40,303 nucleotides of DNA from positions 1-40,303 of the forward strand of contig CACXJE010000021.1 in the NCBI GenBank assembly GCA_902767915.1, in the 5' to 3' direction. The notes beneath the pieces were generated by a model. The model saw only the letters and a program-made list of their open reading frames with translations, was not told where the DNA came from and did no database searches. This DNA comes from Oscillospiraceae bacterium. Its GTDB lineage: Bacteria; Bacillota; Clostridia; Oscillospirales; Oscillospiraceae. The position numbers were made by a program, and so were the translations under genes. Shown one piece after another: positions 1 to 40,303 of the stretch (its first letter is position 1; each line of letters opens with the position of its first letter).

Positions 1-548
1 AACAGCTCCACCAGCATGGCGCTGCAGCCGATCACCACCAGCAGGCAGCCGGTGATCAGCAGCCGGCGGCGCTTGACGTAGCGGAACAGGGCCACGCTGG
101 CCGTGACGATGGCGCCGGCGATCATCACCACCGGGAAGGCAAAGGGCAGGAACCAATTGCCGCCGTTGTACAGGCAGATATAGAGCAGATAGCCGCAGGT
201 CAGGGCGAAGAACAGGGGCACGAAGATCATCGGATAGCTCCGCTCGAACCAGAAGGGGAAGATCATGGTAAAATAGACCAGGGCGCAGCCCAGCATCACG
301 TAGCCGGACCAGTAGACGCCCCCCAGCTGGGTCAGGCAGAGGATCAGCGCCGACAGGCAGACCGCCGCCAGCAGCACGGTCAAAAACGCCAGCACCGGGT
401 AACGCTTGCTCTTGGGCGGCAGGGGGTAGCGGTTGGAAAAGTTCGCCTCTGCCCGCTCCGGGACCTCCGGGTTCCAGACAGGCGTCCGGCAGAGGGGACA
501 GTCCGTCACGCCCTCCTGCAGACGAACGCCGCATTTGACACAGTACAT
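1..548 (-). CDS. Zinc-ribbon integral membrane protein, DUF6320-like (3' end cut by window)
   Basis: The reading frame is open from the ATG at 546-548 to the window edge, so only the N-terminal 182 residues are visible. Residues C3/C6 and C17/C20 form a two-CxxC zinc ribbon. From about residue 48 there are five hydrophobic segments, consistent with a polytopic membrane protein. The start is set by an AAAGGAG ribosome binding site overlapping the end of the upstream gene (stop at 553-555), so the two are probably co-translated. In Firmicutes a DUF6320-type membrane protein commonly accompanies the condensation-fold acetyltransferase-like protein found here; that pairing is the main reason for the name. 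Its biochemical role is unknown. Confidence 0.7.
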   Translation of the reverse strand, partial: MYCVKCGVRLQEGVTDCPLCRTPVWNPEVPERAEANFSNRYPLPPKSKRYPVLAFLTVLLAAVCLSALILCLTQLGGVYWSGYVMLGCALVYFTMIFPFWFERSYPMIFVPLFFALTCGYLLYICLYNGGNWFLPFAFPVVMIAGAIVTASVALFRYVKRRRLLITGCLLVVIGCSAMLVEL

Positions 549-552
549 TTTT

Positions 553-1839
553 TCAACTCCTTTGCCCGGGGATTGGGGGAGAATTGCTTTCGATGGAGAC
601 AGGGAGCCCCAGCTCCACCAGGCGGGAGAAGAATCTCCGTTCCAGCTCGCTCTCCCGGATATTGCGGATCATATTGATGCAGGTGGTCTCCCCGTAGGTG
701 ACCAGGGAGCAGTTGTTGGGATAGCTGCGCTGGGTGCCGATGATGAACTCCAGCCGCTCCACCTGCGCCCCCATCTCCGCCGGCAGACGGACCTGCCCCA
801 GGTTGGACAGGTTGATGCAGCCCTTGCTCTCGCCCCGCAGTCCGTAAATCGTCCGCATGACCACATTCTTCACCGGCAGGGGCACCAGCCGGATCAGGGG
901 GATCTGCTGGGGGGTGACGTTGGCGGCGATCCGGCCGGACATCTGCTGGGGCGTGGCCTCAGCGGTCAGCTGGGCCGCCATGATCTTGCAGAGCTCCCGC
1001 AGCTCGTAGTCTCCCATCCGGGGATCCACCCCGGGATTCAGGGTCAGAACGAAATTCCGCAGGGTCCGGCTGCCGTAGAGCCGCCGCAGATTCACCGGGA
1101 TCGTGACCTTCACGGGCTTTCGGCGGCCGGGCCGGGTGGTCTCCGCCTGGAGGTTCAGGATGGACTCCTCCATCACCGCCGCCAGGAACACCGTCACCGT
1201 GGCCCCGTAGGCATGGGCCGTTTCCACCAGCTTTCCGGTGGGCACCAGGCCCGTCACCAGGTGCATAAAGTTCGGATCATAGGTGCCCTTCAGCCGCAGG
1301 GCATAGGGCTCCTTGTCTTTGAGGATATATTTGTTGGCGTTTTTCGGGAAGCTGTCCTCCAGCTCCTCGGGTCTCGGGGCCTCCCGCCAGTCCAGAACCC
1401 CCTCCTCCGCCGGGATCTCCCGGCCGGTGCGGAGGCTCAGATACCGGGCCGTCAGGGTTTTCAGATAGATCATGCCTCCGGTGCCGTCGGTGAGAGAGTG
1501 GAAGAACTCCACGGCAATCCGGTTGCGGAAGTACATCACCCGCAGGCAGCAGGTGTGCAGCTCCTTCTCCTGCATCAGCGTCAGGGGGTAGGCATAATCC
1601 TCCCGGACCTTGGGCGGCTCGGAGAGCTCCTCCAGATAGTACCAGAAGAAGCCGGTCCGCAGCCGCACGTACATGGAGGGAAAGCGGGGCATCAGCTCCG
1701 CCGTCGCCTGCTGCAGCAGAGCCGGATCCACAGGCTCCTTCAGCGTGGCGGAGACCCGGAACACGTTGACCCAGCGGCGACGCCGGATCGCGGGAAAGAT
1801 CAGCGCGGCGTTATCCAGCCGCATCCATTGTTTGCTCAT
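553..1839 (-). CDS. Condensation-fold alcohol acetyltransferase-like protein
   Basis: A 428-residue soluble protein with the HxxxDG signature of the chloramphenicol-acetyltransferase/condensation superfamily (H114-S-L-T-D118-G119). Members use this histidine as general base for acyl transfer to an alcohol or amine; the related families include alcohol acetyltransferases and wax-ester/DGAT-like enzymes. The substrate cannot be read from sequence. It lies 7 bp after the MscS gene and 4 bp before the DUF6320-like membrane gene, in one direction, suggesting an operon and possibly modification of a lipid or envelope product. The ribosome binding site is weak, consistent with translational coupling. 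A non-catalytic member of the fold cannot be excluded. Confidence 0.75.
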   Translation of the reverse strand: MSKQWMRLDNAALIFPAIRRRRWVNVFRVSATLKEPVDPALLQQATAELMPRFPSMYVRLRTGFFWYYLEELSEPPKVREDYAYPLTLMQEKELHTCCLRVMYFRNRIAVEFFHSLTDGTGGMIYLKTLTARYLSLRTGREIPAEEGVLDWREAPRPEELEDSFPKNANKYILKDKEPYALRLKGTYDPNFMHLVTGLVPTGKLVETAHAYGATVTVFLAAVMEESILNLQAETTRPGRRKPVKVTIPVNLRRLYGSRTLRNFVLTLNPGVDPRMGDYELRELCKIMAAQLTAEATPQQMSGRIAANVTPQQIPLIRLVPLPVKNVVMRTIYGLRGESKGCINLSNLGQVRLPAEMGAQVERLEFIIGTQRSYPNNCSLVTYGETTCINMIRNIRESELERRFFSRLVELGLPVSIESNSPPIPGQRS

Positions 1840-1846
1840 ACTTTAC

Positions 1847-2665
1847 TCAGGTATCCAGATGGACGTTCAGGTGGGGATAGGTCATCTCCACGCCGGCGGC
1901 CCGGAATTCCTCCCAGACGCAGCGGCGCAGCTTGTACCGGGTGTCAATATACCGGGAGGACGGGATCCAGAGGCAGACGTGGTAGCTGATGGCGGAATCG
2001 CCGAAGTCCTGGAATTCCACGATCTGCTCCATTCCCTCCAGGGGATCACAGCGCAGCAGGGCCTTTTTCAGAGCCTCCATCACCCGGTTCGGGTCGGAGG
2101 TATAGGAGGCGCCCACCACCAGCTCCAGACGGCGTTTCCCCAGATCGGTGTAGTTTTCAACGGTGGCAGTGGTCATTTTCGCGTTGGGCACCAGCACGCT
2201 GCGGTTGTCCATGGTGTGGTACCGGGTGTAGATGATGCCGATCTCGTCGATGGTGCCCTCTTCTTCCTCAATGCGGACATAGTCCCCCTTCTTAAAGGGC
2301 TTTGCCCCCATCAGCATAACGCCGCCCGCCACATTGGACAGGACGTTCTGGACGGCCAGAGAGATCGCCAGCGTGACGACGCTCAGCAGGGCCACCAGGG
2401 ACGTTATGTCGATGCCCAGGTAGCTGATTACGGAGAGCAGCAGGGCAAAATACAGCACCACCCGCAAGACGGTCTTGAGAAAGCTGTGCAGACTGCCATC
2501 CAGCTTCGTCTTGCGCAGACCGCGGTCCAGAAACCGCATCAGAATCTTGATAACCACGATCCCGGCTGCCAGCATGGCCAGGGCCAGAACCAGGGTTTTC
2601 CAGGGCAGGGCCTTGAGGGTCTTGGTCAGATCGGTTATTTCGGAAATAAAGTCCAGGATCAGCAA
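1847..2665 (-). CDS. mscS: Small-conductance mechanosensitive channel (MscS family)
   Basis: About 272 residues with three predicted membrane helices followed by the conserved MscS pore and beta domain: the pore-helix stretch contains A-V-Q-N-V-L-S-N-V-A-G-G, then F-K-K-G-D-Y-V and V-P-N-A-K, all hallmark MscS segments. Such channels open under membrane tension to release solutes during osmotic downshift. The start is uncertain: a GTG at 2674 lies on top of the only ribosome-binding-like sequence, GAGGTGA, whereas a TTG at 2665 has that sequence 5 nt upstream, so I chose 2665. The gene ends 7 bp before the acetyltransferase-like gene and begins about 48 bp after the 5'-nucleotidase stop. Confidence 0.9.
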   Translation of the reverse strand: MLILDFISEITDLTKTLKALPWKTLVLALAMLAAGIVVIKILMRFLDRGLRKTKLDGSLHSFLKTVLRVVLYFALLLSVISYLGIDITSLVALLSVVTLAISLAVQNVLSNVAGGVMLMGAKPFKKGDYVRIEEEEGTIDEIGIIYTRYHTMDNRSVLVPNAKMTTATVENYTDLGKRRLELVVGASYTSDPNRVMEALKKALLRCDPLEGMEQIVEFQDFGDSAISYHVCLWIPSSRYIDTRYKLRRCVWEEFRAAGVEMTYPHLNVHLDT

Positions 2666-2713
2666 TGCTGTCACCTCGTTTCAGATAGTCCCGTCAGCGC
2701 CGGAAATCCGGAC

Positions 2714-5584
2714 TCATTCGGCAAGGGCCTTGTACAGGAAGGTCACGATCTGCTCCCGGGTGCAGGTCTTCCGGGGCGAGAAGGCAGTATCGGAGGTGCC
2801 GCCGGTGACGCCCTTCTCCACGGCCCAGAGCACCGCGTTATAGTAGTATTTGCCCGGATCCACATCGGCAAAGTGATTTTCCGAGCTCTCAGGGGCGGGC
2901 CGTCCGGCAGCCACCCAGAGGAACATCACCACGTCTGCCCGGTTGCAGGTCTTGCCCACGCCGAAGGTGCCGTCATTCATGCCGGAGGTGATGCCCTTTT
3001 CCCTGGCCCACAGCACGGCCTTGTAGTAATACTTGTTGGCCTTGACGTCCGGGAAGGGATTCTCGGTCAGGGTGGGCTCCGGGGCTCCGTAGGCCTTCCA
3101 CAGGAAGGTCACAATCTGCTCCCGGGTGCAGGGACTCTTGACGCCGAAGGTGGTTTCGGTCTTGCCGGAGGTGATCTGAGGCTCATGGTAGAGGGCCCAG
3201 AGCACCGCGTTGTAGTAATACTTGCCCTCCTTCACATCCGTGAAGGGGTTCACCTGCACCGGAGGCTCCTCCGTGGGCAGCTTATAGAGATTGAAGCAGT
3301 AGATTGCCGTGTCCCTGACGCCATAGGTGGTGAAGGCGCCGTTGTAGAATTCCAGGGCCTGGTTGTGATTGCCGTTGTAATTGGCGCCCACGTTCATCAC
3401 ATGGAACCCGCCGGTGACGGGATCCAGATACCACGCAGAGAGGTCGGAGGGCGTCTCCGCCCAGCCCAGGCCGTTGCCGGTGGGGGCGGAGGTCAGGTAG
3501 CCGCTTTCACTTTGCAGCGTAAAGTTCTTCTGTTCCTGATCCACATACTGAAGGGTAAAGATCGCGGCGGCCTCGGAGGTGCCGATCTGGCTGCCGGAGC
3601 GGACGGCGCTCACGGGGGAAAGCTTATTGCCGGTGGGGGCAAGCCCAATGACGGCGCCCTCAGAATCCAGGTAGAGGAGCACCCGGTCACCGTCAGCAGG
3701 CGCGTCGGTATAGTCAGCGATCACATCGCCGGAGATGGGCGGCTCCTCGCCGGGATCGCCGGAATAGTCCAGCTTCCAGGTCCAGGTGAAGGCCTCGGTG
3801 GAAATCTCACCCTTGTCCCGGATGTACTCCAGCAGGACCTCCTGGACGTTGCCGCCGGCCAGGTCGTCGTTCTGGTTCCAGACAGAGTCCGTGGTGGTGT
3901 AGTTGCCGAAGCCGCAGCCCGGGTTGCCCAGGTGATAGGAGTTGCAGGCCACCACGTAGGTCTTGTCCAGGGCAAAGGCCCGGCCGTTGGAGAAGCCGTC
4001 GATGATCACGCGGCTGCCCTCGGGCTGATACATATCATAGGTGAAGTTCAGACCGCCGAAAACCGGGTTCGTGAAGTTCTCACCGATGGCGGAGTAGACC
4101 ACCTCTCCGTTCCGCACCGTGGCCTTGAGGCGGGTGGAGGCGTTCTGCTCCAGAATGTCCTTGATCTGCTGACCCGTCAGAGGCAGCAGGTAGAGCACGT
4201 TATTGTCATACTTATACATCTGGACGATGGTCTTCATGGTGATGACGCCGGGCCTGACATAATAGTTGTTGTTGGTCACCGCGGAGGTGGAGGACATATC
4301 CACGTCGATATGGTCCAGGCCGGTGGCAGCGTAGAGGGCCGCCTGTTTCTCCGGGGTATCATACTTTTGGGCCATGTACTTGGTGCCGTAGTCGATCTGG
4401 GCGCCGTTGATCAGGTCCATGGTATCGGTCTGCTGCAGGTAGTAGTTGGAGGAGGTGTCCCAGGTGCCCACGGCGGTGCCGGCGGTCTGGTTCACATACT
4501 CCACGGCCATATCGGCGTAGGGCTGAAGCTTTGTCTTCAGGGCGGTATCCACCGCAAAGGCCGAAAGGTTGAGGTTGCGGGTATCCTTCACCGTATACTG
4601 CAGGCTGCCGTCGGCGTCCTCGGAGAAGGTGAAGACAGACTGGGTCAGCTGCTGACCGCCGCCGTTCACCACCAGCACGTCCTTGCCGTTCTTATCCTTC
4701 AGATAGGTGTTGGAGTAGGCCGAGGAGTGGTCGTGGCCGGCGATGACCATATCAATGCCCTCGCACTCGGCCACCATACGGGTCACCTGACCCTCGGTGT
4801 TCTGGCCGAAGACCAGCTCCCCGGCGGCGGAGCCGGTGCCGGAATGGTAGGAGACAATGATGAACTCACAGCCCTCGGCCCGCATCTGCGGAATATAGCG
4901 CTGGGCCTCCCAGGCCATGGAGAGCTGGGTGTTGTCCGGATGGGCAAAGACGATGCCCGGATAGTTGTCGGGCACGTCCCAGCGGGAGCAGTCGGTGTTC
5001 TCGAAGCCCAGAACGCCGATCTTATGGATCTCGCCGTTCAGCCGGAAGGTCTTGATCAGATAGGGCGTGAAGACGTTCTCGCCCCGGGCATGGACGCCGT
5101 CGCTGCCGTCGTAGTAGAGGTTGGCGGTGATGACGGGCACGTTCCGCTCCTCCAGATAGGCATAGATGCCGCCCATGGTGGTCCAGGGATAGTTGAACTC
5201 ATGGTTGCCCAGCACGGAAACGTCATAGCCGATCTCAGCCAGGCACAGGGCCATGGCCGCGGGCAGATCGCTCTCGCCGGAGGTGATCTTGCCCAGCTGT
5301 ACCACGGAAACCGGCGTGCCCTGGTAGAGGTCGCCGTTGTCGATCACCAGCAGGTTCTCGCCGTAGCTCTGGCGATACTGGCTGACGGCGGTGGACACCC
5401 GAAGCATGTTGTTGGTTTCATTGCCGTCGGTCAGGACGTTCACGTCCCAGCACTTGCCGTGCATATCCGTGGTGGAAAGAATTGCGAAATCCACTGTGTC
5501 CGTCTGCTCGGCGGCAGCCGCTGCGGCGGGCAGCACGCCCAGCAGCAGCACAAGCGCAAGCAGCATAGCAATTGCCTGTTTCAT
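2714..5584 (-). CDS. Secreted 5'-nucleotidase / metallophosphoesterase with three C-terminal SLH domains
   Basis: A 956-residue exported enzyme. Residues 1-26 form a signal peptide ending in an alanine-rich stretch. The N-terminal calcineurin-like metallophosphoesterase domain shows D40-x-H42, G-D-x-x-Q-G near 84-89, G-N-H-E at 126-129 and G-H-D-H at 283-286, ligands of the two-metal centre. A 5'-nucleotidase C-terminal substrate-binding domain follows (about 360-600), then a linker region, and three SLH repeats from about 775 to the end, each with F-x-D-V and K-Y-Y-Y-x-A-V-L-W. It probably hydrolyses nucleotides or related phosphoesters while held on the cell wall. The start at 5584 is chosen over an upstream ATG because AAAGGAG precedes it and the signal peptide begins there. 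Confidence 0.93.
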   Translation of the reverse strand: MKQAIAMLLALVLLLGVLPAAAAAAEQTDTVDFAILSTTDMHGKCWDVNVLTDGNETNNMLRVSTAVSQYRQSYGENLLVIDNGDLYQGTPVSVVQLGKITSGESDLPAAMALCLAEIGYDVSVLGNHEFNYPWTTMGGIYAYLEERNVPVITANLYYDGSDGVHARGENVFTPYLIKTFRLNGEIHKIGVLGFENTDCSRWDVPDNYPGIVFAHPDNTQLSMAWEAQRYIPQMRAEGCEFIIVSYHSGTGSAAGELVFGQNTEGQVTRMVAECEGIDMVIAGHDHSSAYSNTYLKDKNGKDVLVVNGGGQQLTQSVFTFSEDADGSLQYTVKDTRNLNLSAFAVDTALKTKLQPYADMAVEYVNQTAGTAVGTWDTSSNYYLQQTDTMDLINGAQIDYGTKYMAQKYDTPEKQAALYAATGLDHIDVDMSSTSAVTNNNYYVRPGVITMKTIVQMYKYDNNVLYLLPLTGQQIKDILEQNASTRLKATVRNGEVVYSAIGENFTNPVFGGLNFTYDMYQPEGSRVIIDGFSNGRAFALDKTYVVACNSYHLGNPGCGFGNYTTTDSVWNQNDDLAGGNVQEVLLEYIRDKGEISTEAFTWTWKLDYSGDPGEEPPISGDVIADYTDAPADGDRVLLYLDSEGAVIGLAPTGNKLSPVSAVRSGSQIGTSEAAAIFTLQYVDQEQKNFTLQSESGYLTSAPTGNGLGWAETPSDLSAWYLDPVTGGFHVMNVGANYNGNHNQALEFYNGAFTTYGVRDTAIYCFNLYKLPTEEPPVQVNPFTDVKEGKYYYNAVLWALYHEPQITSGKTETTFGVKSPCTREQIVTFLWKAYGAPEPTLTENPFPDVKANKYYYKAVLWAREKGITSGMNDGTFGVGKTCNRADVVMFLWVAAGRPAPESSENHFADVDPGKYYYNAVLWAVEKGVTGGTSDTAFSPRKTCTREQIVTFLYKALAE

Positions 5585-5628
5585 TGTTTGCTCTCCTTTG
5601 TTCCCGGGTTGTAAAATCATACCTTCCT

Positions 5629-5657
5629 ATTATACTCGATTTCGGCGGCTTTGGCAA
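5629..5657 (-). promoter_or_regulatory. Sigma-70-type promoter for the SLH 5'-nucleotidase
   Basis: On the minus strand, TTGCCA (5652-5657) and TATAAT (5629-5634) are separated by exactly 17 bp and lie 45 bp upstream of the start codon at 5584. Both hexamers are close to consensus. Confidence 0.65.
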
Positions 5658-5729
5658 TGGGGAATTCGCAATTGCCGGGGTCTATCCCGCCGGAGTGCGG
5701 CATAGGCTTTTCCGAAGGAGGGATCCTGC

Positions 5730-6014
5730 ATGCCATGCTGCAGATTTACGGATTACCAATGCAGAGAGGTCATCAACGTCTGTGACGGCAGCCGCCTGGG
5801 CTGCGTCTGTGATCTGGAGGTGGATTTGCCGGAGGGACGGATCTGCGCGATCTTTGTGCCGGGGCCCGGCCGGCTCTACGGTCTGCTGGGCCACGACGGC
5901 TACTACCGCATCCCCTGGACCTGCATCAAGCGGATCGGCAATGACATTATCCTGGTGGAGACGGACCTGTCCGCCTGCCGGGTCGGAAAGCTCCGGTCAA
6001 AGCCGGGAAAATGA
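5730..6014 (+). CDS. YlmC/YmxH family sporulation protein (PRC-barrel)
   Basis: A 94-residue protein with the compact PRC-barrel pattern of the YlmC/YmxH family: an N-terminal F-x-D-Y-x-x-x-E-V-I-N segment, G-x-x-L-G, and the central I-P-W-x-x-I-K-R-I-G-x-D-x-I-L-V motif. The family occurs in endospore-forming Firmicutes and is linked to sporulation; the precise function is unknown. An AAGGAGGG ribosome binding site precedes the ATG at 5730. It is monocistronic, divergent from the 5'-nucleotidase and followed at once by a strong terminator. No convincing vegetative promoter was seen upstream, compatible with control by a sporulation sigma factor (inference). Confidence 0.85.
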   Translation: MPCCRFTDYQCREVINVCDGSRLGCVCDLEVDLPEGRICAIFVPGPGRLYGLLGHDGYYRIPWTCIKRIGNDIILVETDLSACRVGKLRSKPGK

Positions 6015-6048
6015 AAAACGAAGCGCCCGAGGGCGCTTCGTTTTTCAT
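6011..6048. terminator. Perfect palindromic bidirectional intrinsic terminator
   Basis: An 18-bp perfect stem with a 2-nt centre, with A-run and T-run flanks on both sides. It begins within the ymxH stop codon and lies 30 bp beyond the stop of the convergent gene at 6078, so it can serve both transcripts. Confidence 0.9.
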
Positions 6049-6077
6049 TTGTCGGAGAGCTCCGACGCGGCCCGGAA

Positions 6078-9000
6078 TCAGCCGGTGGTGTAGTAGGTGG
6101 TGGAGGTGCCGCCGGTGGAGACCTCTTTCCAGAAGTACAGGCCGGTGGGAGCGGAGGAGTTCACCATGAAGTACTTGCTGCTGGAGAAGCTCAGGTAGGG
6201 ATAACGGCTGCTGCCGGTATTCTTGGCGGTCACGCTGTAATCGCTCATGCTCAGGGTCCAGCGGCCGTAGCTGGAGGAGTAGGAGGTCTGGCTGTAGAGG
6301 TAGTTGCTCTTGTTGCTCAGATAGGTGCCAGCGGAGGCGCTCTTGATGGTGTAGTAGGAGCCGGTGGCGGCAATGTTCCAGACGTAGGCGCTGGTGACGC
6401 CGGTCAGGTACTCGCCGTTGTCGTCGCTGGTGTACTCCATGCCTGCCGTGCTGTACAGGACGGCGCCGCCGGCGGAGGTGGACTCATACTTGGTGTTGCC
6501 GGACAGACCCTTGAGGGCGTAGAGGCTGCTCAGGGAGGTGCCGTAGGTGATGACGTAATTGCCGCTCCAGTCGGTGGGGGCGGTGCCCATCAGCTGATAG
6601 GAGGTGCCGGTGCCGCCGGTGGTGGCAGTGTAGGAGTACAGGGCGTAGAGGGTGACGCTGCCGTTGACCGTAACCGTGCCGGTGTAGGTGGTGGGCTGCG
6701 TGGTGGCGTCACTCACGGTGGAGGTGACCCAGCCCAGGAAGGTGTATCCGGAGGGAGCGCCGGCAGTGGGCAGGGTGATGGAGCCGCCGGCAGCCACGGT
6801 CTGGCTGGAGGGCTTGGTCACGCCGGAGGGCACGGAGTAGGTCACGGTGTAGTAGGTGGTGTCGTCGATGGGATCGGTATAATCGCCCACGTAGCTGTAG
6901 CCGCAGACGGTGCAGGTGTAGGTGGTGTAGCCCTGGCTGGTGGTGGTCGGGGCAGTCACGACGGAGCTGTAGGTGCAGTTGGCAGTCTCCTTATCGCCGC
7001 AGGAGCAGGTCCGGCTGTGGGTGCCGTTGTTGTTGGAGGTCCAGGCGCCGTAGCTGTGGGTGTGGGTGGTGGTGGAGGGGCTGGTGGTATAGTAGGTGGT
7101 GCCGCCGGAGGTGGCCTTCCAGAAGTACAGGCCGGTGGGGACAGAGGAGCCCATCATGAAATACTTGCTGCTGGAGAAGCTCAGATAGGGATAGCTGCTG
7201 GAGGCAGTATTCTTGGCGGTGACGTTGCCGCTGCTGCAGGACAGAGTCCAGCGGCAGTAGCTGGTGGAGTAAGAGGAGCGGCTGTAGAGGTAGGAGTTAT
7301 AGCTGCCCAGGTAGGCGCCGGTGGAGGCGTTCTGCAGCTTGAAGTAGGAGCCGTCCGCGGTGGCCTTCCAGACGTAGGCGCTGGTGACGCCGGAGAGGAC
7401 GCCGTCGGCATAGCTGGCGCCGGAGCTGGACAGCAGCACAGAGCCGCCGGCGGAGGTGGATTCATACTTGGTGTTGCCGGACAGGCCCTTCAGCAGATAG
7501 AGGCTGGAGGTGGAGGTACCGTAGGTGATGACGTAGTTGCCGGCCCAGGTAGAGGGAGCGGCATCCAGCAGCTCATAGACGGTGGCGCCGCCGGTGCCCT
7601 CGGTCTTGGTGTAGACCGCGTAGAGGGTGACGTTGCCGCTGGGCGTGTAGGAGCCGCTCAGGATGGTGGGACGGGTGGTGGTCTCGGACACGGTGTTGGC
7701 GCACCAGCCGGCGAAGGTGTAGCCGCTCACCGCGGTGGCGGTGCTGGGCAGGGTCACGGACTCGCCGGAGTAGCAGGACAGGGTGCTGTAGGTGGAGCCG
7801 TTGGCCTTCAGGGTCACGGTGTACTGGGTCTTGGCGGCGAAGTTGATGCGCACGGTGCAGTTGGAGGACGGGGTCACGGTGAAGACGTTGCCGTTCTGGC
7901 TGACGGTGGCGGTGCCGCTGGTGACGGTGTAGGAGGCGGCGTAGTAGCCGGTCTTGGGAGAGGCGGTGATGGTGTTGCCGCTGACGGAAACGGTGCCGTA
8001 GGAGGTATTGTTGGAGGTGGCGGTCACGGTGTAGGAGGTGGTGCTGCCGCCGAAGAGGCTCCAGGTGGAGTAGACGGTCTGGACGGCGTCCACGTTGCCG
8101 TGGCCGGGGTAAGTATCCTCAGAGGAAACGCAGATGGGGAAGGCGACGTGGTTGGCCACGCACTGGGACTGGCTGTAGGAGCTGTAGGCGGGGTCCCACT
8201 TGCCCAGGGAGGACTTGGCCTTGGAAACGGCGGTCTTGAAGTTGTCGCCGTCCTTGACGTAGCCCAGGATGGACTCCATGTACTGACGCTCGCCCTTGAA
8301 GGAAACGGACTGGGAGTAGCCCCAGACGGTCTCAACGCCCTTCTGGCGCAGGCCCTTGAACATGCCGTCGGTGGCCATGCCCAGGCAGATGCCCATGTAA
8401 ACCAGGGAGTTGGGTGCGTTCTTGGTCATGTGGTTGGCGATGCAGGTGCCGGAGACGTAGGCGTAGCCGGAGCCCTTCATGCACTCGTAGTAGGTGCCGT
8501 AGGGGCCGCTCTTGGCCTGGGTATCGGCGGAGGTGACGCCGCTGTTGGTGGTCAGGCAGAGGTAGGAGCAGTTGGCGCGGGAGGTGTAGTCGCCGTTGGA
8601 GCCGGAGTAGTCGGTGGTGCCGTGGGAGTCGAAGATGACCAGGCCGCACTCCTCGATGGTCTTGGCGATGTTGTCGACGGTGGCGTTGGTCATGGAGTAG
8701 CGCATGCCGCTGCCGCCGGTGGCGCCGTAGAGATTCTGCCACATGGTCTTATAGTAGGGGGAATAGCTGGTGAAGGAGCTGTCAGAGTAGGAGGAGTTGG
8801 ACTCCCAGTAGGGCTGGATCAGACCGATCTTGGTGGAGCCGGCGCTGCCGCCGCGGGTGGCGGTGTAGGTCTCGAGCAGAGCTCTGGCCTCTTCCTCGGC
8901 CTTGGCGATCTCAGCGGGAGTGGGATCATTGACGGTGTTGTGCAGTTCAGCTTCCATGCGGGGGTCGTAGCAGCAGGGCATGCCGGTGGTGGTCTCCCAG

Positions 9001-9332
9001 ACCAGGAAGTTGCCGTTCTGCTGCAGGGTACCCGGGACGTAGGTGTCGGAGGACTTGATGGCCTCGATGACTTGCGGCTCGATGCGGATGTAGTCCTGCT
9101 CGGTCATCTGGCTGATGCCGCCCATGGGGGAGGCAGCGCTGGCCTTGACCGCTTCGATCTTGGCGAATACGTCCGCGTCGAGGATGGCGTTGTCTTCCTC
9201 CGTGATGGGGCGATCCAGCCGGCCCTCGCCGGAGATGGAGGCTCCTGCGGCCGCGGCAAAGGTGGGCAGAAGGCCCGCGATCATTGCCAGCACGACCAGG
9301 AGTGCGAAGAGGCGTTTGAACTGTTTACTCAT
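6078..9332 (-). CDS. Large secreted protein with caspase/gingipain-like (clan CD) peptidase region and InlB-type repeats
   Basis: 1084 residues. Residues 1-29 are a signal peptide. Region 165-420 contains V-I-F-D-S-H237-G and, 79 residues later, L-V-Y-M-G-I-C316-L-G-M, the order, spacing and hydrophobic-strand context of the His-Cys dyad of clan CD cysteine peptidases (caspase, gingipain C25, clostripain). From about 430 come beta-rich modules: an Ig-like/InlB B-repeat (about 505-577), a 160-residue module (about 581-744), a H-T-H-S-Y-G-x-W module with C-x-C and C-x-x-C pairs (about 755-820), a second InlB-like repeat (about 830-905) and a second copy of the 160-residue module to the end. No sortase, SLH or membrane anchor is visible. 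Peptidase activity is inferred from motifs only. AAAGGAG precedes the start. Confidence 0.7.
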   Translation of the reverse strand: MSKQFKRLFALLVVLAMIAGLLPTFAAAAGASISGEGRLDRPITEEDNAILDADVFAKIEAVKASAASPMGGISQMTEQDYIRIEPQVIEAIKSSDTYVPGTLQQNGNFLVWETTTGMPCCYDPRMEAELHNTVNDPTPAEIAKAEEEARALLETYTATRGGSAGSTKIGLIQPYWESNSSYSDSSFTSYSPYYKTMWQNLYGATGGSGMRYSMTNATVDNIAKTIEECGLVIFDSHGTTDYSGSNGDYTSRANCSYLCLTTNSGVTSADTQAKSGPYGTYYECMKGSGYAYVSGTCIANHMTKNAPNSLVYMGICLGMATDGMFKGLRQKGVETVWGYSQSVSFKGERQYMESILGYVKDGDNFKTAVSKAKSSLGKWDPAYSSYSQSQCVANHVAFPICVSSEDTYPGHGNVDAVQTVYSTWSLFGGSTTSYTVTATSNNTSYGTVSVSGNTITASPKTGYYAASYTVTSGTATVSQNGNVFTVTPSSNCTVRINFAAKTQYTVTLKANGSTYSTLSCYSGESVTLPSTATAVSGYTFAGWCANTVSETTTRPTILSGSYTPSGNVTLYAVYTKTEGTGGATVYELLDAAPSTWAGNYVITYGTSTSSLYLLKGLSGNTKYESTSAGGSVLLSSSGASYADGVLSGVTSAYVWKATADGSYFKLQNASTGAYLGSYNSYLYSRSSYSTSYCRWTLSCSSGNVTAKNTASSSYPYLSFSSSKYFMMGSSVPTGLYFWKATSGGTTYYTTSPSTTTHTHSYGAWTSNNNGTHSRTCSCGDKETANCTYSSVVTAPTTTSQGYTTYTCTVCGYSYVGDYTDPIDDTTYYTVTYSVPSGVTKPSSQTVAAGGSITLPTAGAPSGYTFLGWVTSTVSDATTQPTTYTGTVTVNGSVTLYALYSYTATTGGTGTSYQLMGTAPTDWSGNYVITYGTSLSSLYALKGLSGNTKYESTSAGGAVLYSTAGMEYTSDDNGEYLTGVTSAYVWNIAATGSYYTIKSASAGTYLSNKSNYLYSQTSYSSSYGRWTLSMSDYSVTAKNTGSSRYPYLSFSSSKYFMVNSSAPTGLYFWKEVSTGGTSTTYYTTG

Positions 9333-9381
9333 GTTTGACTTCAGTCTCCTTTTCCGTATTTTTTGGATTGGAAAAAAAACA

Positions 9382-9400
9382 GTGAACGGATCGGGTTCAC
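9382..9400 (-). other. Leader hairpin plus T-run at the 5' end of the caspase-like gene transcript
   Basis: On the minus strand a 6-bp stem (GTGAAC/GTTCAC, 7-nt loop) is followed by a run of eight T (9372-9379), only a few nucleotides after the expected transcription start and before the ribosome binding site. It has the shape of a weak intrinsic terminator or a 5' stabilising hairpin. Confidence 0.4.
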
Positions 9401-9410
9401 CACGTCATTC

Positions 9411-9439
9411 ATTATAACATTGTCCTGTCGGTTTGTACA
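9411..9439 (-). promoter_or_regulatory. Extended -10 promoter for the caspase-like secreted protein
   Basis: Minus strand: TGTACA (9434-9439), 17-bp spacer, TATAAT (9411-9416), with TG one base before the -10 (extended -10). The expected start is near 9404, giving a leader of about 70 nt. Confidence 0.6.
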
Positions 9440-9717
9440 GAATTATTATTCATTTTTCCGGATGCAAACCTTCCATATTTTGGCGGAAAATTCTGTGAAA
9501 AATCAACATTTATTAATAAAATACCAGAATATTCATAATAGATATTTGAACAGCAGCCGCCCTTTTCTGCAGTCTGCAAACCTCCGCTGCGCCGCTTTGC
9601 GGGGAAAGGCGGAACGGCCCCCGCCTGAATTGCGGCAGGCGAAGGAGCTCGCCGTTTCCCGGCGCGAAGGGGCTCGATCTCTCCCTGTTGAAGGGGGCGG
9701 CGTCTCCCGGCGCGAGA
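9440..9717. other. Intergenic stretch without a supported gene
   Basis: The left half (to about 9555) is AT-rich; the right half is GC-rich with several short imperfect palindromes (for example CGCCTG...CAGGCG near 9625). Open frames through it have no ribosome binding site or recognisable product. It separates two divergent promoters. Confidence 0.5.
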
Positions 9718-9746
9718 TTGACAATCCGGTCCCCCGGTGTTATAAT
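9718..9746 (+). promoter_or_regulatory. Consensus sigma-70/SigA promoter for the SLH serine hydrolase
   Basis: TTGACA (9718-9723), 17-bp spacer, TATAAT (9741-9746): both hexamers match consensus exactly. It lies 40 bp upstream of the ATG at 9787. Confidence 0.85.
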
Positions 9747-9786
9747 TTTTACAAAACCTGTTCTCTGCCTGAGGAGGGACCGAGCC

Positions 9787-11802
9787 ATGGCGAAACGTTG
9801 GATCGCACTGATCCTGACCCTGCTCCTGCTGCTGCCGCTGCTCCAGCTCGCGGCGGCGGAGGATACGGAGCCGCCCGAAACAGCGGCAGCCGGGGAGCCC
9901 GCGCCGGAGGATACCGAGGAGCCGGAACCGCCGGAGCCCGTCGTAACCGGCCTGGAGGCCTTCCAGGTGGACGAGCTTGCAGCTCTGCCCTTCACGGACG
10001 TTCCGAAGAGCTCCTATTATTTCAGAGCAGTCTCCGTATTCTATACGCTGGGGCTGGTTTCCGGCACCTCTGCCACAAGGTTTTCCCCAAAAAACAGCCT
10101 GAAGGCGGCGCAATGCATCAGCCTGGCGGTTCTGGTCCGCGCCCGGTACGAGGGCGCTGCGCCGGACATGACCAGCCTGCCCGGCGAGTCCTGGTACGCC
10201 CCCTATCTGCGGCAGGCGGCGCAATGGGACCTGCTTTTGCCCGGGGTTTCCCCCACCGCGCCGGTCACCCGGCGCCAGGCGCTGTCTCTGCTCTGGCGGG
10301 CCCTGCCCCAGGAGACGCTGGAGCCGATCCGGGACTGCTGGCGGATCCCGGGGCTGTACCCCACCGATCCCCAATATCAGCAGATCATGACCCTCTATCG
10401 GGCGGGCGTCGTCTCCGGCAGCGACGCCTACGGAACCCTCAATGGGGATTCCACTGTAACCCGGGCCCAGTTTATCTGTATGCTGGCCAGTCTGGTCAAG
10501 AGCGTGCCCCGGTCCACAGCTCCCTTCCGGCTGAAAACCGGCGTGGAGGCCTTCGAGGCCGCCGGCGCCCCAACGGACCTTCCCTTCACCGACGTTGGCC
10601 CGGACAAATACTATGCCCCCGGCCTGGGGAAGCTCTATAACATGAGCCTGTTTGCAGGAACCTCTCCTACCACCTTTTCTCCCCACAAAAACATCGTCCT
10701 GAAGCACGCCGTTGCGCTGACTGTCCGGATTTACGAGATCTATCACGGGAAATCCGACTGCTTCGGCATGAGCTCCATGAACGACGTGATTGCCCAGGCC
10801 CGGAAGTACGGTATGATTCCCGGAAATTGGACCGATTTCAGCAAAGATGCCACCCGGGCGCAGGTGGCCCATCTGCTCTATAAAGCCCTGCCCGCCTCGG
10901 AGCTCAAGGTGCTGCGAAACATGAGCAAGCTCCCGGATGCCGCCACCGCGGCGCCCTTCGGCACGGAGGTTCTGGCCCTGTACCGGGCGGGCATCCTGAC
11001 CGGCAAGGACGACAAGGGCAATTTCTGCGGGGACAAGCCTGTGACCCGGGCAGAGTTTTCCGCCATGGCGGCGGCCCTTGTGATGCCGGAGCTTCGCCGC
11101 AAACCGGATCTGATCAAGGTCCGACAGGCCGCCGAAAAAGCAATCAAGAACTATTCCGGCGAGTGGTCTGTGTACGTCTGTGATATCACCAGCGGCGAAA
11201 AATTCAGCATCAACAACAAGCGGATGTGGTCAGCCTCGGTGGTGAAGCTCTACGTGATGGCCGCCGTGATGGATGCGCTGGAAAAGGGCACCCTGCAAAA
11301 CAACAGCACCATCCAGCAGGAGCTGAAGCAGATGATCACCGTCAGCAGCAACGCTGCCTGGCACTCCCTGGCAGCCCGGCTGGCGGGAGGCGACTACGTG
11401 TCCGGCATGCGGGCGGTGACCCGCTGGTGTGACGCCCACGGTTATCCGGACTCCGGCCGCCGGGTGGAGTCCTCCTTCTTCCACACCACCAGCGTGGAGG
11501 ATTGCGGCCTGTTCCTGGAGCGGGTTCTGGACGGGACCAACGTTTCTCCTGCCGCCTCCGCCCAGATGCTTTCCCTCCTGAAGGCGCAGACCAGAACCTC
11601 GAAAATCCCCGCCGGGGTTCCCTCGGGCGTGGTCACCGCCAACAAAACCGGTGAAATCTCCGTGGCTGAAAACGACGCCTGCATCGTCTTTGCGCCCTTC
11701 GGCACCTACGTGATCGTGGTGCTGACGGATCACGGCTCTATCGCAAATATCCGCTCCCTCTCCACCGTGATCTACAACGCCCTGCGGGATCTCATCGGCT
11801 GA
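9787..11802 (+). CDS. Exported serine hydrolase (class A beta-lactamase/DD-peptidase fold) with N-terminal SLH-like repeats
   Basis: 671 residues. A signal peptide (1-23) is followed by a short E/P-rich linker and a series of SLH-like segments (about 60-440), including L-P-F-T-D-V and P-V-T-R-A-E-F motifs. The C-terminal domain has the penicillin-recognising triad: S484-V-V-K487 (SxxK), S520-S-N522 (SxN) and K620-T-G622 (KTG). No clear E-x-x-x-N omega-loop was seen, so a cell-wall carboxypeptidase or non-lactamase hydrolase is as likely as a beta-lactamase. The SLH part should bind the wall, keeping the enzyme at its substrate. Start: the ATG at 9787 follows GGAGGG, directly begins a signal peptide, and lies downstream of the consensus promoter; an upstream in-frame start at 9688 lies before the promoter and is rejected. 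Confidence 0.85.
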   Translation: MAKRWIALILTLLLLLPLLQLAAAEDTEPPETAAAGEPAPEDTEEPEPPEPVVTGLEAFQVDELAALPFTDVPKSSYYFRAVSVFYTLGLVSGTSATRFSPKNSLKAAQCISLAVLVRARYEGAAPDMTSLPGESWYAPYLRQAAQWDLLLPGVSPTAPVTRRQALSLLWRALPQETLEPIRDCWRIPGLYPTDPQYQQIMTLYRAGVVSGSDAYGTLNGDSTVTRAQFICMLASLVKSVPRSTAPFRLKTGVEAFEAAGAPTDLPFTDVGPDKYYAPGLGKLYNMSLFAGTSPTTFSPHKNIVLKHAVALTVRIYEIYHGKSDCFGMSSMNDVIAQARKYGMIPGNWTDFSKDATRAQVAHLLYKALPASELKVLRNMSKLPDAATAAPFGTEVLALYRAGILTGKDDKGNFCGDKPVTRAEFSAMAAALVMPELRRKPDLIKVRQAAEKAIKNYSGEWSVYVCDITSGEKFSINNKRMWSASVVKLYVMAAVMDALEKGTLQNNSTIQQELKQMITVSSNAAWHSLAARLAGGDYVSGMRAVTRWCDAHGYPDSGRRVESSFFHTTSVEDCGLFLERVLDGTNVSPAASAQMLSLLKAQTRTSKIPAGVPSGVVTANKTGEISVAENDACIVFAPFGTYVIVVLTDHGSIANIRSLSTVIYNALRDLIG

Positions 11803-11862
11803 TACTCCGACGCCCTTCCACCCCCGAGCCTGCCGCCTCCTCCGACGGCGGGGAAAAAATTC

Positions 11863-11891
11863 TTGATTTCTTTGTCACTTTTTGTTATAAT
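11863..11891 (+). promoter_or_regulatory. Sigma-70-type promoter for the NlpC/P60-like gene
   Basis: TTGATT (11863-11868), 17-bp spacer, TATAAT (11886-11891), 34 bp before the ATG at 11926. It sits in a short AT-rich stretch within GC-rich DNA. Confidence 0.65.
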
Positions 11892-11925
11892 TTTGTAAAA
11901 ACCAGGAATCCCCTCGGAGGTATGC

Positions 11926-12495
11926 ATGAAAAAACTGTTCTCCGCACTGCTGGCCCTGCTGCTGGTATGCGGAATCGTGTCAGCCCTGCCTGCCGCAGAG
12001 GCTGCGGATCCCCGTATAGAAGAAGCCCTGGAATGGGCTGTCGAAATCGCGGAAGACGACACCCACGGCTACAGCCGCAGAAATCGGACCGGCCCCAATT
12101 ATGACTGTTCTTCCTTTGTCAGCTTCGCGCTGATGGCCGGCGGCTTCGATCTGGAGGGTCCCTACGGCACTTCCAACATCAGGCCCGCCCTGGAAAAGCT
12201 GGGCTTTACGGTCTACCGAAGAAGCGAGGTTGCCTCTCTCTGCCGCGGCGATATTCTCCTGCGGCCCGGCACCCACGTGGAGCTCTATCTGGGCAACGGC
12301 TGCTGTGTGGCCGCCCATCAGGATTACGATTACCGCTCCGGCGACAGCAAGGGCAAGGAGATCCAGGTTCGGGATCAGCAGGATTGCCCCTTCTGCAGGA
12401 AAAAGCAATACACCTACGTGATTCGTCTGGTGCTGCCCCGAGGCGGCGCAGAGGCGTCTGCCGATGACTTCACAGTCCTCGCCCAGACCGACTGA
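11926..12495 (+). CDS. Secreted NlpC/P60-like (Amidase_5-like) peptidoglycan hydrolase
   Basis: 189 residues with a signal peptide (1-26). The catalytic cysteine lies in Y-D-C61-S-S-F-V, the NlpC/P60 nucleophile motif, and the histidine in T-H117-V-E-L-Y-L-G. The arrangement also resembles phage endolysin amidases (Amidase_5 type). It likely cuts peptide stems of peptidoglycan, releasing fragments or remodelling the wall. There is no extra wall-binding domain, so it is a single-domain enzyme. The ribosome binding site GGAGG lies 5 nt upstream. It follows the SLH serine hydrolase in the same direction but has its own promoter and terminator, so it is probably monocistronic. Confidence 0.85.
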   Translation: MKKLFSALLALLLVCGIVSALPAAEAADPRIEEALEWAVEIAEDDTHGYSRRNRTGPNYDCSSFVSFALMAGGFDLEGPYGTSNIRPALEKLGFTVYRRSEVASLCRGDILLRPGTHVELYLGNGCCVAAHQDYDYRSGDSKGKEIQVRDQQDCPFCRKKQYTYVIRLVLPRGGAEASADDFTVLAQTD

Positions 12496-12498
12496 CAG

Positions 12499-12538
12499 CA
12501 AAAACCGCAGAAGCGCTTTCGCGCCTCTGCGGTTTTTT
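12499..12538. terminator. Intrinsic terminator shared by convergent genes
   Basis: Stem of AACCGCAGA/TCTGCGGTT plus GCGC/GCGC around a TTTC loop with one A-C mismatch, followed by seven T on the plus strand and preceded by an A-run. It lies just after the stop at 12495 and 16 bp before the convergent stop at 12555. Confidence 0.9.
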
Positions 12539-12554
12539 TCGGAATTCAGTACGG

Positions 12555-13394
12555 TTATTTGCCGCTCTGCAGCCGGCAGATCTCGGAAACCTTTTCCACC
12601 AGCTCCAGCCGGTTTTCCCGGAAGAACCGGGCGTGGTTCTCGCATTCCGCCTCCAAAGCCCGGATCTGACGGATGCCCTCGAGGAACATGGCGTTGATGG
12701 TGCCAATGTCCCGCACCTTCTGCACGTCACAAAAGCTTCTGGACAGGATCACGCAGCCGGAGCCCAGCCGGTAGTGCTCTCGGATGATGTATTCCGAGGG
12801 CAGCATCCCATTGCCGGGCGCGGCGATGCCGCCGAAGCCGTAGGGGATGCCCTTTTGCCGGATCTTGAAGCAGAGCTGCTCCACCGTACCGTCCGCCAGC
12901 AGCTCAAACATGAATTTTCTGCCGTAGCCCAGGCTCAGATCGTTCAGACCGATATGGATCTCGTCGATCCCGGGAAGCTCCAGAATTTCGTCCAGACAGT
13001 CCACGGCCTCCGGGGTTTCCAACAGCAGCATGGTCCCGGCCCGTCCGTCCACCATCTGCAGGAAGGACCGGACCTCCTCCACGGTTTTGAAGAAGGGCAG
13101 CATCACAATGTCGGCCCCGGCTTCGATCACCGCGTCAATTTCTTCCGCAGAGGAGGGATAGTCCGGCAGAGCCTCATGGATGGGATTGACCCGGACCAGC
13201 ACCTCGGCGGTTTCCACGGCGGCCTTGATGACGGCCACATCCTCCGCCGTGTGGTGGGATTTCACCGTGTCCAGCCCTTTCTGCCGCTCGTCCTTGCCGA
13301 TGAATTCCATATCCACAAAAATGCGATCGGTGCCGGCTGTCTCTGCGATCCGGGCGATTTCCGGCCGGTTGGTAATGTACATGAGCTTTAGCAT
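12555..13394 (-). CDS. HpcH/HpaI-family aldolase (aldolase/citrate lyase fold)
   Basis: 279 residues. The TIM-barrel features are visible: V-R68-V-N, L-L-E126-T-P-E-A (metal-binding glutamate) and H-I-G-L-N-D152-L-S (metal-binding aspartate), as in class II 2-keto-3-deoxy acid aldolases and citrate lyase beta-like enzymes. Such enzymes cleave or join pyruvate/oxaloacetate with an aldehyde. Its partner gene encodes an initiating sugar-phosphate transferase 27 bp upstream on the same strand, so a role in making or decorating a surface glycan is suggested but not shown. Start: the ATG at 13392-13394 with GAGGAG 6 nt upstream. The exact substrate is unknown. Confidence 0.85.
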   Translation of the reverse strand: MLKLMYITNRPEIARIAETAGTDRIFVDMEFIGKDERQKGLDTVKSHHTAEDVAVIKAAVETAEVLVRVNPIHEALPDYPSSAEEIDAVIEAGADIVMLPFFKTVEEVRSFLQMVDGRAGTMLLLETPEAVDCLDEILELPGIDEIHIGLNDLSLGYGRKFMFELLADGTVEQLCFKIRQKGIPYGFGGIAAPGNGMLPSEYIIREHYRLGSGCVILSRSFCDVQKVRDIGTINAMFLEGIRQIRALEAECENHARFFRENRLELVEKVSEICRLQSGK

Positions 13395-13421
13395 GTCGCG
13401 CTCCTCTCCCCTTCGGGGGCT

Positions 13422-14105
13422 TCAGACTTTGGGATCCTCCGGATCCTTGCGGAGGGTCTCGCCGATGTTGGCGTTGTCCGCGTTGGAAAAAACCTTGAAA
13501 ATCGTCAGGAAAAAAATCTTGAAATCCAGGGCGAAGCTCACGTGCTCCACGTACCAGACGTTCAGCTCGATGCGCCGGTGCCATTCCACGTCCTTGCGGC
13601 CGTGGGTCTGGGCCCAGCCGGTGATGCCGGGCCGCACGTCAAACATGTGCCGCTGGAATTCCGTGTATTCCCCAATGGGCCAGGGATGATAGGTCAAGGG
13701 CGGCCGCGGGCCGATCAGCGCCATATCCCCCTTCAGAATGTTAAGCAGCTGGGGCAGCTCGTCAATGGAGGTCGCCCGGAGGATCCTGCCCACCTTGGTG
13801 ACCCGGGGATCGTGCTTGCCGCTGTAGACGCCGGAGCCGGTTTTCTCGGCATTGACCACCATGGAGCGGAATTTGTAGAAGTTGAATTCCTTCCCGTCCC
13901 GACCCAGCCGCTTCTGCCGGAAGATCACCGGTCCCTTGGAGGTGAGCTTCACCGCCAGGGCAGCGATCAAAAGCACCGGCGACAGGAGCAGACCTGCCGT
14001 CAAAGCGATCAAAATGTCCAGCCCCCGCTTTACGATTCTGTTATAGAAGCCCGCCGCGGCCGGTTTTTTCTGCCGGGCCGGGGAATCCGTCTGATTCGAT
14101 TTCAT
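13422..14105 (-). CDS. Initiating sugar-phosphate transferase (bacterial sugar transferase, PglC/WcaJ-like)
   Basis: 227 residues, the compact form of the polyprenyl-phosphate phosphoglycosyl transferase family. One membrane or re-entrant helix (about 30-54) precedes the catalytic domain with G-P-V-I-F-R-Q-K-R-L-G, Y-K-F-R-S-M, the D115-E116 catalytic dyad in S-I-D-E-L-P-Q-L, and I-G-P-R-P (131-135). It transfers a sugar-1-phosphate to undecaprenyl phosphate at the cytoplasmic face, the first step of a capsule or glycoprotein glycan. A longer frame starting at GTG 14177 is rejected, because the best promoter places the RNA start downstream of it. The ATG at 14105 has AGGGAG upstream. Confidence 0.9.
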   Translation of the reverse strand: MKSNQTDSPARQKKPAAAGFYNRIVKRGLDILIALTAGLLLSPVLLIAALAVKLTSKGPVIFRQKRLGRDGKEFNFYKFRSMVVNAEKTGSGVYSGKHDPRVTKVGRILRATSIDELPQLLNILKGDMALIGPRPPLTYHPWPIGEYTEFQRHMFDVRPGITGWAQTHGRKDVEWHRRIELNVWYVEHVSFALDFKIFFLTIFKVFSNADNANIGETLRKDPEDPKV

Positions 14106-14128
14106 AGCTGCCGCTCCCTGCCGTTCGC

Positions 14129-14157
14129 TTTCGCCGCCCTTTGGCGGTGAAAGCCGC
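14129..14157. other. Stem-loop in the sugar transferase leader
   Basis: A GCTTTC-GCCGCC / GGCGGT-GAAAGC hairpin with a short loop, located in the 5' untranslated region between the predicted RNA start (about 14162) and the ATG at 14105. A T-run follows on the plus strand. Function unknown. Confidence 0.35.
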
Positions 14158-14168
14158 TTGTTTTTTTC

Positions 14169-14197
14169 ATTATACACCTCTGTGTCAAAAATAGCAA
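14169..14197 (-). promoter_or_regulatory. Promoter for the sugar transferase-aldolase operon
   Basis: Minus strand: TTGCTA (14192-14197), 17-bp spacer, TATAAT (14169-14174). It places the RNA start near 14162, which decides against the GTG start at 14177. Confidence 0.6.
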
Positions 14198-14210
14198 CAG
14201 GGAAAAACCT

Positions 14211-14243
14211 GCCCGGATCCTGCGCTTCGACAGGATTCCGGGC
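14211..14243. other. Strong hairpin between divergent genes (terminator- or operator-like)
   Basis: GCCCGGATCCTG pairs with CAGGATTCCGGGC around an 8-nt loop; T4 to T5 runs flank it on both strands. It lies upstream of the minus promoter and just before the lysozyme-like gene, where no transcript is expected to end, so a regulatory role or a relic is possible. Confidence 0.45.
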
Positions 14244-14301
14244 GGTTTTGTGCTATGCTGGGCTTGTCGAGCAAATTTCGTAAAATACGGAGGTATCTGC
14301 A

Positions 14302-15618
14302 ATGAAACATCGAAGTCTGGCCTGGCTGTTGACCCTGGCCCTGCTCTGCAGTCTGTTTCGGACGCCGGTATCCGGCGCGGAGCCGGGGCCCAGCGTCCAT
14401 CCGGACCGGGTCATTCCCGCGCTGAAAGCCTTTTTTATCGGGACGGAGGGCAACTACGGCTCCGTCAACCCCAACGACAACGGGGCTCTGTCCGTAGGGA
14501 TTCTCCAGTGGCATGGGGTCCGGGCCCTGAAGCTGCTGCGGCGGATCCTGACAGAGGATCCCGCCGCGGCCTCCTGTCTGAGCGCAGCCCTCTGCACGGA
14601 AATCCGCAGCACCAGCTCAAACTGGAACAGCCGCACCCTCACCGCCGCCGAAAAGACCGCCGTCTCCAACCTCCTGGCCTCCGCCTCCGGCCGCCGGGTC
14701 CAGGACGCCCAGGCCTGGGAGGACCTGTATACCTACATAGAGCTGGCCTGGGACGCCGGGATGCGCTGCGACGCCGTGGTCTTCTATTACGCCTCCATCT
14801 GCAACCAGTTCGGCACCGGCGGCGCCCAGACCTATCTGCGGCACATCCGGGCAACCCTCGGCGTGGACAGCGATTATCTGTTCTGGGATCTGGACGAGCT
14901 CCACAACGCGGTCCACAATACCCAGAGCTACGGCCAGCGGTATCTGGCCCTGCGGGACAAGGCCTATCAATTCATCTGCGGTCTGGGCTGGCCTCTGGCG
15001 GAGTCCGACACGCCCCCTGCCCCGGATCCGGCCCCGGGTCTGCAGGATCTGCCCCCGGAGGGGAGCTGGGCCCGGCCTGGCATTGACTTTGTGCTGTATC
15101 GGGAGCTGATGGCCGGAGTCTCCGACACCGCCTTTGCCCCCAAAAAGCTTCTGACCCGGGCCATGGCGGTCACGATCCTCTACCGGATGGCCGGTTGCCC
15201 GGAGGCCGCTGCGGAATCTGATTTCGCCGACGTGGACCCCCACGCCTGGTATGCCCAATCCGTAAGCTGGGCCCGAGAGGCCGGCGTTGCGGCAGGCGTC
15301 AGCGAAGACCGCTTCGCGCCCCGGGCGACGGTCACCCGGGTCCAGCTGGCGGTGCTGTTTTTCCGATACGCGGAGCGGCTCGGTGCTGTGATCCCGGGCG
15401 GAACAGATCCGGAGCAAATTGCCGCATGTCTTGCCGGGTTTGCGGACGGAGAGATCGTCCCGGCCTACGGACAGGCGGCCATGGCCTGGGCGGTTTCCCA
15501 GCAGATTCTTGCAGGCTTTCCCTGCCAGGACGGCCTGCTGCTGAAGCCGGAAAGCGCCGCGACCCGGGAACAGGTCGCGGCGCTGTTGATGCGGTTTGTG
15601 CTGTTGATGGAGCAGTGA
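14302..15618 (+). CDS. Secreted lysozyme-like protein with three C-terminal SLH domains
   Basis: 438 residues. A signal peptide (1-26) is followed by a domain (about 36-235) opening with E49-G-N-Y-x-S-V-N-P-N-D59-N-G-A-L-S-V-G-I-L-Q-W-H71. This segment resembles the catalytic entry of lysozyme-fold glycosidases and related clostridial wall enzymes, with E49 a candidate catalytic acid. A proline-rich linker (about 237-252) leads to three SLH repeats (about 258-438), each with A-F-A-P/R-F-A-P and T-R-x-x-x-A-x-L motifs. A wall-anchored peptidoglycan or glycan hydrolase is inferred; activity is not established. Start: GGAGGT ribosome binding site 6 nt before ATG 14302. Convergent with the oligoendopeptidase. 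Confidence 0.75.
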   Translation: MKHRSLAWLLTLALLCSLFRTPVSGAEPGPSVHPDRVIPALKAFFIGTEGNYGSVNPNDNGALSVGILQWHGVRALKLLRRILTEDPAAASCLSAALCTEIRSTSSNWNSRTLTAAEKTAVSNLLASASGRRVQDAQAWEDLYTYIELAWDAGMRCDAVVFYYASICNQFGTGGAQTYLRHIRATLGVDSDYLFWDLDELHNAVHNTQSYGQRYLALRDKAYQFICGLGWPLAESDTPPAPDPAPGLQDLPPEGSWARPGIDFVLYRELMAGVSDTAFAPKKLLTRAMAVTILYRMAGCPEAAAESDFADVDPHAWYAQSVSWAREAGVAAGVSEDRFAPRATVTRVQLAVLFFRYAERLGAVIPGGTDPEQIAACLAGFADGEIVPAYGQAAMAWAVSQQILAGFPCQDGLLLKPESAATREQVAALLMRFVLLMEQ

Positions 15619-15624
15619 ACCCGA

Positions 15625-15641
15625 GCGGGCAGATTGCCCGC
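15625..15641. terminator. Hairpin between convergent genes, possible terminator
   Basis: A perfect 7-bp GC-rich stem (GCGGGCA/TGCCCGC, loop GAT) sits between stops at 15618 and 15648. No T-run follows, so termination strength is uncertain. Confidence 0.4.
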
Positions 15642-15647
15642 GCTGCA

Positions 15648-17405
15648 TTACGCTTTGGCCAGCTCCAGGAACATCTCCACTCTGGCCTTGAAGATCTCCA
15701 GGCTGGAGCGCCAGAAGTTCACGTCGCCCAGGTCAATGTCGGCCATCTTGGCCACATCCTCCACGGAAGCAACGGTGGTGGCCTTCAGCAGGGCCCGGTA
15801 CTTGGGCAGGAAGGCCTCGCCCTCCTTGCGGTACTGGGCATAGAGGCCCGCGGCAAACAGGCCGCCGAAGGCATAGGGGAAGTTGTAGAAGCTCAGACCG
15901 GCGGAATAATAGTGGCTCTTGCAGACCCACATGTAGGGGTTCAGGGTGTCCAGATCCAGACCGTCGCCGTAGCCCCGCTTCTGGGCAGCCTTCATCATCT
16001 CGCAGAGCTCGTCGGAGAAGGCGAAGCCCTCCTTGGCCTTTTCAAAGACTGCGGTCTCGAACCAGTAGCGGCTCATAATGTCGCACATGATCTGGGTGGT
16101 ATCCTGGAGCTGGCTTTCCAGCAGGCCCAGCTTGACCTGGTCGTCGGTGGCCTCATCCAGGGCCGCGTTCATAACCACGGTCTCGTTGAAGGTGGAGGCG
16201 GTCTCCGCCACGGGCATGGAGTAGTCCAGGTTCAGGGGCCGGTGGTCCTCGATCATCATGCCGTGGTAGGCATGGCCCAGCTCATGGGCCAGGGTCACGA
16301 TATCGCCGAAGGCCCCGTCGAAGTTGGTCAGCACCCGGCTCTGCTTGATGCAGGCCAGGTTGGCGCAGAAGGCGCCGCCCACCTTGCCGGCGTGGGGATA
16401 GAAGTCGATCCAGGCCTCGTCAAAGGCCCGCTCCATCATCTCGGCCATATCCGGCGCAAAGGGCTTGAAGTGGTCAATCAGGTATTTTTTCGCGTCCTCC
16501 ACGGTATAGGTGGCGGTGTTTTTGCCCATGGGGGCGAACATATCCCACCACTTGAGGCCGCCCTCGTAGCCCAGCATCTTCGCCTTGGCCCGGAGGTACT
16601 TCCAGAATACGGGCAGGTACTCCTCGATGGCGGTGATCATGGCGTCGAGGGTGGTCTTTTGCATGCGGCTGTGGCGGAGGGTCATCTCCAGGGGAGAGCC
16701 GCCCTTGCGCAGCTCACACTCGGTGGTGACCTGCTGCTTCAGGGAGTTCAGAGAGAAGCTAACCGCGTCCTTGATCTTCTCATAGCAGGCCACCTCCGCG
16801 TCGTAGGCGTCCTTGCGGACCGCGGGATCCGGATCGTAGGCCAGGTTGCGGACGGCGGAAAGGTTCAGCTTCTGGCCCCGGTAATCCGCCTCCACGGTGG
16901 AGGTCAGATAGGCCTGCAGATTCTCCCAGGCGGAACCGCCGGACAGGTTCATCTTGGCCAGGGCCTCCTCCACCTTTTCGTCCAGCACGTATTTCGCGTC
17001 GTCCTGCATGGTGCGCAGCAGATAGGCGTAGTCCCCCAGGAAGGGATCGGCGGCGATGAGTTCCTCCAGGTTCTCGGTTTTGCCCACGTAGGCCTTGACG
17101 GCGGCGTCCGCGGCGCTGGAGTCGGACATCAGCTTCTGCAGCAGGGCCTGGTTGTTGACGGCCTCCTCGTCGGAGGTATTGACGGTGCCCCGCAGGCCGG
17201 CATACTCAAACAGCGGCATGACCAGCCGCACCAGCTTCTCCTGGAGCTCCAGGGCCCGATGGATGCCGAAGGCCCGGTCCTCCGGCAGGGCGGCGGCAAA
17301 GGCGTTGTACTCCGCCGCGGCCTTCTTCAGAGCCTCCAGGTCCGTGCGGAACTTCTCGGTGTCGAAGCCCTCATAGAGCGGCGACAGATCCCATTCTTTG
17401 TTCAT
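15648..17405 (-). CDS. pepF: M3 family oligoendopeptidase (PepF-like)
   Basis: 585 residues, typical for the M3B oligoendopeptidase F group. The zinc site is H374-E-L-G-H378 followed by A-Y-H-G, with the downstream glutamate expected in the helix near F-N-E-T-V-V. No signal peptide is present, so it is a cytoplasmic peptidase that trims oligopeptides of roughly 7-17 residues (family knowledge). The start ATG at 17405 has AAGGAGG 7 nt upstream. The next minus-strand gene begins 78 bp upstream of it with no obvious terminator between them. The product name is secure; the in vivo substrate is not. Confidence 0.93.
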   Translation of the reverse strand: MNKEWDLSPLYEGFDTEKFRTDLEALKKAAAEYNAFAAALPEDRAFGIHRALELQEKLVRLVMPLFEYAGLRGTVNTSDEEAVNNQALLQKLMSDSSAADAAVKAYVGKTENLEELIAADPFLGDYAYLLRTMQDDAKYVLDEKVEEALAKMNLSGGSAWENLQAYLTSTVEADYRGQKLNLSAVRNLAYDPDPAVRKDAYDAEVACYEKIKDAVSFSLNSLKQQVTTECELRKGGSPLEMTLRHSRMQKTTLDAMITAIEEYLPVFWKYLRAKAKMLGYEGGLKWWDMFAPMGKNTATYTVEDAKKYLIDHFKPFAPDMAEMMERAFDEAWIDFYPHAGKVGGAFCANLACIKQSRVLTNFDGAFGDIVTLAHELGHAYHGMMIEDHRPLNLDYSMPVAETASTFNETVVMNAALDEATDDQVKLGLLESQLQDTTQIMCDIMSRYWFETAVFEKAKEGFAFSDELCEMMKAAQKRGYGDGLDLDTLNPYMWVCKSHYYSAGLSFYNFPYAFGGLFAAGLYAQYRKEGEAFLPKYRALLKATTVASVEDVAKMADIDLGDVNFWRSSLEIFKARVEMFLELAKA

Positions 17406-17483
17406 TTGTGTTCCTCCTTATTGTTCATTATTTCTCAAATAACAACTTTCGGATTGGTGTACAGTACGTACCCGGACTGCCCT

Positions 17484-17984
17484 CTATCGGCCGGGATGCA
17501 GGCGGCTCACCACCGCCTGGGCGGCCAGACCGGTGAACAGGCCCGTCACCATGCCGGACAGCAGCAGCACCGGCAGATAGCCGAACAGCTGGGGGGTCCG
17601 GCTGATGACCACAGCAGCTCCAAGCTGCCCCAGGTTGTGGAACATGGCCCCTACAACGCTGCCCACCCAGAGCTGTTTCGGCGTCAGCACGCATTTCAGC
17701 AGGCACATAATTCCCAGGCTCAGCAGACCTCCCGCCAGGGAATAGGCCAGGGCGCTGAGCTGACCGGTGAGCAGGGCGCTGAGCACCACCTTCACCAGCA
17801 GCACCGCCAGGGCCTCCCGCCGGCCGTATAGAAACAGCACGCAGACCACGATGACGTTGCCCAGACCCAGCTTCACCCCGGGCACCGGGATCGGCGGCGG
17901 GATCTGGTTCTCCACCAGAAAGAGGATCAGGGACACCGCAGTCAGCAGCGCCAGATATAAGAGCTTTTTCAGCTTCATCCGCAT
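17484..17984 (-). CDS. Gx transporter family membrane protein (heptaprenyl diphosphate synthase component I-like)
   Basis: 166 residues, nearly all hydrophobic, with about five membrane segments, the P-P-P-I-P-V-P-G-V-K-L-G-L-G-N signature and a later G-A-M-F-H-N-L-G-Q-L segment typical of the Hpre_diP_synt_I/Gx family. The older name implies prenyl diphosphate synthesis, but the S-component-like architecture suggests a substrate-binding membrane subunit of a transporter. Two in-frame starts, 17984 and 17978, compete; the GGGGG before them is better spaced for 17978. The CDF exporter gene ends 24 bp upstream on the same strand, so co-transcription is likely. Confidence 0.85.
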   Translation of the reverse strand: MRMKLKKLLYLALLTAVSLILFLVENQIPPPIPVPGVKLGLGNVIVVCVLFLYGRREALAVLLVKVVLSALLTGQLSALAYSLAGGLLSLGIMCLLKCVLTPKQLWVGSVVGAMFHNLGQLGAAVVISRTPQLFGYLPVLLLSGMVTGLFTGLAAQAVVSRLHPGR

Positions 17985-18008
17985 CCCCCGTCTTCTGTTG
18001 CCTGCTGC

Positions 18009-19109
18009 TTAATCACTCATATCGCTGTCCATGGCGATATAGATCTGATAGTCGGGATAGGCGGCCTTGATCTCCTCGCAGACGGTGGCATACAGCGCCT
18101 TCCGGTCCGGAGCCTCAAAGCCGACGACCAGGTCGAACCGGATCTCGTCGTCGTGCATGTGGAAGCCGTGGAGCTGCAGAATATGTTCATGGGACATGAC
18201 TCTGCGGCGGATATCCTCCCGCACCCGGGCGATTTCGTCGTCGGTGGTGTTGACGGAGTAGATGCTGATGCCTGTGAGAATGACCCCGTGCTTCTCCGCC
18301 ACCTTGTCGGTGATGTCCCGCTCCAGCTGATCCAGATCCGCCGCGGTCATGGTGTCGGGCACCTCAATATGGATCGAGCCCATCAGCATATCCGGGCCGT
18401 AGCTGTGCAGAATCAGATCATAGGCCCCGGAAACCTGCGGAAACTCCGCCACGGTCTTCTTGATCCCCAGGCTGAGCGCGCTGTCCACCCGCTCGCCGAG
18501 GATCCGGGAGAGGGTCTGCCGCAGCATATCAAAGCCGGATTTCAGAATCACAAGGGAGATCACTGCGCCGAGCCAGGCCTCCAGAGAGACCTTGGTCAGC
18601 AGGAAGATCACCGCGGCAACCAGGGTGGCCGCGGAAATGACGGCGTCGTTTCTGGCATCCTCGCCGGAGGCGATCAGGGAATCGGAGTTGACGGCTTTCC
18701 CGGTCTTCTTCACATAAAAGCTCAGGGCCAGCTTAACCACCACCGCCACGGAGATGATCACCAGGGCAGCTGTGCCGTAGTCCGGCTGTTCCGGATGGAT
18801 GATCTTCTTGACGGACTCCACCAGGGAGGTGATACCGGCATACAGGACGATGACCGCAATGATGGTGGCGGTGATGTACTCGGTCCGGCCGTGGCCGTAG
18901 GGATGCTTTTTGTCCGGCTTTCTGCCGGCCAGCTTGGTGCCGATGATGGTGATGACAGAGGACAGGGCGTCGGAAAGGTTGTTCACCGCGTCCAGCACCA
19001 CAGCAATGGAGTTGGACAGCAGACCCACAAAGGCCTTGAAGCCCGCCAGCAGCAGGTTGGCCAGGATGCCCAGAACACTCGTCCGCACAATGACTTTTTC
19101 TCGATTCAC
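18009..19109 (-). CDS. Cation diffusion facilitator transporter, MntE-like metal site
   Basis: 366 residues with the CDF plan: a membrane domain (to about 205) and a cytoplasmic ferredoxin-like dimerisation domain, plus an extra C-terminal segment. The transport site can be read from TM2 N43-N-L-S-D47 and TM5 D151-A-R-N-D155, an N-D/D-D set. Zinc exporters usually show H-D/H-D or D-D/H-D, whereas manganese exporters such as streptococcal MntE have N-D/D-D, so manganese efflux is the best inference. The start is a GTG at 19107-19109; no better ATG exists in frame. It is divergent from the TrmH gene and probably heads the CDF-Gx transcription unit. Confidence 0.9.
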   Translation of the reverse strand: MNREKVIVRTSVLGILANLLLAGFKAFVGLLSNSIAVVLDAVNNLSDALSSVITIIGTKLAGRKPDKKHPYGHGRTEYITATIIAVIVLYAGITSLVESVKKIIHPEQPDYGTAALVIISVAVVVKLALSFYVKKTGKAVNSDSLIASGEDARNDAVISAATLVAAVIFLLTKVSLEAWLGAVISLVILKSGFDMLRQTLSRILGERVDSALSLGIKKTVAEFPQVSGAYDLILHSYGPDMLMGSIHIEVPDTMTAADLDQLERDITDKVAEKHGVILTGISIYSVNTTDDEIARVREDIRRRVMSHEHILQLHGFHMHDDEIRFDLVVGFEAPDRKALYATVCEEIKAAYPDYQIYIAMDSDMSD

Positions 19110-19220
19110 TTCTCAATTCCGCCTTCCCGGTACCGGTTTTCAATCTCCACCGGACCTGGTTTGTTTTACAATCTCTATTCTATTATATTTCCCGGCAAAT
19201 TACAATCGGAAATTTTCATC

Positions 19221-19249
19221 TTGCATTCACGGAAAAATAATGCTATATT
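19221..19249 (+). promoter_or_regulatory. Probable extended -10 promoter for the TrmH methyltransferase gene
   Basis: TTGCAT (19221-19226), 17-bp spacer, TATATT (19244-19249) with TG one base before it. The -35 is poor but the extended -10 and the AT-rich setting support it. Confidence 0.45.
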
Positions 19250-19309
19250 GATTTAGAATACTATATTAGATGTATTTGCGCAGATTACCCCAAGGGGAGG
19301 TGTGGCCCG

Positions 19310-20065
19310 ATGGCAGAGTGGATCACCGCCAAGACCAATTCCACGATTCAGCACGTCAGAAAGCTGCTGGCCAGCCGGAAATATCGCTATGAATGCCGGG
19401 CCTTTGTGGCCGACGGCACCAAGCTGGTGGGCGAGGCCCTTCGCTGGGGGATCGGTGTGGAGGCTCTGATCCTGCGGGAGGGCGTGGAGTTCCCGGTGCC
19501 CCCGGGAATCCGGGAGATCCGGGTGCCCGAGGCCCTGATGAAGGATGTGTCCCGGATGGAAGCCCCCCAGGGCGTGCTGGCCCTGTGCCGGATGCCGGAG
19601 CCCCGGCCCCTGGCCCTCGAACCGGGCTGTCTGATCCTGGACGGGATCCAGGATCCCGGCAACCTGGGCACCATCCTCCGGGCAGCGGACGCCTTTGAAA
19701 TCCCCGTGGTCCTCACCGAGGGCTGCGCGGATCCCTATTCCGAAAAAACCGTCCGGGCCACCATGGGCGCCGTGTTCCGCACCCCGCCCCAGCAGGCGGA
19801 GGCGGAGGCCGTGCTGGCTCTGTGCCGGAAGCAGGGCATTCCCATCTGCGCCACCGCCCTGTCGGACCGGGCCGTAGACATCCGCAGCCTGGCACTGCAG
19901 AACTACGCTGTGGTCATCGGCAGCGAGGGCCAGGGCATCGGAGAAGCCTTTCTTGCCGCGGCGGACACGGAGGCCATCATCCCCATGTCCCCCCGGTGTG
20001 AGTCCCTGAACGCCGCTGTGGCCGCCACCGTAGTGCTGTGGGAGCTGAGAAGAGACCGTAAGTAA
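19310..20065 (+). CDS. TrmH/SpoU family RNA 2'-O-ribose methyltransferase
   Basis: 251 residues. An N-terminal substrate-binding segment (A-F-V-A-D-G-T-K-L-V-G-E) precedes the SPOUT domain with its three motifs: L-D-G-I-Q-D-P-G-N-L-G-T-I-L-R-A-A-D, V-I-G-S-E-G-Q-G-I, and I-P-M-S-P-R-C-E-S-L-N-A-A-V-A. These form the trefoil-knot S-adenosylmethionine site; the conserved N and R act in 2'-O methylation of rRNA or tRNA. The exact target is not determined. The ribosome binding site is GGGGAGGTG. Its stop codon TAA (20063-20065) lies inside the first unit of a period-7 repeat array, so the final lysine codon may be repeat-derived. Confidence 0.92.
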   Translation: MAEWITAKTNSTIQHVRKLLASRKYRYECRAFVADGTKLVGEALRWGIGVEALILREGVEFPVPPGIREIRVPEALMKDVSRMEAPQGVLALCRMPEPRPLALEPGCLILDGIQDPGNLGTILRAADAFEIPVVLTEGCADPYSEKTVRATMGAVFRTPPQQAEAEAVLALCRKQGIPICATALSDRAVDIRSLALQNYAVVIGSEGQGIGEAFLAAADTEAIIPMSPRCESLNAAVAATVVLWELRRDRK

Positions 20066-20139
20066 CAAGTTATAAGTAATAAGTAACAGGTAATTGGTTT
20101 GACTCGGATCCTTATTACTTATTACTTATTCCCTATTAC
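20060..20139. repeat. Period-7 tandem repeat with inverted copy, spanning the trmH stop codon
   Basis: Five near-identical heptads of consensus AAGTAAC/T (20060-20094) are followed, after a 17-bp centre, by four heptads of consensus TTATTAC (20112-20139), their inverse complement. The whole can fold as a long hairpin. The trmH stop is in the first unit. Confidence 0.85.
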
Positions 20140-20151
20140 TTTTGAAAAGCT

Positions 20152-21354
20152 ATGAATCACAATGCGTTATACTGGATCTGGCTGGCCGGAAGACCCGGCC
20201 TGGGCCCCATAAACTGCCGCCGCCTGTTGGAGCAGTTCGGCAGCGCGGAGGCTGTTTTTGAAGCAGATGCGGAGGCGCTGACCCGGGCCGGTGTGACGCC
20301 GGCTGCCGGGAAGGTGCTTGCAGATAAGGATCTGACGGCCGCCCGAGCTGTGCTGGAGGCCTGCAGGACGGCGGGGATCCGAACCCTGACCCTCAAGGAT
20401 CCCGCCTATCCCAACCGGCTGCGGCAGATCGTCGACGCGCCGGTGGTCCTCTACTGCGGAGGCAGCCTGCCGGAGCAGGACAGCCGGCCCTGCATCGGGC
20501 TGGTGGGCTCCCGGAAGGCGGACGAAGCCGGGCTTGCCGCCGCCCGCCGCCTGGGCTGGCAGATCGCCGGCTGCGGCGGGGTGGTGGTTACCGGAATGGC
20601 CAAGGGCGTGGACGCCATGGCTGCAAGAGGCGCGCTGGAGCAGGGCGGAACGGTCATCGGCGTGCTGGGCTGCGGGATCGACGTGGTCTATCCCAGGGAA
20701 AACGCCGCGCTGCTGCGGCAGGTGCGGGAGCAGGGCTGCCTGCTCTCGGAATATCCCCCCGGCACAAAGCCCAACGCCCGGCACTTCCCTGCCCGGAACC
20801 GGATCATCAGCGCCCTCTCCGACGGGGTCGTGGTGGTCCAGGCCACGGCGGCCAGCGGCGCGCTCATCACCGCCCGCTGGGCCGCCGATCAGGGCCGGGA
20901 CGTATTTGCGGTGCCCGGACCTGCCGAGGCGCCTCTGAGCCGGGGCTGCAATCAGCTGCTCCGGGAGGGGGCCATCCTCACGGAGTCCGGCTGGGATGTG
21001 CTGCGGGAGTACGAATACCGCTATCCCACCGCGGTCCGGGAATACCACGGCCGTCCCCCCGCGGCAGAGCTTTCGCCTGCCCTGAAGCCGGAGCCTCAAG
21101 GGCGGTCTGTGCCGCAATCCAAGCCCGTGCCCGCTCCCAGGCAGGAGGCCCGCAGGGCCCCGGACCTTTCCGGCTTTTCCCCGGACCAGCAGACCATTCT
21201 GCGGGCGCTGGAGGCAGGCCCCATGCAGCTGGACGAGCTGATCCACCGCACCGGCCTGCCGGCTGCCCGGATCCTGCCCCAGCTGACGCTGCTGCAAATG
21301 AAGAAAACCATCGCCTGCCAGCCCGGCAAGCGTTATTCCATTTTGAAACCGTAA
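20152..21354 (+). CDS. dprA: DNA processing protein DprA
   Basis: 400 residues. An N-terminal helical domain with G-L-G-P-I-N-C-R-R-L-L-E-x-F-G is followed by the DprA Rossmann-like core: G-L-V-G-S-R-K-A, V-V-T-G-M-A-K-G-V-D, G-C-G-I-D-V-V-Y-P-R-E-N, and F-P-A-R-N-R-I-I-S-A-L-S-D. The C-terminal region (about 341-400) is a winged-helix DprA module. DprA binds incoming single-stranded DNA and loads RecA during transformation; it is widespread even in bacteria not known to be competent. The ribosome binding site is weak (GAAAAG), and the upstream gap is filled by the heptad repeat. topA starts 16 bp downstream, the standard Firmicute order. Confidence 0.95.
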   Translation: MNHNALYWIWLAGRPGLGPINCRRLLEQFGSAEAVFEADAEALTRAGVTPAAGKVLADKDLTAARAVLEACRTAGIRTLTLKDPAYPNRLRQIVDAPVVLYCGGSLPEQDSRPCIGLVGSRKADEAGLAAARRLGWQIAGCGGVVVTGMAKGVDAMAARGALEQGGTVIGVLGCGIDVVYPRENAALLRQVREQGCLLSEYPPGTKPNARHFPARNRIISALSDGVVVVQATAASGALITARWAADQGRDVFAVPGPAEAPLSRGCNQLLREGAILTESGWDVLREYEYRYPTAVREYHGRPPAAELSPALKPEPQGRSVPQSKPVPAPRQEARRAPDLSGFSPDQQTILRALEAGPMQLDELIHRTGLPAARILPQLTLLQMKKTIACQPGKRYSILKP

Positions 21355-21369
21355 CCAGGAGGATCTTCC

Positions 21370-23706
21370 ATGTCGAAGCAAAACCCCGATCTCGTGATTG
21401 TGGAATCGCCTTCCAAGGCAAAAACCATTGGCAAATATCTGGGCCCTGCCTACCAGGTCAAGGCCTGTATGGGCCATCTGCGGGATCTGCCCAAGAGCAC
21501 CATGGGTGTGGATCTGGACCATGATTTCACCCCTGAATACATCCCCATGAAGGAAAAGGCCGAGCTGATCAAGGAGCTGAAGCGCTCCGCGGACAAGGCC
21601 GACACCGTCTATCTGGCAACCGACCCGGACCGGGAGGGCGAAGCCATCTCCTGGCACATCAAGGAGCTGCTCAAGCTGCCGGATCAGAAGACCCGCCGGG
21701 TCACCTTTAACGAAATCACCAAAAACGTGGTCACCAGGTCCATTGCCCAGCCCCGGGACATTGATCAGGATCTGGTAGACGCCCAGCAGGCTCGCCGGAT
21801 CCTGGACCGGATCGTGGGCTACCAGCTCTCTCCCCTGCTCTGGCGGAAGGTCCGCCGGGGCCTCTCCGCGGGCCGGGTCCAGTCTGTGGCCACCCGGATG
21901 GTGGTGGAGCGGGAAAACGAGATCCGCGCCTTTGTGCCGGAGGAATACTGGTCTCTGGACGTGACCCTCTCCTGTCTGGACAAGCCCGGAACCTTCGAGG
22001 CCCATTACCAGGGAGAGGAAAAGAAGCGCACCCTCCGCAGCGAGGCCGACGTACAGGCGATCATGGCAGACGTGGAGGGCCAGCTGTTCACCGTGGCGTC
22101 CATCAAGCAGGCGGACAAGCACCGTTCCCCTGCCCCTCCCTTCATCACCTCCACCCTGCAGCAGGAGGCTTCCCGGAAGCTGAACATGACCCCCAAGCGC
22201 ACCATGGCCATCGCCCAGCAGCTCTATGAGGGCGTGGACGTCAGCGGCCAGGGCACCGTGGGTCTCATCACCTATATGCGTACCGACTCCCTGCGTCTTT
22301 CTGAGGAGGCTGTTTCCGCTGCCCGGGGCTTTATCCAGGAGCGATACGGCAAGGGCTATTGCCCCGCCGCCGCCCGCCGGTTCAAAACCAAGGGCGCTGC
22401 CCAGGACGCCCATGAGGCCATCCGGCCCAGCGACGTCCGCCTGGACCCCGAGACCATCCAGAAGGATCTGACCAAGGACCAGTACCGGCTCTACAAGCTG
22501 ATCTGGAGCCGCTTTGTGGCCTGCCAGATGTCCAACGCCGTCTATGACACCGCCGCCATCGACACGGTCTGCAAGGGCCATGTTTTCCGCTCCAACCACC
22601 AGAGCCTGCGCTTCGCCGGCTTCCTGGCCGTCTATGAGGAGGGCCGGGACGAGGAGAGCGAGGAAAAAACCGACCTCCTGCCCGAGCTGCATGAGGGCGA
22701 GCAGGTCCGCCATCTCAAGAGCAAGCCCGAGCAGCACTTCACCCAGCCCCCCGCCCGTTACACCGAGGCCACTCTGGTTAAGGCCATGGAGGAAAAGGGC
22801 GTGGGCCGTCCCTCCACCTACGCCTCCATCGTTTCCACGATCCAGGAGCGGGAGTATGTGGTGAAAAAGGATAAGAAGCTGGAGCCCACCCCCCTTGGCG
22901 AGGTGGTGACCCAGCTGATGCTGGACCGGTTCACCGACGTCATCGACGTGGAGTTCACCGCCGGCATGGAGAACAAGCTGGACGAGGTGGAGGCCGGCAA
23001 GCTGCCCTACAAGCAGGTGCTGCGGGACTTCTACGCCGGCTTCCATCAGGAGATGGAGGCCGCCGAGGAAGCCCTGAAGGACACCCGCATCAAGGTGCCG
23101 GAGGAGGTCTCCAACGAGATCTGTGAGGTCTGCGGCCGGAACATGGTGGTCAAATTCGGCCGCTTCGGCAAGTTCCTGGCCTGCCCGGGCTATCCGGAAT
23201 GTAAAAACACCAAGCCCATCGTGGAGCACATGCCGGGCCGCTGCCCCAAGTGCGGCGCCGGGATGCTCAAGCGGAAATCCAAGAAGGGCTATACCTACTA
23301 TTCCTGCGAGACCGGCACGGAATGCGGCTTTATGACCTGGGACGTGCCCACGGATCAGGACTGCCCCGTCTGCGGCCAGACCATGTTCAAGCGCTCCGGC
23401 AAGGGCCGGATGAAGCCCTTCTGCATCAACGAAAAATGCGAGAACTTCCTGCCCGAGGACAAACGCGGCTACTATAAGCGGCCCCAGGCCGCGGACGCCG
23501 CCTCCGATGCCGAGGAAACAGGGAACGGGGAACAGGGAACAGAGGCCGAGGCCAAGGCTGCCCCGAAGAAAACGACGGCCAAAAAGACCTCCGCCAGGAA
23601 AACAACAGCGAAGAAAGCAGCGACTGCGAAGAAAGCAGCGACTGCGAAGAAAGCAGCGACTGCGAAGAAAACCGCGACGAAAAAGGGAACAAAGGCCGCG
23701 GAGTGA
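21370..23706 (+). CDS. topA: DNA topoisomerase I
   Basis: 778 residues, type IA enzyme that relaxes negative supercoils. The Toprim domain shows S-P-S-K-A-K-T-I near the start and T84-D85-P-D87-R-E89-G (metal ligands). The nucleophile is Y302 in G-L-I-T-Y-M-R-T-D-S. Three C-terminal zinc ribbons follow (about 585-700), each with paired C-x-x-C. The last 60 residues are unusual: an acidic, glycine/glutamate segment from a period-7 repeat and a lysine/alanine-rich tail built from 18-bp tandem repeats, resembling histone H1-like tails seen on some bacterial topoisomerases. The ribosome binding site AGGAGG lies 6 nt before the ATG. A hairpin-mosaic element follows 6 bp after the stop. Confidence 0.97.
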   Translation: MSKQNPDLVIVESPSKAKTIGKYLGPAYQVKACMGHLRDLPKSTMGVDLDHDFTPEYIPMKEKAELIKELKRSADKADTVYLATDPDREGEAISWHIKELLKLPDQKTRRVTFNEITKNVVTRSIAQPRDIDQDLVDAQQARRILDRIVGYQLSPLLWRKVRRGLSAGRVQSVATRMVVERENEIRAFVPEEYWSLDVTLSCLDKPGTFEAHYQGEEKKRTLRSEADVQAIMADVEGQLFTVASIKQADKHRSPAPPFITSTLQQEASRKLNMTPKRTMAIAQQLYEGVDVSGQGTVGLITYMRTDSLRLSEEAVSAARGFIQERYGKGYCPAAARRFKTKGAAQDAHEAIRPSDVRLDPETIQKDLTKDQYRLYKLIWSRFVACQMSNAVYDTAAIDTVCKGHVFRSNHQSLRFAGFLAVYEEGRDEESEEKTDLLPELHEGEQVRHLKSKPEQHFTQPPARYTEATLVKAMEEKGVGRPSTYASIVSTIQEREYVVKKDKKLEPTPLGEVVTQLMLDRFTDVIDVEFTAGMENKLDEVEAGKLPYKQVLRDFYAGFHQEMEAAEEALKDTRIKVPEEVSNEICEVCGRNMVVKFGRFGKFLACPGYPECKNTKPIVEHMPGRCPKCGAGMLKRKSKKGYTYYSCETGTECGFMTWDVPTDQDCPVCGQTMFKRSGKGRMKPFCINEKCENFLPEDKRGYYKRPQAADAASDAEETGNGEQGTEAEAKAAPKKTTAKKTSARKTTAKKAATAKKAATAKKAATAKKTATKKGTKAAE
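23518..23545 (+). repeat. Period-7 repeat inside topA
   Basis: Four heptads of consensus ACAGGGA lie within the coding frame and encode the linker between the last zinc ribbon and the lysine-rich tail. This unit contains no stop codon in the reading frames used, so it is tolerated in coding sequence. Confidence 0.75.
23611..23670 (+). repeat. 18-bp tandem repeat encoding the lysine/alanine tail of topA
   Basis: Three perfect copies of an 18-bp unit (23611-23664) and a partial fourth encode repeated K-K-A-A-T-A. The copies are identical at DNA level, implying recent expansion. Confidence 0.85.
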
Positions 23707-23712
23707 TTCCCT

Positions 23713-23908
23713 TGTAGGGACGAGCCCTGCTCGTCCGGTTTGCCGACGCGAAGCGAGTGCAAACGATCGTCCGGAGGGCGATATTCACGAACATCCGGAT
23801 TTGCCTGCGGCAAATTGCATTCGGTCCGAATGCCGGACAAGCAAGGCTTTAAGTGACGGCCCAAATCTCTGATTTGGCTGCCGGAACTTATGCAGAGCTG
23901 TCCCTACA
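23713..23908. repeat. Hairpin-mosaic repeat element bounded by TGTAGGGAC/GTCCCTACA
   Basis: The ends are inverted copies: TGTAGGGACGAGC on the left, GTCCCTACA on the right (interrupted by a nested element). Inside are several perfect mini-hairpins with 2-4 nt loops, including GGACGAGC/GCTCGTCC, ATTTGCC/GGCAAAT and GCATTCGG/CGAATGC. It fills the topA-trmFO gap. No open frame is supported. Confidence 0.8.
23849..23898 (+). mobile_element. 50-bp palindromic element nested in a host hairpin (copy 1)
   Basis: Begins TTAAGTGACGGCC and ends GCCGGAACTTATGCAGAGC, with a 7-bp apical stem CCAAATC/GATTTGG. It is flanked by ...GGACAAGCAAGGCT and TGTCCCTACA; removing it rejoins GGACAAGC-AAG-GCTTGTCC, a perfect hairpin. 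It shares both termini with the copy at 35586. Interpretation as a mobile element is inference from the restored empty site. Confidence 0.65.
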
Positions 23909-23929
23909 CGAAAAACGAGAAGTATGCCT

Positions 23930-25240
23930 ATGAACAACGATACATCAAGCGTAACGGTGGTGGGCGCTGGGCTTGCGGGAAGCGAGGCCGCCTGGCAGCT
24001 GGCCCAGCGGGGCCTGCAGGTCCGCCTGGTGGAAATGAAGCCTCTGAAAATGACCCCCGCCCATCACAGCCCGGACTTTGCGGAGCTGGTCTGCTCCAAC
24101 TCCCTGCGGGGAGACCGGCTGGAAAACGCCGTGGGGCTCCTCAAGGAGGAGCTGCGTCGGCTGGACAGTCTGATTCTCTCCTGCGCCGACGCCACAAAGG
24201 TGGAGGCCGGCGGCTGTCTGGCTGTGGACCGGCAGGGCTTTTCCCGGACGGTGACGGAGAAAATCCGCTCCCACCCCAACATCCGGGTGGAGGAGGCGGA
24301 GCTCACCGCCGTTCCCGAAGGGCCGGTCATCATCGCCACAGGCCCCCTGACCTCCGAGCCCCTGTCCGCCGCCATCGCGGACTACTTCGGCGGGGCCGGT
24401 TATCTGAACTTCTACGACGCTGCCGCGCCATTGGTGACTGCGGAGTCCATCGACATGGACCAGGCCTGGTTTGCCTCCCGGTACGACCGGGGAACTCCGG
24501 ATTATGTCAACTGTGCCATGGATGAGGCCCAGTACAAGGCCTTTGTCCGGGAGCTGGCCGCCGCCGAGGAGGCCCCGGTCCACGGCTTTGAGGACAAAAA
24601 GGTCTTTGAAGGCTGTATGCCGGTGGAGGTCATGGCCCGCCGGGGGGAGGACACCCTCCGCTACGGGCCCCTGAAGCCCGTGGGCCTGCCCGATCCCAAG
24701 ACCGGCAGAGATCCCTACGCGGTGGTCCAGCTGCGAAAGGACAACGCCGCCGGGACGGTGTATAACCTGGTGGGGTTCCAGACCCATCTCCGGTTCCCGG
24801 AGCAGAAACGGGTCTTTTCCATGATCCCGGCCCTGGCAAACGCGGAGTTCATCCGCTACGGGGTCATGCACCGGAACACCTTCCTCGATTCTCCCCGGCT
24901 GCTGGACCGGACCTATGCGGACCGGCGGAATCCCCTGGTGGCCTTCGCCGGGCAGATGACCGGGGTGGAGGGCTACGTGGAATCCACCGCCTCCGGGTAT
25001 TTGGCTGCGGTCTGCATGGCCGCCCGGCTCAAGGGCGAGCCGATCCCGGACTTCTCCCGGGAGACCGCCATCGGTGCGCTGGCCGCCTATATCAGCGATC
25101 CCTCCGTCACCGATTTCCAGCCGATGAACATCAACTTCGGTCTGCTGCCGCCCCTGGGCCGGAAGGTCAAGGGCAAAGCCGCGAAGAACCTGGCCATTGC
25201 CGAGCGTGCTCTTTCCGCCTTGGCGGAAATGAAAAAATGA
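23930..25240 (+). CDS. trmFO: Methylenetetrahydrofolate-tRNA-(uracil-5-)-methyltransferase TrmFO
   Basis: 436 residues, matching the family length. The FAD-binding N-terminus reads V-T-V-V-G-A-G-L-A-G-S-E-A-A, followed by the TrmFO signature C-S-N-S-L-R and, near the C-terminus, G-Q-M-T-G-V-E-G-Y-V-E-S and M-N-I-N-F-G-L-L-P-P. The enzyme makes ribothymidine at position 54 of tRNA using methylenetetrahydrofolate and reduced FAD. The topA-trmFO order is conserved in Firmicutes. Of two ATGs (23924, 23930) the second is correctly spaced (7 nt) from GAGAAG. The final M-K-K and stop codon are part of a period-8 repeat array. Confidence 0.96.
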   Translation: MNNDTSSVTVVGAGLAGSEAAWQLAQRGLQVRLVEMKPLKMTPAHHSPDFAELVCSNSLRGDRLENAVGLLKEELRRLDSLILSCADATKVEAGGCLAVDRQGFSRTVTEKIRSHPNIRVEEAELTAVPEGPVIIATGPLTSEPLSAAIADYFGGAGYLNFYDAAAPLVTAESIDMDQAWFASRYDRGTPDYVNCAMDEAQYKAFVRELAAAEEAPVHGFEDKKVFEGCMPVEVMARRGEDTLRYGPLKPVGLPDPKTGRDPYAVVQLRKDNAAGTVYNLVGFQTHLRFPEQKRVFSMIPALANAEFIRYGVMHRNTFLDSPRLLDRTYADRRNPLVAFAGQMTGVEGYVESTASGYLAAVCMAARLKGEPIPDFSRETAIGALAAYISDPSVTDFQPMNINFGLLPPLGRKVKGKAAKNLAIAERALSALAEMKK

Positions 25241-25362
25241 AAGAATGAAAACATGAAAAAATTATGGTATTTTTCATATCTCCGATATGAAAAATGAATT
25301 TCAAATCGTCCCGAAGGGACACCGCAATTCTTTCATTCTTTCATAGTTTCATTCTTTCATTC
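25229..25362. repeat. Period-8 repeat array with central hairpin and inverted copy, spanning the trmFO stop
   Basis: Four octads of consensus ATGAAAAA (25229-25260) encode the end of TrmFO and its TGA stop. A perfect hairpin follows (TTTTTCATATC/GATATGAAAAA, loop TCC, 25270-25294), then four octads of consensus TTTCATTC (25331-25362), the inverse complement of the left array. plsX starts 44 bp later. Confidence 0.85.
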
Positions 25363-25405
25363 AATACACAATACCCCCGATACATACAAAGGGAGGCACA
25401 GAAAT

Positions 25406-26443
25406 ATGAAGATTATCATCGACGCCATGGGCGGGGACAACGCCCCGTTGGAGTTTCTGAAGGGAGGCTTTCAGGCTGCCCGGGAGTGCAATGTGGACAT
25501 TGTTCTGGTGGGCCGGGTGGAGGAGCTGCTGAACCTGATGAAGGAGCAGGGCATGGACACCCTTCCCAAGGGCGTGGAGCTGATGAATGCCGAGGACGTG
25601 GTGGACATGCACGACGACCCGGCCAACGTGGTGAAAACCCGGAAGAATTCCTCCATGGTTCAGGGTCTGAAGCTTCTGGCGGAGGGCGGCGGCGACGCCT
25701 TCGTCTCCGCGGGCTCCACGGGAGCCCTGCTGTCCGCGGCCACCCTGGTGGTCAAGCGGGTGCGGGGAATCCGACGGGCCGCCTTCGGCCCCACGATCCC
25801 CACAAAAACCGGTCAGCTGGTGCTGATCGACTCCGGCGCAAACGTGGAGTGCGCCCCGGAATTTCTGCTGCAGTTCGGCTGCATGGGCTCCTTCTACGCC
25901 AGGAAGGCTCTGGACATCCAGCGGCCCCGGGTGGGCCTGCTGAACAACGGCGCCGAGGACACCAAGGGCGACGAGCTCCACAAGGAGGCCTATCAGCTGT
26001 TGAAGGCCGCCGGTGAAAAGGGCACCATCGACTTCGTGGGCAACGTGGAGGCCCGGGACGCCATGACCGGCGCCTGCGACGTGCTGGTCTGCGACGGCTT
26101 CAGCGGCAACGTGATGCTCAAGAGCATCGAGGGCACGGCCCTGTTCATGGGCTCCCTGCTGAAGAAGACCCTCTACCGCAGCTTCAAGACCAAGCTGGCG
26201 GCGCTGCTGCTGAAAAAGGATCTGAAGCAGCTCATGGGCACCCTGGACTACAAGAAGGTGGGCGGGACCATGCTGCTGGGCATCTCCAAGCCCGTGATCA
26301 AGGCCCACGGCTCCTCCGACGCCGAGGCTGTGGTGGGCGCAGTCCGCCAGGCCATTGCCGCCGTGAACGCGGGAATCTGCGAGGCCATCAAGGAGAATAT
26401 CAACGAAATGACCCTTCCGAAGGAGATGGACCCCAATGCATGA
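25406..26443 (+). CDS. plsX: Phosphate acyltransferase PlsX
   Basis: 345 residues. The N-terminal I-I-I-D-A-M-G-G-D-N-A-P is diagnostic, followed by S-A-G-S-T-G-A-L-L, P-T-K-T-G-Q-L-V-L-I-D-S-G-A-N-V-E and C-D-G-F-S-G-N-V. PlsX converts acyl-ACP to acyl-phosphate, the donor for PlsY in phospholipid synthesis; it is a peripheral membrane enzyme. GGGAGG lies 9 nt before the ATG. The gene overlaps rnc by 8 bp. In many Firmicutes acpP sits between plsX and rnc; here it is absent, so acyl carrier protein must be encoded elsewhere. Confidence 0.97.
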   Translation: MKIIIDAMGGDNAPLEFLKGGFQAARECNVDIVLVGRVEELLNLMKEQGMDTLPKGVELMNAEDVVDMHDDPANVVKTRKNSSMVQGLKLLAEGGGDAFVSAGSTGALLSAATLVVKRVRGIRRAAFGPTIPTKTGQLVLIDSGANVECAPEFLLQFGCMGSFYARKALDIQRPRVGLLNNGAEDTKGDELHKEAYQLLKAAGEKGTIDFVGNVEARDAMTGACDVLVCDGFSGNVMLKSIEGTALFMGSLLKKTLYRSFKTKLAALLLKKDLKQLMGTLDYKKVGGTMLLGISKPVIKAHGSSDAEAVVGAVRQAIAAVNAGICEAIKENINEMTLPKEMDPNA

Positions 26444-27125
26444 GCTGCAAGAAGCCATCGGCTATCGGTTTCGGGATCCCGGCCTGCTGGAGCAGGCGCT
26501 GACCCACACCTCCTATGCCAACGAGGTTCTGCGGGACGGGCTGAAAAGCTATGAGCGGCTGGAGTTTCTGGGAGATTCCATCCTGGGCTTCACCACCGCC
26601 GACTATCTGCTCTCCACCTTCCCGGCGCTCCACGAGGGCGCTTTGAGCAAGCTCCGCTCGGAGCTGGTCTGCGAGACCAGTCTGGCCCAGACCGCCACCC
26701 GGCTGGGGCTTGGCAATCATCTGCGGCTGGGCCGGGGCGAGGAGGCCACCGGCGGCCGGACCCGGGTTTCCATCATTGCCGACGTGGTGGAGGCCATCAT
26801 CGCCGCCATCTATCTGGACGGCGGGCTGGTGCCCGCCAAGCGGTTCATCTACACCCATGTGCTGGTGGACACCCGCCAGCGGATCCAGATGAACGCAGAC
26901 TACAAGACCATGCTCCAGGAGCTGGTGCAGCGGAAGAAAAACCAGGCCCTTGTCTATGAGACGGTTTCCGAATCCGGGCCCGACCACGACAAGCATTTTG
27001 AGGTCCGGGTTTCCCTGAACGGCCAGGCCGTGGGCCATGGCGAGGGCTCCAGCAAAAAGCGGGCCGAGCAGGCCGCCGCCAAAGCCGCCATTGCAAGGCT
27101 GTTCCCGGAGCAGGGCGTGGAATAA
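26436..27125 (+). CDS. rnc: Ribonuclease III
   Basis: 229 residues. The catalytic signature E40-R-L-E-F-L-G-D-S48 lies in the N-terminal RNase III domain, and a C-terminal double-stranded-RNA-binding domain (about 155-225) ends in S-S-K-K-R-A-E-Q-A-A-A-K-A-A. The enzyme cuts double-stranded RNA in rRNA maturation and mRNA decay. Its ATG lies inside the last codons of plsX, with AAGGAG 12 nt upstream, so translation is probably coupled. The usual downstream smc-ftsY genes are absent; an AT-rich intergenic region and an ECF sigma gene follow instead. Confidence 0.97.
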   Translation: MHELQEAIGYRFRDPGLLEQALTHTSYANEVLRDGLKSYERLEFLGDSILGFTTADYLLSTFPALHEGALSKLRSELVCETSLAQTATRLGLGNHLRLGRGEEATGGRTRVSIIADVVEAIIAAIYLDGGLVPAKRFIYTHVLVDTRQRIQMNADYKTMLQELVQRKKNQALVYETVSESGPDHDKHFEVRVSLNGQAVGHGEGSSKKRAEQAAAKAAIARLFPEQGVE

Positions 27126-27216
27126 TACGCAATCGCCAACGGCCAGCCCCATTGGGAAGCATTGCAGCTCCCCAGTCAGTCCGGCTGCGCTGCGCTTGCG
27201 CTCATAAACAAATTGC

Positions 27217-27247
27217 GCCGATGACAGGATACACGCATGTCATCGGC
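27217..27247. terminator. Stem-loop after rnc, possible terminator
   Basis: A perfect 10-bp stem (GCCGATGACA/TGTCATCGGC) with an 11-nt loop lies 90 bp after the rnc stop. The following T content is low, so it is only a candidate. Otherwise 27126-27336 shows no gene and no clear consensus promoter. Confidence 0.4.
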
Positions 27248-27336
27248 GGCTTTGCTATGGGGAATCGAAAAAAATGATTCATAAAAGTAGTTATTCTCGG
27301 CTGTAGACAGAAAAAACGACAGGAAGGCTTTGTCCT

Positions 27337-27906
27337 ATGAAAAGAAAGAGAGAAATCAATCGATTGACAGACGAAGACCGCGCTTTTATGGCCAGCCTAT
27401 ATGAGAGTCACAAGAAAACCATGTACTATGCTGCGCTGCAAGCGTGCCGCAATCCGCATCTTGCCAACGATTTGATGCAGGATTGCCTTGTAAATCTGAT
27501 CAATAATATTTCGACACTTCGTAAGCTGGACTGTTGCAAAATCGATGCCTACATTGTTGTAGCTATTAGACGGCTATATCTCAATTACGCAAAGAAAGAA
27601 AGAAGAACGACGCTTCTGCCAATCGATGAGCCGCTTATTGCAGCGGTGGCAGATGAAAAGATCGCTGAAATTGAACTTGAAAAGGAAGCAGCGAAGCAAA
27701 CGGTGAAAGACCTTCTGGACCGGCTCTCACCTCGTGACCAACTGATCCTGCAATCCAAGTACATTCTCGGCCTGAACGAAGAAGAGATTGCAGCGGCAGT
27801 CGGTTGTAAGCCGAGCAGCGTCCGCACGCTGATTTGCCGAGCCAGAGAGCGCGCCAAGGCGATTGGTCTTAACTCTGAGAAAGGAGATGAAAAGGGAAAT
27901 GGATAA
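27337..27906 (+). CDS. ECF-like sigma-70 family RNA polymerase sigma factor
   Basis: 189 residues. Region 2 (about 12-85) contains the helix with H-L-A-N-D-L-M-Q-D-C-L-V-N-L-I and the following A-Y-I-V-V-A-I-R-R-L-Y-L-N-Y segment. Region 4 (about 125-180) shows L-S-P-R-D-Q-L-I-L-Q-S-K-Y-I-L-G-L-N-E-E-E-I-A with a helix-turn-helix V-G-C-K-P-S-S-V-R-T-L-I-C-R-A-R. The length and missing region 3 indicate the extracytoplasmic group. It overlaps the membrane-anchored DUF4367 gene by 8 bp, the arrangement of a sigma/anti-sigma pair. Base composition is clearly more AT-rich than flanking genes, suggesting acquisition. Confidence 0.88.
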   Translation: MKRKREINRLTDEDRAFMASLYESHKKTMYYAALQACRNPHLANDLMQDCLVNLINNISTLRKLDCCKIDAYIVVAIRRLYLNYAKKERRTTLLPIDEPLIAAVADEKIAEIELEKEAAKQTVKDLLDRLSPRDQLILQSKYILGLNEEEIAAAVGCKPSSVRTLICRARERAKAIGLNSEKGDEKGNG

Positions 27907-28651
27907 ACGGAGACAGGAACTTGAGGAACTGAAGGATGATGTTCATTTGGCCCTGTTAATGGATGAGTACGCGGATTCCATGGGCGCACAAGTCCGGGCA
28001 GAGGCAGAGAAGGCTTTTGATACCGGTGAGATCACAATCCCGCAGGAAGTGGATGATGCCTCCGAACGCCAAAAAAAGTCAACAAAAGCCGTGGCAAAGT
28101 ACTTGCTGGTGGCTGCAGCAACCGTTGTCCTGCTTTTGGGCACATTAACGGTTGTTCAGGCTTCGGGAATCAATGTATTTGGCAGGTTGTCCTCTTGGAC
28201 CGACTCTGTTTTTCACCTCAACTCTGAGGAGGTTCTTCGTCAACCGAAAGGAGAAAAGGTGCATCCGGAGATTGAAGCTGCCCTGAACGAGCTTGACCTT
28301 CCTGTTTCCCTTGCACCAGTTTGGCTGCCGGATGGGTGCACTGTCGTAGAAGTGGAAAAGGCAACTGATAGTCGAAGGAAAACTGTCGGGATTGTTGCCG
28401 AAAAAGATGGCCGCATGATGCAAATCGTCATCGGGGAATACAAGGATGAACAATTGATCGACAGTTCGGTTTTGGAGAAGGATCCCGGCACTCCGCAGAT
28501 TTACACGTCAAACAACAGAACATTCCACCTCTTTCAAAACAATTCCAAATGGGCAGGGGTTTGGGCTGACAAACCTTACGTGGTATCTCTTTTTGGATTT
28601 GAATCCCTTGAAGAATTACAAAAAGTGATTGCATCGATTGGAGAAAATTAG
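27899..28651 (+). CDS. Membrane-anchored DUF4367 protein, likely anti-sigma or sigma-associated factor
   Basis: 250 residues. An N-terminal charged cytoplasmic region (about 1-60) is followed by one transmembrane helix (about 66-88) and an extracellular domain. The C-terminal part matches the DUF4367 pattern (W-L-P-D-G-C-T-V-V-E-V, later F-H-L-F-Q-N-N and a terminal L-x-K-V-I-A-S-I). Such proteins are often encoded next to ECF sigma factors and probably hold them inactive at the membrane. The ATG at 27899 is chosen because AAGGAGATGA spans 27881-27890, while the upstream ATG at 27887 lies inside that site. The gene shares the AT-rich composition of the sigma gene. Confidence 0.8.
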   Translation: MDKRRQELEELKDDVHLALLMDEYADSMGAQVRAEAEKAFDTGEITIPQEVDDASERQKKSTKAVAKYLLVAAATVVLLLGTLTVVQASGINVFGRLSSWTDSVFHLNSEEVLRQPKGEKVHPEIEAALNELDLPVSLAPVWLPDGCTVVEVEKATDSRRKTVGIVAEKDGRMMQIVIGEYKDEQLIDSSVLEKDPGTPQIYTSNNRTFHLFQNNSKWAGVWADKPYVVSLFGFESLEELQKVIASIGEN

Positions 28652-28661
28652 ACGAAATAAT

Positions 28662-28720
28662 AACCAGAGCGGCAAAGAGAAAGCGTTCCTTCGTGTTTTC
28701 TCTTTGCCGCTCTGGTTTTT
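28662..28720. terminator. Long bidirectional intrinsic terminator
   Basis: A roughly 20-bp stem (left arm 28662-28682, right arm 28698-28717) with a T-run on the plus strand, located between convergent stops at 28651 and 28729. Confidence 0.92.
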
Positions 28721-28728
28721 CTTATTTT

Positions 28729-29475
28729 TCAGCCGATGGCGCCGCCGCAGTATTCGCAGCAGCCGTTGGCGTCCGGGATCGTGGTGGCGGTGCAGTGGGG
28801 ACAGACCACTGCCTTCTTGGGGGCGGCGTCCTGTCGGCCCTGGTCCCTGGCGCTCAGCAGCGTCCGCTTGATCTCATTGGCCATGGAGAAGCACTCCATG
28901 AACTCCCGGTTGGACTTGGGCTGCGGCTTTAAGGCGGCCGGCAGCGGGTTGCCGGGGTTCAGAGTGATGGACGTGTCGATGGGCACGGTGATGGTGTCGA
29001 AGAACCGGTGGTTCACATGCAGCACCAGCTTGATGCTCTCGGAGAAGATGTACTTTGCCGGGATATAGCTGACCATCTTGCCCTCCTTGTCCCGGTAGCG
29101 GGATTCGGACTGGCTGTCGGTCACGTCCACGTCCACGCCGGCCACCTGGGAATAGTCCAGCACGTCCGGGTTGGCCTCCTGGATGTTTCTGGCCCGGGTA
29201 ACCATGAACTTCCGGTTGTCCTCGTCCAGATGGACCTTCATATCCTTGCCCAGGGTGCGGGTGATGTGGAAGGCTGCCACAGCCTCCCGGTTCTCTTCCC
29301 GATACTCCAGCTGCTCCCGGATCTCCTCCGCGGTGCTGGAACGGCGCTCAGAGAAAAACGGGGAGAGCTTGGAGGTGCAGTCCTTGCACAGGTAGCCGTC
29401 CTCCAGCTTCCGGTGGAACAGGGTGCCCACCTTGTTGCCGCAGACGGAGCAGAATTTTTTATCAAACAGTCCCAT
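28729..29475 (-). CDS. Zinc-ribbon protein, DUF4428-like N-terminus
   Basis: 248 residues. The N-terminus carries C9-x-x-C12 and C30-x-x-C33, the four-cysteine module of DUF4428-type proteins. The central part, with K-F-M-V-T-R-A-R and V-D-V-D-V-T-D-S, looks like a beta-rich domain of unknown role. The C-terminus has a second zinc ribbon (C-P-H-C near 226 and C-C-E-Y-C-G-G). No signal peptide or membrane segment, so it is probably cytoplasmic. It precedes a lipoprotein gene on the same strand (16 bp gap). No function is assigned. Confidence 0.75.
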   Translation of the reverse strand: MGLFDKKFCSVCGNKVGTLFHRKLEDGYLCKDCTSKLSPFFSERRSSTAEEIREQLEYREENREAVAAFHITRTLGKDMKVHLDEDNRKFMVTRARNIQEANPDVLDYSQVAGVDVDVTDSQSESRYRDKEGKMVSYIPAKYIFSESIKLVLHVNHRFFDTITVPIDTSITLNPGNPLPAALKPQPKSNREFMECFSMANEIKRTLLSARDQGRQDAAPKKAVVCPHCTATTIPDANGCCEYCGGAIG

Positions 29476-29490
29476 AGCTTATCCCTCGGT

Positions 29491-29901
29491 TCATTCGGCC
29501 TTGTACACGTACTGACAGGTCAGGTCGTTCGTCGGATCTCCGTTATAGATCACCAGGCCGCCGTCTGTAAAAGCGCCGGTGTACTGGATCATGGACATCT
29601 CGTCCATGGAGAAAACCCCCTCCTCCAGCTTCCAGGTGATGTTGATATCCAGACCGTTCCGATGATGCAGGCCGGTGCCGTCCGGCTTCAGCTCCAGATA
29701 AAAATCATCGGTTTCGTCCTTCACGTCCTCGGGATCACCGACAAATTTGGTGTATTGCCCGATGTACTTACCGGCAGCCTTCTCAGCCTCGGATTGCTCG
29801 GAGGGCGCCGGATTCTCACTTTTCTTGGCGCAGCCGCAGAACAGCGCCGTCAGTATGAGCACGGCCAGCAGCACTGCGAGCAGTCGTTTTATGCGTTGCA
29901 T
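29491..29901 (-). CDS. Small putative lipoprotein
   Basis: 136 residues. A basic N-terminus and hydrophobic stretch (7-21) lead to cysteines C22 and C24 in L-F-C-G-C-A-K-K. The lipobox is not ideal, but G-C24 is the likely lipidation site. The mature part (about 45-136) shows a small beta-rich pattern (K-Y-I-G-Q-Y..., L-E-L-K-P-D-G-T-G, I-T-W-K-L-E-E-G-V-F) common in clostridial lipocalin-like lipoproteins. AGGAGG lies 6 nt before the ATG. Function unknown. Confidence 0.7.
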   Translation of the reverse strand: MQRIKRLLAVLLAVLILTALFCGCAKKSENPAPSEQSEAEKAAGKYIGQYTKFVGDPEDVKDETDDFYLELKPDGTGLHHRNGLDINITWKLEEGVFSMDEMSMIQYTGAFTDGGLVIYNGDPTNDLTCQYVYKAE

Positions 29902-29920
29902 ATCCAGCCTCCTATACGGA

Positions 29921-30331
29921 TTACAGATACTTTTTCATCTCAGCCGGCGCCAGGGCGGGATCCACTCGGGCGGTGATGGTAAAGGACACGCCGTTTGCCA
30001 AGCCGAAGGTCTCACACCAGTCGCAGAACTCCGCCATCACCTTGGGGTCGTCGGTGCCCAGCAGGCGATGGATGCTCTTGAGGAAAACCCGGGTGATATC
30101 GAAGTTGCCCGCGTGCAGGCCGGAAATAAAGGCCTTGAGGGACGCGACGCCCTCCAGCTGATAATCGGAATATTCAATCAGTCGGACCTTGTAGTTGACG
30201 TCATAGCGCAGCTTGCCGCCCTTTTCGATGCAGACCACGCTGCCGTGCTCCTGCTCCAGCGCCTCAGCGATGTCGTGAAGCATCTCCTTTGTTTTGCCGG
30301 AACCACTCAGTCCGATATAAAGCTTGACCAT
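29921..30331 (-). CDS. P-loop ATP-binding protein of unknown function
   Basis: 136 residues with a perfect Walker A motif G7-L-S-G-S-G-K-T14 at the very N-terminus. A D-D-P-K-V-M region and C-terminal F-T-I-T-A-R-V-D show no strong Walker B. Similar small clostridial proteins are often labelled 'twitching motility protein PilT', but nothing here supports a pilus role. The start at 30331 follows AAAGGAGGAG; a longer frame to 30406 would run through the repeat array and is rejected. It lies downstream of pgi on the same strand, separated by the repeat. Confidence 0.65.
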   Translation of the reverse strand: MVKLYIGLSGSGKTKEMLHDIAEALEQEHGSVVCIEKGGKLRYDVNYKVRLIEYSDYQLEGVASLKAFISGLHAGNFDITRVFLKSIHRLLGTDDPKVMAEFCDWCETFGLANGVSFTITARVDPALAPAEMKKYL

Positions 30332-30352
30332 AGGAAATCTCCTCCTTTGTAC

Positions 30353-30410
30353 GAGATTCGAGATTTGAGATTCGAGATTCGGTGCGGACAATGATACATT
30401 GTCCATTGTC
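30353..30410. repeat. Period-7 repeat array plus hairpin after pgi
   Basis: Four heptads of consensus GAGATTC (30353-30380) are followed by a perfect hairpin GGACAATG/CATTGTCC with loop ATA (30386-30404) and a second CATTGTC unit (to 30410). The pgi stop codon is 2 bp further on (30413-30415). Confidence 0.8.
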
Positions 30411-30412
30411 AG

Positions 30413-31711
30413 TTAATTCGTATAGCCGGGCTTGCCCAGCAGCTTGAACATATTGCGCTTGTAGAACTCCACGCCGGGCTGATTGAAGGGGTTCACCCCC
30501 AGCATATAGGCGGAAATGCCGCAGCTCAGCTCGAAGAAGTAGAACAGCTCGCCCAGGGTCCGGTCGCAGACCTCGTCGTTCTGCACCAGAATCACCGGCA
30601 CGCCGCCGTCGGTGTGGGCCTGCAGGGTGCCCTGGAAGGCCTGCTCCTCCACGAAATCCAGGCTCTTGCCCTCCAGATAGTTCAGACCGTCCAGATCCTT
30701 CCAGTCCATTTCGATCATGGTCTTCTTCCGGGGAGGCGCGAACCGGACCACGGTCTCGAACAGGTTCCGCTCGCCCTGCTGGATCATTTGACCCAGGGAG
30801 TGCAGGTCCGCGGTAAATTCGGCGGCCGCCGGGAAGATGCCCTTGCCGTCCTTGCCCTCGGACTCGCCGAAGAGCTGCTGCCACCAGCCGGCCATGTACT
30901 TGAAGGAGGGCTCATAGCAGCAGAGCATTTCGATCTTCTTGCCGCTGCGGTAGAGCAGGTTCCGGGCCGCGGCATAGAGCCAGGCAGGGTTCTCGAAGGA
31001 GAAGATCTCCAGATCCCGCTTGGCGGAGGCTGCGCCGAACATGATCTCGGTGATGTCCATGCCCGCCACGGCCATGGGCAGCAGACCCACCGCCGTCAGG
31101 ACGGAATACCGGCCGCCCACGTCGGGGGGGATCACGAAGGTCTCATAGCCCTCTTCGGTGGCCATCTGCCGCAGGGCGCCCTTGGCGGGATCGGTGGTGA
31201 CGAAGATCCTCTTCTTGGCCTCGTCGGCCCCGTACTTCCGCTCCAGCATCCATTTCAGCGCCCGGGTGGCAATGGCCGGCTCGGTGGTGGTGCCGGATTT
31301 GGAGATGATATTGATGGAGAAATCCTTCCCCTCCAGCAGGGCAGTCAGCTCCTGCCAGGCCCGGGTGGAAAGATTGTTGCCGGCAAAGAAGATCTGAGGA
31401 TCCTTGCCCCGCAGGTTGTGGTTCTGGCCCTTCACCAGCTCGATGGCCGCTCTCGGCCCCAGGTAGGAGCCGCCGATGCCCACCACCACAAAGACGTCCG
31501 AGTGCTCCCGGATCCTCCTGGCGGCGGCCCGGATCCGGACCATTTCATCGGTCTCCTCGAAGACGGGCAGCTTCAGCCAGCCCAGGAAATCACTGCCGGG
31601 GCCCTTGCCCTCGATGAGGGTCTTGTGGGCGGCAAACACTTCCTTTTCCAGCGACAGCAGGTCATTGAGGGTATATTCGCCCCAGATATTGGAAATATCT
31701 ACATTCAGCAT
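30413..31711 (-). CDS. pgi: Glucose-6-phosphate isomerase
   Basis: 432 residues, the compact form typical of Firmicutes. Two SIS-type phosphate-binding stretches are visible: V-V-G-I-G-G-S-Y-L-G-P-R-A and I-I-S-K-S-G-T-T-T-E-P. The later E-F-T-A-D-L-H-S-L-G-Q-M and C-terminal lysine-containing region agree with the family. It interconverts glucose-6-phosphate and fructose-6-phosphate in glycolysis and gluconeogenesis. AGAGGTG lies 7 nt before the ATG at 31711. A promoter candidate with an overlapping palindrome lies upstream. Confidence 0.97.
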   Translation of the reverse strand: MLNVDISNIWGEYTLNDLLSLEKEVFAAHKTLIEGKGPGSDFLGWLKLPVFEETDEMVRIRAAARRIREHSDVFVVVGIGGSYLGPRAAIELVKGQNHNLRGKDPQIFFAGNNLSTRAWQELTALLEGKDFSINIISKSGTTTEPAIATRALKWMLERKYGADEAKKRIFVTTDPAKGALRQMATEEGYETFVIPPDVGGRYSVLTAVGLLPMAVAGMDITEIMFGAASAKRDLEIFSFENPAWLYAAARNLLYRSGKKIEMLCCYEPSFKYMAGWWQQLFGESEGKDGKGIFPAAAEFTADLHSLGQMIQQGERNLFETVVRFAPPRKKTMIEMDWKDLDGLNYLEGKSLDFVEEQAFQGTLQAHTDGGVPVILVQNDEVCDRTLGELFYFFELSCGISAYMLGVNPFNQPGVEFYKRNMFKLLGKPGYTN

Positions 31712-31751
31712 ACATTACACCTCTTAAAAGTTTATTTTGTGGTCTGATTCT

Positions 31752-31780
31752 ATCATAACCGATTTTCCGTCGGAAAACAA
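31752..31780 (-). promoter_or_regulatory. Candidate pgi promoter with embedded palindrome
   Basis: Minus strand: TTGTTT (31775-31780), 17-bp spacer, TATGAT (31752-31757). The palindrome TTTTCCG-A-CGGAAAA (31763-31777) covers the spacer and enters the -35, the position of a repressor operator. The -35 is poor. Confidence 0.35.
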
Positions 31781-31857
31781 TGGGTAATTTGAACGAAAGG
31801 AAAAAATATTTCCTTCCGGGCAAATCCCGGTTTTCCACCGCCTGTGAATGTTTTTTC

Positions 31858-31886
31858 TTGACTTCCACCGTCGTTTTTTGTATATT
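31858..31886 (+). promoter_or_regulatory. Sigma-70-type promoter of the speA leader
   Basis: TTGACT (31858-31863), 17-bp spacer, TATATT (31881-31886). It is about 250 bp upstream of speA and implies a leader beginning near 31893. Confidence 0.75.
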
Positions 31887-31892
31887 ATAAAG

Positions 31893-32124
31893 GAACAGAC
31901 TGCCATAGAGTCTAATCTTTATTCATCTTTTTATAAGTTGGTTGCTTCCATACCGAAATGCGCTTTGCCGCAGACTTGTGAAACGGTCGATAAGAGTAGT
32001 AAAAGTATTCATTGCTATATAGACTCTGTGTATCGCTGATGGCTTCTCCCCCGCTTTGTCCGCGGGCCTGGGAAGCATATTTGACCTTTTTCACAGGCTG
32101 ACCGGCCTGTGATTTTCTTTTTTT
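31893..32124 (+). ncRNA. Structured leader RNA of speA, candidate riboswitch or attenuator
   Basis: After the promoter, CATAGAGTCTA (31904-31914) can pair with TAGACTCTGTG (32020-32030) as an 11-bp helix with one G-U pair, closing a 105-nt domain that contains smaller hairpins (for example GAGTA/TATTC near 31994-32009). A 12-bp bulged hairpin (32042-32076) and an intrinsic terminator (32091-32124) follow. No T-box core or known riboswitch consensus could be recognised. The class is therefore unknown and ligand sensing is inference. Confidence 0.55.
32091..32124 (+). terminator. Leader terminator abutting the speA ribosome binding site
   Basis: TCACAGGC/GCCTGTGA stem with a 6-nt loop, then TTTTCTTTTTTT (32113-32124). 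The GAGGTGA ribosome binding site starts at 32126, so the terminator is inside the transcription unit and would attenuate speA. Confidence 0.8.
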
Positions 32125-32137
32125 CGAGGTGAAGACG

Positions 32138-33598
32138 ATGAACGAGTTTGACTGCTGCCTTGACCAGCGTCGGGCCCCCATCTACGAGGCCCTGCAGACC
32201 TTCCGCCAAATGCGGGTGGTCCCCTTTGACGTGCCCGGCCACAAGCACGGCCGGGGCAATCCCGAAATGACGGCCTTCCTGGGAGAAAAGTGCGTCCAGA
32301 TCGACGTCAACTCCATGAAGCCCCTGGACAACCTCTGCCACCCGGTTTCCGTCATCAAGGAGGCGGAGGAGCTGGCTGCCGACGCCTTCGGGGCGGCCCA
32401 CGCCTTTTTGATGGTGGGGGGCACCACCTCCTCGGTGCAGACCATGGTGCTGGCCACCTGCAAACGGGGGGACAAGATCATCCTGCCCCGGAACGTCCAC
32501 CGGTCCGTCATCAACGCCCTGGTGCTCTGCGGCGCGGTGCCGGTCTACGTGAACCCGGAGGTGGACGACCGGCTGGGCATCTCCCTGGGGATGCGGCGGG
32601 ACCAGGTCTTCAAGGCCATCCGGGAAAACCCGGACGCGGTGGCGGTGCTGGTGAACAACCCCACCTACTACGGCATCTGCTCGGACCTGAAATCCATCAC
32701 CCAAATGGCCCATGACGCCGGCATGTACTGCCTGGTGGACGAGGCCCACGGCACCCACTTCTACTTCGGCGCCGGCATGCCCACCACCGCCATGGAGGCG
32801 GGGGCGGATATGGCCGCCGTTTCCATGCACAAGTCCGGCGGCAGCCTGACGCAAAGCTCCTTCCTGCTCACCGGTCCCCGGATGAACCCCGGCCACGTGC
32901 GGCAGATCATCAACCTGACCCAGACCACCTCCGGCTCCTATCTGCTGATGTCCTCCCTGGACATCTCCCGCCGGATGCTGGCCCTCCACGGGCGGGAAAT
33001 CTTCGCCAAGGTCTCCACCATGGCGGACTACGCCCGGGAGGAGGTCAACGCCATCGGCGGCTACTACGCCTTCGGCAAGGAGCTGGTGAACGGAGACTCC
33101 ATCTTTGACTTTGACCCCACCAAGCTCTCCATCCACACCCGGGACATCGGCCTGGCGGGCATTGAGGTCTACGACATCCTCCGGGACGAGTACGACATCC
33201 AGATCGAGTTCGGCGACATCGGCAACATCCTGGCCTACCTGTCCATCGGCGACCGGCCCCAGGAGCTGGAGCGCCTGGTCTCCGCCCTGGCGGAGATCCG
33301 CCGCCGCTACCAGCGGGACGGCTCCGGTTTGCTTGACACCGAATACCTGGACCCCGAGGTGGTGGCCACCCCCCAGGAGGCCTTCTACGCCCCCAAGAAA
33401 TCCGTGCCCCTGAACGAGAGCGAGGGCTGCGTCTGCAGCGAATTCGTCATGTGCTATCCTCCCGGCATCCCCATCCTGGCCCCCGGCGAGCGGATCACCC
33501 GGGACATCCTGGACTATATCCAGTTCGCCAAGGAAAAGGGCTGCTCCATGACCGGCCCCGAGGATCCGGATATTCTGCGGCTCAACGTGCTGGCCTGA
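32138..33598 (+). CDS. speA: PLP-dependent Orn/Lys/Arg decarboxylase, probable arginine decarboxylase
   Basis: 486 residues, fold type I (the short Firmicute form without the wing domain). V-P-G-H-K-H-G-R-G near the N-terminus and the pyridoxal-phosphate lysine K232 in S-M-H-K-S-G-G-S are diagnostic; V-D-E-A-H-G-T-H-F supplies the cofactor aspartate. Because agmatinase lies in the same cluster, arginine to agmatine is the likeliest reaction, although lysine or ornithine specificity cannot be excluded. The ATG at 32138 is chosen over GTG 32129 because GAGGTGA is spaced 5 nt from it. A leader with an internal terminator precedes the gene. Confidence 0.92.
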   Translation: MNEFDCCLDQRRAPIYEALQTFRQMRVVPFDVPGHKHGRGNPEMTAFLGEKCVQIDVNSMKPLDNLCHPVSVIKEAEELAADAFGAAHAFLMVGGTTSSVQTMVLATCKRGDKIILPRNVHRSVINALVLCGAVPVYVNPEVDDRLGISLGMRRDQVFKAIRENPDAVAVLVNNPTYYGICSDLKSITQMAHDAGMYCLVDEAHGTHFYFGAGMPTTAMEAGADMAAVSMHKSGGSLTQSSFLLTGPRMNPGHVRQIINLTQTTSGSYLLMSSLDISRRMLALHGREIFAKVSTMADYAREEVNAIGGYYAFGKELVNGDSIFDFDPTKLSIHTRDIGLAGIEVYDILRDEYDIQIEFGDIGNILAYLSIGDRPQELERLVSALAEIRRRYQRDGSGLLDTEYLDPEVVATPQEAFYAPKKSVPLNESEGCVCSEFVMCYPPGIPILAPGERITRDILDYIQFAKEKGCSMTGPEDPDILRLNVLA

Positions 33599-33607
33599 CG
33601 ATCAAAA

Positions 33608-33688
33608 TGTAGGGACAAGCCGTGCTTGTCCCTACACTCCATTTGCCAGGCGGTACAATATCGCGGACAAGCACGGCTTGTCCCTACA
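33608..33688. repeat. TGTAGGGAC hairpin repeat pair between speA and speE
   Basis: The left hairpin is TGTAGGGACAAGC-CGT-GCTTGTCCCTACA (33608-33636). A second hairpin, GGACAAGC-ACG-GCTTGTCC followed by CTACA, ends at 33688, with a 27-bp spacer between. It is the simplest copy of the family also found at 23713 and 36592. Confidence 0.85.
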
Positions 33689-33709
33689 ATATGAATGGGA
33701 GGTTACTCC

Positions 33710-34561
33710 ATGGAACTCTGGTTCTCTGAATTTCATGCGCCGGATGTGAAGCACTCCATCCGGATCAACAAACACCTGTACTCTCACCAGTCGGATTTCC
33801 AGCGGATCGACATCTTTGAGACCCCGGAATTCGGCCGGGTCCTGGCCCTGGACGGCAACGTCCAGCTCACAGAACGGGACGAGTTTATCTACGACGAAAT
33901 GATCACCCACGTCCCCATGGCTGTCCACCCGGGCATCAAGGACGTGCTGGTCATCGGCGCCGGCGACGGCGGCGTGGTGAAGGAGCTGGCCCGCTATGAG
34001 CGGATCGAGCGCATCGACCTGGTGGAGATGGACCCCGAGGTCATCAAGGCCTGCCGGGCCTATCTGCCGGAGAACGCCTCCCGTCTGGACGACCGCCGGG
34101 TCCACATCTACTACGACAACGCCCTGCGGTTCATCCGCCGCTGCTCGGAGCAGTACGACCTGATCATCGTGGACTCCACGGACCCCTTCGGCCCCTCCGA
34201 GGGCTATTTCACCAGGGAGTTCTACGGCATCTGCTACAACGCCCTCCGGGAGGACGGGATTATGGTAAACCAGCAGGGCTCTCCCTTCTATCAGCACGAC
34301 GCGGAGGCCATGCAGCGCTCCCACCAGCGGATCGTCCACACCTTCCCGATATCCCGGGTCTACCAGGCCCATATTCCCACCTACGCCGCAGGCTACTGGA
34401 CCTTCGGCTTCGCCTCCAAGAAATATCATCCCGTGGATGATCTGGACGCCGCGGGCTGGAACAAGCTGAATCTGCAGACCAAGTATTACACCACCCGGCT
34501 GCACGTGGGCGCCTTCTGTCTGCCGGCCTTCCTGGAGCAGCTGCTGCGGGAGGTGGAGTGA
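33710..34561 (+). CDS. speE: Polyamine aminopropyltransferase (spermidine synthase)
   Basis: 283 residues. The N-terminal beta domain is followed by the methyltransferase-like core with V-L-V-I-G-A-G-D-G-G-V-V-K-E-L, V-E-M-D-P-E-V and the catalytic D155-S-T-D158-P. It transfers an aminopropyl group from decarboxylated S-adenosylmethionine to an amine, usually putrescine. No S-adenosylmethionine decarboxylase gene is present in the window, so the donor must come from elsewhere. Because it sits between arginine decarboxylase and agmatinase, agmatine is also a possible acceptor. The start is ATG 33710 with GGAGG 7 nt upstream. It overlaps speB by one base (TGATG). Confidence 0.93.
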   Translation: MELWFSEFHAPDVKHSIRINKHLYSHQSDFQRIDIFETPEFGRVLALDGNVQLTERDEFIYDEMITHVPMAVHPGIKDVLVIGAGDGGVVKELARYERIERIDLVEMDPEVIKACRAYLPENASRLDDRRVHIYYDNALRFIRRCSEQYDLIIVDSTDPFGPSEGYFTREFYGICYNALREDGIMVNQQGSPFYQHDAEAMQRSHQRIVHTFPISRVYQAHIPTYAAGYWTFGFASKKYHPVDDLDAAGWNKLNLQTKYYTTRLHVGAFCLPAFLEQLLREVE

Positions 34562-35418
34562 TGCGGCAGAACGTGGAGACCTTCATCGGCTGCGACGCGG
34601 CCTTTGCGGACGCAAAAATCGTCCTTTTCGGCGCCCCCTTCGACTCCACCACCTCCTTCCGTCCCGGCGCCCGCTTCGGCTCCGCTGCCATGCGGCATGA
34701 GAGCTTCGGCATAGAGACCTGGAGTCCCTATCAGAATCTGGATTTGACCGACTATGCCGTCTTCGACGCCGGGGATCTGGAGCTCTGCTTCGGCTCTGCG
34801 GAAATGGCCCTGGCGGACATCCGGGCACGGGCGGAGGAGATCCTGCAGGCCGGGAAGCTGCCCCTGCTGCTGGGCGGCGAGCATCTGGTGACCCTGGGGT
34901 CCGTCCGGGCTGTGGCGGAGAAATACCCGGATCTGCACATCGTCCACTTTGACGCCCACGCGGATCTGCGGGACGACTACCTGGGCGCCAAGCTCAGCCA
35001 CGCCTGCGTGATCCGCCGCTGCCACGAGCTGGTGGGGGACGGACGTATCCATCAGTTCTGCATCCGCAGCGGCGACCGGGAGGAATTCTGCTTCGCCAAG
35101 GCCCACACGGAGCTGCACCCCTTCGACTTTACCGGCCTGGAGGAGCTCTGCGACCGCCTTGCCCGCACCGGCACCCCTGTCTACTTCACCATCGACCTGG
35201 ACTGCCTGGACCCGGCCTGCTTCCCCGGCACCGGCACCCCCGAGGCCGGCGGCGTCACCTTCCCCCAGCTTCTCAAGGCCATCCTGGCCGTAGCCAAAAC
35301 CAACGTGGTGGCCGCGGACCTGAACGAGCTGGCCCCCATGCTGGACCCCAGCGGGGTTTCCACCGCCATGGCCTGCAAGGTCCTGCGGGAACTGCTGCTC
35401 GCTTTGCTCGCCAGTTGA
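34561..35418 (+). CDS. speB: Agmatinase (ureohydrolase family)
   Basis: 285 residues. All manganese ligands of the arginase/agmatinase fold are visible: G-G-E-H108, D131-A-H133-A-D135, and I-D212-L-D214-C-L-D-P. The enzyme hydrolyses agmatine to putrescine and urea; an aminopropyl-agmatine substrate is possible given the tight link to speE. The ATG overlaps the speE stop (TGATG) and has GGAGG upstream, indicating translational coupling. The TGA stop (35416-35418) lies in the first unit of a period-7 repeat, which probably defines the C-terminus. Confidence 0.94.
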   Translation: MRQNVETFIGCDAAFADAKIVLFGAPFDSTTSFRPGARFGSAAMRHESFGIETWSPYQNLDLTDYAVFDAGDLELCFGSAEMALADIRARAEEILQAGKLPLLLGGEHLVTLGSVRAVAEKYPDLHIVHFDAHADLRDDYLGAKLSHACVIRRCHELVGDGRIHQFCIRSGDREEFCFAKAHTELHPFDFTGLEELCDRLARTGTPVYFTIDLDCLDPACFPGTGTPEAGGVTFPQLLKAILAVAKTNVVAADLNELAPMLDPSGVSTAMACKVLRELLLALLAS

Positions 35419-35473
35419 AAATTGAAAATTGAGAGTTGAAAATGAAGGTGTTTTTCAGATTGCCATCTGAAAA
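35415..35473. repeat. Period-7 repeat array plus hairpin at the speB stop
   Basis: Four heptads of consensus TTGAAAA (35415-35442), the first containing the speB stop, then TGAAGGTG and a hairpin TTTTCAGAT/ATCTGAAAA with loop TGCC (35452-35473). It is homologous to the array at 39622 but lacks the right-hand inverted heptads. Confidence 0.85.
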
Positions 35474-35516
35474 CCGTCGATTCGATGATCGGCTTTCGAC
35501 AATGCACAGCCCGTAG

Positions 35517-35535
35517 GGGCGGCCAGTGGCCGCCC
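35517..35535. repeat. GC-rich perfect mini-hairpin
   Basis: GGGCGGCC/GGCCGCCC with loop AGT, preceded by CCGTAGG as in the TGTAGGG element family. It is part of the 286-bp repeat-filled gap between speB and the DUF4304 gene, which contains no supported gene. Confidence 0.6.
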
Positions 35536-35564
35536 GCCCGACGCAAAAGCCTTCCCCGTTTGTC

Positions 35565-35664
35565 ATTGCGAGCCAGTGCGCACACTTAAGTGACGGCCCA
35601 AATATGCAAGCCTCGGCGCAGCATATTTGGCTGCCGGAACTTATGCAGAGCTGGTTGTGGCAAT
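35565..35664. repeat. Host REP-like hairpin split by a nested element
   Basis: ATTGC...GCAAT form the outer stem and CCAGTG-CGCA-CAC / TGG the inner stem; the inner hairpin becomes perfect (CCAGTG/CACTGG) only if 35586-35651 is removed. Confidence 0.7.
35586..35651 (+). mobile_element. 66-bp palindromic element nested in a host hairpin (copy 2)
   Basis: Shares both termini with the copy at 23849 (TTAAGTGACGGCC at the left, GCCGGAACTTATGCAGAGC at the right) but has a different, longer apical stem, CCAAATATGC/GCATATTTGG (10 bp). Basal sequence is conserved while the apical stem changes with pairing kept. It is inserted just before TG in the 3' arm of the host hairpin, as in copy 1. Confidence 0.7.
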
Positions 35665-35704
35665 CCGCATCCCCCGGATAGGATAATGGACAAAGGTGTT
35701 ACCT

Positions 35705-36520
35705 ATGCAGCGTTTTTTAAAAAAGAATAATACTGCCGAGAAACCAACCGATCCTGTGCAGGCTTCGGTTGAGAAGCCAGATATAAAGAAAGTTCTGGAC
35801 GAGATCGAGGCCGCGGTTTACGCCCACCTGAAGCCCCTCGGCTTCCGGAAGCACGGCAGGACCCTCCACCGCTTCGTCTCCGGGGACATCTCCCAGGTTG
35901 TTTCATTTCAAGTTTACCGGAATATGATGGAGCCTTCAGACAAGTTCTGCGTCAACTTAGGCATCCGCGTCCCGGAATGCGCCGAGCGTAAATTCCAGCC
36001 ATCCATTGAAAAGACGTACTATCAGGAACAGGAATGTACGCTCCGCTCCAGATTGGGCAGCGTTTCAGGGCGGAAAGAAGCTTGGTTTTCTCTGTGTGAT
36101 GACCCGACGCAGACGACCGAGGCGATGATCGAGGAGCTGGACCATTTCGTCCTGCCTGTATACGACGTTCTGTGCAGCCGGGAAGCAATCCTTTCCAAAC
36201 GGCGGGATTACCCGCAGATGGATACGATGGGCAGGCATTTGATCCCATTAGATGAGTGTTTTATTTTCGGCCATCTCGGAGATATGGACCGTGCCAGAGA
36301 ACGCTTTGACGCGTTCTATCAGGAAAAACAGGACGAGCTTCAAAATGGAAGGAGCATTTATCTGGATCAGGGTATGCGCTATTATTCCTCAAGAGGGACT
36401 GTTTACGCCGCACAAAGCGGGTATTATACTGTTTTCGACGATGATGTTACGCGCATGCAGTTGAAAAATCTGGACGCGCTCGCCGTGGAGCTCGGTTTTC
36501 GTGAGCCGCCAACGGAATAA
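35705..36520 (+). CDS. DUF4304 domain-containing hypothetical protein
   Basis: 271 residues. The segment from about 27 to 150 (L-D-E-I-E-A-A-V-Y-A-H-L-K-P-L-G-F-R-K-H-G-R-T-L-H-R-F) matches the DUF4304 pattern, a family of unknown function often found near toxin-immunity or scattered accessory genes. No signal peptide, membrane segment or catalytic motif was recognised. The ATG at 35705 has AAAGGTG 6 nt upstream; an in-frame GTG at 35696 lies inside that site. Base composition is lower in GC than the polyamine genes around it, and repeats flank it on both sides, so it looks like an insertion into the polyamine cluster. Confidence 0.7.
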   Translation: MQRFLKKNNTAEKPTDPVQASVEKPDIKKVLDEIEAAVYAHLKPLGFRKHGRTLHRFVSGDISQVVSFQVYRNMMEPSDKFCVNLGIRVPECAERKFQPSIEKTYYQEQECTLRSRLGSVSGRKEAWFSLCDDPTQTTEAMIEELDHFVLPVYDVLCSREAILSKRRDYPQMDTMGRHLIPLDECFIFGHLGDMDRARERFDAFYQEKQDELQNGRSIYLDQGMRYYSSRGTVYAAQSGYYTVFDDDVTRMQLKNLDALAVELGFREPPTE

Positions 36521-36542
36521 CACGCAAAGACACTGCGTGCTA

Positions 36543-36564
36543 TGGCCGCGGGGGTCCGCGGCCA
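36543..36564. repeat. GC-rich hairpin after the DUF4304 gene
   Basis: A 9-bp perfect stem TGGCCGCGG/CCGCGGCCA with loop GGGT. No T-run follows, so it is more likely a repeat than a terminator. Confidence 0.55.
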
Positions 36565-36591
36565 CTACGGAACAGTCACACCGGAACTTGA

Positions 36592-36736
36592 TGTAGGGAC
36601 AAGCATTGCTTGTCCGGCATTCGGTACGAATGCAATTTGTCAAAGGCAAATCACAAAAACCGACCGCCTGCGAGAAATCGCGCTTTGCGCGATTGTTCGC
36701 CTGCGGCGAACCGGACGAGCAATGCTCGTCCCTACA
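36592..36736. repeat. Hairpin-mosaic element bounded by TGTAGGGAC/GTCCCTACA
   Basis: The left end TGTAGGGACAAGC-ATT-GCTTGTCC and right end GGACGAGC-AAT-GCTCGTCCCTACA are each hairpins and are inverted copies of each other. Between them lie further short hairpins: GCATTCG/CGAATGC, AATCGCGC/GCGCGATT (loop TTT) and GTTCGCC/GGCGAAC (loop TGC). No gene is supported in the 270-bp gap. Confidence 0.85.
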
Positions 36737-36790
36737 GGATAATCTTTCAGGTTTCACAAATATCAATTCAAATCACAGGAGGTAACAAAT

Positions 36791-38050
36791 ATGAGTAGAG
36801 TTCTCGTCATCGGCTGCGGCGGCGTCGCCAACGTGGCCATTCGCAAGTGCTGCATGCTGCCGGAGGTCTTCACCGAGCTTTGCATTGCCAGCCGGACCAA
36901 GTCCAAGTGCGACGCCCTGGCCGCGGAGCTGAAGGACAAGACTTCCACCGTCATCACCACCGCCCGGGTCAACGCCGACAGCGTGGAGGAGCTCTGCGCC
37001 CTCATCAACAGCTACAAGCCCGATCTGGTCATGAACATCGCCCTGCCCTATCAGGATCTCACCATCATGGAGGCCTGCCTCCGCTGCAAGGTCAACTACA
37101 TGGACACCGCCAACTACGAGCCCGAGGACACCGACGATCCCGAGTGGCGCAAGGTCTACGAGAAGCGCTGCAAGGAAAAGGGTTTCTCCGCCCTCTTTGA
37201 TTACAGCTATCAGTGGGCCTATCGGGAGAAGTTCGAGAAAGCCGGTCTCACCGCCCTGCTGGGCTGCGGCTTCGACCCCGGCGTGACCCAGGCCTACTGC
37301 GCCTACGCCAAGAAGCATGAGTTCGACGAGATCGACACCATTGACATCCTCGACTGCAACGGCGGCGACCACGGCTACGCCTTCGCCACCAACTTCAACC
37401 CCGAGGTGAACCTGCGGGAGGTCAGCGCTCCCGGCTCCTACTGGGAGGACGGCCACTGGGTGGAGATTCCTCCCATGGCCATCAAGCGGGAGTACAACTT
37501 CGACCAGGTGGGCAACAAGGATATGTACCTGCTGCACCACGAGGAGATCGAGTCCCTGGCGGAGAACATCCCCGAGGTGAAGCGTATCCGCTTCTTCATG
37601 ACCTTCGGCCAGAGCTATCTGACCCACATGAAGTGTCTGGAGAACGTGGGCATGCTCTCCACCACCCCGATTAACTTCGAGGGCCACGAGATCGTTCCCA
37701 TCAAGTTCCTGAAGGCTCTGCTGCCGGATCCCGCCTCCCTGGGCCCCCGGACCCACGGCAAGACCAACATCGGCTGCATCTTCACCGGCCGCAAGGACGG
37801 ACAGGAAAAGAAATACTATATCTACAACGTCTGCGATCACCAGGAATGCTACAAGGAGGTCGCCTCCCAGGCCATCTCCTACACCACCGGCGTACCGGCC
37901 ATGTGCGGCGCTCTCATGATGCTCACCGGCAAGTGGATCAACCCCGGCGTTCACACCGTGGAGGAGTTTGACCCCGATCCCTTCCTGGACGCCCTGGACA
38001 AGTACGGCCTGCCCAGGTCCGAGTCCCACGACCCGGTGCTGGTACCGTGA
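36791..38050 (+). CDS. Carboxynorspermidine/carboxyspermidine synthase (saccharopine dehydrogenase family)
   Basis: 419 residues. The N-terminal Rossmann motif V-L-V-I-G-C-G-G-V-A-N-V and the downstream G-C-G-F-D-P-G-V-T-Q and M-D-T-A-N-Y-E segments are typical of the carboxynorspermidine branch of the saccharopine dehydrogenase family. It condenses aspartate semialdehyde with putrescine (or diaminopropane) by NADPH reduction to carboxyspermidine (or carboxynorspermidine). AGGAGG lies 8 nt before the ATG. The stop overlaps the nspC GTG start (GTGA), so the two are translationally coupled. Confidence 0.93.
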   Translation: MSRVLVIGCGGVANVAIRKCCMLPEVFTELCIASRTKSKCDALAAELKDKTSTVITTARVNADSVEELCALINSYKPDLVMNIALPYQDLTIMEACLRCKVNYMDTANYEPEDTDDPEWRKVYEKRCKEKGFSALFDYSYQWAYREKFEKAGLTALLGCGFDPGVTQAYCAYAKKHEFDEIDTIDILDCNGGDHGYAFATNFNPEVNLREVSAPGSYWEDGHWVEIPPMAIKREYNFDQVGNKDMYLLHHEEIESLAENIPEVKRIRFFMTFGQSYLTHMKCLENVGMLSTTPINFEGHEIVPIKFLKALLPDPASLGPRTHGKTNIGCIFTGRKDGQEKKYYIYNVCDHQECYKEVASQAISYTTGVPAMCGALMMLTGKWINPGVHTVEEFDPDPFLDALDKYGLPRSESHDPVLVP

Positions 38051-39198
38051 CGGCCGAGACCCGCGCCGGAGAGATCCTGGCAGGGGTGGCGGCCCGGACC
38101 GGCTGCAAATTCCTGCTGGCCCAGAAGGCCTTTTCCAACTATGACTGCTACCCGGTGCTGGCGCCTTACCTGGCGGGCACCGAGGCCAGCGGTCTGTTTG
38201 AGGCGCGGCTGGGCGCCGAGGAGCTGCCGGAGAAGGAGGTTCACGTGTTCTGCGGGGCCTACCGGGAGCAAGATTATGAGGAGCTGCTGCGATATGCGGG
38301 GCACATTGTCTTTAACTCCCCGGCCCAGCTGGCCAAGTTCGGCCCCCGGGCCAGGGCCGCGGGCAAGAGCCTGGGCCTGCGGATCAACCCGGAGTGCTCC
38401 ACCCAGGAGGGCCACGAGATCTACGACCCCTGCGCCCCCGGCTCCCGGCTGGGCACCACCCGGGCCCAATGGGACAAGCAGATGACCCCTGCGTTGGTCG
38501 CCCTGCTGGACGGTCTCCATTTCCACACCCTCTGTGAGCAGGATGCCGACGCTCTGGAGGTCACCCTGGGAGCCGTGGCGGAGAAATTCGGAGACGTCCT
38601 TCCCAAAATGAAATGGCTCAACATGGGCGGCGGCCACCACGTGACCCGGCCCGACTACGACATTCCCCGGCTGGAACGGTGCATTCGATTCGCCCAGGCC
38701 AAATGGGGCGTAACCGTGTACCTGGAGCCCGGAGAGGCCTGGGCGCTGAACGCCGGCTTTTTGGCCAGCCGGGTGCTGGATCTGACGGAGAACAACGGCG
38801 TAAAAAACGCGATTTTAGACTGCTCCGCCGCCTGCCACATGCCGGACGTGATCGAGATGCCGTATCAACCGCCGGTCTATGGAGCGGCGGCCGTGCAGGC
38901 GGCCGATGACCGCCTGCACGAGGGAACAGGGAACAGGGATCAGGGAACAGGATTTGTTTATCGACTGGGTGGGCCCTCCTGTCTGTCGGGGGACGTGATC
39001 GGGGATTACGAATTTGACCACGCCCTGGAAATCGGGGAACTGGTGCTCTTCGGGGACCTGGCCATCTACTCCACCTGCAAGAACAACACCTTCAACGGGA
39101 TGCCGCTGCCGGACATTTACCGCCGCAAGGAGGACGGCAGCCTGGAACGCCTCACCAGCTTCGGCTACCGGGATTTCAAATACCGTTTGGGCCGCTAA
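38047..39198 (+). CDS. nspC: Carboxynorspermidine decarboxylase, N-terminus short and insertion-bearing
   Basis: 383 residues, fold type III (alanine racemase-like). The PLP lysine is K27 in L-L-A-Q-K-A-F-S, and the C-terminal active-site segment G-G-P-S-C-L-S-G-D-V is intact. It decarboxylates carboxyspermidine to spermidine. Two oddities: the usual N-terminal strand (T-P-x-Y-V-x-D-E type, roughly 14 residues) is missing because translation begins at a GTG overlapping the previous stop, and the loop before V-Y-R-L-G-G-P carries about 20 extra residues encoded by a hairpin and heptad repeat (38892-38948). Upstream in-frame sequence does not resemble the missing part. Activity may be altered; the family call is secure. 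Confidence 0.88.
   Translation: MTAETRAGEILAGVAARTGCKFLLAQKAFSNYDCYPVLAPYLAGTEASGLFEARLGAEELPEKEVHVFCGAYREQDYEELLRYAGHIVFNSPAQLAKFGPRARAAGKSLGLRINPECSTQEGHEIYDPCAPGSRLGTTRAQWDKQMTPALVALLDGLHFHTLCEQDADALEVTLGAVAEKFGDVLPKMKWLNMGGGHHVTRPDYDIPRLERCIRFAQAKWGVTVYLEPGEAWALNAGFLASRVLDLTENNGVKNAILDCSAACHMPDVIEMPYQPPVYGAAAVQAADDRLHEGTGNRDQGTGFVYRLGGPSCLSGDVIGDYEFDHALEIGELVLFGDLAIYSTCKNNTFNGMPLPDIYRRKEDGSLERLTSFGYRDFKYRLGR
38892..38948 (+). repeat. Hairpin plus period-7 repeat inserted in nspC
   Basis: A perfect 11-bp hairpin CGTGCAGGCGG/CCGCCTGCACG (38892-38920) is followed directly by four heptads of consensus AGGGAAC (38921-38948). All is in frame within nspC and has no stop codon. Confidence 0.8.
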
Positions 39199-39204
39199 GC
39201 TCCA

Positions 39205-39309
39205 CCGTAGGGGGCGGCGTCCTCCGCAGCGAAGCAAGTCCTTTAGGGGACGCCCCGGAGCTTCCGAAATTCGATACCTGCGGGCCGTCGAGGACGCCGG
39301 CCCCTACGG
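39205..39309. repeat. GTAGGGG-type inverted-end repeat element after nspC
   Basis: The left end CCGTAGGGGGCGGCGTCC and right end GGACGCCGGCCCCTACGG are near-perfect inverse complements, about 105 bp apart. It is related in style to the TGTAGGGAC elements but GC-richer. It fills most of the nspC-dut gap. Confidence 0.7.
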
Positions 39310-39331
39310 GATCAACGCAAGGAGAACCGCT

Positions 39332-39625
39332 ATGACCAACATTCCAATCAAAATACTCCGCGAAGGCGCTATTTTTCCGACTTACGCCACGGCTCAATCC
39401 GCCGGGGCGGATTTGTACGCCTGTCTGGAGGTTCCCGTGACGCTGGGGCCCGGGGAGACGAAAATGATCCCCCTGGGCTACTCCCAGCCCCAGACCATTC
39501 ACCCCGGCGAGCGCATCGCCCAGCTGGTGATTGTCCCCTGTATGGCCGCCGCCTTTACCGAGGCGGACGAGCTGGATGAAACGGAAAGAGGCGCGGGAGG
39601 ATTTGGATCCACCGGAACAAATTGA
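39332..39625 (+). CDS. dut: dUTP diphosphatase with internal deletion, probably non-functional
   Basis: 97 residues against about 145 for the trimeric family. Motif 1 (S-A-G-A-D-L-Y-A, 23-30), motif 4 (H-P-G-E-R-I-A-Q-L-V, 57-66) and motif 5 (R-G-A-G-G-F-G-S-T-G, 86-95) are present, but the central part with motif 2 (R-S-G) and motif 3 (the catalytic aspartate region) is missing. The join is in frame at about residue 50, where G-Y meets S-Q-P-Q-T-I. A 5-bp hairpin CTGGG/CCCAG (39473-39487) sits at the junction. Start: AAGGAG 7 nt before ATG 39332. The TGA stop lies in a period-7 repeat. The enzyme normally hydrolyses dUTP to dUMP; this version lacks the active site. Confidence 0.85.
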   Translation: MTNIPIKILREGAIFPTYATAQSAGADLYACLEVPVTLGPGETKMIPLGYSQPQTIHPGERIAQLVIVPCMAAAFTEADELDETERGAGGFGSTGTN

Positions 39626-39719
39626 AAGTTGAAAGTTGAAAATTGAAAATGAATGTGTTTTTCAAATCGCGATTTGAAAAACACCGATCACTTTCAACTT
39701 TACATTTTCAACTTTCAAC
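39622..39719. repeat. Period-7 repeat, 30-bp perfect palindrome and inverted heptads at the dut stop
   Basis: Four heptads of consensus TTGAAAG/A (39622-39649), the first holding the dut stop; a perfect palindrome with half-site GTGTTTTTCAAATCG (39655-39684); then four heptads of consensus TTTCAAC (39692-39719), the inverse complement of the left array. It is the most complete copy of the type seen at 35415. Confidence 0.9.
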
Positions 39720-39736
39720 TCAAAAAGGAGATTGCC

Positions 39737-40303
39737 ATGTTCTTGCCCATCAGCAAAAAAGATACGCTCGCCCGGGGCTGGGAGCAGTGCGACTTCGTGT
39801 ACGTCATCGGGGACGCCTATGTGGACCACCCCTCCTTTGGGCATGCCATCATCTCCCGGGTACTGGAGCACGCGGGCTACAGGGTGGGCATCATTGCCCA
39901 GCCTGACTGGAAAAATCCCGCCTCCATTGACGTACTGGGACGCCCCAGGCTGGGCTTTCTGGTCATGGGCGGAAACATGGACTCCATGGTGAACCACTAT
40001 TCTGTCTTCAAGCACCACCGGAAAACCGACGCCTACACCCCCAGCGGCCTCACGGGCAAGCGCCCGGACTACGCCACGGTGGTCTACTGCAACCTGATCC
40101 GCCAGACCTACAGGGACGTGCCCATCATCATCGGCGGCATGGAGGCCAGCCTCCGCCGTCTGGCCCACTATGACTACTGGAGCGACAAAATGAAGCGCTC
40201 CATTCTGCTGGATTCCCAGGCGGATCTGCTGCTCTACGGCATGGGAGAGCGCTCCATCGTGGAGGTGGCCGACGCCCTGAACGCGGGGCTCTCGGTCCAT
40301 GAC
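39737..40303 (+). CDS. YgiQ family radical SAM protein (N-terminal part; cut by window end)
   Basis: The frame is open from the ATG at 39737 (AAGGAG, 6 nt upstream) to the window end, 189 residues. The sequence F-L-P-I-S-K-K-D, G-D-A-Y-V-D-H-P-S-F-G, V-L-G-R-P-R-L-G-F-L-V-M-G-G-N-M-D-S-M-V-N-H-Y and I-I-G-G-M-E-A-S-L-R-R-L-A-H-Y-D-Y-W is characteristic of the N-terminal (cobalamin-binding-like) region of YgiQ proteins. The C-x-x-x-C-x-x-C cluster site lies further downstream, outside the window. The reaction is unknown. Confidence 0.93.
   Translation, partial: MFLPISKKDTLARGWEQCDFVYVIGDAYVDHPSFGHAIISRVLEHAGYRVGIIAQPDWKNPASIDVLGRPRLGFLVMGGNMDSMVNHYSVFKHHRKTDAYTPSGLTGKRPDYATVVYCNLIRQTYRDVPIIIGGMEASLRRLAHYDYWSDKMKRSILLDSQADLLLYGMGERSIVEVADALNAGLSVHD

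Follow-up and report, generated by a model that had tools for sequence, protein, structure and literature searches.

An imperfect hairpin of about 45–70 nt, copies of which were found through the Clostridia, is probably a non-autonomous mobile DNA element whose precise insertion point lies between W (A or T) and G, often in hairpin repeats, and which is mobilised in trans. Its copies are dispersed into different hosts which occur both empty and filled, its stem covaries and holds few G.T pairs, and its junctions follow a W^G rule when TAAG is taken as its start. The element was identified in a stretch of 40,303 nucleotides from an Oscillospiraceae bacterium (contig CACXJE010000021.1, positions 1 to 40,303 of the forward strand), the whole of which is referred to below as the window.

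The element and its host hairpin

The sequence of the window reads ATTGCGAGCCAGTGCGCACAC, then the element at 35586–35651, then TGGTTGTGGCAAT. Removal of the 66 nt rebuilds CCAGTG-CGCA-CACTGG within an ATTGC/GCAAT stem, which confirms that the element splits a host hairpin (host A), as the sequence-only reading had described. The boundary can be slid by one T, and 35587–35652, which starts with TAAG and ends with GAGCT, is an equal fit that agrees with the other copies; the natural reading is thus host ...CACT, element TAAG...GAGCT, host GG. The features are as follows.

35565..35585, + strand: left part of host hairpin A, ATTGCGAGCCAGTGCGCACAC, with uninterrupted copies elsewhere
35586..35651, + strand: element, 66 nt (35587–35652 equivalent, T at both ends), scoring 97.1 bits with model R1, whose alignment includes this copy itself
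35587..35591, + strand: 5′ arm of outer stem P1, TAAGT, partner ACTTA at 35639–35643
35592..35593, + strand: GA facing GA at 35637–35638, a tandem mismatch that is symmetric, with both sides retained in 98 of 100 distinct rows
35594..35597, + strand: 5′ arm of stem P2, CGGC, partner GCCG at 35633–35636, with strong covariation
35598..35607, + strand: 5′ arm of stems P3/P4, CCAAATATGC, partner GCATATTTGG at 35621–35630
35631..35632, + strand: bulge CT in the 3′ arm, aligned as 2 or 3 nt across the 100 distinct rows
35639..35643, + strand: 3′ arm of outer stem P1, ACTTA
35644..35651, + strand: 3′ tail, TGCAGAGC
35652..35664, + strand: right part of host hairpin A, TGGTTGTGGCAAT, from the sequence and the empty copies

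In other copies the 3′ tail ends with AGC plus W, or a longer 3′ part stands in its place, in many cases a hairpin with GTCGYW at its end. Folded as a DNA hairpin on both strands, the insert gave −15.9 kcal/mol (z −3.4), and as low a value was reached by 0 of 200 shuffles on the + strand and 1 of 200 on the − strand.

Uninterrupted host A (GCGAGCCAGTGCGCACACTGG, at most 1 mismatch) was found 38 times in 6 of the 22 genomes searched, 6 of these occurrences being in the window's own genome, and a reversed-pattern control gave 0 matches in the 22 genomes. The copy had been read from the window as a precise insertion, without target duplication, into a pre-existing hairpin, a view against which a lack of empty sites in every relative would have told; the empty copies of the host repeats support it. 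The right arm in the window differs slightly from that of the empty host copies (TGGTTGTGG versus TGGCGTGG), so that the window copy has no exact 9+9 match among the rejoined sites. No orthologous pair of sites with and without the element was found; at the 35.6 kb site, host A (at most 3 mismatches) was absent from the 14 relatives' loci having the upstream gene, among which only L289 of genome G004 retains both flanking genes.

A Pfam scan of 27 ORFs in the window was consistent with the earlier statement that no transposase is encoded there. The genes at 33695–39198 encode a spermidine synthase, an arginase family protein, a DUF4304 protein, a saccharopine dehydrogenase family protein and a decarboxylase, perhaps forming a polyamine cluster, and the element lies between the arginase-family and DUF4304 genes. 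A GTAG-type REP (GTAGGGGCGGCCAGTGGCCGCCCG) lies at 35513–35536, about 50 nt upstream of the element.

A shorter copy with its own host was detected elsewhere in the window.

23835..23849, + strand: left part of the host REP of the second copy, GGACAAGCAAGGCTT
23849..23898, + strand: short second copy, 50 nt (equivalently 23850–23899), scoring 63.1 bits with R1 and likewise within the alignment of R1
23900..23907, + strand: right part of the same host REP, GTCCCTAC

The rejoined host, GGACAAGCAAGGCTT^GTCCCTAC, is intact four times in L291 and is also present in L368. It is a GTAG-type REP, and REPs of that family surround a RAYT gene in L351.

Distribution of the family

Further copies, which had been suggested as something to look for, form a family found through the Clostridia. 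With R1, a model built from 30 copies (alignment A1) whose E-values are rough after a brief calibration, matches at E ≤ 0.001 were obtained in at least 14 of the 250 genomes from the family and at least 18 of the 391 from the class, the window's genome being included in both counts. Deeper scoring of genomes picked for having copies found them in 14 of 14, with 3 to 12 copies each, and 47 in G003. Among the matches listed from a pattern scan over named genomes (80 of 118 stretches), most were from MAGs titled Oscillospiraceae, Clostridia or Clostridiales, together with Clostridium beijerinckii HUN142 and C. chromiireducens DSM 23318. One good match (L225) lies in a MAG titled bacterium DOLZORAL124_38_8, a name that does not indicate Clostridia. 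The exact pattern had no match in viral contigs, and blastn with the long copy had none in plasmids and phages.

In L128, at 1501–1724, head-to-tail tandem copies of the element with a period of 49 nt are followed by one diverged copy. The flank beside the copy at the contig end in L028 (G012:C114) resembles what we take to be a sequencing-adapter remnant, and this outer flank is presumably unreliable. The papers listed by literature searches with element sequence strings were judged unrelated from their titles and the beginnings of their abstracts, and word searches, which covered few subscription journals, gave nothing on the element family among the matches listed.

Empty sites and junctions

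Among 166 copies differing in their flanks, 64 had a rejoined site (9+9 nt, exact) that was present uninterrupted elsewhere in the loci examined, while swapping the right flanks between copies gave 3, 4, 5, 5 and 7 such copies. Of 24 distinct junctions, which are not independent events as several are variants of one host and the L128 offset of 26 is doubtful, 20 were W^G (11 T^G and 9 A^G), under a convention in which the search pattern dictates the TAAG start and the right end is put at whichever offset matched most often. Of the remaining four, T^T and C^T come from the L128 tandem copies, C^G from a tRNA-Pro copy and T^A from a variant of host B. The base to the left of the junction is the host's; since the element's last base changes without regard to it, a one-base duplication in the strict sense is lacking.

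At least five host repeats (A, B, C, E and G) are clearly distinct in sequence, the others being variants or sharing parts, and the hosts include RAYT-associated REPs, partial tRNA copies and rRNA spacers. Two of the junctions are in GGCAATA repeats, which are non-palindromic hosts with empty sites. The flanks of 29 out of 107 copies could form a stem of at least 7 bp, where swapping the flanks gave 7.8 ± 2.5, the 107 being reduced from 126 full-flank copies and not independent cases, since host-B variants are counted repeatedly. In the other 78 copies the flank stem was shorter than 7 bp; palindromic hosts are thus enriched but not universal.

Host C raises a different explanation, in which the core, lacking insertion machinery of its own, would be just a loop module belonging to REP-like repeats, swapped by recombination and multiplied by the RAYTs of its hosts. 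The element has the same orientation in 23 of 23 host-C contexts, and in G003, 21 of the 22 copies examined, out of 47, are in host C or C′. In the same genome host-C′ REPs surround a RAYT gene (L352), and the element therefore sits within repeats of known RAYT type. The RAYT gene in L351 is flanked by the host-G REP. Perhaps the spread in G003 occurred largely through movement of the REP itself. As a general account, we regard the loop module as quite unlikely, since the same core with the same W^G junction is found in different hosts such as the partial tRNA copies and the non-palindromic GGCAATA repeats, and since copies occur in G115 and G285, in which no RAYT match was found. Both orientations were found in host A (2 and 1) and host B (6 and 3). 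All 8 of the genus genomes tested gave RAYT matches. Genomes of this genus hold several RAYT genes each, lying among GTAG-type REPs (L151, L156, L159, L351, L352 and L360), and some of the RAYTs have weak scores against Pfam Y1_Tnp.

Copies near tRNA and rRNA genes

Downstream of the tRNA gene and its terminator, L027, L095, L215 and L232 each hold a partial copy of the tRNA 3′ end with the core inside it; L230 resembles the L027 type, though ARAGORN calls no tRNA, and L234 (tRNA-Pro) and L141 (tRNA-Tyr) have similar partial 3′-end contexts with the core. The T-arm in L027, L095 and L232 is turned into a longer hairpin bearing the same GA/GA mismatch. Partial copies of the tRNA-Leu 5′ end with the core are found upstream of the tRNA-Leu gene in L120 (three copies), L126, L129 and L139.

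Pre-5S spacers of C. beijerinckii and C. chromiireducens carry the core (L295; L296, L297 and L299), and in the same genomes there are pre-5S spacers with a second hairpin type at this point, and others with neither the core nor that hairpin (L304, L308 and L314; L313 and L315). The left boundary at these sites is clear (GAGAT^), and the right one was placed by eye. In other rRNA operons of the two species this second type and a third one occupy the same pre-5S point (L298, L300, L301, L303, L305 and L307; L316).

Probably a DNA hairpin rather than an RNA

Strong covariation, as well as the copies adjoining tRNA and 5S genes, could be explained by a structured RNA kept for an RNA function, with incidental dispersal. 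In an alignment of 100 distinct rows from 91 chosen sources (A3), 276 cells were changed on both sides of a pair, against 73 after shuffling and at most 52 with slid partners. A3 omitted the weak-P1 copies of G220 and G285 (L099, L100, L106, L107, L112, L113 and L116) as well as L120, L121, L124, L128 and several same-genome repeats. Most of these omissions are present in A2 (69 distinct rows, weak-P1 copies included), which gave the same result, with 211 double changes against 53 shuffled and at most 36 slid. The P2 pairs observed were CG, GC, UA and AU. The search pattern fixed P1, P3 and one P2 base and left P2 columns 9–11 free; P1 and P3 varied little, a conservation which is partly due to this selection.

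GA stands opposite GA in 98 of the 100 distinct rows, as it does in 38 of 39 rows from loci outside the pattern selection, the rows found with R1 being biased to its consensus, GA/GA included. Outside the family, GA/GA was not among the 15 commonest mismatch types in hairpins of the same loci (stems of 5+3 bp).

RNA helices tolerate G.U pairs, and a hairpin obliged to form in DNA gains nothing from G.T. Only 12 of 1711 paired cells (0.7%) were G.T, compared to 70 of 1091 (6.4%) in 51 tRNAs (p = 3e-18), a control drawn from all loci then collected and not from the same sources as the element rows. The counts were 5 of 668 in the 39 rows not selected by the pattern and 8 of 1178 in A2. From this near-absence we infer selection at the DNA level, and the almost pure Watson–Crick pairing points to a DNA rather than an RNA structure. 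Moreover, where partial tRNA copies are involved the core reads in the same direction as the adjoining tRNA, yet it is antisense to the rRNA in the Clostridium operons, which speaks against a single RNA function. Rfam gave 0 matches at the gathering score in the window, and none over the core in L001 (E up to 10) or in L027, L047 and L053 (E up to 1). An RNA function is therefore, in our view, very improbable.

Search for a mobilising gene

Recurrent ORFs near the copies were examined in 137 loci (2583 ORFs), and no transposase was found among those checked, from the 25 largest clusters. The size of the largest clusters was 4 to 7 loci. Seven cluster examples were compared with Pfam, of which four matched LRR/S-layer, ABC transporter, MatE and Clp-type families and three matched none, two of these three running through the element copy itself.

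IS200/IS605 elements insert 3′ of a conserved 4–5 nt target and pass through a single-strand circular intermediate; classical MITEs have terminal inverted repeats plus a target duplication. The sequence-only reading had found the element reminiscent of non-autonomous elements derived from the former; on this view it would be a MITE or PATE moved by a Y1 TnpA. Target duplication is absent at the junctions, as in IS200/IS605 and not as in classical MITEs, the hairpin is imperfect, bulged and devoid of an internal gene, and an IS200-like TnpA gene is present in G000. PATEs share the lack of target duplication and the hairpin structure, and 52-bp ones made of termini only may be mobile in Haloquadratum, by the description in PMC3119063. 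On the other side, the 24 junctions have no conserved tetranucleotide or other 4–5 nt target, only W^G being common to them, and no Y1 gene with element ends was found. A Y1 (TnpA/RAYT) gene flanked by the element, which had been suggested as something to look for, was found at none of 25 Y1 loci, apart from one marginal 12.8-bit hit in L146, and at none of 12 RAYT loci. Y1_Tnp was detected in 13 of 18 element-bearing and 221 of 373 other genomes (p = 0.33, not significant), a comparison which assumes the same 391 genomes in both counts, matched by identifiers. The resemblance to IS200/IS605 thus holds for the lack of target duplication, and it is plausible that the element, like IS200/IS605 and RAYT, relies on a mechanism using single-strand hairpins; descent from IS200/IS605, given W^G alone and no significant link to Y1, appears unlikely.

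Another site-specific recombinase, either an integron-like tyrosine recombinase acting on folded strands or an IS110-type enzyme, could use a circular form and a one-base crossover, which would suit the lack of duplication and the single shared base W at the junction. IS110-type genes were detected in 6 of 14 element-bearing genomes; matches were absent from the other 8, some of these genomes being incomplete. Four IS110 loci were tested. One of them, L338 in G618, has three weak copies 0.35–0.8 kb from the gene, all on its upstream side (2386–2802), and the third has a long insertion within its own loop. We read them as a cluster of repeats and not as IS ends. The element does not bound the gene there, and no copy was found at L337, L339 and L340; the three copies in L338 nevertheless keep an IS110-type enzyme under consideration. 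Boxes like those of attC were not apparent in the alignment. Taken together, a recombinase of either kind seems to us quite improbable.

Comparison with nested repeats

The nearest precedents are the SMR-A repeats of Haloquadratum walsbyi and REPs nested in palindromes. By their description in PMC3119063, SMR-A repeats (HqIRS42/43/55) are short and gene-less, lie inside the palindromes of other mobile elements without target duplication, and have a mobilisation that is called enigmatic. The present element is likewise a short gene-less repeat within palindromes of mobile elements, which are enriched but not universal among its hosts, and makes no target duplication. According to the same source, SMR-A repeats differ in being about 110 bp long and archaeal, with prominent terminal inverted repeats and with PATE/IS605 ends as hosts, whereas our element is a single GA/GA hairpin of about 45–70 nt hosted by REPs, tRNA pieces and rRNA spacers.

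The GTAG-15, GTAG-23 and CGTC-1 REPs were found inside longer palindromes (PMC3733652), which is the same arrangement of a hairpin repeat within another palindrome; as described there, the nested unit is a tagged REP, whereas the element is untagged and nested in GTAG REPs. No conserved GTAG or CGTC tag, a trait of REPs, was found at the hairpin foot in our alignment, GTAG being present in the tail of some rows. E. coli TnpAREP requires a conserved two-base mismatch in the REP stem, although selection experiments favoured the mismatch bases only moderately (PMC8266576). The group 2 REPs of E. coli, as presented in that paper, resemble the element as imperfect DNA hairpins with such a mismatch, but the element lacks the GTAG foot, its mismatch is GA/GA, and no copy is found beside the 12 RAYT loci. 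A 2025 survey of REPs (PMC12306157) holds no mention of Clostridi-, and tables Acetivibrio clariflavus under Bacillota. In short, the element works like a nested short mobile repeat, and its membership of IS200/IS605 or of the REPs is unsupported by the tests.

Proposed mechanism

In the explanation that we favour, the mobile DNA hairpin would insert between W and G without target duplication, often in the loop or the 3′ arm of other hairpin repeats and above all in the REPs of RAYT transposases. As it begins with TAAG(T) and usually ends with W, one base would be common to the element end and the target. The element may move as a folded single strand, and the recombinase that reads its GA/GA mismatch, bulge and TAAGT/ACTTA foot would be provided in trans and would most probably belong to the HUH (Y1/RAYT-like) enzymes. 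We judge an HUH-type enzyme acting on folded single strands to be the likeliest mobiliser, as a candidate only. Once in a REP, the element could also be copied along with it, which would explain the 47 copies in G003.

A bolder version, which we put forward tentatively, would make the element a hyperparasite of REPs, that is, a class-wide set of hairpins with a structure-reading trans recombinase of their own, which places a W-ended hairpin at W^G within other hairpins (REPs and copied arms of tRNA genes among them), and then riding on the transposase of the host repeat. The enzyme would be a novel one, or else a recombinase of a known type (HUH, tyrosine or IS110) with a hitherto undescribed hairpin-into-hairpin activity.

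Significance

The copies in tRNA pieces and rRNA spacers indicate that the neighbourhood of stable RNA genes is hit as well. Covariation here seems to mirror the structure of DNA and not that of RNA, the sign being the near absence of G.T pairs. PMC3119063 described as enigmatic the archaeal mobile repeats which enter other mobile hairpins although they lack a transposase. The present bacterial family has many copies, matched empty sites, a target rule of one dinucleotide and a covarying DNA structure, and with it the question of what moves nested repeats becomes testable.
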